DNA of 64,000 nucleotides, from NCBI RefSeq assembly GCF_963576675.1, contig NC_088918.1:61521001-61585000 (forward strand), written 5' to 3'. This document shows, in pieces, positions 1-64,000 of the stretch. Source of the stretch: Euphorbia lathyris. Its lineage: Eukaryota; Streptophyta; Magnoliopsida; Malpighiales; Euphorbiaceae. The notes under the pieces are model-generated. The model saw only the letters and a list, made by a program, of their open reading frames with translations. It had not been told where the DNA came from and ran no database searches. How positions within the stretch are numbered: position 1 is the stretch's first letter; every line of letters starts with the position of its first letter. A program made the translations under genes and the position numbers.

Positions 1-824
1 ACTGTCGGGGCTTCAATTATACGTTTCCATTTGGAATTCTTAAAAATTTCACCAAAACTCTTCATTCCACACAACTTGCCTACTCTATCCTCCACATCTT
101 TATTAATATGCCATGTGCACAATAAATGATGACTATGAGGAAATACCTCACGAACCGGTCTCATCAGTCCTAACTCCTGGTCCATAGCAATGGCTGTCGG
201 ATGCACATCAGGTTGGAGCAAAAGATTCAATTTTTGTAACACCCACATATAACTTCCCTCAGTTTCATCCTTCATGATTGCATAGGCGATCAAGAAGTTT
301 TTGTTTGAAGGCGTCATTCCAATGATCTCAAAGAATGGAATCTTATACTTGTTTGTTTTATATGTTGAATCCATACCAACAAACAAGTAATAAGATCGGA
401 ACAGTGTGATCGATGTAGGATGTGCCATAAATAAGTGAGTCACAATATTGCTACCCGGCACCGCTTGCATCCAATGTATGTATTCCTTATCTATATCAAG
501 TAAATAAAACTGACCGATTACATCCAGACCCTCAAAGCTCTCAGTCCTGATTTTCTCCCTGTAGTTATAGATATGTCTTTGTGTCGGGCAATCCCCCGGA
601 TGTTTTTCTTTGATTGTAGCAAAAATCGCACAAGGCTTAGCTTGAGCTGAACTCATTTCACGAACAAGTTTTTTGGAACCCGGGCTTAGTCCGCTCATCT
701 GTCTGTAGCCCTGACGATATACAACCAACTGATGATAATGTTGTCCTCTATCTCTAACAATCCCATTCACCACCCAACCGCCTAATTCAGCGATTTCCAG
801 AACCTTTATCTGGAATTTGCAACC
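1..824 (-). pseudogene. Mutator-like (MULE) transposase, downstream part of a split gene
   Basis: Reading the minus strand from 824 to the window edge gives one uninterrupted frame. It contains a MULE-type transposase core: GMDSTYKTNKY with the first catalytic Asp (about 460-345), a second Asp in AMDQELGLM (about 205-180), and the CTWHIN motif (about 120-100) that follows in this family. A FAR1/MuDR-like protein domain precedes the core. The third acidic residue lies beyond the window. The frame has no stop, so the protein was recently functional before it was split. Its upstream exons resume at 21888, on the other side of a copia element whose duplicated CAACC lies exactly at the break. Host FAR1 family genes share the fold, but the neighbouring terminal-repeat-like sequence favours a transposon. 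Confidence 0.88.
820..824. repeat. Target-site duplication CAACC (left) of the copia element
   Basis: The five bases before the TG end of the left LTR match those after the CA end of the right LTR at 21888-21892. They lie inside the interrupted MULE coding sequence. Confidence 0.9.
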
Positions 825-2644
825 TGAAGGGAAATAGGCAAACGTTTGGCAGCGGAAATATAAATTTTTTAACCTTTTTCCATTAACCCAAGATCCTTTA
901 ATCGTTATTTCATATAAAGAGGGATAGAAGGAAATACCTTTTGATGTTCTATCTACCGTTGCAATCGAAGTGCCCACAACTCTTACTTCGAGTTCCCGAG
1001 CACAAAACAAAAACACAATTCAAGACCAAATTAGAATTCAACCGTATGAAAGCAATCAAGAATAGATTGCCTCTAATTAATCAACACAAGATCAAGGAAT
1101 GGAGAAAGAGATTAATCAATCGAAACGGAAGGAAGCGGTGAATGATCTCGTCCTCAATAAGGGGTCGAAATTTCTCTCTCTTCGGTAGACAATAGCCTTA
1201 GCCGAAATTTACATATAAAGGGGGTATATATACTCTCTTGTTAAATAGAATTAGATTACTGAATAAGAATTTAATTTGGAATATAAAATTCTTATTTATT
1301 ATCTATAATTATATCTAAATATAAAGATAATAATAATAACCTTTTAGGATAATAATAGGAGCAATTTAATCTCATTAAACCTCCTAACTTATTTATCCTT
1401 TAATTAATTTAATTCACAATCATAATCTAATTAGGATTGCTTAAAATCAAATTAATTTCTTTATGTATTTTATACATAAAAATCGCCCCCTTTACTTACT
1501 AGGCATTAGTGGACTCAGTTGGGCTTCCATCAATTAATTAACATCTGTTTCTCTTTTGGGCTCCAAGTTTTATGTGTGACCCATTAGGTTCTTATTGCTT
1601 CTAGCCGCATGCAACTATTAAATTAATTTTCTCAGAATTATATTTAATCTTTGCATAATGGAATGAGTACACGAAATGTGATTAGCAAATCCGAAACATT
1701 CCCCTAGAGCTATAAGAAGACAGGTTGATTCTGTCGTTGACCTTTCCGTATTAGTTACAGTATAATTCGATCCTTTATCAACTACATCCTTGAACTGAAT
1801 CTTATGACTATGGATAATGTCAAGTCACATATAGCGAGACGTTCGTTTTACTTGTACATGCCGAGTTAACTCCAATTAGACAGGTTAAGTGAAATTTGTA
1901 TTTCAAGTCTTAAGTTATCACCTTGCAAGGATTTATAGTCAAGTCTTCCACAAGCGATCCTTGGATGTATCTCCCATTTATCGGAGTGACAAATGCTCAA
2001 TCCAATGTATAACTATCCTACAATTACTTCCTGTGATACCCAACGTCTGCCGTTCACACCCCAGAGTCATCTCTATTATGGATCGTGTTACAACAGGATC
2101 AAAGCATCACATTCTATAATCCAGAATCACTAATTAACATTCCTTTGAGTCTGGGGATTACTTATACCTATTAATACCAATGAGATGAACATATGACAAG
2201 GATAAATCTACCCATCCTGTTATCTCAAGTCGGGTCCCCAATCCTAATGAACTCCCTTTCATTGGATCCATGTAACTGTCCAGATATCTGCATATCTGAA
2301 GCTTGTGAGTTCAGCTCTCTGTCTCGACAGAAGACATTGTTACATGCAAGTCTCAACAGTGATATGTCAATCCTATTTCTAAACATATTACTTGACTTGG
2401 GGTGGTTTTAAGTTTATTAGTTTATTATAAAGTTTCGTCTCACTTCATGCTTGTATGAACACTTTATAATCACTTTAAACAAACTTAGGGATTTCCTTTT
2501 ATTAGACTTATTTAGTTCTTAAAAGAGGTTGCCTTTATATAGTTATGAAACCATATCTTATTAAAACAAATGATGTAAAGAACACTTCATTTACATTAAG
2601 TTTATATCCTAGAACAATTGTCTATAGGACACTAAACCCCAACA
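825..2644 (-). repeat. 3' LTR of the copia element
   Basis: This 1820-bp repeat is nearly identical to 20057-21887 over its full length. In element orientation it starts TGTTGGGGTTTAGTGTCC and ends TTCCCTTCA. A TATA-like TATATATA lies at 1225-1232. Confidence 0.93.
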
Positions 2645-2656
2645 TACTCCCACTTG
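2645..2656 (-). other. Polypurine tract of the copia element
   Basis: On the minus strand AAGTGGGAGTA directly precedes the 3' LTR (TGTTGGGG), the expected plus-strand priming site. Confidence 0.75.
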
Positions 2657-2658
2657 GA

Positions 2659-5600
2659 CTAAAGCCAATTGTTTCTACAAGTTATCCCAGTAGAACTTAG
2701 ATGACGATTATGTACTTTCTGGGCTAAGGGCTTTGTCAACGGATCTGCAACGTTGTCCTTAGTGGGTACTCTTTCTATTCTCACATCTCCTCTTGCCATA
2801 ATCTCTCTTACAATGTGGTATCGCTTCAAGTAATGCTTGGATGCATTATGAGACCGTTGTTCCTTTGCTTGTGCAATGGCTCCATCGTTATCATAGTACA
2901 GTGTAATAGGATTTACAATGTCAGGCACCACACCAAGTTCAGTAATGAACTTCTTAATCCAAACCGCTTCCTTTGCTGCTTCCGCAGCAACGATGTACTC
3001 TGACTCGGTCGTAGATAAAGCTACGCTTCCCTGCCTGGAACTCTTCCAACTGACCGCGCCCCCATTCAAGATAAACAGGTATCCTGATTGGGATCTAAAA
3101 TCGTTCTCATATGTGAGATGACTGGCATCTGAAAATCCCTCTATTTTCAGATCCCCTTCTCCGTACACTAGGAACATGTCTTTAGTCCTTCTCAAGTACT
3201 TAAGAATGTTCTTGACAGCATTCCAATGCTCGTCTCCCGGATTACCTTGATAACGACTCGTTATACTTAACGCGAATGCTACGTCAGGTCTAGTGCATAG
3301 CATAGCATACATAATCGAACCGATTGCGCTGGCATACAGGATTACAGCCATGCGTTTCTTATCATCTTCGGTTTTAAGACATTGATGATTGCTTAACTTT
3401 ACTCCATGTACCATGGGTAAGTTACCTCGTTTCGATTCAAGCATGCTAAAACGCTTTAGCACCTTTTCAATGTATGTAGCCTGTGAAAGACCAAGCAGTC
3501 TTCTTGATCTATCTCTGTAGATCTTTATACCAAGTATATAAGCTGCTTCACCAAGGTCTTTCATGGAGAAGTTACCTGATAACCAAACTTTTACCGACTG
3601 TAGCAGAGCTATATCATTTCCCATTAATAATATATCGTCCACATATAATATTAGAAATGCAACTGAGCTCCCACTTGCTTTCTTGTAAATGCAAGCTTCT
3701 TCGCAATTTTGTTCGAAACCAAATTGTTTTATGGTTTCGTCAAAACGCTTGTTCCAACTTCTAGATGCTTGCTTGAGTCCATAAATGGATCTCTGTAGTT
3801 TGCAAACCTTCTTTGCATCCTTTGATATGAAACCTTCAGGCTGCATCATATATACATCCTCAAGCAGGTTTCCATTTAGGAAAGCTGTTTTCACATCCAT
3901 TTGCCAAATCTCGTAATCGTGGTGAGCGGCAATAGCGAGCATTATTCTGATTGATTTGGACATAGCCACAGGAGAGAAAGTTTCGTCATAATCAATTCCT
4001 TGTTTCTGACGATATCCTTTCTCTACTAACCTAGCTTTGTTGGTGCTAACCTTTCCATCCATGCCAGTCTTCTTTTTGAAGATCCACCTGCACCCAATGG
4101 GTTTTATCCCTTCGGGTGGATCAACCAAAGTCCACACTTGGTTGGTGTACATGGAATCCATCATGGCCTCGAGCCATGCTTTAGAATCTGGACTGGTAAG
4201 AGCCTCATCTCCCACTAGAAAACCATATCTAATTGGGAGTTCACGAACTCTTTGTGATCTACGAATGGGTGGCACTTGAGTCTCATCCAAACTGCTTCGG
4301 GTTCCTCAACCGCCTCTGTTGTTTCAGTCGGTGCTTCTTCTTCTTGAACTTCATCAAGTTCAATCATGCTTCCCTTTTCTGTTTCTTCGAGAAACTCTTT
4401 CTCCAAGAAGGTTGCGTGCTTGGATACTATTACTTTCTGATCATCTGGATGATAGAAGTAATACCCTACAGTTTCCTTAGGATATCCAATGAATAAACAT
4501 TTATCAGATTTAGAATCTAGCTTGTCTGATGCTACGCACTTGACAAATGCTGAACAACCCCATACTCTCATGAATGAGAATGTGGGTTTCCTACCAACGA
4601 ACAATTCATTTGGTGTGGAACTAGCGGATTTAGTTGGTACTCGATTTAGGGTGAAGAGGGAAGTTTCTAAGGCATAGCCCCAAAATGTATTTGGAAGTAA
4701 TGCTATGCTCATCATAGATCGTACCATATCTAGTAAGGTACGGTTCCTCCTTTCGGATACACCATTGTGTTGTGGTGTATAGGGAGGTGTCCATTGTGAG
4801 CATATCCCACATTCAGTTAGATAATTCAGAAAATCATCTGAAAGATATTCGCCACCTCGATCGGATCGAAGTATCTTTATTTTCTTTCCTAATTGATTTT
4901 CTACTTCATTCTTGAATCATTTGAATTTCTCAAAAGCTTCGGACTTGTGCTTCATCAAGTAAATATAACCATATCTGGTATGGTCGTCTATGAAGCTTAC
5001 GAAGTATCTGAATCCTCCTCTTGCTTGGACTGACATAGGACCGCATACATCTGAATGTATTAATCCTAGAGTGTCTGATACACGCTCAACTTTATTGCTA
5101 AAGGGTGTCTTTGTCATTTTACCTTTTAAACATGCTTCGCATGTTTCCAATGATTCAAAATCAATTGAATCTATAAGCCCATCTTGATGTAGCTTAAGCA
5201 TGCGTCTTTTGTTTATATGGCCTAAACGACAATGCCACAAGTAAGTCGAATTATCTAGCTTATGTCTTTTGGTATCAATTGCGAATACAGAAATTTTATC
5301 ATCTAGCACATAAATCCCATTTTGTGATATTCCTGAAAAATAGAAAATCCCATCTCTATAAAACTCGCAATGTTTGTCTTTTATTGAAATATGAAAATCG
5401 TCGTCAACAAGACGGCTAATAGAAATAATGTTTCTGGACATTTCTGGAACATACAAATAGTTCCCTAATTCTATTACAAACCCAGAGGGCAAGCTCAAAA
5501 CATAATCTCCAGCAGCGATGGCAGCAACTCTTGCTCCATTTCCTACTCGCAAGTTTATGCTTCCTTTCTTCAATTTCTTAGTCCGTCTGAGTCCCTGAAT

Positions 5601-5903
5601 GTTCATACAAATATGAGATCCACATCCGGTATCTAATACCCAAGATTCAGACTGTGAAATTGTATTTATTTCAATATAAAACATACTAGATGTTGAAGTC
5701 CCGACTTTTCCCTTCTTGAGGGTAGCTAGGTACACCAAACAGTTTCTTTTCCAATGCCCGTCTTCACCACAAAAGTGGCACTCTCCTTTGGGCTTCTTCA
5801 CTTCCTTCCCCTTTGTTTCGGTGAGCATGGCCCCCTTGCCTTTCTTAGGATGGTTTGGATTGGGGGAAGTTCCCTTTCCTCTTCTTTGATCCTTCCATAG
5901 CAA
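2659..5903 (-). pseudogene. Copia pol: zinc knuckle, protease, integrase, RT, RNase H (broken)
   Basis: Domains in order are: CCHC knuckle CHFCGEDGHWKRNC (about 5780), aspartic protease with WVLDTGCGSHICMN (about 5650), GAG-preintegrase HCRLGHINKRRM (about 5230), integrase core (about 5080-4700), reverse transcriptase 4290-3300 with LYVDDILLMGND, and RNase H with DASHLTYEND and STTESEYIVAAEAAKEA, ending at 2659. Defects seen are a shift joining gag to pol near 5880, an in-frame TGA at 4917-4919 inside integrase, and another shift near 4285 between integrase and RT. These are few, so the copy decayed recently. Confidence 0.92.
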
Positions 5904-6516
5904 AGGCCGGTATTCCCTCGTTTTCTTTCATATTGGGCTCGACTGTCTCGAGCATATTTGCAAGCTCTTCAAGAGAGGTTTGCAAGCCATTCACCTGATA
6001 GTTCATGATGAACTGTGAATAACTCTCGGGGAGGGATTGAAGAAGTAAGTCTACACTTAGTTCATGATCCATCGCATCTCCAATACTAGAAAACTTGGTA
6101 ATAAAGCCAATCATCTTGACACAATGTGTCATTATAGATGTGCCCTCCTGCATCTTGCATCTATATAACTGCTTTGTTATCTCGTAGCGTTCGCACCGAG
6201 TTTGATTCCTAAACAACTCTTTCAGGTGCGCGACCATGGAATAGGCATCCAGCTCCTCATGTTGCCTTTTCAATTCCGGTGTCATTGATGCAAGTATGAT
6301 GCATCCCGCGTGATCGTCATCAGCCTTATGCTTCAGGTAAGCATAAAACTCTTGGTACGGAGCATCATCCGCCGGGTAAAGGGGTATCGGTGTATCAAGT
6401 ACATACCCAATCTTATCGAACTTCAAAACGATTTTGAGGTTGCGATACCAGTCGGTGAAGCTTGAACCGTTCAACTTGTTATCAGTAAGTATATTTTGTA
6501 GATTGGTTTTAGTCAT
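5845..6516 (-). CDS. Copia gag polyprotein, N-terminal capsid part
   Basis: A 223-codon frame starts MTKTNLQNILTDNKLNG and continues with the UBN2-type capsid pattern WYRNLKIVLKFDKIGYVLDTP, followed by LASMTPELKRQHEEL and a helical C-terminal half (about residues 60-205). The product forms the shell of the virus-like particle. In an intact element gag is in one frame with pol. Here the frame ends at 5845 after a single-base shift around 5880, and the zinc-knuckle region continues in another frame. The start is set by the first ATG after the leader. Confidence 0.85.
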   Translation of the reverse strand: MTKTNLQNILTDNKLNGSSFTDWYRNLKIVLKFDKIGYVLDTPIPLYPADDAPYQEFYAYLKHKADDDHAGCIILASMTPELKRQHEELDAYSMVAHLKELFRNQTRCERYEITKQLYRCKMQEGTSIMTHCVKMIGFITKFSSIGDAMDHELSVDLLLQSLPESYSQFIMNYQVNGLQTSLEELANMLETVEPNMKENEGIPAFAMEGSKKRKGNFPQSKPS

Positions 6517-7674
6517 GATTTTAGGAGTGTTTTAATTTAACCTGAGAGTGAGAAAGAGTAAACGTACGTTATTCATTTGCTTTAAAATCTATCAATCTAA
6601 AAATATAGGTCTTTTAATTCATTTTAAATTGCTCCCACTATTTTGCCAAATTAATAGCCCTCCATATTAATTCAAAGAATTTCTCAAATCCTTTAGTGAG
6701 CTAGGATCCTAACTCCTGAGATTTCACCTTAAGTTTGCTCAACAAGCTAGTCTCATTTGTTAGGTAGATTCATGTAATCAATCACATCTTTAATGTGATT
6801 CCTAGGTTATTGGGTTACTAACCACATTAGTAACTAATATGCTATTCATATTAATCCCAACCATATTGCCCATTAGTTTATGATAACATGAGTTTGCTCA
6901 TCCAATTATCATAATCTAATTTAAGTATTACCCCATATTCATGAAAGAACGATTTTCGATAATTCAGGTGTTACTATAAGGCCCCGAGCTTGAGTTTTCT
7001 CAACAACCCAAAGGCCCCCAGTACTGCCGGCTGAATTATAATATTAGGGAGGGGCAACCGATTTTAATAACTTGCTTATTTACTTAACTTTTAATTAGTG
7101 AGGGATTTTTATTTTAAGTCTCATAATCTAACTTAGTCTTGATTTTCTTTAGCATACATCAGACACATACATTGGTGTTATGGACATATTATCTAAATTA
7201 TTCTGTCGAGCCAGAGACGGAATAAAATGCCAAACCTAGGGAAATACTAACTATTACATATTTCTCTTTAGGTCATCCGTCTTCTCCATGGCGCCTTGAA
7301 ATTACATATTAATTTCTATACTACTAAAGAAAACTTCAATGAACTTGAAGGGAATTAGATGAGAGGAGAAATTACAATAGATAGTAGATAGGCAGGACTC
7401 GCATGCCCTATTTCAAAAATACCTAAAGACTAAATAGAGGGTCCAAATATGTCCATAACTCCAAACATACATAGACTCAATTAAATAAATTTAATTGGTT
7501 GATTACATAAAATACTTATGTAATATTTAGGTTAATCACACTAACTCATCAAATTAACTTTCATCCAATTTTAATTCTAACAGTTTCGTATCTTCTATAT
7601 TAACCTTTTAGATCAATACAGCTATACAAAACTTTATTTATGCATATCCCAATTATTTTGATTTTAATTCATTT
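6517..7674 (-). other. Copia leader, gag-proximal part
   Basis: AT-rich non-coding sequence lies between the gag start and the nested gypsy insertion. With 19430-20040 it makes a leader of about 1.8 kb. No open frame of note was seen. Confidence 0.7.
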
Positions 7675-7679
7675 AATAC
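7675..7679. repeat. Target-site duplication AATAC (left) of the nested Tat element
   Basis: The five bases before the TG end of the left LTR are repeated after the inverted LTR at 19425-19429. The surrounding sequence is copia leader on both sides. Confidence 0.85.
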
Positions 7680-8865
7680 TGTTTGCACCAAAAATAAAAT
7701 CTTCCTGATGTATACCCTGGTTTACTCTTTTCATGGATAAACTTTTCTTTTTAGGAAACTTTTTCTTAAAAGAACATTTTAGGAAACTTTTCCTTAAAAG
7801 GCCTGTTTAGGAAACTTTTCATTTCGGGAAACTTTTCATATTTTCCTAGTACATCGTTCACTTAGGATTTCCTAGAGTGAACCTCAGTTTCCCTCAAGAG
7901 AAACATCTAAAATACTGTACCAACTTCCTAGACGGTGTACCTTAGGGGAAACCATGTAGTGTACCTCATGGGAAATCATAGTGTACCTCGTGGGAAACCA
8001 ACTTCCTATAGCGGACATCAGGGGGGGACTTAAAGTAAACATATGGGAAATCATAGTGTACCTCATGGAAAATCATAGTGTACCTCATGGGAAATCAACT
8101 TCCTATAGTGGACATCAGGGGGGGACTTAAAGTAAACATATGGGAAATCATGTAGTGTACCTCATGGGAAATCGTAGTGTACCTCATGGGAAATCAACTT
8201 CCTATAGTGGACATCAGGGTTAAAGTAAACATAGGGGAAATCATGTAGTGTACCTCATGGGAAATCATAGTGTACCTCATGGGAAATCAACTTCCTATAG
8301 TGGACATTATGGGGAACTTAAAGTAAACATAGGAGAACCAAGTGCCAGCTAATATTTTAACGTGTTTTCGTGAGCCAATTAAAAAGCAGGAACAATCAGA
8401 AAGTGTACGTATCAATCCATCATGGAAGTTAAAGTGGAGGTTACTCAATGTGGTGGAGAACGTGGATTAGTGGAAGCAAGCAGGAAGTTACCTCCAACAT
8501 TTATAAATGGAAGGAATCACGATGAAATAAGCCAATCAACCAACTTAACAACAACTACCCAAAACTCTAGCAAATTATCTCTAGACTTTAGCATTTTTAC
8601 AATTCTCGATTGTTTCCTTAGATTTAATTTTCAAGTGCAAATTTCATTCAAGCTTCCAGTACATTTTTATTTTATTTGTTGTTCAACCATTTTCTGTAAG
8701 GTCGGTATCGTTTTGATAATCGAATCTTAGGAATTTTACGGTCTCTTTATTCCTTACAATCGTTTTGATAATTAGAAGTTAGCAAGCGCACTTAATTTCA
8801 CTCCATAGTTTGATAATACTATAATTATCTGGCACGCCCGTAATTTCCCACGAAAGAGCCAAACA
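7680..8865 (+). repeat. 5' LTR of the Tat element
   Basis: 1186 bp, from TGTTTGCACC to GCCAAACA, so the ends form a TGTTTG/CAAACA inverted repeat. The middle holds a tandem array (7920-8330). The sequence is almost identical to the reverse complement of 18213-19424. Confidence 0.88.
7920..8330 (+). repeat. Tandem repeat array inside the Tat LTR
   Basis: Units begin with CTTCCTATAG-like sequence near 7923, 8002, 8099, 8198 and 8291, a period of roughly 80-99 bp. Each is built of shorter 24-26-bp blocks around GTGTACCTCATGGGAAATCA. The inverted LTR has the matching array at about 18765-19185. U3 enhancer repeats are a known feature of LTR elements; function here is inferred. Confidence 0.8.
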
Positions 8866-8870
8866 AAAAT

Positions 8871-8888
8871 TGGCACGCCCAGTGGGAC
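8871..8888 (+). other. Putative primer-binding site of the Tat element
   Basis: TGGCACGCCCAGTGGGAC begins five bases (AAAAT) after the LTR end. It starts with the TGG that pairs with a tRNA CCA end. The tRNA was not identified. A related TGGCACGCCC sits inside the LTR end at 8831-8840. Confidence 0.55.
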
Positions 8889-8897
8889 CCAATCACA

Positions 8898-10446
8898 ATG
8901 CCACCGAAGAAAAGTGATAAGAGCAACAAAGATCCTGTAGTTGCAAGTTCTGAAGAAGATGAGGTCATGGTAACAGGCAATGTTCCACAGATGGTGGGAC
9001 GAATCGAAGGGGAAAAGGTTACTAGCCCTAGAGGAGAATCATGGATCTCTACAAAGATCCAAAATTCACCATTCTTGGAGAGGCGTTTCAGTTCCATCGA
9101 GAAGAATGTGGAAGCTCTGCGGAGTGACATAGATCTGAAGATGGATAAAATACTCCAGAAGCTGTCAGAACCAGGGGTAATCAAGAATGGAGAAAACCAT
9201 GGTCCTCAAGGTTCCCAGATTCCAATGGGGGACGTGGGTTGTTCGGCGCTGAGAAGTATCAAATTCCACCCTTGAGGGACGATGTTGTCTTGCAGAAGGC
9301 CGCTAGTTCAGCAGGCCGAGAAAATAGTGGTAAGTCACCTGTTTCTCAATATTTTGGAAACACTAATCCTACCTCCCACACAGCTTCGTATCATGAGGAG
9401 GCAGGAGGCCACCATATCACTGGGGACATGGGGGGCAACTATAGAGGCAATAGAAGGACCACTGGATTTCTTCATATGACTTACGGTCACCATCAGAATG
9501 GCATGCCTCAACAAGTTCCAGCATTCAATATGGAGGCTGTGAGAGAATTTGTCCAAGAGCTGTATGGGCCTGGCCTTCGTTAAGTTGGCCGCCCTGAGTT
9601 CCACAAGCCTTACCCTCATGCGATTGACATGGAGAATCCTTACCCAAGGGGATACAGAGTACCTGACTTCTCCCTATTCTCTGGGGAAGATGGCTTGTCA
9701 ACTTTGGAGCACGTAGCAAGGTTCACGATCCAGTGTGGAGAACTTGCCAACTACCTAACTTCAACCATCTCAAGTTGAGGCTCTTCCCAAATTCTCTGAC
9801 GGGACCAGCCTTCACTTGGTATGCTACTCTCCCTAGGGACTCCATCCATGGTTGGCAAGATATGGAGAGGCAGTTTCACACTCAATTCTTCCGAGCAGAG
9901 CCAGAAGTATATGTTGCAGAACTCTCTAGGCTTACTCAGAAAGGAGGTGAAAGAGCAGACCAGTTCATTTCTCGTTTCAAGAAAATGAGGAACAGATGCA
10001 ATGTCTATCTCCCAGAGGTGGAGTACGTGAAGATGGCGCAGAGGGGACTTGACATCGAGCTGAGGGAGAAGTTCCAAGGAATGGAGTTCAGAGACTTTTA
10101 TGAGTTAGCTGCCAAGGTGACACAGTACGAAGATCTGTTGAGGGAAGAGAGTCATAGAAAGAAGAGTGTCATGGGAACTTATTGCCAAGAAATATACCAC
10201 GAGGTTGTAGTGGCAGATCTTAAAAGTACAGGGACTCATGTTTTCCCCTTACTCCACTCCACCGGAGGACATGATGCAGCAAAGAAATCTTTCAATGATA
10301 AACCTCCACAATTCAGCTTTGATGTGTCCAAAAGTGATGCTCTCTTTGACTTTCTCTTAAAGGAGAAGTTTATTACTTTGCATGCAGGTCATAAATTGCC
10401 AACAAAAGAGGAAACCAAAGGGAGGAAGAAATTGAAAAGTTGCTGA
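8898..10446 (+). pseudogene. Tat gag, broken, missing its protease end
   Basis: The frame opens at MPPKKSDKSNKDPVV, has a helical N-terminal segment (9080-9170), shifts near 9237, has a stop at 9581-9583 and a second shift near 9765. The conserved gypsy gag domain is clear at 9780-10150: FPNSLTGPAFTWYATLP, FHTQFFRAEPEVYVAELSRL, FISRFKKMRNRCNVYLPE. After KSDALFDFLLKEKF the sequence passes at about 10425 straight into the reverse transcriptase motif EEIEKLLKAGFIRP. No DTG/DSG aspartic protease and no zinc knuckle are seen, so an internal deletion at the gag-pol join is inferred. Confidence 0.85.
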
Positions 10447-13400
10447 AAGCTGGATTCATAAGACCAATCAGGTATGCTCAATGGTTATCTAATGTTGTAC
10501 CGGTGGTAAAGAAGAATGGCAAGCTACGAGTTTGTGTGGACTTCAGAGACCTTAATACAGCAACTCCGAAGGATGTGTATGTGATGCCCATGGTAGACAT
10601 GTTGGTGGATGCAGTAGCTAACAATGAGCTTTTATCTTTTTTAGATTGTGTGGCAGGATATAATCAAATTGCCATTGCTGAAGAAGATACTTCAAAGACC
10701 GCCTTTCGATGTCCAGGAGCTATTGGGACATTTGAGTGGCTGGTCATGCCTTTTGGCTTGAAGAATGCAGGTGCTACCTACCAAAGAGCCATGAATGCCA
10801 TTTTCCATGATATGATTGGAAAAAATCTGGAGGTTTACATTGATGACATCGTCATAAAGTCCAAAAAAGAAATGGAGCACATAGATCACTTGAGATGTGG
10901 TTTTCAAAGGATGAGGGAGCATCAACTAAAACTCAATCCTCTCAAGTGTGCTTTTGGGGTGAAAGCTGGAAACTTCCTTGGGTTCCTGGTGCACTAAAGA
11001 GGCGTGGAGATAGATCAGAACAAAGCCAAGGCGATCATGGAGTCCAAATCCCCTCAAACAAAAAAGGAGCTTCAGCGTTTCTTGGGGCAAGTGAATTATC
11101 TCAGGAGGTTCATCTCCAACTTGGCTGGAAAGTCTAAGACATTTTCTGATTTGCTGCGGTAAAAGAAGGAAGATGAGTTTAAATGGGAGGAACACCATCA
11201 GCAAGCCTTCTAGAGTATCAAAGAGTATCTATGCCAACCTCCTGTACTTATGCCTCCAAGGCCAGGTGTACCTCTGAAACTTTATCTATCTGCCGCTCAT
11301 GATTCCATTGGATGCTTGTTAGCACAAAACAATTCCAAAGGATATGAGCAGGCAATATATTATTTGAGTAGATTCTTGAATGCAACTGAGGTAAAATATT
11401 CACCAATTGAGAAACTCTGCCTTACATTGTATTTTGCTTGTACCAAACTGCGGCATTATATGATTGGGGCAAGGGTGTTGGTGGTATCTCAAACTGACTT
11501 GATCAAGTACATGTTGAATAAGCCGCTCATAACTGGGAGGATTGGAAAGTGGTCGCTGGCTTTGGCAGAGTTTACTCTGGTGTACTATCCTCAAAAATCA
11601 GTGAAGTGGCAAGCACTTGCAGATTTCCTTGCAGATCACCCTTGTCTTGATGTGAAGGATGAAATAGATCAAGATCTACCAATCTTCAGTGTTGAAAAAT
11701 CCCGCTGGATTTTGAAATTTGATGGATCTAGCACCGAGACATCTGCAGGAGCAGGAGTAGTCATTATATCCCCCATGGGAACCAAAACAACAATGTCTTT
11801 CAACCTAGATTTCAAATGTACGAACAATCAGGCTGAATATGAAGCTGCGGTCATTGGCCTAGAGATCTTGAGGGAGTTAGGAGCAGATGAAGTCTTGATC
11901 CAAGGGGATTCCCAACTCGTGCTGAGGCAACTATCAGGAGAATACAAATGCACTAGTCTCAGCTTGGCTCCATATTATACAGCCGATGTTCAACTACTGC
12001 AGGAATTCAATGACTTTTCCTTTCTTCATGTTCCAAGAGAGATGAACTGGGAGGCTAATGAGCTAGCTCAAATAGCCTCTGGTTTGAAAATGTCGGAAGA
12101 ACTCACCCATAAGTTGATAATGATCAAGAAGCTCAGACATCCTTCCATCATAGAGAGGGGAATTCAAGTGGAGACATTCAATACAGATGTCAATCTAGCT
12201 AGTGACTGGAGGAGTCCTATCAAGGAGTATTTTTCGAACCCAGGAAGACGAGTACCTTATTCCCTCAAGATTAGAGCATTGAACTTCTTGTTGATGGAAG
12301 GTGACTTGTACCGCAAAAATGTAGATGGACTTTTGCTGAAATGCTTAGGATTTCCAGACAGCATGGAAGTTATGAAACAAGTCCACGAAGGAGTATGTGG
12401 AGCTCATCAGGCAGGCATCAAGATGAAGTGGCTCATCAGGAGACATGGGTACTTCTGGCCATCTATGCTGAAGGATTGTATGTCTTATGCAAAAGGATGT
12501 CGCCAATGCCAAAGATATGGGCAGATTCAAAGAGTTCCTGCAGATGAGATGTACACAGTCGTCAAGCCATGGCCCTTCAGAGGATGGGCAATTGATTTGA
12601 TAGGGAAAATTTATCCTACATCATCAAAAGGGTACAACTTTATGATCGTGGCAACAGACTACTTCACAAAATGGGTAGAGGCCTTACCAATGAAGAAAGT
12701 GGACCAGAGAGATGTTGTGAAGTTCATCAAGGAGAACATCATTCACAAGTACGGGATCCCTCAGTCAATTACCACAGACCAAGGAACCATGTTCACCGGA
12801 GATGACATGAAGGACTTCATGGAAGATTATGGAATCAAGTTGTTGCACTCTACTCCTCATTATCCACAAGCTAATGGTTAAGCTGAGGCCTCCAACAAAG
12901 TTCTCATCAACATCATTGAAAAGATGATCGAAGATAACCCTAGGGAATGGCACGTCTTACTTTCAGAAACTTTATGGGCATACAGAACATCAAAAAGGAG
13001 TGCCACAGGCGTCAGTCCTTTCTCATTAACATATGGACATGATGACGTGCTTCCTATGGAGGTAGTAGTGCCGTCCCTGAGAGTAGCCAGACAAAATGAA
13101 CTCACTCCAGCAGAATACACAGAAGCTATGATGATGGAACTTGAAGGATCTAATGAAGCTAGAATGCAAGCACTTGATCGAATGATCGCCCAGAAAAAGA
13201 AAGTAACCAAAGCATACAATAAGAGAGTGAAGAAAAAGACCTTTGAAGAAGGAGACATGGTTTGGAAACTCATCTTACCAGTTGGGACTAAAGATAGAGC
13301 ATATGGAAAATGGTCTCCAAATTGGGAAGGACCGTTCAAAGTCTTCCAAGTTCTAAAAGGAAACTCTTATTGGTTAGCCAGCTTGCAAGGGGAGCCACAT

Positions 13401-13475
13401 AAGAGGTTCATCAATGGAAAGTACCTCAAGAAATTTTATCCCACTCTTTGGGAACTGAGGGAGCATCAGCCATAG
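10440..13475 (+). pseudogene. Tat pol: RT, RNase H, archaeal-type RNase H, integrase
   Basis: Reverse transcriptase covers 10440-11000, with VCVDFRDLN and the catalytic YIDDIVIKS. The first RNase H follows (about 11270-11650), then a second with WILKFDGSSTETSAGAG and DSQLVLRQLSGEY (11700-12080), which is the extra archaeal-type domain of Tat elements. The integrase has a zinc finger ending CRQCQRYG (about 12500), the core with AIDLIGKIYP, TTDQGTMF and a C-terminal tail ending at 13475. Stops interrupt it at 10995-10997, near 11160, near 11212 and at 12879-12881. Otherwise the frame is preserved, so decay is moderate. Confidence 0.92.
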
Positions 13476-13657
13476 GATATAGGCAATATGTATTTGATGT
13501 AACGCAAAGCAATTTCACTTTGAAAATTGTAAAGCTGGCTTATAGTCGCTATTCTGTTTGCAATAAAATAATAGCAGGCCTCAAGGCCGCAATTTATTCA
13601 TCAAGCAATGTCTATCAAATATGTTTAACAAAGAAATCTATCTAGAAGGGAATCAAA

Positions 13658-16384
13658 TCAAACATCCTCTAAATCTATGGTCTTCAGATCTTCCCAACAA
13701 GCCCGAGAAGCAGATCGAAGTTTTTGACGTTCGGCAACCCATGCTTTAGCTCGGTCATAGTTTGATCTCAAAGAGTTTTCCATGAGTCTCTTTTTCTCCC
13801 ACCTATCTTTCTAGAGGTGGCGCAACTTTTCACCTTGGACTATCGAGCTCATCAGTTCATCTTCAACTGTCTTCAATAGTTTCTTGACTTCTTCCATCTT
13901 TTTATACCTTTGGTCGATCAATTCAATGGAAGACTCAACTTCTTGGTCAGCAATAGAGTTACTTTCACACAACTTCTGGTAAAGGAGGTGATCAGAGGCA
14001 CATGAATCTAACTTGTCACTTAAGAGAGCCAACTGAGGTTTCACAGCAGAGTAATCAGAATGCCATGAGTGAACTTGAGTCTTGAAGTTAGTCAAGCGTT
14101 TCTTAAACTCAGCAGAAGAGGAGAGGTGAATAAGATCATCAATAGTCGAAAAGAGCATCGTCAAATGTTGAGTACAAATTGAGGATATATCAAGATCAAG
14201 TATCGATCGTATCATATTCTTAGAGGCATAAGTATGGTCTTTATCAGGTGCATCACTATGAGTGTCATTCTCAAGAAAGGAGAAGTCGATGTTAGAAGAA
14301 GGATCCTCAAGAGGAAAAGCTTTTACTCCAGCAATTCTATCTAGGAGTGCCTGATCAAAAGTAAAGAAATCTATTAAAAAAAAATAATAATCCTAAAGTT
14401 GGAAGTTGGTTTCATTTACCTCAGATCTAGAAACAATGGGAGTGTCATTCTTTGATGGAAGTTCCCCTACATGGTCTATGATGGCTAGATCAGAAGAAGA
14501 TGGAGGTTGAGGGATATTGACCACGCCTGAAGCAGGGATCTCACCTACTGATGGCGAAGTACAATCAACTTGTGCTACAGAAAGTACACCATCATGCTCT
14601 GCCTAGTTGCCTTCATCATCTGGGTCAATGGTATCAGCCGGAATATCAGAGGACTTGTCCATTTTTTGCCTTTTTAAAGGAGGGGTATCATCTTCCAAGA
14701 GTCTCTCATCTGAATCTAAATCCAAATCTTCAAAGTTAACTTGGGCAAGGAAAGCAAAATCTGCTTCAGGGAAGTCGTCGAGGTCGATAGATTCATCAGG
14801 AGCAACATCAGCCACAACAACATCACTATCTTCATCTTCATTGGCATCTTCCTCATCAACCACCTTCCCTGTGTGGAGTATGTGTGAATGGTCTGGTTCA
14901 AATCAGAGATGAGAGGAAGTAGAAAGAATTCAATCAAGAAATTTACCTGATGCTTCTACCTTTTGTTGAAGGTAAGGAAGGCGTAAAGACCACCACTGGT
15001 CAAACTCATTAGTAACAATTGAAGAGGCCTTGCCCACTTTTGACAATTTAAAGTGAAAACCATCATTGAGAAGCCGATGTACACGAGATTCAGAAGCTTT
15101 GTAACGTTCTTCCAAAGGGAGCAAAGGAGGAGCAGGAATGACCTGAATGAGGCCAAACTGTCGAGCACATAATGCTGGCCAATACAACTCGAAACACGCC
15201 GCCGTCCCTGTGATAGTTGGCTTGAAGGTGGCACCGACATGGAGGAAACGAGTTGATAAGAACGACTTCCACATTTCATATGTCTCATCCAGGTTGATTG
15301 TAGAAGCTTTCATTATTCTTCCAGATTCTGGCAGTCTAGAGAAACAATAAGTGAACCTCAACGGAGGCTTATCTTTCAAACAAGAGAAAAACTTGAAGAA
15401 CTTCCTGGTCTGGGTCATTTTGGTTCTACAACTCATCAGAGACCGACCAATGGGCATAGATATGTCTAAAACAGAACTTTGAAGCTGAGGAAAGTAAGCA
15501 AGGAGCCACAATTGAACGATCCAGAGGTTTCCACCAAGGCGGGTGAAAGGTTCATTAGAGACCACGTGGGCAATGTGATGATAAGTTGCACCCAACAACA
15601 TGGATCCTAAAGCCAATTTTTTCCCAGTTGCAAGCTCATATGCAATCTCCTTGTATTCTGCAGTTACTTTGCCAGATGCAGTGCAAAAAATATATCGGCA
15701 AACAAGAGTCCACAAAAACAGAAAATGATCAACCCGCTTTCTCTTTGGAGGATGATTAGCCATATATTCGATCAGCCTCACCCAATCCATAGTTCTATAC
15801 TTCTTGAAGAATTCTGGAAGCTCATGTCGAACTAAGGAAGGTATCTCAGGACCAACCACTGGTAGTCCTGTTAGTGCAAGCACATCCCTCAAGGTAACAT
15901 TCATCGGTATAGGTGGAAATAGAAAAGCATTACAGTTATGTGACCAGAAACCCAAAGCTGCATACAAAAGATTCTTGTTTACTGGAAGCTCTATCTGGGA
16001 CATTTTAATCAACTCATTGATTCCAAGATTGCACCATTGTCTCTCATACGTCGGCTTCAACCGATTCACCCAGGTAGACCATGCTTTTGTGGCATTTTCA
16101 CTAGCAAGACGGGGCCAACTTTTGCATTTAACATGTCGGCCGGTGAGAAGACCAGATTTCATCAAAAGAAGTTCTCCCTCTTGAGATATTGGAAAAGGCA
16201 CTTGAGGAGGTTTGTCTCGACCAGTCGGCAAAAGAGCATACAATTCATCATCATTAAAATTCATCTTGATTGTGTCAGGTTGGTGTGCTTTTCCGAGTTC
16301 ACCAGCACTTTTTCCAGGAGGATTTGGGTGTGACTTTCTTAGAGGTGGAGCAGTTGGTTTCTTGATAAAAGGGGTTTCTGCCAA
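13658..16384 (-). pseudogene. Antisense extra gene of the Tat element: plant mobile domain plus coiled coil
   Basis: Three exons fit: 16384-14947, 14868-14420 and 14350-13658, with GT/AG borders. Exon 1 encodes a plant mobile domain (PMD, aminotransferase-like family) with LTGLPVVGPEIPSL, FLFLWTLVCRYIF and GGNLWIVQLWLLAYFP. Exon 2 encodes an acidic Asp/Glu-rich linker with a basic LKRQKMDK patch; exon 3 a coiled coil. Amber codons at about 14602-14604 and 13811-13813 break an otherwise open frame that runs to TGA at 13658. The 3' end converges on pol, 183 bp away. PMD proteins have been reported as captured cargo in plant transposons and, in MAIN/MAIL1, as silencing factors; the role here is unknown. 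Confidence 0.82.
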
Positions 16385-17889
16385 GTTAAAGCTAAAAATT
16401 AAATTTTTTAAAATTTCGGCAGCATTTCCCCTTAAAATTTTAAAGTCCCAAAAATCATGTCAACACAAAATTGCCCTTTCACGATTGTCATCATTCACCA
16501 AATATCAAACATCAAACACATTTGAAGTCCATTAAATTTTATTCACAAGTTTGATGGTAAGTTTACCTTTGGAAGACATCTTGGCGGTGATTTCGAGTAA
16601 AGGAGTTGCACTTCAGCTAGACGCAACCTCAAGTTTGGTAACACCTTGATTAAAGGAAACCGATCAATGATTGATCTGGCCTTTAATCCTTGAGGCCTTC
16701 AAATCTTTCGTCAAAAGAGGAATCGGTTGTGCACGTATTCTCAGAGACTTCAATCAAAGGTACAAGCGAGCAAAGAGTTAGTAGTGCAATCACGAAGAAC
16801 TTGTTAGCACCATGATTAAAGGAAATCGATCAATGATTATCAATGATTGATCCGGCCTTTAATCCTTGCTATCGGTAAGCGTTTCGTCACAACACGAACT
16901 GACTTGATTGAGAAGAGTCTGCGAGGGAAGAATCTGCAATTTAACCGAAGAAAAGAAATTATTATTCTCATGGAAATTCGAGATGGCCGTACAGAAAAGG
17001 AAAGCAAAAAACAAAAAAAAAAAGATAGAAAATAAAACCACTGTTTTGTCACGACTGAAATTGGATGAGCATGGACAGCAAACCAGCTTCTTGAACCTGA
17101 GAAAGTGCAATTGGTGGAGCAATAAACTTAATCTTGAAGATCTTGGACTCTATTATTTCTGATGTAGACAGTCAGAGCTACGAAAGAAAACGATCAACGC
17201 CGTAAATCACAAATCAGCGGGATGAGCATAGGATGCTGGCAGAAGACATATCAATTTGGAGAATAGTGTTTATTGTTGCAGTTGAGAAGATCCCGGGCAG
17301 AGAGGCAGAGCTGCAAATCAAAATCCAAACACCATCTTCTGCTTTTGGGTAATCTGTTTATGAACGCTACGAAGTTTGCTGTGCACTAAGAATTTTTGCG
17401 GCAAGGTTGTACAGGTACTTAGAAAGGTTGTTTTACATAGTGCTGTGTATATATATAGTTTAATTGAGATTTGTTTTGTTAAAGATTCCTTTCTCTTGTG
17501 GGTTTCAAACTTCTAATTAATTACAAACTCTTTGCACCGATTGGATCCCTATTGTTACTCTATTTTAGTTTTGTTTTTTATATTCAGAGTTTTTATTTTG
17601 TTTCTAACTAGGACTTAGTTTATTTTTTTTTTTTTCTAACTAATCCTACATAGATTTCACTTCAAACGTTAATCTTTCTCGTAAATGATTAATTAATGGT
17701 TGGGTTAGTTTTTTAAATTTATTTATTTATTTATTTATTTTTTTAAGATTAGGATTAGTTTTCTTTATGTTAATTAGGAGTAACGTTTTTTTTTAAGAGT
17801 TTTTCATTGTTTTGTCCACTTTGAATTTTTTGAAGTCTAAAAGATTTTTTTATTGCGGGGTCCAAGTATAAATTTTCGTCTCTCAAATC
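16385..17889. other. Region between antisense gene start and polypurine tract
   Basis: This holds two similar hairpin-forming segments (about 16640-16690 and 16805-16865), each with GATTAAAGGAAA and a matching CCTTTAATCC about 30-40 bases later. After them comes low-complexity T-rich sequence (17560-17860). It probably contains the promoter of the antisense gene; no convincing TATA position was assigned. Short open frames at 16840-17160 have no recognisable product. Confidence 0.5.
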
Positions 17890-17892
17890 CAT

Positions 17893-17908
17893 GCTTGTGG
17901 GGGGCAAT
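17893..17908 (+). other. Polypurine tract of the Tat element
   Basis: CTTGTGGGGGGCAAT lies immediately before the TGTTTGCACC start of the direct 3' LTR, the position required for plus-strand priming. Confidence 0.75.
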
Positions 17909-18200
17909 TGTTTGCACCATAAATTAATTTTACAATTCCTAGTTGTTCCCTTAGATTTAATTTTCAGATCTAAAGTCTATTCATTTCTCAGTACAATTTT
18001 TATTTTATTTGTTGTTCAATCATTTTCTGTAAGGTCGGTATCGTTTTGATAATCGAATCTTTTAGGAATTTTTCGGTCTCTTTATTCCATACAATCGTTT
18101 TGATAATTAGAAGTTAGAAAGCGCACCCAATTTCACTCCATAGTACGAGAATACTATAATTCTCTGGCACGCCCGCAATTTCCCACGAAAGAGCCAAACA
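17909..18200 (+). repeat. Direct 3' LTR of the Tat element, internally deleted
   Basis: 292 bp that keep both LTR ends (TGTTTGCACC and GCCAAACA) but lack about 890 bp of the middle, including the tandem array. It is clearly more diverged from the 5' LTR than the inverted copy is; for example, CGAATCTTTTAGG replaces CGAATCTTAGG. Confidence 0.82.
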
Positions 18201-18249
18201 AAAATTAATTTTTGTTTGGCTCTTTCGTGGGAAATTGCGGGTGTGCCAG
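18164..18249. repeat. Head-to-head LTR palindrome with zero spacer
   Basis: An 86-bp near-perfect palindrome (one mismatch, GCACGCCC against GGGTGTGC) is centred between 18206 and 18207. Between the two CAAACA/TGTTTG LTR ends lie twelve bases, AAAATTAATTTT. The first six match the bases that follow the 5' LTR at 8866-8871. Confidence 0.92.
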
Positions 18250-19424
18250 ATAATTATAGTATTATCAAACTATGGAGTGAAATTGAGTGCGCTTGCTAAC
18301 TTCTAATTATCAAAACGATTGTAAGGAATAAAGAGACCGTAAAATTCCTAAGATTCGATTATCAAAACGATACCGACCTTACAGAAAATGGTTGAACAAC
18401 AAATAAAATAAAAATGTACTGGAAGCTTGAATGAAATTTGCACTTGAAAATTAAATCTAAGGAAACAATCGAGAATTGTAAAAATGCTGAAGTCTAGAGT
18501 TAATTTGCTAGAGTTTTGGGTAGTTGTTGTTGAGTTGGTTGATTGGCTTATTTCATCGTGATTCCTTCCATTTATAAATGTTGGAGGTAACTTCCTGCTT
18601 GCTTCCACTAATCCACGTTCTCCACCACATTGAGTAACCTCCACTTTAACTTCCATGATGGATTGATACGTACACTTTCTGATTGTTCCTGCTTTTTAAT
18701 TGGCTCACGAAAACACTTTAAAATATTAGTTGGCACTTGGTTCCCCTATGTTTACTTTAAGTTCCCCCTAATGTCCACTATAGGAAGTTGATTTCCCATG
18801 AGGTACACTATGATTTCCCATGAGGTACACTACATGATTTCCCCTATGTTTACTTTAAGTCCCCCCTGATGTCCACTATAGGAAGTTGATTTTCCATGAG
18901 GTACACTATGATTTCCCATGAGGTACACTACGATTTCCCATGAGGTACACTACATGATTTCCCATATGTTTACTTTAAGTCCCCCTGATGTCCACTATAG
19001 GAAGTTGATTTCCCATGAGGTACACTATGATTTCCCATGAGGTACACTACATGATTTCCCATATGTTTACTTTAAGTCCCCCCTGATGTCCGCTATAGGA
19101 AGTTGGTTTCCCACGAGGTACACTATGATTTCCCATGAGGTACACTACATGGTTTCCCCTAAGGTACACCGTCTAGGAAGTTGGTACAGTATTTTAGATG
19201 TTTCTCTTGAGGGAAACTGAGGTTCACTCTAGGAAATCCTAAGTGAACGATGTACTAGGAAAATATGAAAAGTTTCCCAAAATGAAAAGTTTCCTAAACA
19301 GGCCTTTTAAGGAAAAGTTTCCTAAAATGTTCTTTTAAGAAAAAGTTTCCTAAAAAGAAAAGTTTATCCATGAAAAGAGTAAACCAGGGTATACATCAGG
19401 AAGATTTTATTTTTGGTGCAAACA
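18213..19424 (-). repeat. Full-length inverted LTR of the Tat element
   Basis: 1212 bp, the reverse complement of the 5' LTR with very few differences; an incidental 102-codon frame inside both LTRs differs at only two codons. It ends TGCAAACA at 19424, directly followed by the AATAC duplication. Confidence 0.9.
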
Positions 19425-19429
19425 AATAC
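19425..19429. repeat. Target-site duplication AATAC (right) of the nested Tat element
   Basis: It directly follows the CA end of the inverted LTR and supports a single integration event through two U3 ends. Confidence 0.85.
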
Positions 19430-20040
19430 TTTTGATTTACAAATAGGTAAAATAAACTTTTAAATAAATTCTTTTATCCGATAATCAAAAACAGAAAACT
19501 ATTAATTTCTGAAACATATATGTATATAAATATATTTAAAGCTATTTTAAAACGATTTTAAAATATATAGGTTTCGGGCCGGGCCCGAACACATGGTTGT
19601 TGCCGTTTGGCAGCAGCCACTGTGTCTGGTCCGCTGTTGCCTTGCTGCCGCGAGGCAGCAACCGCAGGACAGCGGTCGGGTTGCGCCTCACGAGCTGCTG
19701 TCCATTTTTTTTAAAATTATATATATATATATATATCAGTTTTAAAACGATTTTCAGAAAAAAAGAAAAACCTATTAAAGATTTTCCGTTTTATCTTTAG
19801 AATAATAAAACTAACTTTTATTTATCTAACTATAAAACTAATAGATTTTGTTATAATGATTATCAACCAAAATAATTAGGAACATATGCATAATCTATTT
19901 TAATTAACAATTAATTAAAACTTATTTATCTTTAGAATTAATTAATCAAAACAGTTTCGTTAATTAACCTAACTATAAATATTCATTCAATCTGATTGAA
20001 AAACTTCTTAATTTTCATATATGAAATAACGGATTTAACG
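19430..20040 (-). other. Copia leader, primer-site-proximal part, with a GC-rich hairpin
   Basis: This is AT-rich except for a GC-rich patch at about 19575-19705. The patch includes an 8-bp perfect stem with a 4-base loop at 19640-19659 (TTGCTGCC / GGCAGCAA) and further GGCAGCAGCC-like repeats. Such structures in leaders can act in RNA dimerisation or packaging; that role is inferred. Confidence 0.55.
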
Positions 20041-20055
20041 CAGGCTCTGATACCA
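20041..20055 (-). other. Primer-binding site, initiator tRNA-Met type
   Basis: On the minus strand TGGTATCAGAGCCTG follows the 5' LTR after one base. TGGTATCAGAGC is the classic plant initiator tRNA-Met primer site of Ty1/copia elements. Confidence 0.93.
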
Positions 20056-20056
20056 C

Positions 20057-21887
20057 TGAAGGGAAATAGGCAAATGTTTGGCAGCGGAAATATAAATTTT
20101 TTAACCTTTTTCCATTAACCCAAGATCTGTTAATCGTTATTTCATATAAAGAGGGATAGAAGGAAATACCTTTTGATGTTCTATCTACCGTTGCAATCGA
20201 AGTGCCGACAACTCTTACTTCGAGTTCCCGAGCACAAGACAAAAACACAATTCAAAACCAAGTTAGAATTCAACCGTATGAAAGCAATCAAGAATAGATT
20301 GCCTCTAATTAATCAACACAAGATTAAGGAATAGAGAAAGAGATTAATCAATCGAAACGGAAGGAAGCGGTGAATGATCTCGTCCTCAATAAGGGGTCGA
20401 AATTTCTCTCTTCGGTAGACAATAGCCTTAGCCGAAATTTACATATAAAGGGGGTATATATACTCTCTTGTATCTAAACCCTAGTTAGATAGAATTAGGT
20501 TACTGAATAAGAATTTAATTCGGAATATAATTCTTATTTATTATCTATAATTATATCTAAAGATAAAGATAATAATAATAACCTTTTAGGATAATAATAG
20601 GAGCAATTTAATCTCATTAAACCTCCTAACTTATTTATCATTTAATTAATTTAATTCACAATCATAATCTAATTAGGATTGCTTAAAATCAAATTAATTT
20701 CTTTATGTATTTTATACATAAAAATCGCCCCCTTTACTTACTGGGCCTTAGTGGACTCAGTTGGGCTTCCATCAATTAATTAACATCTGTTTCTCTTTTG
20801 GGCTCCAAGTCTTATGTGTGACCCATTAGGTTCTTATTGCTTCTAGCCGTATGCAACTATTAAATTAATTTTCTCAGAATTATATTTAATCTTTGCATAA
20901 CGGAATGAGTACGCGAAATGTGATTAGCAAATCCGAAACATTCCCCCAGAGCTATAAGAAGACAGGTTGATTCTGTCGTTGACCTTTCCGTATTAGTTAC
21001 AGTATAATTCGATCCTTTATCAACTACATCCTTGAATTGAATCTTATGACTATGGATAATGTCAAGTCACATATAGCGAGACGTTTGTTTTACTTGTACA
21101 GGCCGAGTTAACTCCAATTAGATAGGTTAAGTGAAATCTGTATTTCAAGTCTTAAGTTATCACCTTGCAAGGATTTAGAGTCAAGTCTTCCACAAGCGAT
21201 CCTTGGATGTATCTCCCATTTATTGGGAGTGACAAATGCTCAATCCAATGTATAACTATCCCGCAATTACTTCATGTGATACCCAACGTCTGCCGTTCAC
21301 ACCCCAGAGTCATCTCTATTATGGATCGTGTTATAACAGGATCAAAGCATCACATTCCATAATCCAGAATCACTAATTAACATTCCTTTGAGTCTGAGGA
21401 TTACTTATACCTATTAATACCAATGAGATGAACAGGTGACAAGGATAAATCTACCCATCATGTTATCTCAAGTCGGGTCCCCAATCCTAATGAACTCCCT
21501 TTCATTGGATCCATGTAACTGTCCAGATATCTGCATATTTGAAGCTTGTGAGATCATCTCTCTGTCTCGACAGAAGACATTGTTACATGCAAGTATCAAC
21601 AGTGATATGTCAATCCTATTTCTAAACATATTACTTGACTTGGGGTGGTTTTAAGTTTATTAGTTTATTATAAAGTTTCGTCTCACTTCATGCTTGTATG
21701 AACACTTTATAATCACTTTAAACAAATTTAGGGATTTTCTTTTATTAGACTTATTTAGTTCTTAAAAGAGGTTGCCTTTATATAGTTATGAAACCATATC
21801 TTATTAAAACAAATGATGTAAAGAACACTTCATTTACATTAAGTTTATATCCTAGAACAATTGTCTATAGGACACTAAACCCCAACA
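20057..21887 (-). repeat. 5' LTR of the copia element
   Basis: This 1831-bp repeat is the partner of 825-2644 and abuts the primer-binding site on its inner side. It differs from the partner by scattered substitutions and a small insertion around 20470-20485. Confidence 0.93.
20455..20462 (-). promoter_or_regulatory. TATA-like box in the copia 5' LTR
   Basis: TATATATA, flanked by GAGAG upstream and CCCCC downstream on the minus strand, sits about 400 bp from the inner LTR end. The same motif is at 1225-1232 in the 3' LTR. The position fits a U3/R boundary, but no transcription start can be seen. Confidence 0.4.
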
Positions 21888-21892
21888 CAACC
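21888..21892. repeat. Target-site duplication CAACC (right) of the copia element
   Basis: Second copy of the 5-bp duplication. Removing one copy keeps the MULE reading frame open across the junction. Confidence 0.9.
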
Positions 21893-22263
21893 ACAATACT
21901 TTGTTTTTGTATCCCTCCGTAGTATCTCATCCGTATCCATATCCCTTTTCCTTCTATAATTCTTAATATCACGAGCATATTTAACCAATATCCACTTTGA
22001 CTTGCCCCCTATCTTGTGCGACGCTGTTGTTAACTCGAATTCAATCCCAATTGCTGTCTGTTTTGCCCAGTTAACAGCTTCATGATATGTTTGAAACGTT
22101 TGTTTGGGAAAAAACTGCGAACTGTAATCAATGTCGTTTCCGCCAAAATCTTCAAACGAAACCTCCTGCAAATGATAAATAACGAACATTACGCGACATT
22201 TCTACAGCGTTTCGGTGTCTAAACCTGAAAAGTAGCCACAAATATGCCCGGACGTAGGAGCAT
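21888..22263 (-). pseudogene. Mutator-like transposase, 5' exons of the split gene
   Basis: This is the other half of the transposase at 1-824. The best model has a small exon 22263-22225 (13 codons from ATG, MLLRPGIFVATFQ), a 59-bp intron with GT and TTTGCAG borders (22224-22166), and a second exon from 22165 into the copia boundary at 21888. The phase is conserved across the intron. The second exon has the YHEAVNWAKQTAIGIEF stretch typical of the N-terminal zinc-binding region of MULE transposases, and ends in KYCG just where the insertion begins; the matching Cys codon resumes at 824. The start codon abuts an array of 33-bp palindromic repeats. The start is inferred, because every repeat unit carries a similar ATG context. 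Confidence 0.75.
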
Positions 22264-22432
22264 CACGCCCCACCATGTGGTCGGGCGTGTGAGCATCACA
22301 CCTCACCATATGGTGGGGCGTATGAATATTACGTCCCACCACATGGTGGGGCGTATGAGCATCACGCCTCACCATGTGGTGGGGCGTAATATTCAAACGC
22401 CCCACCACATGGTGAGGCTTGATGCTCACACG
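22261..22432. repeat. Five 33-bp palindromic repeat units at the MULE gene start
   Basis: Five tandem units begin near 22261, 22294, 22327, 22360 and 22393. Each has a palindromic core of the type CGCCCCACCATGTGGTGGGGCG followed by a short linker such as TGAGCATC (core shown is the consensus of varying units). The period of 33 bp is a whole number of codons, so both strands stay open through much of the array. Units differ by a few bases, usually with compensating changes on the two sides of the palindrome. Confidence 0.85.
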
Positions 22433-22679
22433 CCCGAGTCCGAACCAGCGAATTTTTTTTCCAAAAAATTGACAGAAATCAATGGAAGTTCAATCAGAAA
22501 AATACCTCGACTTCAGGGACAACATCATTATCGTCTCTTCGCAGTGATAACGGATCGCTCTCTATCAAACGTGTTGTCTTTGGGGAAAAAATGTATTTGG
22601 GAGAGTTTGTGAGGGTTTGGAATTTTCAATTTTTGGCTAAAGGGCGGTTACGTCTTTTTCCGGGGCTGGAAGTGTGAAA

Positions 22680-22704
22680 TTGGGGCTGGGTATAGTAATC
22701 CACT
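22680..22704. repeat. Candidate terminal inverted repeat of the MULE
   Basis: The sequence GGGTATAGTAATCCAC resembles the right end of the 35.6-36.4 kb element (GGTGAATAGCAATCCAC). It lies about 420 bp upstream of the transposase start, where one end of an autonomous MULE is expected. The opposite end is outside the window, so the assignment rests on this similarity only. Confidence 0.35.
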
Positions 22705-22774
22705 AAATTTTGTATTTTTTTAGTACCACTTAGGATTAGGACCAGTAACAAACCAAATATAACACAAAGAAACG
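22705..22774. other. Short spacer between MULE end and inverted-repeat element
   Basis: No feature seen. Confidence 0.4.
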
Positions 22775-23518
22775 GGTAAATTATATCCATCGCGACTGAA
22801 CTTTATCCATTTTAACATTGTGGTCATTGAACTTCAATTCTTAACGGTATGGCTATTGAACTTTACGCTTTTTAACACCAGTGGCGACTCAAATTCAACT
22901 AACTTCTCAAAATGAAACCACATTTTTTATTCTACAGACTCGGGGTCACACCGGGTCCCGGTAGGACCGCCGGGTCCCAGTCCAAACCCGGGTCTCTTCG
23001 GTTATTTCAAGATTGAAATAACCGGACAGGCTCGGACCGGATTCCTCGTCGGTTCCCAGTTCGACCAGTCGGACAGGCCGGTCCGGTCCTGATAACATTG
23101 ACTTTTTAACACCGATGACCACTCAATTTTAACCAATTCCTCAAAATGACCGTTAACGACCTCAAAATGAAAATATTTCAAGAATTAAAGTTGTTCAGAA
23201 CGACATTTATCATGAAACCACATTTTTTATTTTTCAAAATCACATTTTTTGGATATTTCTCTCTCTAAAAATTCACACTTTCTCTCCTAACCAAACAACA
23301 CCTAAATGACTCCGAAACGAAAATTTTCAAGAATTAAAAGTTCCCTAGAATATCATTAACTCTTTGATATTTTTTTCCAGACCGGCAATAGTTGTTTTGA
23401 GGTGTTGAGTGGCCACCAATGTTAAAAAGTGTAAGGTTCAATGGTCATACTGTTAAGAATTAAAGTTTAGTGGCCACAATGTTAAATGGGTAAAGTTCAG
23501 TGGCCATAGGTGTAAATC
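22775..23518. mobile_element. Inverted-repeat (MITE-like) element with a GC-rich core
   Basis: The left arm (22775-22890) and right arm (23400-23518) are about 115-bp imperfect inverted repeats built on CACTGAACTTTA-like and TAACATTGTGG blocks. The core has a GC-rich patch at about 22936-23096 with repeated CCGGGTCC and GGACCGG words. No transposase was seen. A target duplication could not be fixed, so the superfamily is open. Confidence 0.6.
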
Positions 23519-25525
23519 AAAGCTTTATGATGAATTTAATCTCCACCATAAGATTTTAATAAGTATATATATAATTATTGACCAAATTCACTTGATCAAT
23601 AACTGACCATGTGAAAATTAATGCCCCACTAAAAGCAATATTCTTCAAATTTTGTATGAAATAAAAAATATTAATTAAAAAGAAAGGATCGAAAATATAA
23701 TTTTATAATAAAAAAACTCTTATGTTTTTGTTTCGGATAGTGCCAGACGCTCCTCATCTGGCGCGTGGCTTATACGCGCCAGATGTAGTGCATCTAGTGC
23801 TGTTCGTGGCTCTCACATCCCCTGTTATGTATGCCTTTTGGATTTTAAGGGAGTTCGACATTGTTTCTTATCAAATTTAGTAATGTACCAAAAACAATAA
23901 CAACTACTCTAATGGTTGATTACATCCAAATTTCCCAAAGTAATGAACAAATTGCCTCATTAGACTTGCTCTTATATTCGGCAAAAAAAAAAAATCATTC
24001 CGTCATGGTGATATTTCTTTGAAGTGACTGATTTAAGGTTTACAGAGAAAAGTGTTTGAAGCATTCCCTCCCCCAATATTTGGATTTTTAAAAGAAAAAT
24101 AAGTTTAAATAAATCCATTTACTATAAATCTGACAGAAACGTCATTGATACTAAAAATAAGACTTTAAAGTCTTTTGTAATTGAACTATAAGAAGAACGA
24201 AAATATATTTGATGAATATGCTCTACCACTGGCAGTGCATCTGACTCCACCTTCACACCATCCAAATCCTTGAATTTAATCCAGCTGGGAGCCTCTCGAA
24301 TATCAATAGCTTCACCTTCCCTAGTTGAAAAGTTTCCAGTAATAAAACACACCACAGAAGCTACCAATGTTGTCGCTAAGCACAACACCAACACCTAACC
24401 AGCCTGGCCCAGAAATAATTGAAGCGTCTATGTTTTTTGAACTTACCAATGAGAGGTTTAGACCAAATAACACTCTATTTTGCATCTCTATTATTAATTA
24501 ATTGCACTTACATTATCTTTGGGTAAATTACACCCATGGCCACTGAACTTTGTCTATTTTTATGGTATGACCATTAAGTTTCAAAATGTAACATAAATAA
24601 AAGTTACTGAACTTTATACTTTGTTACATCTGTGGCCATTATTATCGTTGACCCACATCTTTTACCTCTTCAACGAGTTATATTTTCTCTCTTCCTATTT
24701 TACCGCTCCCCTAATTTACATAAAGTTGTTGTTTTACAAGAAAAATCTCTAACTTTTCAAAAAAATTATGGATAACGTCAAATCCTTCAGCTTTACATAA
24801 ATCATGTATTGATAAACATAATTTATGTAAAATAAAACTCTGTAAAGTTATTACTTTAAAAAAATTACCAACTTCCCCAAAAGTTGAGTTTCACAAAATA
24901 TTTGACTTTTATAAAAAAATCATTTATTAATTTACTAAATCTTTAATTAAAATATATATTAATTAATAAACAAAATTATTTTTTCTTAATATTCTAATAA
25001 AAAATAATTACTGTAAAAATATACGAATGTTACAGAATTTTGTAAATTTTTTTATACATTTTACATAAAATAAAGTCAATTTATGTAAATGTTTGGTGTC
25101 TAAAATAATATTCTATCTTGTGTCATTTTTATTTTTCTTTTATTATGTAGTAACCTATTATTACATAATAGATTAACTTTTATATGATTTTATTTTAATT
25201 TAATACATATCACTATATTATTGGTTGTTTTAAACAAAGTATATTTATTTTATTTTAAACAAAGTAAGCACAATAGACATTTATTGCCAGGGATCAAACT
25301 CAAAATTAATGTGGTTCAACTTAAAGGTAGATCTTACTGGAGCAGTTAGTGTTTACATGGCTACTTTTTTTTTTATAGAAGTGGTAGTTTTTATATTTTT
25401 CTTTTAATATAAATCAGAATTAATTACATATAAAATTTAATTAATTCTTAACTTAACCAACAAAAACCAATAAAAAATTAAATCTTTAAAACAATTTGTA
25501 GAAAAGAAATCAATTTGTTTAATTG
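23519..25525. other. AT-rich intergenic region
   Basis: It contains a perfect 12-bp stem hairpin at 23755-23785 (CATCTGGCGCGT / ACGCGCCAGATG). It also has a lone copy at 24524-24680 of the CACTGAACTTTG-type repeat seen in the 22.8-kb element. A short minus-strand frame at 24122-24390 could be an exon remnant, with a hydrophobic start and then EAPSWIKFKDLDGVKVESDA, but has no ATG and no family was recognised. The rest shows no gene. Confidence 0.5.
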
Positions 25526-26214
25526 TTAATGTCGATACCAGATGCCACTGCTATAGGCACCTGCGTGAAAATGTATTTTGCAGGTGTTTAATCCTCTAGG
25601 GCACCAATTATGTGTGGCTACATTATAGTGGATTTGGTTATGTTGAAACCAATTTATCCATGAAGGAACTATTATCCCTGGCTTAGTCCTTCTCTCGAAA
25701 TCGACGACTTTCATTGAGGAGTGGAATCAACAGTCTACTTATTCTACTACAATTTCTTCTTTAGATTCTGCATCCTTATGAATTAGACCCGCTTCGAATT
25801 GCTCATCTCCCATTAAAATTAACTGTAATGCAACATGGAGTTCAAATGGTAATTCGTGTAGAGTCGACCTTTATTTCTCGTGATTTGGAGGCTCTAGTTC
25901 TAGCCTCAGTTGGGATCCCTATTGCTTCGTGTTCTTGGGTAAAAGAGGCTGAAGTCCAAGTTATCACATAAGGACTTAATTTTGATCCAATTATAATCGG
26001 ATCAGATGCTAACATTGTTATTAACAGGCTCAAGAAAGAATTAATTCCTCAATCTTACCTCTATTGCTTGTACTATGATGCTTTATGCCTGGGTTATTCA
26101 TTTTCTTTGTGTAATTTTTGTTTTCTCCGTAAAGATGGAAATAGAGTAACTCGAGCTTTAGCTAGTTGCGCAAAAGGATTAAACTCCAGTATTGTTTTTA
26201 TGAAGGATTCTCCA
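25526..26214. pseudogene. LINE RNase H fragments in opposite orientations
   Basis: On the minus strand 25690-25530 reads WCPRGLNTCKIHFHAGAYSSGIWYRH in segments, the start of a plant L1-type RNase H (first catalytic Asp replaced by His). On the plus strand 25880-26210 reads the later part of the same domain: IIIGSDANIVINRLKKE, then RKDGNRVTRALASCAKG. The two halves face away from each other around 25700-25800. The arrangement resembles the 5' inversions made by twin priming during LINE insertion. Stops and missing upstream RT make it a relic. Confidence 0.65.
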
Positions 26215-29183
26215 CTTCGATCGTGATGCCACCTATGCGAGGAGGAATACATATCACTTTGTGAAGGATGGTATTCGATACGTACTTACAGCTATGGTAG
26301 GAGAGCCTAAGACCAATAGGAATGCTACTTTGATCGTTTGTCCTACTCACAAGGCGTTTATTAACGAGTGTGAGGAAAGTCAAATGGTCTATATGGTTAT
26401 GGTAAAGGCTAGCGGGAAGTCTTGTGAAGAGAAAGAGGAAGAGAGGGAAGTACTGAAAGAAGTGGGGTGTATGCTTGATGAATATAGTGATCTCTTCCCG
26501 AAAGAGTTACCTCACGAGTTGCCACCTCTAAGGGAAATTCAGCACCATATCGACTTAGTACCGAGGGCTAGCTTGCCTAGTCTTCCTCACTACCGAGTGA
26601 GTCTGAAAGAGAGTGAGATTTTGAGGGAGAAAGTGGATGAGTTAGTGAAGATGGGGTATATGAGAGAGAGCATGAGTCCTTGTGTTGTCCCAACTTTGCT
26701 AACACCTAAGAAGGATGGCTCATGGCTCATGGCTCATGGCGTATGTGTATGGATAGTAGAGCCATCAACAAGATCACCATTCGGTACAAGTTTCCCATAC
26801 CACGACTTGACGACAAGCTAGAACAACTTAGTGGCTCTAAGATTTTCTCGAAGATTGATTAGAGGAGTGGCTAGCATCAATTCCGAATTAGATCTGGGGA
26901 TGAATGAAAGACAACATTTAAGACACAATATGGTTGGTTTGAGTGGTTAGTGATGTTGTTCGAAATGACACATGCACATTCACAAGGTTAATGAACCAAG
27001 TACTTTGGCCCGTGATCGAGAAATTTGTGGTGGTTTACTTTGACAACATACTCATCCATAGCAAGACGTTGGAAGAGCATGTTGAGCATTTGAGAGTGGT
27101 CTTTGATTTGCTAAAGAGAACCATTTGTTTGCTAATGCCAAGAAGTGTGACTTCGTGATGGAGAGTTTGGTGTTTCTTGGGTATGTACTGAGCGCAGATG
27201 ATATCCGAGTTGATGAAAAGAAAGTAAGAGCTATACGGGAGTGACCGACTCTGAGGAATGTTGGTGATATTAGGAGCTTTCATGGTTTGGCCACCTTCTA
27301 TCGGTGGTTCATACGAATCTTTAGTGCGATTGTGGCACCACTAACCAAGTGCTTAAAGAAAGGAAAATGCTTCAAATAGGAGGATAAAGAAGAAGGTAGC
27401 TTTGCCTTGATAAAAGAAAAGCGAAGCGCGTCTCCGATGTTAGCTTTTTTGGACTTTGATAAGTTGTTTGAAGTTGAGTGTGATGCAAGTGGAGTAGGAG
27501 TTGAGGGAGTGTTGATGCAAGAGAAGAGGCTCATTTCTTATTTTAGTGAGAAGTTGTGTGAGTCGAGACAAAAGTGGGCCACTTATAATAAGGAGTTCTA
27601 TACAGTGGTCCGAGCCTTGAAGACGTGGGAGCATTATCTTATAGGTAAAGAGTTTATGTTATACACCGACCACCAAGCTCTTAGGTACTTGGGGAGTTAA
27701 AAAAAACTATGAAGCTCCATGCATGCTAGATGGTCTGCCTTTGGACAGGTTACCATACAAGTTTCTCTATAAGGCGGGTCAACAAAATAAAAGTGGCGGA
27801 TGCCTTAAATAGGAGGGTTGCACTCCTCAAAACAGTAGCACTTGAGTTATAAGACTTTGAGCACATCAAAGGGGACTATCGGGAGGATCCGGATTTTGGT
27901 AGTATTTGGGAGAAGTGTAGAGGTCAAACCGGGGATGGCGAGTATCAATTGTTTGATGGTTATCTCATGAGGGGTAGTCAATTATGCCTTTCGGGTACGT
28001 TGATCTGAGAGAGAGTGATCCAGGAGTTACATGAAGGAATTTTGGAAGGACACTTTGGTAGGGACAAGACTTTCAAAGCCGTGAGTTCCCATTACTATTG
28101 GGGGAAGATGGGGAGGGATGTGGCTTACCTTGTGGAGAGATGTGGAATTTGCCAAACTTATAAAAGGCATGCCTCCAATGCATGTTTACTTATGCCTTTG
28201 TCGGTGCTGGAATCTATTTGGGAGGACCTCTCCATGGACTTTGTGTTGGGGCTACCGAGGACTCAACATGGTATGGATTCCATATTTGTGGTTGTAGATC
28301 GGTTTTCCAAGATGGCTCATTTCATCCCCTATCGTAAAATAAATGACGCTATGACAATAACTAAGTTGTTTTGTCGTGAAGTGTGAGGCTACATGGGATC
28401 CCAAAGAGCATAGTGCCAGATAGGGCACGAAGTTTGTTAGAAATTTTTGGCATACCTTGTGGGCTATTATTGGCACAACCTTGAAGTTTAGCACTATCGC
28501 TCACCCGTAAATGGATGGGCAAACCGAATCGTCCAACTAGACTTTCGGCAATCTATTGAGGAGTAAATGTCGAGACAAACCCAAGATGTGGGACTATGTG
28601 ATAGCACAAACCGAGTTTGCCTTCAATTCTGTCGTGAGCTATACCACCGGGAAATCACCTTTTGAGGTTGTATGCACAAAAACTTCAAATCATCCCATTG
28701 ATCTAAGAGACCTTTCGAAAGGGAAAAAAAGAGTGTGGCTGCCCAACATCTAGCCAATGACTACCACCAAATGCATCAAGAGGTGAGGTCAAGTATTGAA
28801 GAAAAGAATAGCAAGGTCAAGGCTAGAGTGGATGAACACTGAAGGGATCTTCAATTTGAGGTGGGGGATGAAGTCATGGTATATCTAAGTAAATAGGCGC
28901 TTGCAAGTGCTCCCAAGTAGCAAGCTTAAATTGAGGAGGTACGGCTCGTACAAGGTCACTAAGAAAGTGAGTGTCAATGCCTATCATATCACCCTCCCTA
29001 ATTGGCTTCGGAAGATTTCAAAATCATTCAATGTGTGGGATTTAAGCTTATGGAAACCGGATGAACATCTTGAGACTACAAGGAATGAGTTGGGATCCAA
29101 CTCCTTTGAAGAAGGGGTGAATGATGAGGACATCTCCAACACGGGCCCGACGAGAGGATCTGAAACAACAAAAAAGACAAAAC
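26215..29183 (+). pseudogene. Degenerate Ty3/gypsy pol, 5'-truncated
   Basis: Starts abruptly in the linker before RT (HFVKDGIRYVLTA, 26255). RT follows with VDELVKMGYMRESMSPCVVP, PKKDGSW, and [11 protein letters not shown] where the catalytic YxDD second Asp is Asn. RNase H lies at 27440-27700 ([22 protein letters not shown]), integrase zinc finger and core at 28010-28650 (CGICQTYKRH, VVVDRFSKMAHFIP), and a C-terminal tail ends at 29191. Many stops and shifts break it. The left boundary touches the LINE fragment, so gag and the 5' LTR were lost. Confidence 0.88.
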
Positions 29184-29716
29184 TGATGTGACACCGTGTC
29201 ACTTTCCACTCAACGTTTCAACTGGGCTCGACGTGTGGTAGTCGTGCGAAGGGAGACAAAAAGGCCACAAAGAAGAAGAATCACACTCGCATGCCGTGTG
29301 AGATAGGTGACTCGGTGTGTGGGTCATTTGTGTTGCCTTCTTCACCAAGCTGGAATTAGAGGGGATAAGGGCTGACATCTCATTATATACAGTTTTTCAC
29401 TACACTATTTACTATTTTGCCATTAGGCTTATTTTCCTTATTTCCATTTACACTACTTACCCCATTCTATCTATTCTCTTCTACTTAATTTGTAACCCTA
29501 GTGGGGGCATTTTAGTATCTTTACTTAACCTAAGGGGAGGTATATAAACCTCTTTATTTGTAAGGAATGACAACTTTTATGAAATTAAAAATCCTAGCCT
29601 CATTTGAGAGTTTTTGTTCATCTTATTTGGGATTAACTCCTTCAAGCATAGTCTTGAGAAGGAACATTTTTGTGGTTTTAAGATTAAAATCCTCATATCA
29701 ATTTCGATCCGTATCA
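29184..29716 (+). repeat. Probable 3' LTR of the degenerate gypsy copy
   Basis: It begins TGATGTGACACC just after a purine-rich AAAAAAGACAAAAC and ends CCGTATCA, giving TGAT/ATCA ends. A promoter-like GTATATAAACC lies at about 29538-29548. No second copy is in the window to confirm the borders. Confidence 0.5.
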
Positions 29717-30065
29717 ATTAATCAATTAATTTATGCTAAAAAACATTAGTAAATATCCTTAATTACATACTATTTGTACTTATCAAATAAATAAGTAATT
29801 ATAGGTGGTATACATATAATTAAAATAAATAAAAATAAAATTCTAATAGTTTAACCATATTTATTATGCCTTAGTTTTATATCGTAATTTATTTCCTAAG
29901 ATCACTCATAATATCATTCCATTTTTCTTCCTTGGGTCCTTTCTCGATCAATTGTACAATTAATACAATTTAAACCACCTTTTTTTCTCCATGTGTGAGC
30001 CCTAAACACGTTATCATGAGCCTATAAAAGGGTTGTGTCTTATTTTTGCTTCTACATCAAGTTTA
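29717..30065. other. AT-rich spacer
   Basis: No gene or repeat recognised. Confidence 0.4.
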
Positions 30066-30945
30066 ATCAATTCTTTTCTTTAATGAGAAAAAACATACTT
30101 ATTTTCTTTTCATCGTTTTTTTTTATCTCATATGGCTGGTAGACTTTGGGCAGAACAGTTTCAATATGGTATTTACAATGAAGAAGATCCACTTTCATTG
30201 ATTAATGTATTATCGCTCCCCACGCCATCAACATATCTATAAGTATTTAGTTTTAATTTTTAACTTTTTTTTTTAAAGATACTAAAACAACAAAAACTTT
30301 TTTTTTTGTTTTCTTTTCATATAGGGCATGTTTATATTCTGGTGTCAAATGCTTTGAATCGGTTGTAAGACTGAAAAAATTAAGAGCTAGTTTTAGAAAG
30401 CGAACACCTAAGCTATTGATACAACATTGTATCAATAGCATGAGTGGATTCTATCATTTACATGATCTTGTGAAGTTTCTTAGTTGTCCTAGGATATACC
30501 TTAAAGACTCCTACCCATTTAATAGATATATCAATAATGAGATTGAAAATGTACAAAGGGAGTTTCTGTTTAGAGGAAAAAGTAGCAAAATAGAACTCAA
30601 TGAGATTATAATCTTCCCATCTTTTGATTGGTTAAAGAAAGTTGGTCCTTTTATTGTTAAATATACTCTTCCATAAGACCACTTTAAAGAAGAATGTTCC
30701 ACAACCAACTCCAATATGGTATTGGATGAAAATGAAAAAGTTGGATGTCACGATGTTGTCGTCACTGGGTATGAATATTGACATGATGAGCAACTAAAAC
30801 TTAGGATATTGGATTTTTCAAAATAGTTATGGGGATCAGTGGAGAAATAACGGGTTTGGCAAAATGGAGTTCGATATTGTAGATATGATGACTTTTATCA
30901 TGGAAGATCTGATCGGCAGAGCTGTATTTTAAGGTTTATATTAGA
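30066..30945 (+). pseudogene. Papain-like cysteine protease pseudogene, left arm of an inverted pair
   Basis: The C-terminal part of a C1A-type protease can be read in pieces: KVGCHDVVVTGYE (30737-30775, catalytic His region), WIFQNSYGDQW (about 30808-30840, catalytic Asn region) and NNGFGKMEFDIVD. An earlier short exon begins MAGRLWAEQFQYG at 30132, followed by GT...ATAG borders around a T-rich segment. The active-site Cys region was not found. Stops and shifts are frequent, so this is not functional. The family call rests on the His and Asn motifs. Confidence 0.5.
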
Positions 30946-30974
30946 TGTTGTGTTTTTAGAGTATTAGCTTTAAT

Positions 30975-31874
30975 CAAAATATAGCTCTACTGATCAGATC
31001 AGTCTTGATAAAAGGCATCATATCCACAACATCGAACTCCATTTTGCCAAACCCGTTATTGCCCCAATTATCCCCATAATTATTTTAAAAATTCAAATAT
31101 CCTTTGAGCTTTAGTTGCTCATCATGCCAATATTCATACCCAGTTACGACAACAGTATGGCATCCAACTTTAATCTTTTCATCCAATACCGCATTAGAGT
31201 TGGTTGTGAGACATTCTTCTTTAAAGTAATCTTATCACAAAATATAGTGAGCAATAAAAGGACCAATTTTCTTTAACTAATCAAAACATAAGAAAATTAT
31301 AATCTTATATGTCATATTGAGTTATATTTTGATGCGTTTCGCTCTAAACAACAACTCCCCTTATACATTTCTAATCTCATTGTTGATATATCCATTAAAT
31401 GAGTAGTAGTCTTCAATGCACATCCCAGGACAGTGAAGAAATTTCGCAAGATCAAATAAATGATAGAATCCACTCATGATATAGATACGATGTTGTATTG
31501 ATAGCTTAGGAGTTCACTTTCTAAAAACATGTATTGATTTTTTTAGTCTTAAATCTGATCCAAGACATTTGACACTAGTATGAGATAAACATGTCCCATC
31601 TGAAAATAAAACAAAAAAAGTTGGTTTTGTTGTTTTCGTGTCTTTTAAGAAAACTAAATGGTAAAAGAAAAGTTGAAAACTAAAACTAAATACATATAGA
31701 TATGTTGATGGCGTGGCAGTGGAAATATGTTAATCAATGAAAATAGATTTTCTTCATTGTAAATATCATATTGAAACTGTTTTGTCCAAAGTGTGTACCA
31801 GCCATATGAAATCAAAAAAATGATGAAGAAAATAAGCTTGTTTTTTTCTTGAAGAAAAGAAACTATTGCACTGC
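30975..31874 (-). pseudogene. Papain-like cysteine protease pseudogene, right arm of an inverted pair
   Basis: The reverse complement matches 30066-30945 over about 0.9 kb with scattered differences. It reads YGDNWGNNGFGKMEF near 31060, closer than the left arm to the papain pattern of Trp-Gly after the catalytic Asn. Stops occur here too, at different positions, so the arms have decayed independently. Confidence 0.5.
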
Positions 31875-33100
31875 TCTTTTATGATTTTTCACTTTTATAT
31901 TTTATACTACTAGGATGAGGAGTCAACCAAATTAATTAATGTCATGTAATATGTTAATAGTTTTGTACGAGTAAGGATGTTGATACGAATACAATGATCA
32001 TATAATCAATTCCCCTAAGAAAACAAACAAGTTGCCAAACTCATCATATACTTAATTCTCCATGATCTTGATAATAAAGGTTTAAACCATAAAAAAAACA
32101 AAACATGACAAGTTAGATCTTATCTCAGAGACATGATAATGCAAATAGATCTTACTTCTTTAATTTCCTTTTCATCTTCGCCTAGTTTCCTCCGATTCTT
32201 CTTCATCAATTTCTTTATAACAGGGCTAAAGATATGCTTAGGGTAGATGATTTAACTAGTTACAAAATTAAGGATTTTTTTTTCAGTATTATGATAGTCC
32301 ACTGAACGATCAGGGAATCAAACTCCTGAAATTAGTGTATGGGATGCTATTTCGCCATACAGATTAAAACGGATGCTAGACAAAATTACAGAGGTCGAAC
32401 AAAACAATCAATCAACGCAGTCTTGTCAATTTAGAACATACACTAGAACTTCAAAATCAAGGGAGCCGCAACTCCGAAAACGATAACAGACACAATATTA
32501 TTATGAATTAAGCAAAACACATATATCGCAATGAAGAGAAGAAGGTGGATTCTGGTTACCTGAATCAAGGGTTCAGAGCCGGAACTCTGAAATCAAGGAT
32601 CAAATTAATTCCAATCGTCAAAACGCAGAATCAGACTAATATTAATGACTAAGAGAGCCCGCATAGGCGGAGGTACCATCACCACTGGCAGCCTGTGGAA
32701 AAAGCTAATAAGCCATGGCTCAAAGAAGTTGGGCGAGTGGTAGACCTAAATAGAAGAGACTATGCCTCTCTCCTTAAATAAAATTGAGAGAGCTCTATGA
32801 AAGGGAGAGAAATTAGGAGAAATTAATGAGTGAAATTAGGACAAATTAATGAGTAGGAGGAAATTTTCCTAAAATAATGGTGGGAGACTCAAAATTTTGA
32901 AATAAATGTTTCAATGGGAGGAAATAAAATAAGAGAGCGTTTGGTTGCTATTTCCATATTTCTGTTTGTTTGTTTTTTTTCCAATAACAAACCGCAAACC
33001 AACCGTATATAAAACGGACTCTAACTGTTCCTCCCAAATTTCAAATCCAAAAAGTGTTTTTTGGTAAAAGAATTTAGTAATTTATTGGTTTTGCATTATT
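31875..33100. other. Intergenic region, no gene recognised
   Basis: Mostly AT-rich. The stretch 32290-32800 is of more balanced composition and could be the remains of a gene or transposon end, but no frame or motif supports this. Confidence 0.4.
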
Positions 33101-33103
33101 TTA

Positions 33104-34165
33104 GGCCCTGTTTGTTTGGGAGGAAATTTTACGCATAGAAAATATTGTGGAGGAAAATAAAATATTTTTCTGTGTTTGGCAACAACACTGGAAAATATTT
33201 TCCAACCACTAAATATAGATTTTATGTATTTTGTTATTTTCAATTGTATATATAAAATACAAAAAAAGAGATTCACATGTATTAAGCACAAATTAAGCAC
33301 CAAATGAATAGAATAGCAAACAATGGAATAGAAATGTGGGAAACACGAAAACGTTAAAAAAAACGTGAAAAGCACGAAAACGTTAAAAACACGAAAATCT
33401 AAAAAATTAAAGAAAACAGAAAAACATGAAAAAAACACAAAAAAGTGAAAATTTGTTAAAAACACAAAAAGTGTAAAAATACAAAAATCACGAACAGTTT
33501 TTCACGTTTAGTTTTCCGGTTTTTCCTTTTTCTTTTTTTTTCACGTTTTTTATTTTTTGCATTTTGTTACTTTTTCGTGTTATTCACGTTTTTCATGTTT
33601 TTCGTATTTTTCATGTTTTCGTGTTTTTTACGTTTTCGTGTTTTGTTTGCATTTTTTATCTTTTCATGTTTATCGTGTTTTTCACGTATTGTCACGTCTT
33701 TGTGTTTTAGCATTTTTCGCGTTTTTGTGTTTTTCGTATTTTTCACGTTTTTGTGTTTTTTTGTATTTTTCACGTTTTTGTATATTTTATGTTTTGTCAC
33801 TTTTTCAAGTGTTTGATTTTTTTTGCATTTTTGCGTTTTTCGTGTTTATTCACCTTTTCATGTTTTTTACGGGGTTTTTTTCATATTCTTGTGTTTTGTA
33901 ACGTTTTCACGTTAATTCATGGTTTTTCGTGTTTCATATTTTTCGTATTTTTACATTTTTTAACGTTTTCCTCATTTTTCTCTAAACGCGTATGTTTTGG
34001 GGAAAATGTTTTACCTTTTTGAAAAGTGTAAAACATTTTCCCTTATTTCTTCCTTCATTTTCCTTTGACTTACCACTTATTTGACTTATTTTTCTGTCCT
34101 AACAAACACTGGAAAATTGGAAAAATATTTTCCTGCAGAATATTTTCCTCCAAACAAACAGGGCC
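33104..34165. mobile_element. PIF/Harbinger-like (Tourist-type) element folding into a long hairpin
   Basis: The ends are GGCCCTGTTTGTTTGG and its inverse CCAAACAAACAGGGCC, flanked by TTA on both sides (33101-33103, 34166-34168), as in PIF/Harbinger elements. Inside, the left half (33340-33500) has ACGAAAAA-type repeats and the right half (33500-33980) has their complement, CGTGTTTTT-type. Thus most of the 1062 bp can fold back on itself. No transposase is present. Confidence 0.75.
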
Positions 34166-34249
34166 TTAGTCTTTACACTTTTTCCATTATGAAAAATCCT
34201 TAGACTATTTAGTCCTTGTATTTTTTAACTTTTATTTTGTTTAAACTAA

Positions 34250-35408
34250 GGGTCTGTTTGGTTTATTATTTGTTGTTACGGTTTGCTGTTACTGTTTATT
34301 GTTTGCTGTTTCTGTTTGCTGTTTAATGTTTGCTGCTTGATTATTAGTGTTTGGTAAAACTATGATTGGATGTTGTTGTTAGTATGTAAAATGACTAATA
34401 TATACAGTTTTAAATAAATATATAAAATTAATTCCAAAAATAATAAAGTAAGGGATAAAAATCAAATTTAATCCTAATGTTTTAAATAAATTGCAAATTT
34501 AGTCTTAAGGTATGAAATTTTGCAAATTTAATTTTAATGTTTCCAAGGAAGATCATTTTTCGCTCTATGTTAGAAATTTAGAAAAACTAGTTTGATTGGT
34601 ATTTAACTGTCACTTCAGACCTTCCGAATATTAATTATGTCTAAGTTATTTAGTGTATTGCAAAACAAAATTGTAAAAAATATACAAAATTATTTCAATT
34701 TATTTACAAACTTATTTGGAAAGTCTGATGTGACAGTCAAATAACTCAAACTGGGCTTTTCAAATTTTCGATAGCGCATGGCTAAAATTGATCTTGCTTG
34801 AAAATGTTGTGGTTAAATTTGCACTATTTCATACGTTATGTCTAAATCTGCACTTCGCTTGAAAGTTAGGGTTAAATTTAACCTTTATCCCTCAATATAA
34901 TTTAAATAACTAAATAAAAATACAAAAACAATATTTATAAATAACTTCATTTTTCTTACCAAAAAAAAAAATAACTTCATTTTTCCATAAAAAAATATTT
35001 ATAATTTAATTATTATAAAAGATCAAACTCATGACAAAAAAAAAACATAACAGTGAGACATAGAATTATACCTGTATTTGAAAACCATAAAAAAAATATA
35101 TGCATAATCAAAGTACTGGAAAAAGAAATAGGCCAAGGAAAAAAAAAAAAAAGAAACAGGCTGATGAGCAAAAAAAAAAAAAAAATTATTCTAAAATTTC
35201 ATGCAACTCATTCACCTCAATTTTGAAAGGTATTAAAGGTATTAAAAGTTGAACATCAGCCCTTTGTTGTTTCAAAAAGTAGCTTTTTCATCCATCAACA
35301 GCAAATAGGAGCTTTTTTTTATTTTTTACCAAATAATGTTGAGATACAGCAAACAAGAGGTTAAAAGTACTTTAAAAAAAAACAGGTTAAAAGTAGAAAT
35401 AAACACTC
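34250..35408. mobile_element. Candidate second Tourist-like element
   Basis: The left end is GGGTCTGTTTGGTTTATT preceded by TAA; the right end is AATAAACACTC followed by TAA. Sub-terminal TTTGCTGTT-type words occur on the left and their complement near 35300-35365 on the right. Poly-A runs fill the interior. The right end match is weak. Confidence 0.45.
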
Positions 35409-35920
35409 TAATAGCATTATTAAATGTAAAATTAAAATTTAGATATAAATAACATTAAAAATTAAATTTGAGATATCAAAATATCAACATAAATTAGAAG
35501 GCAATATAGGCATTTAGCATTACAATAGACCATATATGTTATGTTACTCAAAATAAAATTGGTTTTCCTATTCACCGTCCTATTTTATTTATTACCGTCC
35601 CCTGTTGATCATTTTCGCCTTTTTCATTATTTCATTCAAAAACTTAACTTCCTCTCTCTTTCTAGCCAAAAATTGGATTTCTCAAAAAATGGAACCGAGA
35701 ACTCCGAAAATGGACGATTTTGAAGACGAGATAATGGTTTGATCCTCTAACTTCTGAAATTTCCAGAATTAAACCTGAAATTCGTATTTTTTTTGTTTGA
35801 ATTTTGCCTAAACGGGTGGCCCATACAAAACAGGTCTTGGACCCTTTTTTCCTTAGGGAAAAAAGAGTCCGTCTCCCGTATTATAATTTATCGCACCCTA
35901 CGGGCGTCCCAACATTTAAA

Positions 35921-35924
<4 letters not shown>

Positions 35925-35980
<56 letters not shown>
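35925..35980. repeat. (AT)n microsatellite
   Basis: About 27 uninterrupted AT dinucleotides. Confidence 0.97.
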
Positions 35981-35983
<3 letters not shown>

Positions 35984-35995
35984 GAAAAGGGCCTG

Positions 35996-36180
35996 GGCTG
36001 GTGATTCACACCAATTCGCCTAGGCCGAAACGGGTGAACCACCCGTATTTGCCCTAGGGCCGAACGGGTGGTTCACCTGTTTTTGCCTAAGAAAAAGGGT
36101 GAATCGCCGTTTTCCCTAGGTACCAAACGGGTAATTCATCCGTTTGGCCCTAGGGCCGATATGGGTGAATTACCCGTTTA
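35996..36180. repeat. Palindromic repeat array, about 33-bp period
   Basis: Cores such as ACGGGTGAACCACCCGT, AACGGGTGGTTCACCTGTT, AACGGGTAATTCATCCGTT and TATGGGTGAATTACCCGTT recur about every 31-34 bp (36029, 36063, 36095, 36126, 36160), with a less regular unit near 35998. Linkers carry CCCTAGGGC. The period and palindromic design match the array at 22261-22432, but the sequence is different. Confidence 0.8.
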
Positions 36181-36421
36181 GCACATATTCAACAAGTTCC
36201 GTTTCCGAATCCGGAGACTGAACTCGTGATTTCGAATCGATTTTCAATAATAAAGACTTACCCGATTAATCATTGCTCTTTTTCCTCTACCGTGTTTTGG
36301 AGCCATGAATGTTATTCGAGTTTTTGAATTTCTAAGAAATTTGAGAGAATTTCAGTTTTTTTTTGTTGAAAAAATGAAAAGGGCAAAAGTATCTAATAGG
36401 AGGCGGTGAATAGCAATCCAC

Positions 36422-37020
36422 ATAAAATGTGGTGCGAAGACCAGGAAAAAGTTCAAATTGCTTAATATAAAGAAATATATGTATAAGATATATCCTTTCG
36501 AGTTCTATTTATATAGAATGGATTGCCAAATTCATAAGTTGTTGTTAAAATAAATATTTGTGTGAATGTTTATGTTATCCATCTGTTCCTAATGTTCTTG
36601 TTTTTCTACTCCGGTGATAACGAGCCTACACACGGTTTGAGTTCGCTTGCGTAATCTGTTGTTTCCTGGGAGACGATCGTCAATATCGATGACATCTGTC
36701 TTAAGGAAACTGTTAATACATGCTTCAGATTTGTCTAATTCTTTCCTTTTAATTTCTAGTTTTATTATTCGTATATTTTTATGTGTTCATTTTGTTTTTT
36801 GGTTAATCACATCCAACATTCTTAAAACAGACGATTTGTTTTTCTTGAGAATCTAACATTATTAAGGCAGACGTAATTGTTTGTCCAACATAAGAGGTTT
36901 GTGAAAAAATATATATAAAAGAGATTAAGAACTTACTTGTGAATCGATGAAATCAATCCTATAGCCACCAATCAAAACTTAGAGCAAAAGAAATGGAAGT
37001 TTTAAAGATTTGTAAACAAC
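36422..37020. other. Intergenic AT-rich region
   Basis: No gene or repeat recognised. Confidence 0.4.
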
Positions 37021-37028
37021 ATTCAGTA

Positions 37029-38088
37029 TAGGGGTGCAAATGAGTATGTCTAAGTATACAAACTGTTTGAGTTTGGTTTGGTCAAAAATTTGATCAAAGT
37101 TTGGATGATTTGGGCTCGATTCGAGCATTAATGAACCCGAATCTGAGCTTCTTTGGATTTGATTCGAAAACTCGTGAGCAGACTTGAGAGTTTTTTAATA
37201 ATATATGCTATTGATTTTTATTTTAAAGGCATAATACTTATTTAACTCCTGAAACAAAGATTTCAAAGTCAATTAGGATCTTAAACTATCAAAATCATCA
37301 ATCAGGTCCCTGAACTAAGCAAAAATCATCAATTGAGTCCTCATTTTAAATAAAAAATCATCAATTGAGGTCTCATCGAAAATCATTCGGTTGAACAGTC
37401 TCAGACCTTCTTCCCCAAACTAATTTTGAACCAATACAGAGATTATTAATGTCTATATGAAATAGTCACAATTTCTGATTTTAGGATAGGATGATAACTC
37501 AATTGATGATTTTTGCTTAGTTTAGGGACCTAATTGATGATTTTGATAGTTTAGGATTCTAATTGACATTGAAGCTTTACTTTGAGGAGCCAAATGAGTG
37601 TAATGCCTATTTTAAATTTTAATATATTTTAATTTTGTAATATTTTTATTAGTTTTTTTATTTAATAACTTCGAACCATATATAAATGTTTGGCCTAAAA
37701 CTCAATTTGAAACTATATGGTTGTAGACTATATGTTAAATTTGAAATTGTTAGATTTTATATTTGTTTAATATTATTAGTTTGTTTAAATTTATTGTAGA
37801 TTGTATGTTATATTTGTTTTTTTGGAGTTTAAATTTGGTATTACTTCATTGGAAGGCTGATTTTAGATAAAATATTAATCAGGTACAATTAAATTTATTC
37901 AAAACTGTTAAAAAAAAAATCAAAACGGACCGCTCGACGAGCTTCAACCTTGAGCCACCAAACCTATATCAAGCTTGAGCCGAGTTCTAAAATTCCAGAT
38001 TCGGTGAGCTTCGAGCACGATCTCCGAACTTCTGGAGCTGAGCTGAGCCTATCCCTATTTGATCTCGGTTCGACTCGTTTGTACCCTA
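37029..38088. mobile_element. hAT-like non-autonomous element
   Basis: The ends are TAGGGGTGCAAATGAG and CTCGTTTGTACCCTA, inverted repeats of the hAT type. Flanking octamers ATTCAGTA (37021-37028) and ATTCAGAG (38089-38096) agree at six of eight bases, an aged 8-bp target duplication. Sub-terminal regions are also complementary (GAGCTCG-rich). The interior is AT-rich, carries no transposase, and was itself hit by the element at 37228-37607. Confidence 0.72.
37228..37607. mobile_element. Mutator-type MITE nested in the hAT element
   Basis: The arms GGCATAATACTTATTTAACTCC-like (left, first 20 bases GGCATAATACTTATTTAACT) and the inverse of AGTGTAATGCC (right) are imperfect inverted repeats of about 130 bp. 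Perfect 9-bp duplications TATTTTAAA flank it at 37219-37227 and 37608-37616, the size made by Mutator-like elements. Confidence 0.82.
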
Positions 38089-38265
38089 ATTCAGAGTACT
38101 GCAGCTGCAGTTTTTGTTTTGGGATATGAGAGATTAAAACTATTTTAAGTAGCCAAGGATATTCTTGGTAAGAGTATAATTAGGTTGTGTTATCTATGTA
38201 TCTGAAGTTACTACAATATGCGCATATACGAGGGTAAAGGCAATAAAGTAAATAAAAAAAAAATA

Positions 38266-39008
38266 CAGTAAAACCTTTATAAATTAATAACGTTGGGATC
38301 GTGAAATTTTATTAATTTATACAGATATTAATTAATCGATAAATTAATAATTATTAATTTATAGAGTGATTTTAAATTTTTTTAAAATAAATTTTAAATT
38401 ACTAATTGTTTCAATAGCAACCTGTTTCAAACATTGCAAAATTCGTACAGGGGATGAATCTGTTACCGCAATCAAATGAATGTCAATCAAATAGTAGATT
38501 ATCCATGTGAAAACAATGAATGCTTACAAGTCCAAAGTTTAAAAGAAATTGTATCGAGAGTTATGCAAAATTCAATTGAGGATGAAACTGTGGATGATTT
38601 GGTACCTTTGAAACCAATCACAAGAAAGGAAGCAATTATAGCATCATCCACTCTTTACAATTTTTTTTTACAATTTGATAAGGATACATTGGAACTTTTG
38701 AATGCACTGAAAATAGTTAGGGATGAAAATTCAACTAGATTTAAATTTCAAGAAAAAACAAAATACTATAAATTCATATTTTGCTAAATTATCCTAAGTA
38801 TATATATCTATATATATTTGAGAAATTATTAATTTATAGAGGTAATAATACAATGTATTTATAAAGGGTTGTTCCATAAAATTATTATCTTATTAATTTA
38901 TTAAAATTGATCATTTTTTGAACTGGCCCAAGTCGGGACTATAAAAAATTATTATTTCAAAGAGTTTATTAATTTATCGAATATTAATTTATAGAGGTTT
39001 TGCTATAG
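38266..39008. mobile_element. pogo/Emigrant-like element with transposase remnant
   Basis: The left end CAGTAAAACCTTTATAAA and the right end, inverse of AGCAAAACCTCTATAAAT, match the Emigrant/Lemi1 type of terminal repeat, next to TA dinucleotides. ATAAATTAATA words recur inside both ends. It holds the last part of a transposase gene, so it is an internally deleted relative of an autonomous copy. Confidence 0.72.
38413..38787 (+). pseudogene. pogo-type transposase, C-terminal remnant
   Basis: A frame read from about 38413 gives CFKHCKIRTGDE, a stop at about 38472-38474, then a 103-codon open frame with LKPITRKEAIIASSTLYNF and FDKDTLELLNALKIVRDE. This is the C-terminal region of plant pogo/jerky-like transposases, beyond the catalytic DDE domain. 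It cannot catalyse transposition. Confidence 0.6.
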
Positions 39009-39010
39009 TA

Positions 39011-39404
39011 CATTTTTAATCATCTTTTTACTACCTTCTACGAGGTTTTATATCAGTCAATAGCAGAAATAGTACAATTTTAAATTTTTTGTGCCTTGTA
39101 TTTCCTTATTTGTTCGTAAGATTAGTCGTATTTCCTTATTTCATAAAACCAGTCCATAAAACATGGATATAAATATGGAAGTATTATCTTGTTTCCTGTA
39201 TAAATTTATTTATTTCTTTATACATTTTCAACCTTTTTTTTTTTTTTTGTGCCTTAAGAGTCCTAAACAATGTTATCAAAATTAGACCGGACATCAAACC
39301 AGATTTATAGAAGTTCACAATCACTTAGTTGGACTGGAATACTCAAATTGATCTGACGAGATGATGTAATAAATAAATAAATAACTAATTATATATATCC
39401 AAAA
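39011..39404. other. AT-rich spacer
   Basis: A short segment (39262-39360) has TGTTATCAAAATTAGACCGGAC, as in many plant repeats (only partly aligned here), and resembles words near 23085. No gene seen. Confidence 0.4.
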
Positions 39405-39413
39405 TAAATTATA

Positions 39414-39901
39414 GGCATAAACCATACGCAGCCTCCTGAACTTGTCATTTTGCCCCCTAAACTTACAAGACGACTCATTTGCCCCTTCAACTATTTAAAA
39501 GTGGTATTAGCAACCCCCTATTTTCATTATATCGGAACCAATTATGACATTTCTCATTGCAAGCACCAAGGTCATAATAAAAAAAAGATTGTGCACTACT
39601 AAAATAAGCTGTAAATGAGGTTAGTATAGACAATACACAAGTTCTCTTGTAAAAATTGCATATATGGTTATGCACTACTGAAACAAGCTGCAAATGAGGT
39701 TATATATATGCAGGCTGGTTCCAATACTTCCATGAACACTTGTACTAATGTTGGAATTTCATTTTGTTTCCATTATAATGAAAATATGAGGTTGCTAATA
39801 CAACTTTTAAATAGTTGAGGGGGCAAATAGGTCGTCCCGTAAGTTCAGGGGGCAAAATGACCAAAATTGACAAGTTCAGGGGGCTGCATATTGTTTAGGC
39901 C
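39414..39901. mobile_element. Mutator-type MITE with 9-bp target duplication
   Basis: The ends GGCATAAACCATACGCAGCC and, inverted, GGCCTAAACAATATGCAGCC bound 488 bp. The arms contain GAACTTGTCATTTTGCCCCC-type blocks and their inverse. TAAATTATA is duplicated at 39405-39413 and 39902-39910. No coding sequence. Confidence 0.87.
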
Positions 39902-39910
39902 TAAATTATA

Positions 39911-40349
39911 AACAAATTTTGGTTTGTTATTTTTTTTTTTTTTTGTCAACTTAAAGCTTAAATATGTAACGGATAAATAGAGTTTTGAATAACTTGAAAT
40001 ATGTCAATGTATTTTATATCATGAGATCTTTTAACATTATATTATAAACCTAAAAACTGACAAGTGGTCAATGAAAAATTGATACTCCAAGTTGAACCAC
40101 TTAAAATGATTTTGAAGATGATAAAAGGAAATTAAGCTTCCACATCCCACCTATGAACAGAATGAGAATTTTCACTACACGCACATGGATGCAGTCGAAA
40201 GACAACCGATTAGGCTAGGGCGTACCTAGCGAATGCTGCATCAAAAATAAGTTTTAACGGATATAAATGTCCCTTGGTACAAGGGCAGAAATGACAGGTA
40301 CAAAGGGTATCTCAATCCCCGTTTGTACTTCTTAAAGGTCAACAATTAA
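39911..40349. other. AT-rich spacer
   Basis: No feature recognised; the right part may be eroded copia sequence. Confidence 0.35.
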
Positions 40350-40720
40350 TCAAGGAGATCCGTTTGATGACCCGCAATTGTATTGTAGCATTATAAGATC
40401 GGATGTGAGCTTTGGAGTCAATAAGGTGAGCCAATGTGTGCGCTGTCCTCGAGTTGATCATTGGAAGGTGGTGAAAGGGATTTTGCGCTATCTACATTCA
40501 ACACCATCTCATGGATTTCTTTTTCACAAGAACCGATCTCTTGCAATTACAGGCTTTACTGATAGCAATTGGGGTGGAGCCTATGATTTTGCAGTATATC
40601 TCAGCCCAAATATAGTTTTTTGGCGCACTAGAAAATAGCAGACTGTTTCCTGCTCATCAACTGAGCTCAAGTATCGTGCCCTTGGCTGCCTAGCATCGAA
40701 ATTTTTTCTTAATGAAAATC
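40350..40720 (+). pseudogene. Ty1/copia fragment, end of RT and RNase H
   Basis: The frame from 40378 reads RSDVSFGVNKVSQCV and VDHWKVVKGILRYLHSTP, the connection region of copia RT, then ITGFTDSNWGG (RNase H) and, past a stop at 40636-40638, QTVSCSSTELKYRALG. About 30 residues between the RNase H motifs are missing. It lies downstream of the S-acyltransferase 3' end. Confidence 0.82.
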
Positions 40721-41490
40721 TGCTTAAGAATGTGTATGGCAAAATATGAAAATTCTACATCTCAATATGTAAATGAGATTTACAAATTCCATTTATGGAC
40801 TTGAGAATGTAAGACACTATAACCAAATTTATGCTTATGCTTATTATAATCGAGGTTCTTTTTGTAGAAAAGGGAGACTTATTTTGAAGGACATGTGTGG
40901 TCAATAATTAAAACAAAAGAGGAACTACGAATAGAAGTAATTTATTCTGATCAAAAACTAATTTGGTAGTTTTGGATTCAAAGTGTCCCGGCTGGCATGT
41001 CACTTCTCAAACAGAATCATTTCACCAATCAAGAATTGTTTGAGATCTTTCGCATCACATACAACCTGACACTGCTCGGTTCTCTAAATTGAATTTCCAC
41101 AAGAAAATTAGGAGACCAAAATTTAAAGAAGCAATAATTATCTTTAGTGAATCGTATTAAATTCGTGTTTATTTTGTTTATGCTACAAAGATTACAGTTG
41201 TTAGTTACAAAAGACTTTTGTTAAATCTCTCGCAATCTCTTCTAGAGTACATACTCTTGTTGGTATCAAAATCTCCCTTTTTTTATGCACAAAAAAGTAT
41301 CAACTGCACATTTGTTTGTCAGAATCAGCTCCACAGGAAAACTGAAAAAGATGGCGAGAATTCTTTCCTCTATTCTCACCTGACTTTAATCAGACACCTC
41401 CTGGATTTTTCACCCTTTACATATTCATACACCACAAGCATTTATCATCCTCCTATTGTCAGTCGAACTACACACCCAACCAGAACACTG
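40721..41490. other. Downstream region of the S-acyltransferase gene
   Basis: The part next to 41490 should contain the 3' UTR of the gene on the minus strand. A small plus-strand frame at 41218-41565 overlaps the last exon in antisense and looks accidental. Confidence 0.4.
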
Positions 41491-44400
41491 TTATTGCGAT
41501 GTCTCTGCGCTACTAGGGTTGTCGTACGCTGTGCGAAAACGAAGACCAGAACCCATATGTCTTGATATGGGACACACCCAGCAGAATATATTTGAACCCA
41601 ATACCTGCAACCAGTCAAACAGTAACCAACTTAAATACACAATTTACAACCACAGCACCAAGTACATGAATCATAAAAGTTAATGTCTAAATGCACTTAT
41701 GTTGGTGAGTAGGTAAACAAATCATGCCTAGGCAGACCACTTATCTAAAAGAAAAAGGGAACTCTAACTAAGAAAGGCCACAAAGTTCTCACTGTTGTCA
41801 GATTTTCAAACGTTCCAATATCATATGGATGCTTGTAGACATTCCCGCCTCTCTCTGCAAGCCACATAGCTCTCACTCCTTCATGGTACTGCAAAAATCA
41901 AACGAGCTCATCTTTATTAAGACCGAAAAGTTGACTAAAAAAGTAACAGAAAAATGGAGATGATAGATTAATTTCTAAGAACCTCAATAGTGGTTTTATT
42001 TTGCAAAATGAGGTAGATATGCCAACCCAAAAGAACTCCAAGTGCCATGCTTAAGGGGATCAATAACAGCCCAGCAATAACCTGACCAAAAAAGTAAATG
42101 CCAATAAGCATATCAATCCTAGAAGTATTGCTTGCAAAGAACATCAGAAAGATTTGGTTTTTGGTACATACATATATGCTTCTCATAGAGCTGTCAGCTT
42201 GCTGGTCATCCTTTTGAGAGTCAACGGTTAGACTACCACAAAGCAAGACCTGACAAATTGATTCGGGTGGAGAATAAAAATATTATCAGGACAAAACTTT
42301 ATGTTTATGGAAACTTCATTTCATAACTGGAGAAGTTACAAGAGGAAAGTGTCATGGTGAAAGGGTTTACAAAATCCAGGATAAAGGGCGGCCCGGTCGC
42401 ACTACGCGTCCCCGCTGAGCGAGGGTCCGGGGAGGGGTGTCACCACAAGGGTGTACTGGGGGCAAGCCTTCCCCTGCCAATTTATTTGGCAAGAGGCCGC
42501 TCCTAAGACTCGAACCCGGGTCACACGACAACAACGTTTACCGTTGCGCCAAGGCTCGCCCTCCTTACAAAATCCAGGATAAACAATAAAAAAAGTGATT
42601 GTGATTGGAATGATATAAAGAAAAAGGTTTTAACAAACTTTGAATAAAATGCAACTGCTGCTTCACATACTTGCCTATTTATACTAATAAAAGCAAACCT
42701 TAATCTTTGATAAAAAAGGAAAATTAATTACAAATGAAAGACATACTAACCCTTATCCTATTCCAAATAGTACTAGGCTCCTGCATCTATATCCCTAGGG
42801 CTGTCGATGGGTTGGTTCCGTTTAAACTTAAACTTTTTAAAATATCAGACTTGAACTATACCAATCTCAAGGATGTACCAAATTGAATGGATTGTCAGGT
42901 TGGCTTGATTGGTTTTCCTCTGTTTTTGGCTTTTATTTAGCCAAAAATTATGGGATCAGCAACATTGTTCCTAACAGGATTGCTCTCCATTATCAGATAA
43001 ACAATAAAGTTCACAACAACAGAAAACAGCAACTCAACTTTCCTAAATTAATCTGATTTTGGAAATGACTATTGATGCCTTCTTAAGATTATCACGTAAT
43101 AATTTTCCCCTTATGTAGTAGATGCAACAAATTGTATCTTCATGGCCTTAATTCTGAAATGCATTCTACATCATAATGCAATAGCTTAATTAACAACACT
43201 AAATATTCCACAAATTGCAGTTCCTCAACATTTATCAGTAGTAATGAAAACTACAACATCACTACTGTCCACTTTTCTCAACCAAACGTTCTTCCCCTTG
43301 TGGAGTAGATGCAAGAAACTGTATCTTCATGGCCTTACTTCCCAAATGCATTCTATATCATAATGCAATAGCTTAATCAACAACACTAAATATTCTACAA
43401 ATTGCATTTTCATCAACATTTATCAATAGAAAAGAAACCTACAAATATCACTACTTCCACTTTTCTCAAGCAAACGATTCTCCTAAATATACTTCCAGAA
43501 CAATCCTTTATGCCAAAACTAAGGAATTAGCTCCAATAGTGAATGGATGTTTTTTAATCATAAACATCTTCTTCCATTGTCTCTTTTGATGTGATATCCT
43601 TCCCCCATCAATGACAAGATCACAATACGACAATCTTCCTCTCTGATAGTTTCTGTCATTACTTTTTTTCATAAAACTAAGGAGTCTCCTTGCACTGGAT
43701 TAATATCAACTTCCTCAACAGGTTGTAGCTATCCCATCAACTTCTGCATAAGTTCACACTATAGTGTGGACAAGCAATAGAATATGCCCCCTCTCTCAAC
43801 AAGTAAAATATCAAATCAATAATTGCAGCTCCTTTGGTTGTGGACCTACTAGAACTATTTTTTCCATCATAAGACTTTACTCTTTCTTGGTTCAATATTG
43901 CTTGTTCTTCAACTTCTAAAAAAGTATACTCTATCAATCTTCCAAGATTTCTTTGTTTTTCAACTATCAAAATACTGATGAGCGTCCACAGTTTTGCACA
44001 GACAAATCTATCCCATCTTCTCTGTAATAATGACTCAAACCTGCCAGATATATTGGTTGCTTTCAGATAAGCCAACTCAAATTTGTGTTTATTAAACTCA
44101 GCAGTGTGCTCAACAGACATAATTTACTTCAAATAATGGAACTTCTTATATAATTCCCATTGTATAATCAGCTGCTGGAAAATCTGTAGCTTAGTTTTCA
44201 TGTGCTTCCAAGAGCTAATTTAGGCTCCTTCTACTGAAAATTGCTGTTGAAGCACTTCCATCATTTAAGAACAGTATTCCTCAATTTGAATTTTTATACA
44301 TAGCACCTTTGATTTTTCCTTTCTATCCTTTTTTTTTTTTTTTTGTCATGGGTTCCATTTTAAGTAATTTCCCAAACTGGCTTCAAGATCCAGGCAATAG

Positions 44401-47400
44401 TCCATAAGTAACTTAAATTACAGCTCCTCCCTGCCAACATGTGCCACTCAATTTGCCAAATCAGGAAAAGAAGTTCAAGTTCTCAACTTCTTTTCCAACT
44501 TCATGATCTACCTAGATTCTTGAAACCCATAAAATGGTATGGAACAGACTGTGACTGATAGAACATTAAATAATTATGATTCAACAGAATACTTTTCTGT
44601 ATAAAATACACTTGTTATTCTGACTACTTCCGGTCCATTTAAATTAAAGCCTAATCGTTGACCAGAAAGGAATCCTAACCCATAAATAAAAAACCTATGG
44701 ACGAGAAACACAAAACCAAATATATAAGAAACACTAACTTAAATAAAAATCGTATTTCAGAAAAGAATTAGGCTCCTGCGTCAAAAGACCAGATTCATAC
44801 GAAGTAAAGAATAACAATAAGCCACATAGTCAAGCACAGGAATTGATCAGCAATGAACATTATATTTTGGGACTGAAGTCTCTCAAAACATGTTTGAAGT
44901 GGATAAAATGACATACCAGGGAGTAGATGCATGAGATGACAGCATACACGACGAACACAAAGAACACCTTGTAGTTTGCATGGCCTACACAATTGTTTAT
45001 CCAAATGCAGTGGTGATCCTTCCAATTAACAAGAAAAGCACTTTAACAATCTAACCATAATATATGAGATGAGGCAACTAAGAAAATAGAGTATAGATCA
45101 TGCATACCATTCTCAATACACATCTTCTGCAAACACGGCAATGGTGTGCACGAGGAGGTTTGAAGAGCGAACACTTCTGGCAATACCTCAATTCTCCTCC
45201 CTGCAAAAATTCCAAACAAGTGTCATGAAAAGGTAACAACACACAAGCCTCTACATTGTAGACAAAATTGCGTACTTTCAGCAAAATTTGCAATTTAAGG
45301 CCGTGAACATATAAAAAAATTTAATCTTACAAATCATCTGACTGCATTAAAAAAAAAAAAAAATCATGAAGTCTAATCTTCTTTTCTATTTTATAAGTAT
45401 TCCCAGGACTATCTAACATAAACCAAGCAGCATGACTATCAACAGTGAGTTATTAGGAACTAATTTAAAATCACTAGTCTATTTGCTATCAAATGATCTT
45501 ACTGATTTTAGACAAGCAATAGCAGCTGATACAAAACATTCCCTCAATTCTTGTTGATGCAATTACTTTTTATTGAATTTAGTTGCAGTCTGCAAGGATT
45601 TGGCACATGCAGCTTGCTCAATGGACCCATAAAATTGCATTACTATGTCTTTATGCCTATTAAACATTGACCACGAACATTTAGAAAATAAATTACAGTG
45701 AAAATGCAAATGCAAATATAATTTAAAATATACTTGTATCAGAAACAGAACCTAAGATATAGCACAAATCATAACATATTTGAAGAGTCATTCAAAAAGA
45801 ATCACGTAGTAAGAAAGCTAACATCTAATCAACCACAGCTTAAAACTAAATTTGCATAAGATTACATATGCAAAAGCTGAACTCGTGATTCTAATCTTCC
45901 ATCAATTCAGCTGATGCATGCAATTAAATCCATAGATAGCAGATTAATGCGTATCTCCAAAAGGAATTACGATTTTCTATGCACAAAGAAAGAAAACACG
46001 TCTTGCAAATTCACAAGAGAATATGAGTCAGGCTATAGTTTCCAAGCATAACTGGAGAGCTCAGTTTAGTTTTCTAGACTATCATTCACTATATTTCTTG
46101 CCTCAGTTACACATGCATTCACTGAAGATTAGAATCCAAAGTACTACTTAATGTAAGAATGTATGACTGACTGGACATTTAAATGCACAAATTTTCAGCT
46201 TATTTTTCGAAACAAGAATCTTTAGACACTTGATTAAAGCGCATTATGATATGATTTTAGTTTCAATTTAAAAGACATGCAGTTTTAGTATTCTTTATAT
46301 TTATTTACATGGCGATCCAAGAGCATCTATTTCCAAGCCACAAAAATCAAAATCGTACAGAAGAAGACGACAATGTTTGAGTACCAAGAACTGAATGAAT
46401 TTTCTAATTTGTTGACCTATTTCGTCAAGCAAAATGCAGTACATTGCAATGTCAACCTATACTTCCATTGATTGTTGTTCATTCATGCATCTAAGATACC
46501 GATCTGACACAAAGAACAAATTTCAAGACCGGCAATTGGGTGTCAAAAAACAAATAACAGAGGGAATAATTGATGGTGAAATTATAACACCACCATCTTG
46601 GATGTGAAGGGAACAAATGGAAACCCTTAACATGTGCAAGCTTCTTATTAGTGTAGTCTAATAAAAAAGATCAATAGATCCAGGATACATTTAAGTTCGT
46701 TTTTGAATTCTTTCACAAACTTCCTTTCCTATTTTAGATAAACCATATTGCCGTTTTGAGAATATAAGAATGCAAAGATTCTATACGAACCATTCAGAAT
46801 CTTGAATACAGACAACCACAAAATTTAAGCAACCATATGCCGTTCTATTAATCACTCATTCAAGATTATAATCATATCAAATTCTCCAGAAGCAACCTGA
46901 TATTAAAAGCTTGTTACTGATCAAAATAACAAAAATAAAATAACAGACCATAACATTTCCTATGGAAAAATCAGCTAATATGACATGAAATTAAAAATTC
47001 TACCAAGAATTCCAAGGAATGAAGATCAAATGCACAATGGGGGCGTTATATATGATTTCAACAGGACAACAGGCATTCATCAAACCAAGAATCTTCACCC
47101 AAGCGTATAAATAAATGTGCATAAAGATTACACAGTACTTTGCGTTTAATCTCATGGATAGGGTTATCGGCGTCCTCGACATCGGGCATGTAGGTGGAGG
47201 GGACCTGACCCGGATCGGAGAAGATGGCCAAAGCGTAATTAAATATACACATGAGAGCAACAGCGGTGAAAACAATAGCATTCATGATTCCCGGAGAAGA
47301 CATAAGACCGAACCAACCGTCTATGAAAACAAAGAGCGTGGTGAAGTAAATGTAGATGATGGCGAAAACGACGACGACTACAGGTACAGAAAGGCCAGGA

Positions 47401-47411
47401 ACTCGTCTCAT
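41491..47411 (-). CDS. PAT16: DHHC-type protein S-acyltransferase, close to Arabidopsis PAT16
   Basis: Transfers palmitoyl groups to cysteines of target proteins at a membrane. Seven exons with GT/AG borders: 47411-47139, 45200-45108, 45018-44917, 42249-42172, 42081-41983, 41888-41793, 41604-41491; all introns are phase 0 and the product is 284 aa, the family length. N-terminal membrane segments (residues 8-30, 43-63) lead to DPGQVP. The Cys-rich domain has RYCQKCSLFKPPRAHHC and CRRCVLRM, then the catalytic DHHC, which begins exon 3. C-terminal segments include LLLIPLSMALGVLLGWHIYLI and the TTIE motif. No defect was seen. Intron 1 (1.9 kb) and intron 3 (2.7 kb) are long. PAT15 is the alternative orthologue. 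Confidence 0.93.
42367..42583 (-). mobile_element. Au SINE in intron 3 of the S-acyltransferase gene
   Basis: The SINE body is 42386-42564 (179 bp) on the minus strand. It has the tRNA-like A box in GCCTTGGCGCAACGGTAAA, the B box GGGTTCGAGTC, the GCGGCCTCTTGCC block, and the Au-type 3' part CTTCCCC/GGACCC...GGGCCGCCC. A perfect 19-bp target duplication, TTACAAAATCCAGGATAAA, flanks it at 42367-42385 and 42565-42583. It has the same orientation as the host gene. Confidence 0.95.
43103..43480. repeat. Two-copy tandem duplication in intron 3
   Basis: A unit of about 187 bp starting TTCCCCTTATGTAGTAGATG near 43104 is repeated from about 43291 (TTCCCCTTGTGGAGTAGATG). Both contain TGTATCTTCATGGCCTTA and ACAACACTAAATATTC. 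The copies differ at roughly one base in ten. Confidence 0.85.
43737..44120 (-). other. Unassigned 127-codon frame within intron 3
   Basis: Starts MSVEHTAEFNKHKFELAYLK and is mixed in composition, including FESLLQRRWDRFVCAKLW. No family was recognised, and it lies inside an intron on the gene strand. It may be a decayed transposon piece or chance. Confidence 0.25.
45201..47138 (-). other. Intron 1 of the S-acyltransferase gene
   Basis: GTACTG donor after HEIKRK and TTTGCAG acceptor before GGELRY. AT-rich, with no gene or repeat recognised inside. Confidence 0.75.
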
Positions 47412-48817
47412 TGTGAAAGGTCAGAAAGAGAGAAGGAGAAATAGAGCTCAGCGGAGGCACCGGCGTAATTACGACGGCGTCTCCGGTGTGCAGATTACCT
47501 TTCAATTGAGCTTTGATTTTGAATCCGTTTTCAAGAAATAATAAGGAGGTGTAGGTTGTTAACAGGCTTGTTCATCTAGATGCTGCCGTTAGTTTCCCTT
47601 TTACTGAAATACCCTTTCGCTATTCTAATTTTACTATGTTCCCTCCATTTCACCAACGACAGGTTTATGGAGTAAATTAAATTAAATTAAATATGGTTCT
47701 TTAATAATTATTAGAAATGATTCATCAAAAAAAAAAAAAATATTAGAAATACTTTCAAAACAAATTTTATTAGAAACAGAACAAAAAAACCATAATTAAT
47801 GAAGTGTCAATATATCAGAGGAATAATTCAGCTGTAAATCGAATAAAGTAAAAAATATAACTTTTAAAATTTTAAAAGTTCATAATATTTTACTTAAAAA
47901 ATTGCTTAATATTTATTTATTTAATCATCTTATTATTATTTTTAAATAATAAATAATCAATTTTTAATTTTTTTTCTAAATTCTAAATACATACATGTTC
48001 AATGATTAAAAAAATCCAATAAAAAATAAAATATCCATAAATATAATTTTATATTTCTAATTTTAAGTAATACCATTTTTTTTATCAGGATCATGTTTAA
48101 GTAATACCATTTGAATTAAGGGGAAATACGAAAAACGAAAACCAAGATTCGTTTATCCAGTATCAAACGAGAGCTACACGCAAATAGAATTCCTTTCAGA
48201 AGTATCAATAACGTCACATGAATCGTAAATGCATGAATATGATGGACCAAAAAATCTGTGGTTTCTAATGGATGATGTGTCAGGTTTACTAGGATTGATC
48301 TATCATTTTTACCAGTTGTACACTTTAGTGTGAGATCATCTATAAAGTGGTGAAGTTTTATATGAAAAAATGAATATTGTATACCAAAGTATGAAACATG
48401 ATAAATATTATACACCTTCTATATAATTGACCGGTCATTTTTTAAAATTTTAAATAGAATATTAAATGATCTAAAACTATAAAATGTTATTTTTAAGGAT
48501 ATTAATGTTATTTTGTTAGACACTTTTTTGTTGATGTTATTTTGTTGGTATCTTTTTAGTTTTTTTAAGGACATTAATGTTAAAAATATTAAAATATATG
48601 TATTTTGCTATCTTAAATCTTTTATAATATTATTATGGGTCAAATACATGAATATCATAATTAAGACAAAATTATAACTAAGTCATATCACCAAACTTAA
48701 TTCTTAATATGTAATTATTCTTCATATTATGATTTTACATCATACTTTAAAAATTCTAGACTCCAATTCATAAATCATAAACCCTAGAAAATATATTCTA
48801 GATTTCTAATTATTCTT
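47412..48817. other. Upstream region of the S-acyltransferase gene
   Basis: The stretch 47412-47560 probably holds the 5' UTR and core promoter; no certain TATA box. From 47580 leftover AT-rich DNA shows no gene. 47800-48080 and 48420-48760 are nearly pure A/T. Confidence 0.45.
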
Positions 48818-48868
48818 CAATGTCCTTCTTGTCCGCCTAGCGGTTTCCTTACAGTATAATGTAGTCAC

Positions 48869-50705
48869 GTGGAGAGAGGATTCCGACTTCCTCTTCCAAA
48901 GATGATGGCGGACATCCTCTCCTACTTTGACATCACAGTCAGCCAGCTACACCCCAACTGCTGGTTGGACATCGCTTTAGACTGCTACCTCGCCTCAAAT
49001 TTAGGAGTAGTATATACGGGGCGTGTCTTTAGAGCCTTTCACAAACCATCAAAACGGAAGTCCGAATCCTACCTTACGTTCGCCAAATTCGGAGTATATT
49101 CGCCCTTTAGTGACAAAATGTCCAATGTCCATTGCTGGGATGAGAGATTCTTCTACGTGAAGATAAAAGATGGCGAACCTCTGGGTTTTCCTTCGTTTTG
49201 GAATCCCAGGCCGTTACATATGGCGGGCGATATGCGAATTTTAACAGATAGTGATGAGAAGGTGGCGAAGCTCATGAAGCAAATCAAGGCGGATGCATGG
49301 ACATATGCGGATGCCTTAGCTTTCATGATGAGTGATATTCCATTGATTCGCCGGGAAGGGGATCAATTCATTTACTCAAAGATTACGCAATTTGACCAAG
49401 GTACTTTTCGTTTCTTCGTGAACTTTGATTACTTTAATGTTTTCTTTGGCAGGGGTTTATCTAAGGCCAATCATGCTCTTGCAGAGAAGCGTAGGAAGTT
49501 TCTGGAGGCTGAAGCACGCAAGAAAGATCAAGCGGCGAATTCTCAAGCGGATACTGGAAAACGTCCTGCAGAAACGGTGGTTGAGCCGCCCCTAAAGAGG
49601 AGGAAGCCTAACACCACTGGAGGTCTTAAGCTTATGGCGGATGCCCTGAGGTCCGCCAAGCCTGCTGGGGAGATTGCACAGGTAGGTTACCTTTGATCTT
49701 TATTTGTTCATCAAGTTTTGGGCTTGAGTTCTGATCTTTGAACGTTTGTGTAGACGGCGAAGCCCGATATTGGTGGATACTGGTCCGCCAAATTTGGAGC
49801 CCAAGGATCTTTCGAGAATGAATCCATCCTAAACGATTTGGATGAGGCCTTGGGTCAGGTGGGCGAAGTGCAGAGGAACCATAACCAGATTCCTGGTTCC
49901 ATTCATGCGCAAAAGGGGAAAACGGAGCTCCTCATGGTGAGTTCCTTTGGCAAGGATTTCGTTTTGCAGAAAATACTGGTCCTCCATTCCCTTTTGCTTT
50001 TTGACTGAATTGTTGAGCTTTTGACAGTTGTATTCTCGCATACGTACCATGGAAACAGAGCTCCTTCAAAATGTGGCGGATAAGGCAACCATCGAGAAGT
50101 TAGAGAAAGAGGTAGCGGAAGCCAATGCGAATATCGCTTCTGTTAATGCAAACCTCGCTTCCGCTAATGCAAACCTTGCTTCCGCCACAGCCGACTTGGT
50201 TCTTAGGGACGCAGAAATTGAGAAGTTAAAAGCAAAGATCGTGTCTGATGCCAAAAATCACGAGGACGCCCTTGGAGAAGCGGAATATATGGCGGGTGAG
50301 CAAGCCTTTTATTACGGTGAAATGCTCATGGCGTACTTCTCATTGGCGCATCTTGAGACTAATTTCACAGATCCGTAATTCGCCATCCCCGAACCAGAGG
50401 ATGTGGCGAATTTCAACAAAATGTCAGATGTTAAGGAGTACCTCCGTGATTATGTTCGGAGATGGATGAAGGGGCTTATGGAGGAAACCAAGCCGTCCAC
50501 TACTGTCACGTTAGATGAGCTTGAGGAGGTGCCCTCTAAGGCGGATGAAGGTCCGATTCTTGACAAGACTCTTCCCCTTGGTCCCACATCCTCTGTGGAT
50601 AAGGAGGTATCTCCGGCTGGCGTATCTGTGGATGTGGAGAAGGAAGATCCCCAAGCAAGCGCCGTGAACAAGGAAAGCGCAAAGGAGGATGCTCCCATTG
50701 TTACT
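48869..50705 (+). pseudogene. Antisense extra gene of the second Tat element, main body
   Basis: Exons 48869-49681, 49754-49936 and 50028-50705 have GT/AG borders and compatible phases. Exon 1 carries a domain of the Transposase_28 type (putative gypsy transposon protein): FRLPLPKMMADILSYFDITVSQLHP then NCWLDIALDCYLASNLGV in sequence. A basic RKKDQAANSQAD...PPLKRRKPN segment follows. Exon 3 encodes a coiled coil with near-repeats NANLASANANLASATADL and an acidic tail. A TAA at 50376-50378 interrupts exon 3, and the frame stays open after it to 50705. The true start is in the separated piece at 52696. Confidence 0.75.
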
Positions 50706-51376
50706 TAGTTTGTTTTTATTTGTGACATTGTAAAAACGCTTTTAAGTACAATTTGTTTTAATCCTTTATGGAAGCTATGTTATTTTACCTTTACGTTTGC
50801 GTAAGGAAATATATATAGGCATCTAGGATTTGGAGTAGGTGGCCAGCCATACTCCATTGTATGAACCTTTGTGAAGGTTAGAAGCTGTTCTATTCCTTCT
50901 AGAGGAAGTAAAGCTGCCCAGGGGATCAATTTGCTACCTATCTTTGAGGTGAAGTGATCCGCCCGTATGACTTGTGAATCCTTCTCTGGGAAGGATAAGA
51001 GAGTGTAAAGACCTTGCGTCCAAGGATCGTTTTAACTCTATTGGAGATTGGGATCCGCTTAGAGACGGATCCGCCCATAAGATTGATGTTCTTATGTCTT
51101 TAAGGCGAAAAGAAAGTAGCTATAAGATAACGATACGTTGTAAATGTGGAGAGCGCTGGATGCCCCCCTTCTTTTTAAGACTGGAATATTGATATTGCTG
51201 CAATAAACTTTAAAAAGAACATAGATAATAGAACAAATGATGTTTATTAATGGGAGAGATGCTTTATTACAGCAAGTAGGTCTTATAGGTGAGCCTCGTT
51301 AAAACCTTTAATAAGAAAAACCACATGGGAAAAAGCTTATTAAAGGAAAAAGAGTACTCAAGACCGTGTGTACACT
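50706..51376. other. Spacer between the extra gene and integrase ends
   Basis: Convergent 3' regions, with repeated GGATCCGCC-type words (50955-51080). No product recognised. Confidence 0.5.
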
Positions 51377-52150
51377 TTATTTTCTGACAAAATATTTGCG
51401 GAGATTTTGGAGGTTCCATGTGCGTGGCAATGTGTTTCCCTCCATGTCTTGGATTTTAAATGTGGCGAATCCAATTTTGTCCACTATCTGATATGGACCC
51501 GTCCAGTTGAGCCCAATCTTGTCCACATAGGATTGGTCCCTGCGATCTTCTATCTGATCTAGATGCTTCCTTAGCCGTTTACCGTTGTCCTCTTCACAAT
51601 AAAAGGCCACTCTATCACTGGGGACCTGTATTTCGACTGGGATCACGGTTTCGACACCATGAGATAGGGCGAATGGTGTTTCCCCTGTGGCCGTCCTTAG
51701 GGTGGTGCGATAAGCCCATAGAACGCTTGTCAGCTGGTCCGCCCACTTCTTATCATGCTCTCCCAATCTCTTCTTTATCCCCTTTACGATCGTCCGATTG
51801 GTAACTTCAGTCATCCCGTTGGACTGGGGATAATAAACGGAGGCGAATCTGTTCAGGATGCCCAACCCTTCACAGAAAGCTTTGAATTCGCCACAGTTGA
51901 ACTGTGTTCCGTTATCGGTGATGATGGTATGTGGAACACCGTATCTGCCCACGATGTTGTCTTTGACGAATTCCACCATTCGTTCTGCAGTAATGGAGGA
52001 AACAGCTTCGGCTTCTACCCATTTGGTGAAATGGTCCACCGCCACTACCACGTACCTCCTCTGTCGGCGAGTCGGAGGAAATGGGCCAACAATGTCTATT
52101 CCCCAGAGGGCAAATGGACGTCCTTCTATGATGGGCCTCTGGATATGTTT
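51377..52150 (-). pseudogene. Ty3/gypsy integrase, 3' half of pol, second Tat element
   Basis: Reads FALWGIDIVGPFPPTRR, VVVAVDHFTKWVEAEAV, TIITDNGTQFN and VYYPQSNGMTEVTNRT, the catalytic Asp, Asp, Glu region of gypsy integrase (the usual Ala-Glu is Thr-Glu here), then the C-terminal domain ending NLRKYFVRK and a stop at 51377. The zinc finger, RNase H and RT are absent. It is fused in frame at its N-terminus to the extra gene. Confidence 0.88.
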
Positions 52151-52696
52151 GTGTAGCTGGCTGACTGTGATGTCAAAGTAGGAGAGGATGTCCGCCATCA
52201 TCTTTGGAAGAGGAAGTCGGAATCCTCTCTCCACGTGACTATAGTATACTGTAAGGAAACTGCTAGGCGGACAGGAAGGACGTTGATGAGATGCGGCAAG
52301 ATGGGTCTTATAGTTCTTGATCCAGGGAAAGCGATTCGCCAGATCCACTAGATCTGCGGCGCTCATACGAGACGGAGTAGACTCCGCTCGAGGATTCTTT
52401 TTCTTAGGAGGAATTGAAGAAGAGGCCATTGTCCCCGGAAACCACCTAGATGCACCGTCCGGAGCGGCGCCAGAGACAGAAGTAAAAGGAGTCGGGTTCC
52501 TAGTGGAACGAGTTTGGTAATGATTACGCACCGAGTTACTAAACCCAGCTAAATCAGAGTTAATCGTGCCCTTGGAAGAAGAAGAGTTCTCCGATGACGA
52601 AGTGGTCCAACTAAAATCAACTTCTATTTCAGGAGAAGGGGTTGAATTAAAAAGTTCTGAAGTTGATCTAGAAGAGGAAGACGAACTTCTAAACAT
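52151..52696 (-). pseudogene. N-terminal part of the Transposase_28-type gene, fused to integrase
   Basis: Starts MFRSSSSSSRSTSELF, a Ser-rich disordered leader, then MSAADLVDLANRFPWIK and VERGFRLPLPKMMADIL. The last part (52283-52151) is the inverse of 48818-48957. At VSQLH the frame passes without a stop into KHIQRPII of integrase, giving a 439-codon chimera (52696-51377). Confidence 0.85.
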
Positions 52697-52977
52697 CCAG
52701 AGAAAAGTTAAGCAAAAGAAAATGAACTTACATGAGAAACCGGAAGCTTGGTGCGAAACTCTAAAAAATTCCTAGAAAAAACTTCGAGCAATGGAGTAAA
52801 AATGAAGAAGTGAAGAAGAAAGGGAAAGCGAAAGAAGAAGAATAAAGTTTTCTCCTTCCTGGGACAGTGCGTCCACTACACGTGTCATTCATCCATTGGC
52901 ATTGAACAGTGTGCTCATTAATGCAGGTGTTTATGACGGCGCGATGGAGCTCAAAAGCCCTAAAGGACTTTAAGGGC

Positions 52978-52993
52978 ATTTTGGGGGGGCTTC
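52978..52993 (+). other. Polypurine tract of the second Tat element
   Basis: TTTTGGGGGGGCTTC directly precedes the TGATAACA start of the LTR. Confidence 0.8.
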
Positions 52994-53477
52994 TGATAAC
53001 ATCGTGATATTAACCCGAGGACTAAAAGGGATATTCACCTCAGGAACGCCGCGTAGTGATCCCCAAAGGGGAGCTGGCAGGCGGATCTCCACGGATCTGC
53101 TCTGAGAGATCCGCTGGCGGACCTATGAGGAGAATCTCTTCATTCACCTGATTTGCCACTATAACGGCTGGCCGCCGACTCGGCCATAAAGATCATTAAT
53201 GAGTAATCAATTAGCTAACTGCCAGGTTAGAGATAACTCGTAACCGCCATTAATGGAGCATTAATGGAGACCTTCTAGTTACCTGAAGGTTACGACTTCA
53301 CATCTATATATAGCCTGATTCCCTAGGTTATCAAGGTACACATTCTCACAACCTTTGTCAATTCAGTTTGTTTCCTTGAATCATCTTACTGATTTTGGCA
53401 TCGGAGCTTCCCCCCGTCGAACCCAACGACGCCCCCACAGGGACGGACGTTGATCAGAATTTCGCTACCTGTTATCA
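52994..53477 (+). repeat. 3' LTR of the second Tat element
   Basis: 484 bp with perfect 8-bp inverted ends, TGATAACA and TGTTATCA. A TATATATAG at 53304-53313 is a good TATA candidate, followed by CCTGATTCCC. No second LTR is present in the window. Confidence 0.85.
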
Positions 53478-53591
53478 TAGGTTAAGTATCTATTTAATTT
53501 GGTTACAATGTAGGTATCCTCTCAATTGCTGCTAAATTAGATTTCCTTTTTCAGACGTATGCAGGTCAAAATTCAATCACATTCCCAATTT

Positions 53592-54274
53592 CGGGTAAAT
53601 TATATCAATTGTTGTTCACTTTTACCTTAGTTTATATTTTGGTATCTAGATTTAATTTTTTCCTAAAAATATACCTGAAGCTACGATGGTCGAATAATTT
53701 AGTAGATTTTATCGGTAAATGCGAGTTTGATAAGTAAATTACACCAATGATACCTGGACTTTACTCTAATTCACATTTTGATAGCTGAATTTTATTTTGT
53801 ACTAAAAATATAACTCAAATAAAGGTGACTAGATATTTTAGTAGATTTGTCCGGTTAGTGAGCAACCAACGCGAATTTGACCATTTTAAATTAAAAATTG
53901 AGAGCCACCATACATTTAATTAACATAAAATTACAATATTATAGTAGTATTATCATTTTATGTTAATTAAATGTATGGTGGCTCCCAATTTTTAATCTAA
54001 AATAGTCAAACTCGCGTTGACCAGTCAATGAGCGGTCAAATGTACTAAATTATCAAGTCATCTCTACTTGAAGTGTACTTTTTGAATAAAATAAAATTTA
54101 GGTACCAAAGTGTGAATTAGAACAAAGTTCTAAGTACTGTTAGTGTAATTTATTCGTCAAATCGCATTGACTAAATTATCCGGTCCCTTTTTGAATATTT
54201 TTAGGATAAAATGAAATCTATGTAACAAAATGTGAACTGGAGTAAAGTTCGGTACCATCAACTAATTTAACCCG
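53592..54274. mobile_element. Nested pair of inverted-repeat (MITE-like) elements
   Basis: The outer ends are CGGGTAAATTATATC and its near-inverse AATTTAACCCG. The outer arms contain TTTATATTTTGGTATCTAGA-like sequence and its inverse at 54215-54240. A second hairpin with TAAATTACACC/GTGTAATTTA ends occupies 53735-54152 and is almost a complete palindrome centred near 53947. No coding sequence. The family resembles the 22.8-kb and 24.5-kb repeats. Confidence 0.7.
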
Positions 54275-54550
54275 AAGATTTCAGCTTATCTTCCCCAAGA
54301 ATTTTAGATTTCCCAAATATCCAAACCAAGAATCAGAGTCAATCTAATAATATCTCAAAACTAAACAAGTGATGATCATACTTTGTGATTCAAAAATTTA
54401 ATAGCCTTACAACACTAACATCTTATCTTCTATATCCATGGGATTGATCTGTAGAAACTAGGGGGTATCCTACCTCTTTCAAGCATCATGAAAAGAAAAA
54501 GAATACAATTTTTGAGAATCAGAAAAAAGAATGATAGCAAAACCCCCAAT
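54275..54550 (-). other. 3' region of the laccase gene
   Basis: Expected to hold the 3' UTR. No motif beyond AT-rich sequence. Confidence 0.5.
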
Positions 54551-57432
54551 TCAACATTGAGGAAGATCAGAGGGTGGAGGAGGCAACTTCTGGTTAGATC
54601 TTTTACCATCATTAACAACCCAAGCCATCTTCAATCCCCAACTGGTATGAACTTCTAGATGACAATGCATAAACCAAACCCCTGGATTATCAGCAAGAAA
54701 TCGTATAGCAACCCAACCTCCAGAAGGCACTCCAATAGTATTTCTCTCGGCAGGATCAACCAGATTAAACTTGGCAGGATCATTTTTGGTGTCAAAATTG
54801 CCAAAACCTTGTCCAACTACAAAGAAATTGAATCCATGGAGATGAAGAGGATGACTTTCTGCAGCAATAATACTAGTATCCTGCAAAATCACCTCCACAC
54901 TTGTATTAAAAGGTAACACAACCACTTTGGTACCAGTTGTGGTCATCATATTAGAAGGTGGAGTTCCTGTGTAATTGAATCTAAAAGGTGGGTTATTTGG
55001 GAAATCTGTGGTGTATACACCTTTTGATTTGTTAAAAAAGTGAGCTTGAAGAAGAGCTATATTCGGTTGCACAAATGAGACATTGTTAATTGAAGCTGCA
55101 ACTCTTGTATTATTGGGACAATTTTGATTTTTTGAGCAGGGAAGCAGTCCTAACCCAACTGTGAAAAAGAAGTGCTTGTTAATCTTTTGAGGGACTTTAG
55201 CTGGGTATTTTGCAGTGTTCAAGCTACGAACTTTATTGGAAAATTTCGTCGCGAAATTGGTGTCGTTAAAAATTGGGAGAGAGGGTTTAAGTAGTGGAAG
55301 TTTGGTGTTTGAGGAGGAGGAAGAAGAAGAAGGGTGTTCATATTCAAGTATAGCGGCGGTTGTGGTGTTGTCGAAAGCAGCTGGACCGGTAGCATAAGGT
55401 CTGGCTGCCATTAAAAAGGTAGAATTAGGATGGTGAGGTTTGGTTTTGAGTAAGACATTAGTGGTTTGTCCTGGAGTTATAACTAATATTTGGGTTTTAA
55501 AAGGTTTAACATAAACCGCATCAGTTTCAACTACTGTAAGAGTGTGATTTGCAATGCTGAAGAATAGTTCGTCATTGAGTGCTGCGTTGATCAAACGGAG
55601 GAGATACGTTTTTCCCGGCTTCACTTTCAGCTTAAATGTGTCTGCATTCAATAATTTAACATGTTAGTCAGTGGCAGAGCCAAAACAAAATAGTTGGAGG
55701 TTAATGGACCCAAATTTGTTAAAGTTATTGGCCTTTTTTGGGATTAAGAATTTTACTACAGAATATTCCGTCCCAGATTCCCGTTGTAGTGTCAAACCGT
55801 CGCAAATTCTGATATAATCGAATTGCAACGGAAATGAATTTTTAGTAACGAAAATTGCCGCTGGTAATTATAGTCTGAACAGCCCACCTGAAACTACCCC
55901 TTATAAGGGTGATTGCCCCAATCCACTTGAAACTACCCATATACAGTAACAAAGGCTTAGTCGTGAAATAATTTAGGGTCGGCTAACATGAACCATCATA
56001 CAAAACCGTGAAATCAAGTCGTGTCAGCGACATAAATTTTTTCCCTCCACTCCGTCCTATCCACTACCATATTTTCCTCGATACCCAATAAACTCGTATC
56101 ACTCTTGATCACCTTTTTCCAAGTTTGCTTAGGTCTTCCCCTACCCCTCACCATTACATCCCTTTGCCACTCTTCAGTCCTCCTAACCGGCGTATCAAAT
56201 GCTCTTCGTCTTACATGGCCAAACCACCTTAGTCGGTTTTCCCTCATTTTATTCTCAATAGATGTAACCCGTACTTTTGGTCTAATTATTTTATTACTCA
56301 CCCGATCATTTCTCGTATAACCACACATCCATCTCAACATACACATCTCCACCATCAACATTTTATGAATGTAACAGTGTTTTACTGTCCAAGACTCTGT
56401 CCCATATAAAAAAAATTCACAAAGTTAGAGTACCTTTTGCTGAGCAGGAATAGAGAGGGCCAGGAAGACCATTAATAGTGAAGGCATCAGAAATATTCGG
56501 TGCTGCTCCGGTTTGGGTTGCTTGGTTTATGACTGTTTCGGTATCGGCCTTCCACCACTCCCCTGCATTTACATTACCATATCGAATCAGAAGTTGTTAA
56601 TTGTTATTTCGGAATGTGGTGCAAAAGTGAAATTAATTACCAAAAACGATAGGGACTTCTTTGTGGGGTTGTGGAAATGGATACGAAGCATGTTTTTTAG
56701 GAAGTATAACAATAGGACCATTGAGAGTGACTCTAAGCCAAGATATGTGAGCATGCCAGAACAATGTTCCTCTTTGTCCAGTTACTTTGAATTTATATAC
56801 ATAGCTCTGTCCTGTCTGAATTGGACATTGTGTTACATATGCAGGTCCATCTGCCCATCCACTTCTTAACTGCCTTATTCCATGCCTATAAAACCAAATT
56901 TAAAAAAATGCACGTCAAATTTTCAGGTAATGTTTTTAGAGAAGTGCAAATATACCATGATAAAAGTGTATTTCGATTTTCTAACATAAAAGACCACAGG
57001 TATCATTTCAATACAGCAAATATTTAACAATTATCAAAGTATTAAAGCACGAAACCGCGAGATAATTCGAAGAATATTTCATACCAATGAATGGTGACAT
57101 TGTACTGAACATGGTTAACCACTTTGATGATGAGTTTATCACCTTCCCTAGCTATGATCCTAGGTCCAGGTAATTCTCCATTCACTGTCACAATACTCTT
57201 TGTTTGGCACAATCTTGTTACATTTTTCATCACAATCTGCAACATTATTAAATAAATTAATTACTTTAATTTAAAATCATATAGTAACAATTAATTAAAT
57301 AATGATGCTTACATTGAACTTGTAGTGCCTAGTAATTGCAGCATGCTTGGCAAGTATCAGCTCAGGAAACATCCAAAAAGCACAGATTATTGAAAAAATA
57401 ACTGTTGCTTTAAGGCTGTTATTAAAACCCAT
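54551..57432 (-). CDS. LAC17: Laccase (multicopper oxidase), close to LAC17
   Basis: Oxidises monolignols or other phenolics and reduces O2 to water in the cell wall. Five exons: 57432-57313, 57236-57085, 56885-56641, 56562-56434, 55641-54551, all GT/AG, total 578 aa, the family length. A signal peptide (hydrophobic residues 8-27, likely cut near LILA) precedes three cupredoxin domains. Copper ligands: HWHG (its Trp codon is split by intron 2), FWHAH, HPLHLHG, and HCHLEVH with Leu at the type-1 axial position. Many N-glycosylation sites (NVT, NHT, NTS). It ends [32 protein letters not shown] exon 4-5 sequence places it with LAC17/LAC2 rather than LAC4. No defects were seen. Confidence 0.95.
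55880..56418 (-). pseudogene. RTE-type LINE fragment in laccase intron 4
   Basis: A 115-codon frame (56361-56014) reads [29 protein letters not shown] and [15 protein letters not shown], the C-terminal end of RTE-clade plant LINE polyproteins. It is followed by the typical 3' tail region (about 55880-56010). It lies inside the intron (56433-55642) in the same orientation as the gene and leaves splice sites untouched. Confidence 0.85.
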
Positions 57433-58720
57433 TGCTCAGTAATTTTTTGAGAGATTAATATATCTATGAAAGATTGAAGATAGGAATGATGTAATGAAAA
57501 ATGACAAAATTGTGCTTATATAATATAATGTTCAACAAATTTTAAATTTGGTCCGACTAATAGCTGCTCAAATATAACTTTAGAGTAATGTTTAAGCTTA
57601 AATTATTAGATTAATGTAATGTCTTCATATTGGTAACGGTTTTTATTCTAAGTTCCCAAAATGCCACTAATCCGATGTTCTGCATAAGCAAACTTTGAAA
57701 TGAATATTATTCACTTTTGGACTAACAGTAGTTGGAATCAAAGTTAATCACAAAAATAAGAATAATAGGTGGATGGGTCAACATTCACTTCCTTTTATGT
57801 AATTAGATCCGAGATTACTTGGTCCGAGATTGATTTCTCTTTCAATTAAAGTTTATTATGTAAATCATAACTCGAATTCAAAATCTTTTATTTACATGAC
57901 TTGAGACGAGTATATTAAATCAATGGTCACTGAAATTTGTTGTCAGTTTCATAAAGATCATTGAACTTCAGTTTGTTTCACTAAAATTATTATACTTTTA
58001 TTTTTAATTCATACAGTCATTCAAATCAAATCCAAACAGCAAAAACAATGAAATAATGACGTGACAATTACATTGGAAAGAATTGTGCTATATAATGACA
58101 TGACAACCATGTACATGAAGGGTAAAAATTAAATATATATTTTTTTGTTGTTAATAGTTGAATTAAGTAATATAAAATATCATTTTTATATTATCTAACT
58201 GTATTGTCATACGTAAAAATGAATTATTTTAAACGTGAATGTTACGTCATTGTTCAGTTAATTTTTCTATTTTAAATGATCAGAATGACTTTATAAGCAT
58301 AAAAATGAAAGTTTAATAATTTATCGAAACAAAATGAAATAAATAACATTTGTAAAAATTTATATAATTAAAAAATGAGAGAGTAATAGTGGCAAAGGTT
58401 GAATGGAAAATGGTAACATATCAACCACTTGCCGTTAATAGGACATGGAAAAGGAAAGGCTTAGAGTAGTGAGTATGTTTTGTTAGCTGTCGGTCGGTTG
58501 TTAATTTGTTGTCCAAAATTCTTAACTGCTTTGATGTTTATTTCTTACCATGTTTCTTCTCTTAACTCATCTTAATTTTACTCCAAAAATACACATTCTA
58601 GATTCCAATTTATCTTTTATTTTATTTTTTTAGTTAAATCGTTAATCATCCAAATTAATATATTAAACCTTTAATTAATTATAATAGTATATATATATAT
58701 TAAATTTTTGCTTAATAAGA
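57433..58720. other. Laccase promoter and AT-rich intergenic region
   Basis: Beyond the TATA box no gene was seen. 57935-58060 resembles the CACTGAACTT-type dispersed repeat seen at 22.8 and 24.5 kb. Confidence 0.5.
57515..57522 (-). promoter_or_regulatory. TATA box of the laccase gene
   Basis: TATATAAG on the minus strand, in CATTATATTATATAAGCACA, lies about 85 bp upstream of the start codon, the usual distance for a short plant 5' UTR. No perfect AC element was seen; TCCAACTACT near 57728-57737 is a partial match. Confidence 0.6.
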
Positions 58721-58723
58721 AAT

Positions 58724-60011
58724 GTGTTGGGATACCATAAGTCTGCGTTCACTGAGCTTTGCAAATATCTAAGGATTCTTTTTACAGCAAGGGCTTTAAA
58801 GTACAATCAGCCAATTAAGAAAGGGAAAAATACTGATGAGGCTAATGAGGAGACAACTGTCCCAAAGAAGGGCACAAGGACAAAGGCTCCAGCTGCCCGA
58901 AAGAGGAAAGCTGTTGGGACTCCTTCAAAGAAGGCTGAGCCTCAGGCCAAGAAGCCTAAGTCAGCTGTTGAAAGCCTCTATTTCTTCACCAAAGGAACAC
59001 GCCGACTTGAATGCTTCCGCTAACTCTACAAGCCAAATGGAGCAAATTCCCATCAATGCTGTTACTACAAGCATTGTGCTGACTCAGGACATTCCTGCTC
59101 CAGTCAGCACAGACAGCATTCGAATTACTTCTTCTCCAATCAACACTTCTGCCGATCAATCAGCTCTACCCGAGACTCAAGTGCAGATTGAAAACACACT
59201 TCCAGTCACTGACCATGTCATTCCTCTGACTCCTCTTCCAACTGGTCAAACTGAGGAAACTAGGCAAGTTAATGAAGGCTCTCTCAGCTACTTGCATGCC
59301 ACCGAGTCTGGTAAAAGAATCATCGACTCGGTGCAAACATTAATTAAAGACCTTCATCAAACCACTCCACCTGCTGCTGGGTCTTCTACTGTTGAGACAA
59401 CTCAGCTTTCCCACGTAACTCAGCTTCTCAATGAAGTTAAGGGATTCAAGGATTTGCTGAGTGTCATAGTCTCCATTCAAGCACAGCAACCTAAGCAGGA
59501 TTCCATCACAAAGCTGGCTGAGCTCCAGCTGACAATTGTTCAACACCTCAACACTCTTCAAGGTCAAGTTCAGACCTTGTCAGGTGCGAACACGCGATAT
59601 GCTACTTCGGATGAAGTCAAAATGCTCTTTGCTCAGCTTCACACTGAGCAAATCAAGATCAACGAGCAAATGGTCTCCTATTCTCAATGCTCAGTGGAGC
59701 AAATTGGAGAGGCTGTTCGATTGTTGAATTTGAACAAACAAGAGATGGACACTGACGCCATGAAGCAAAATGAGATATTGTCTGTCACCAAACAAACCTT
59801 CAACCATGTACGTCATAGCAATATTCAACGTCAATACTACGACTCAGCCTTACTGAAGACATTTCATCAAGTCGTTGCTGGTCTGTCAGATGCACTTACC
59901 TGGATAGGTAAATCTCAAGCTTTCATAGTAAGCATGATCAGCGCTGCTGAACTCAATATACCCGCAGAGGTCTCAGATGATGGAGTTGCTATCTTTGACG
60001 GCGTCAATTAA
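58724..60011 (+). pseudogene. Extra ORF of a copia-like element (coiled-coil protein before the 3' LTR)
   Basis: The first frame (58724-58985) reads LGYHKSAFTELCKYLRILF and a Lys-rich tract with APAARKRKAVGTPSKKAEP. After a shift near 58970 a Ser/Thr-rich region continues with SSPKEHADLNASANSTSQME, then a coiled coil rich in Gln and Leu (59400-59900), ending at 60011. The position between pol and the polypurine tract fits the additional ORF of SIRE-like elements, which has been called envelope-like; no membrane segment is visible here. The upstream gag and pol are missing. The function is unknown. Confidence 0.6.
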
Positions 60012-60656
60012 AGCGCCGATAGGCTTAAGGGGCTGTCCACAGAACTGACCAGAGCCGTCTTAACCGACGCCTTTAGGATTTCTCCTCCCGATGCTGACAA
60101 AACGGGGGAGAAAGCACAAGCTAGAACACAGCATGAGCCTAAGAAAAAGAAATAGAAATTAGGCTAGCTCAGTTATGCTAAGTTTGTAGTCTCTATGTTT
60201 ATGCTTATCTTTTGTTGTATACGCTGACTACTTCTATTAATATCAATACTTGCATCTTTTTATCCAAAACCTGAGTTATTTTATATGATGCTGAGTATTA
60301 AGTTATTATGTATCTTCAATTACATCAATGCTGATAACATGTTTGACATTGACTTGTATGTTTATAAAACATTGTCTTATAAGACTCATTGAACAACAAA
60401 TTACTCAGCGCTCTCTGAATGTTAAAACTTCCGCTTAAACACTGAGTAAAATAGAATATGTTCCATGAGCTGACCTATATCTGAAAACTGACCTTAGACT
60501 TACTCGATTAAATCTTTAAATGTTTAGAGTAAAACTAAGTCAGTAGCTCAACCCTGACGGGGGAGTTTGCTAAGTTATATTAGGTCAACTATCATGGGGG
60601 AGCTCAATACTGAGTTCTTCGCTGAATAGTTTTGCCAACATCAAAATGGGGGAGTT
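60012..60656 (+). other. 3' untranslated region with repeated polypurine tracts
   Basis: GGGGGAG occurs at about 60102, 60554, 60594 and 60648, the last directly before the LTR. The first three resemble duplicated or former plus-strand priming sites. GCTGAGT-type words are frequent. Confidence 0.65.
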
Positions 60657-61998
60657 TGTTGAAACACCTTTCCACATAATTTTGATTTGACAAAATTGTT
60701 TAAGTGTAATTAAAAAATATTCTAAACACACTAAGTTTAAATGCTTTGATTTATTCTACTAATGTGTTTGTTCAATGTTGAGTTAAATTGTTTATAAGAC
60801 ACAAAGATTAAAAGGCCCAAAGCCCAATACGGAAGTCAAAAGCCCAAGTCAAACAGTTTAAAGCAACTCGGCCCGCGTATGTCAAAACGATGTCGTTATG
60901 TACAAAACGCAGCTCAGCGGAAGAAGGATCTAGAAGACCTTCGTGGAACAACTTCGGGATGAAGCTGCTGAGTTGATTCGACAAAGAGTACAAGACAGCA
61001 GCTGAGCAAGAACAACTTCCAGACAAAGTGTTTCCACTTTGGGTAAAGTTCAGAAGACACAGAATGCTGTCTAGTTGACCTTACCATAAATGGAGAGACA
61101 TTCTGCCGAGCTGACCAAAAGCTGACCGAGGACAGAAGATACTCAAATCTGATTGGCCGAGAGCTCTGAGCAAGACAGGATGACAACGACAGGAAGCCGT
61201 TTCCCTCTAACAGTTATTTCGAAATTCGAAATGACCGATGCCTCAGACGTCTCTATAAATAGAGCCCTTCAGTTGCTTCATTCAACACAGAACTTGATCA
61301 AGCCATTACGCTGACCAAATTTCTACGCAAAGTTCTGCAAGAAAAAGCAAAGCAATCTTACACTAAATTTCATATCTTTTGTGTAAAAGTCTAGAGTGAT
61401 TATTCAATCATCTAAGGTGTCTTAGCAATCGTTGTTTAGGACAAACACTTATCATTTCTAGAGATTAGAAAGGAGAGGCTGAGTACTCGGTTATAGTACT
61501 CAGCGAAAGATTAGGATTGAGTAGAGGTATAAAGGAAGGTACTCTTGTTATACTCAGTTTCTAAGATTGTAAAAGGTTTGATGCTCTACCGTTCAAGAGC
61601 TCAGTAGAGAATTCAAAATCTCGGAACGTGTTCCGGGGACAGGACGTAGGCTTGGAGGCCGAACCTGGATAAATATGCTGAGTAATATCTTTCTAACCTT
61701 AAACTTCTTTATTTATATCTTGCTTGCTTAAACAAAAACTGACCAAGTAAAGAGGTCAAGCTGAGTTGTGCGCATTGAATATCTGAGCTCAGGAATAGAC
61801 TCTAAGTGCTATCTCCTGACTCAAGTAAAGAAACTGACCTAGTCACCAGTTGACTAAGCCAGTATCTTGCTATTCACTCAGCGCCGCTGTTAAAACCTTT
61901 TTCTCACGAAAAAGAAGTCTGCCCTAACTTAAAATTTTTAAATAGTTCCTAACCCCCCCCCCTTGGAACTATACTTGTAACGTTATAAGGGACCAACA
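60657..61998 (+). repeat. 3' LTR of the copia-like element
   Basis: Starts TGTTGAAACACC right after AATGGGGGAGTT and ends GGACCAACA, so the ends are TGTTG/CAACA. A strong TATA motif, CTCTATAAATAGAG, lies at about 61247-61260. A run of 10 or more C occurs near 61952. No 5' LTR is in the window, and the left edge of the element (about 58720) is a truncation. Confidence 0.82.
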
Positions 61999-64000
61999 CT
62001 GTTTGCCCAAAAAGAGGACTCCGCCAAGGTGATCCATTATCACCATACTTATTTCTGCTTTGTGTTGAAGGGTTGACGTCATTATTGGTGGCAGCTGAGA
62101 ATAGGGGGTTACTATGGTTGCCGAGTTAAGCGAAGGGCGCCTGCAATTTCACATTTGCTCTTTGCTGATGATGCATTTTTATTTTACCAGGCTACTATAT
62201 CTAAAATTAGAATGTTAAAAAAAATTACTCAGATCATATGAATTAGCTTCAGGGCAAGCTATAAATTTTCAAAAATCTAGAATCATGTTCAGTAGAAATG
62301 TGGCAAATGACCTCGCTATGGGAATTTCTAACATTTTGGGTATTAATAATCCATTGAATACGGGAAGATATCTGGGTCTTCCATCATTGGTGGGTAGAAC
62401 AAAATGAGCAATATTTGCACACTTTAGAGATAGGTTATGGCAACGGTTATAGCGCTGGAGAGGAAAAGGAATATCAAAAGCTGGTAAAGCTACACTTATT
62501 CGAGCAGCAGGGCAAGCCATCTTAATCTATTTCATGAGTGTATTCCTGCTCCCTATATCGATGGCTGAGAAATTACAACGAATGCTGAATTCGTTTTGGT
62601 GGGGTAATAAAAAGTCAGGTGAGAGAGGACTGAATTGGATGGCATGGGATAGATTATGTGCTCCAAAATTGATGGGAGGACTGAGTTTTCGAAATTTCAC
62701 AGCCTTTAATCTTGCTATGTTGGGAAAACATGGATGTCAGTTATTTACCAATCCATCTTCGCTAGTTAGTAAAGTTTTCAAAGCTAAATATTATCCAAAA
62801 GGGGATTTTATGGGGGCCTCATTGGGGCATTCACCAAGTTTTATATGGCGAAGTATCTGGAGTTCTCAACTAATCATTAAAGGAGTCATATGGAAAATTG
62901 GAAATGATCAATCAATAAATGTGTGGAGTGAGAGATGGCTGCGGGATGAGGAGGATGGCTATATACGAACCCCTATAGTGGAAGGGTTGGAGTATTTGAA
63001 AGTGAATGATTTGTTTATCCATAATTCCAGAGATTGGGATGAAGAGCTGTTGGAGGAAATTTTTGAGCATAGAGATATTGCAGAAATTCATAAACTGTCT
63101 GTTGGTACTTTGAGTAGTGAGGATCGGTTAATATGGAAATTCCATTCAACAGGAAGATACACAGTGAAAAGCACTTACCGACTGGCTACAATGTTGGAAG
63201 CATGAGAGAGATTTCATGTTCAGGAAGCTTGGAAAAAATTATGGTATGCGAAAATTCCACACAAGGTTCGACACTTTGGTTGGCAACTAGCACACAATTG
63301 TCTCCCAACGCGTGTGAATCTTCATTTTCGTGGGTTACAGGTATGTAGTAATTGTGTGATACGTAACGAACCTTGGGAGGATGGATGACATCTTTTTATT
63401 GAATGTGCAGAAGCTATAAGAATGTGGCAGAAAGCGGGACTTCTGGATAGAATTAATGTGGAGGCGGCGGTGGCTGAAAACTTGGCATCATGATTTCATA
63501 ATATGATTAGAGTAGCCCCGGAACAAATTGTGAAAACATTTTTTATGTACCTCTGGAGTTTATGGCAGGCTAGAAATACCCGTCTTTGGCAGTATGAGAT
63601 TCGCACAACAGCTCAAATTGTGGCTCAAGCTAGCACTGTACTTAACGATTGGTCAGAAGTTAATGCATTGAGAAATTGGACTGGTTCGGGAGAACAGTAG
63701 ATCGGAAATGTAGTAGCAGGAAATATTTCATTTGCTGGTTGCACGACTTGGCACCCACCATCAGAAGGTTTTCTCTCGTGTTTGTGTTGATGCCGCATGT
63801 TTTAACGCTGACGGTCGTGTAGGGATGGATGCAGCAGTAAGAGATGCAAATAGACAATTTGTAATGGAGAGATGTGCGAGTCTGTTATGTTGTCCGATAA
63901 CACGAGAATCTGAGACCGAAGCTCTGTTATAGGCTATGCAATGGCTAGAAGTTGATGGAATAAGGAATGTGGTTTTCGAATCCGATGCTAAACAAGTGTT
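61999..64000 (+). pseudogene. L1-type plant LINE, RT end to RNase H, degenerate, runs off the window
   Basis: Begins inside RT with [20 protein letters not shown] (62009-62068), disrupted until about 62530. Then come the RT thumb/connection region (LNSFWWGNKKSGERGLNW, WKIGNDQSINVWSERWL), a zf-RVT domain (KIPHKVRHFGWQLAHNCLP, 63250-63310), and RNase H from about 63780 (DAACFNADG, ESETEALL, FESDAKQV). Stops and frameshifts are scattered, including stops near 63203 and 63929. The 5' half is absent because the LTR element abuts it. Confidence 0.9.

What the first reader, a model, noticed from the sequence alone, without database searches (positions are those of the whole stretch)
7680..19424. A Ty3/gypsy insertion bounded by LTRs in inverted orientation
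The left LTR (7680-8865) is direct and the right outer LTR (18213-19424) is its reverse complement, nearly identical, yet the insertion is flanked by a perfect 5-bp duplication AATAC in otherwise continuous copia leader. Both integrated ends are therefore U3 ends. Normal integration uses one U3 end and one U5 end. A third, direct LTR with a large deletion lies inside. This suggests integrase joined an aberrant cDNA with two U3 termini, or that an inversion and gene conversion reshaped a normal copy.
Basis: partly seen in the sequence, partly recalled or inferred. Interest (0 to 1): 0.88.

Follow-up and report, generated by a model that had tools for sequence, protein, structure and literature searches.

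The report
Retrotransposon insertion with two U3 ends
A plant jumping gene was inserted as a mis-made DNA copy whose two ends are both the 'front' end, apparently because a spare end-piece was joined on backwards while the copy was being made; it looks like a rare copying accident rather than a new kind of element.

Summary
A Ty3/gypsy insertion (7680-19424) lies in the leader of a minus-strand copia. It is flanked by the 5-bp duplication AATAC and bounded by a direct LTR (7680-8865) and an inverted LTR (18213-19424) that differ at 12 of 1189 aligned sites. Both integrated ends are U3 ends.

New results. (1) The element is a chimera: outer LTRs from a short non-autonomous subfamily ('a'), interior and the deleted inner LTR from an autonomous Tat-like subfamily ('b'). 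The switch falls at the U5 end/primer-binding site (8827-8888). (2) Inner and inverted LTR are joined tail to tail by AAAATT/AATTTT: the LTR-PBS spacer plus one base on each side, as expected of two unprocessed U5 cDNA ends. (3) This joint was found once in the 1.02-Gb genome. (4) Of 29 other family loci read, one (L009) is a second, differently built two-U3 insertion.

Best explanation: one integration of an aberrant cDNA made by plus-strand transfer between co-packaged templates, with an LTR-length DNA joined U5-to-U5. Genomic inversion/conversion and misassembly fit poorly. It is a new variant of known template-switch 'complex' insertions. Not obtained: reads across the joint, paralogous empty site, primer tRNA, full survey.

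The parts
825..21887 (-). Host copia element, LTRs 825-2644 and 20057-21887, duplications CAACC 820-824 and 21888-21892
   Evidence: Pfam RVT_2 and gag_2 on the minus strand; LTRs 43 mismatches of 1817
7675..7679 (+). Left target-site duplication AATAC
7680..8865 (+). Left LTR, subfamily a, TGTTTGCACC...GAGCCAAACA
8866..8870 (+). LTR-PBS spacer AAAAT
8871..8888 (+). Primer-binding site TGGCACGCCCAGTGGGAC (18 nt assumed); a/b switch lies between diagnostic sites 8827 and 8888
   Evidence: primer tRNA not identified
8889..17908 (+). Interior of subfamily b: 96.5% to L046 from PBS to 10420, 95% at 10418-15789, 86% to L047 at 15804-16603, almost no match at 16604-17786; lacks about 2 kb of L046 at about 10420; ends in PPT CTTGTGGGGGGCAAT (17894-17908)
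9733..10443 (+). gag fragment (Retrotrans_gag)
10440..12878 (+). RT (10440-10994) and two RNase H-like domains with integrase core (11250-12878), in separate ORFs
14933..16384 (-). Antisense ORF with Plant mobile domain (PMD)
17909..18200 (+). Inner direct LTR of subfamily b, about 400 bp of U3/R missing, join in TTTT near 17928-17931
18201..18212 (.). Tail-to-tail joint AAAATT.AATTTT: spacer plus one base of each of two U5 ends
   Evidence: found once in the genome at up to 3 mismatches
18213..19424 (-). Right outer LTR, subfamily a, inverted
19425..19429 (+). Right target-site duplication AATAC

Best explanation
The insertion is one integration event of an aberrant cDNA whose two ends were both U3 ends. 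Shown by sequence: outer LTRs of subfamily a in opposite orientation, 5-bp duplication, interior and inner LTR of subfamily b, an a/b switch in the U5/PBS interval, and a tail-to-tail joint made of two full U5 ends (LTR + AAAAT + one more base). Inferred: RNAs of a and b were in one particle. Plus-strand strong-stop DNA of a transferred to the PBS of the b minus strand and gave the left LTR. An LTR-length DNA of a, ending at the tRNA-derived end (spacer plus a copy of A76), was joined U5-to-U5 to the right end of the b cDNA, by end joining or by a template jump between ends. The ~400-bp loss in the inner LTR fits a misplaced first-strand transfer at TTTT, or a later deletion. Integrase then used two U3 termini, which carry the same TG..CA tips as normal ends, and made an ordinary 5-bp duplication.
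For: Duplication and two U3 ends. Outer LTRs 12/1189 different and each other's closest match in both single-copy parts among L009-L037. Inner LTR 36/282 different from the left LTR, far more than the host copia's own LTRs (43/1817), so that difference predates the insertion. Outer LTRs are less diverged than the copia LTRs (Fisher p 0.008), as a nested insertion should be. Against 14 non-autonomous loci (at least 10 of 14 agreeing) and L046, 12 of 12 diagnostic sites at 8616-8882 are type a and 29 of 30 at 8888-9078 are type b, one neither. The joint has the spacer plus one base on both sides with no loss. Right ends of L015, L024 and L042 also read AAAATT and then leave the PBS sequence. The joint was found once in the genome. 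L009 is a second two-U3 insertion.
Against: No reads across the joint were seen. The primer tRNA was not found (search did not complete), so the one-base A76 reading rests on the position of TGG after the spacer. Subfamily b is represented at the PBS test by one copy (L046); site 8882 varies within b (L041). The 3' part of the interior (16604-17786) hardly matches L047, so L046/L047 is a relative, not the parent. L031 is nearly as close to the left LTR as its partner in the first 250 bp (99.2% against 99.6%). Why the joined piece is exactly one LTR long is not shown; a full a-type cDNA that later lost its interior by LTR-LTR recombination would look the same. L009's flanks match only as ACTT (CACTT against ACTTC). 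L015, L024 and L042 have no clean 5-bp duplication, so their ends may have other causes.
Confidence: 0.78

Rival explanations
1. A tail-to-tail dimer of two complete cDNAs (b and a) integrated, and the a half later shrank to one LTR by LTR-LTR recombination.
For: Explains the U5-U5 joint, the two U3 ends and the duplication. Solo LTRs of this family occur, for example L013, L014, L018, L023. L009 can be read as a dimer with a central deletion.
Against: The left LTR would have to be type b unless a cross-template plus-strand transfer also occurred, and it is type a. Needs one more step.
Confidence: 0.13
2. A normal direct-LTR insertion was reshaped in the chromosome by inversion and gene conversion between LTRs.
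For: Conversion between LTRs is a recognised process (general knowledge). The right LTR's homology to the left LTR ends at the spacer, so a conversion tract could also end there.
Against: Does not give two full U5 ends plus spacer+1. Outside the LTR there is no shared flank; U3 of a and b share only about 11 bp at the tip. The inner type-b LTR stays unexplained.
Confidence: 0.05
3. Two independent insertions, the inverted LTR being a separate solo LTR that landed at the element's right edge.
For: Solo LTRs of the family exist.
Against: The inverted LTR has ATTTT on one side and AATAC on the other, not a duplication. AATAC flanks the whole complex. Left and right LTRs are a closest pair.
Confidence: 0.02
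4. Misassembly or a fold-back read artefact.
For: A palindromic joint is a place where artefacts arise; no reads were available.
Against: The palindrome arms differ by about 12% (35 of 282) and continue into different sequence, so they are not a folded copy. The right flank continues the same copia with AATAC. L009 shows a comparable form elsewhere.
Confidence: 0.02

Closest known systems
Template-switching complex LTR retrotransposon insertions (Sabot and Schulman 2007, PMC1950507; whole main text read)
   Same: More than two LTRs, near-identical outer LTRs, one flanking 5-bp duplication, explained by co-packaged different RNAs and one integration.
   Different: Their complexes carry an internal LTR shared by two complete cores, explained by a switch between R regions; the text describes no inverted outer LTR or U5-U5 joint. 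Here the right outer LTR is inverted, there is one core, and both ends are U3. L017 in this genome looks like their type (three direct LTRs, ATCAT).
LTR swapping between autonomous and non-autonomous partners (Du et al. 2010, seen only as a title in the reference list of PMC5668417; content recalled)
   Same: LTRs of one partner combined with the interior of another.
   Different: Here only one side is swapped; the other side keeps the b LTR and carries an inverted a LTR.
Retroviral 2-LTR circle joints (recalled, no call)
   Same: Unprocessed cDNA ends joined end to end, keeping bases beyond the LTR tip.
   Different: Those join U5 to U3 of one molecule into a circle; here U5 joins U5 and the product integrated.
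DIRS elements with inverted LTRs (PMC5633606, passages)
   Same: Terminal repeats in opposite orientation.
   Different: DIRS uses a tyrosine recombinase; this element has an integrase core domain and a 5-bp duplication.

Membership tests
Ty3/gypsy LTR retrotransposon, Tat-like | RT before integrase on one strand with gag upstream | tested here: met
   Pfam gag 9733-10443, RVT_1 10440-10994, RNase H and rve 11250-12878
Ty3/gypsy LTR retrotransposon, Tat-like | Second, RVT_3-type RNase H domain (recalled as a Tat mark) | tested here: met
   RT_RNaseH and RVT_3 in window 11250-12878; no tree was built
Template-switching complex insertion | One duplication around the whole complex | tested here: met
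   AATAC both sides
Template-switching complex insertion | Highly similar outer LTRs | tested here: met
   12/1189 between them, against 36/282 and 35/282 to the inner LTR
Template-switching complex insertion | Two complete cores with a shared internal LTR | tested here: not met
   One core; right outer LTR inverted
DIRS / tyrosine-recombinase element | Tyrosine recombinase instead of integrase | tested here: not met
   rve integrase core domain, AATAC duplication
Unprocessed U5 cDNA ends at the joint | Spacer to PBS kept in full on both sides | tested here: met
   AAAAT+T on each side
Unprocessed U5 cDNA ends at the joint | Extra base equals a copy of tRNA A76 | not tested
   tRNA gene search did not complete

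The most novel reading that the evidence does not exclude
Two-U3 cDNAs are a recurrent, integration-competent by-product of reverse transcription in this family: surplus plus-strand strong-stop (LTR-length) DNA is joined in reverse to the far end of a cDNA, and the integrase accepts two identical U3 ends in vivo. The window (joint after spacer+1) and L009 (joint inside the PBS) would be two snapshots of that route.
Probability: 0.4. Interest if true: 0.75.

Novelty: new variant of a known kind. Interest (0 to 1): 0.62.

Why it matters
If right, it is a natural record that a plant retrotransposon integrase can pair two U3 ends in vivo, and it preserves the uncut U5 terminus of the cDNA, normally lost at integration. 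It also catches a cross-template plus-strand transfer between a non-autonomous and an autonomous partner with the switch mapped to the PBS, a step that could drive LTR swapping. Programs that require direct LTRs would miss such insertions, so their frequency could be tested by a search for inverted LTR pairs with one duplication. A transcript across the tail-to-tail LTRs would fold into an LTR hairpin; one paper proposes that such LTR arrangements could help start silencing (PMC11624286, passage only). Whether this copy is transcribed is unknown.

Tried and rejected
Separate solo-LTR insertion at the element's edge: rejected, no duplication around the inverted LTR. Simple genomic inversion: rejected as main reading, because it does not give spacer+1 on both sides. 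Fold-back artefact: unlikely, the arms differ. Propagating two-U3 family: not supported; the joint is found once, and among the 40 of 845 first-look candidates that one search scored only the window matches the inner-LTR probe contiguously. AATT-overlap priming at the joint: rejected, since overlap would give AAAATTTT, not AAAATTAATTTT.

Rfam scan of the window: 0 matches. Literature: searches returned no paper; some returned 1, 9, 4, 3, 15 (8 listed) and 6. By listing or passage none of those I looked at describes an integrase-type LTR element with two U3 ends. I opened PMC1950507 (whole text), PMC12789967 (passages, other matters), PMC5668417 and PMC5633606 (passages), PMC8786324 (an inverted insertion), PMC2151762 (a primer scheme) and PMC11624286 (passages); the rest were seen as listings only. 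This covers only the held open-licence library.

Open lead not closed: one search counted 591 U5 ends at up to 2 mismatches (313 forward, 278 reverse) but listed only the first 100, up to C3:330417, which include neither the window nor L009. Read by eye, those 100 hold one forward end followed within 20 kb by a reverse end: C1:120236332 (+) and 120237893 (-). Its letters could not be fetched, so I do not count it.

Rows left out: of the 29 loci L009-L037 (chosen from the best LTR matches, not at random), 14 with a 5' LTR joined once to a PBS were used for the a/b site test; the other 15 (solo, truncated or with repeated U5-PBS units) were not. In some searches the inner LTR was cut two bases short (17911 for 17909); the mismatch counts are over the U5 part and do not change.
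Full report
What is there. The window lies in a 1.02-Gb assembly of 33 contigs at C9:61521001-61585000. A minus-strand copia element occupies 825-21887, with its own duplication CAACC on both sides and LTRs that differ at 43 of 1817 sites. Inside its leader sits the insertion of the finding. The left LTR is 7680-8865 and the right LTR is 18213-19424 in opposite orientation; they differ at 12 of 1189 aligned sites plus repeat-length changes. AATAC stands on both sides. Both outer termini read TGTTTGCACC inward, so both are U3 ends.

Coding content. Pfam finds gag (9733-10443), reverse transcriptase (10440-10994), two RNase H-like domains and integrase core (11250-12878), and a Plant mobile domain in an antisense ORF (14933-16384). 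The doubled RNase H points to the Tat branch of Ty3/gypsy (recalled; no tree made). The coding region is split over several ORFs, and about 2 kb present in a relative (L046 2495-4512) is missing at about 10420.

Two parents. The LTR probe finds many copies (50 matches from 40 scored of 881 candidates), several in pairs about 1 kb apart: a short non-autonomous element, here 'a'. These copies match the window's LTR at 86-96%, partial matches of 630 bp or more included, but its PBS and gag start at only about 78-82% in the loci L009-L028 that one search compared. The inner-LTR probe finds instead longer elements. One, L046/L047, has 693- and 697-bp LTRs, the same PPT, and an interior 96.5% identical to the window from the PBS to 10420, but only 91% over the U5 of the left LTR: subfamily 'b'. 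Further on the match is 95% (10418-15789) and 86% (15804-16603); 16604-17786 has almost none (two pieces of about 50 bases). So L046/L047 is a relative and not the parent. Site by site against 14 a loci and L046, 12 of 12 diagnostic sites from 8616 to 8882 are a, and 29 of 30 from 8888 to 9078 are b, one neither. Because 8882 varies in b (L041), the safe interval is 8827-8888, which contains the PBS (8871-8888). This is where plus-strand transfer takes place.

The inner joint. The inner LTR (17909-18200) is a b LTR that has lost about 400 bp of U3 and R at a TTTT match. It is followed by AAAATT, then AATTTT, then the inverted a LTR. The left LTR is followed by AAAAT and then TGG, the usual start of a PBS. 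So each side of the joint keeps the whole spacer and one more base. That base is what a copy of the last tRNA nucleotide would give, if primer removal leaves it as in HIV-1 (recalled). Three other right ends (L015, L024, L042) also show AAAATT and then leave the PBS sequence, which is consistent with AAAATT as the natural cDNA end. None of the three has a clean 5-bp duplication, so such ends may have entered by end joining or have another cause. The joint was found nowhere else in the genome at up to 3 mismatches.

Timing. The outer LTRs are less diverged than the copia LTRs (p 0.008) and are each other's closest match among the loci compared, though L031 is close behind in the first 250 bp. 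The inner LTR differs from the left LTR at 36 of 282 sites, more than the age of the host copia allows. So the a/b difference came in with the insertion, not after it.

A second case. L009 (C3:12078000-12084500) has a direct LTR 1601-2715, a PBS and 0.9-kb interior, and an inverted LTR 3659-4745; the pair differs at 12 of 1087 sites. Read by eye, its interior stops at CCAC, continues with AAAAGAGCC of a U5 end, then turns at CC into the reverse of LTR-spacer-PBS (15 nt of PBS). Flanks read CACTT and ACTTC: a 4-bp match, or 5 bp with one base lost. Across the 29 loci L009-L037, 17 show an exact 5-bp duplication at the outer ends (L010-L014, L017-L019, L021-L023, L026, L029, L032, L035-L037; two of these, L012 and L021, are TATAT in repeats), three match 4 of 5 (L027, L028, L031), L009 is shifted, and the other eight lack a clean or complete pair. 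One of 29 (L009) has inverted outer LTRs. These loci are the best LTR matches, not a random sample.

Mechanism. The simplest account is a particle with a and b RNAs: a-type plus-strand strong-stop DNA moved to the b PBS and made the left LTR; an a LTR-length DNA was joined U5-to-U5 at the right; integrase used the two U3 tips. The switch at the PBS and the joint of intact U5 ends are read from the sequence; co-packaging, the source of the right LTR and the joining enzyme are inferred. A complete a cDNA joined tail to tail and later reduced to one LTR is the main rival.

Comparison. Sabot and Schulman describe complexes with a shared internal LTR, similar outer LTRs and one duplication, explained by template switching between co-packaged RNAs (PMC1950507, whole main text). 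This insertion shares that logic but fails their two-core form and adds an inverted end. In the searches, within the held library only and mostly from listings, I saw no paper on two-U3 insertions of an integrase-type LTR element. I therefore call it a new variant of a known kind.

Noticed in passing
L019, L017, L013, L028, L037, L009: Several LTRs end in tandem 41-bp units of U5 end + spacer + PBS, so that the LTR itself, even a 3' LTR or a solo LTR, contains PBS copies.
   Followed up: partly
L010 3906-7937: Both LTRs carry repeated ~300-bp U5+PBS units at their 3' end, inside an ATAAC duplication.
   Followed up: no
L017 563-6266: Three LTRs in the same orientation with two interiors and one ATCAT duplication: it looks like a Sabot-Schulman type complex.
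   Followed up: no
window 8830-8839: A PBS-like TGGCACGCCC lies inside U5, shortly before the LTR end; perhaps a decayed U5-PBS repeat.
   Followed up: no
G000 C1:120236311-120241014: A forward U5 end faces three reverse U5 ends within 5 kb: a possible third tail-to-tail case; letters could not be fetched.
   Followed up: partly
window 14933-16384 (-): Antisense ORF with a Plant mobile domain inside the retrotransposon interior; the DNA of this stretch also matches L046/L047 (95% and 86%), whose reading frame was not checked.
   Followed up: partly
window 16604-17786: Stretch before the PPT that hardly matches the b relative L047; origin not determined.
   Followed up: no
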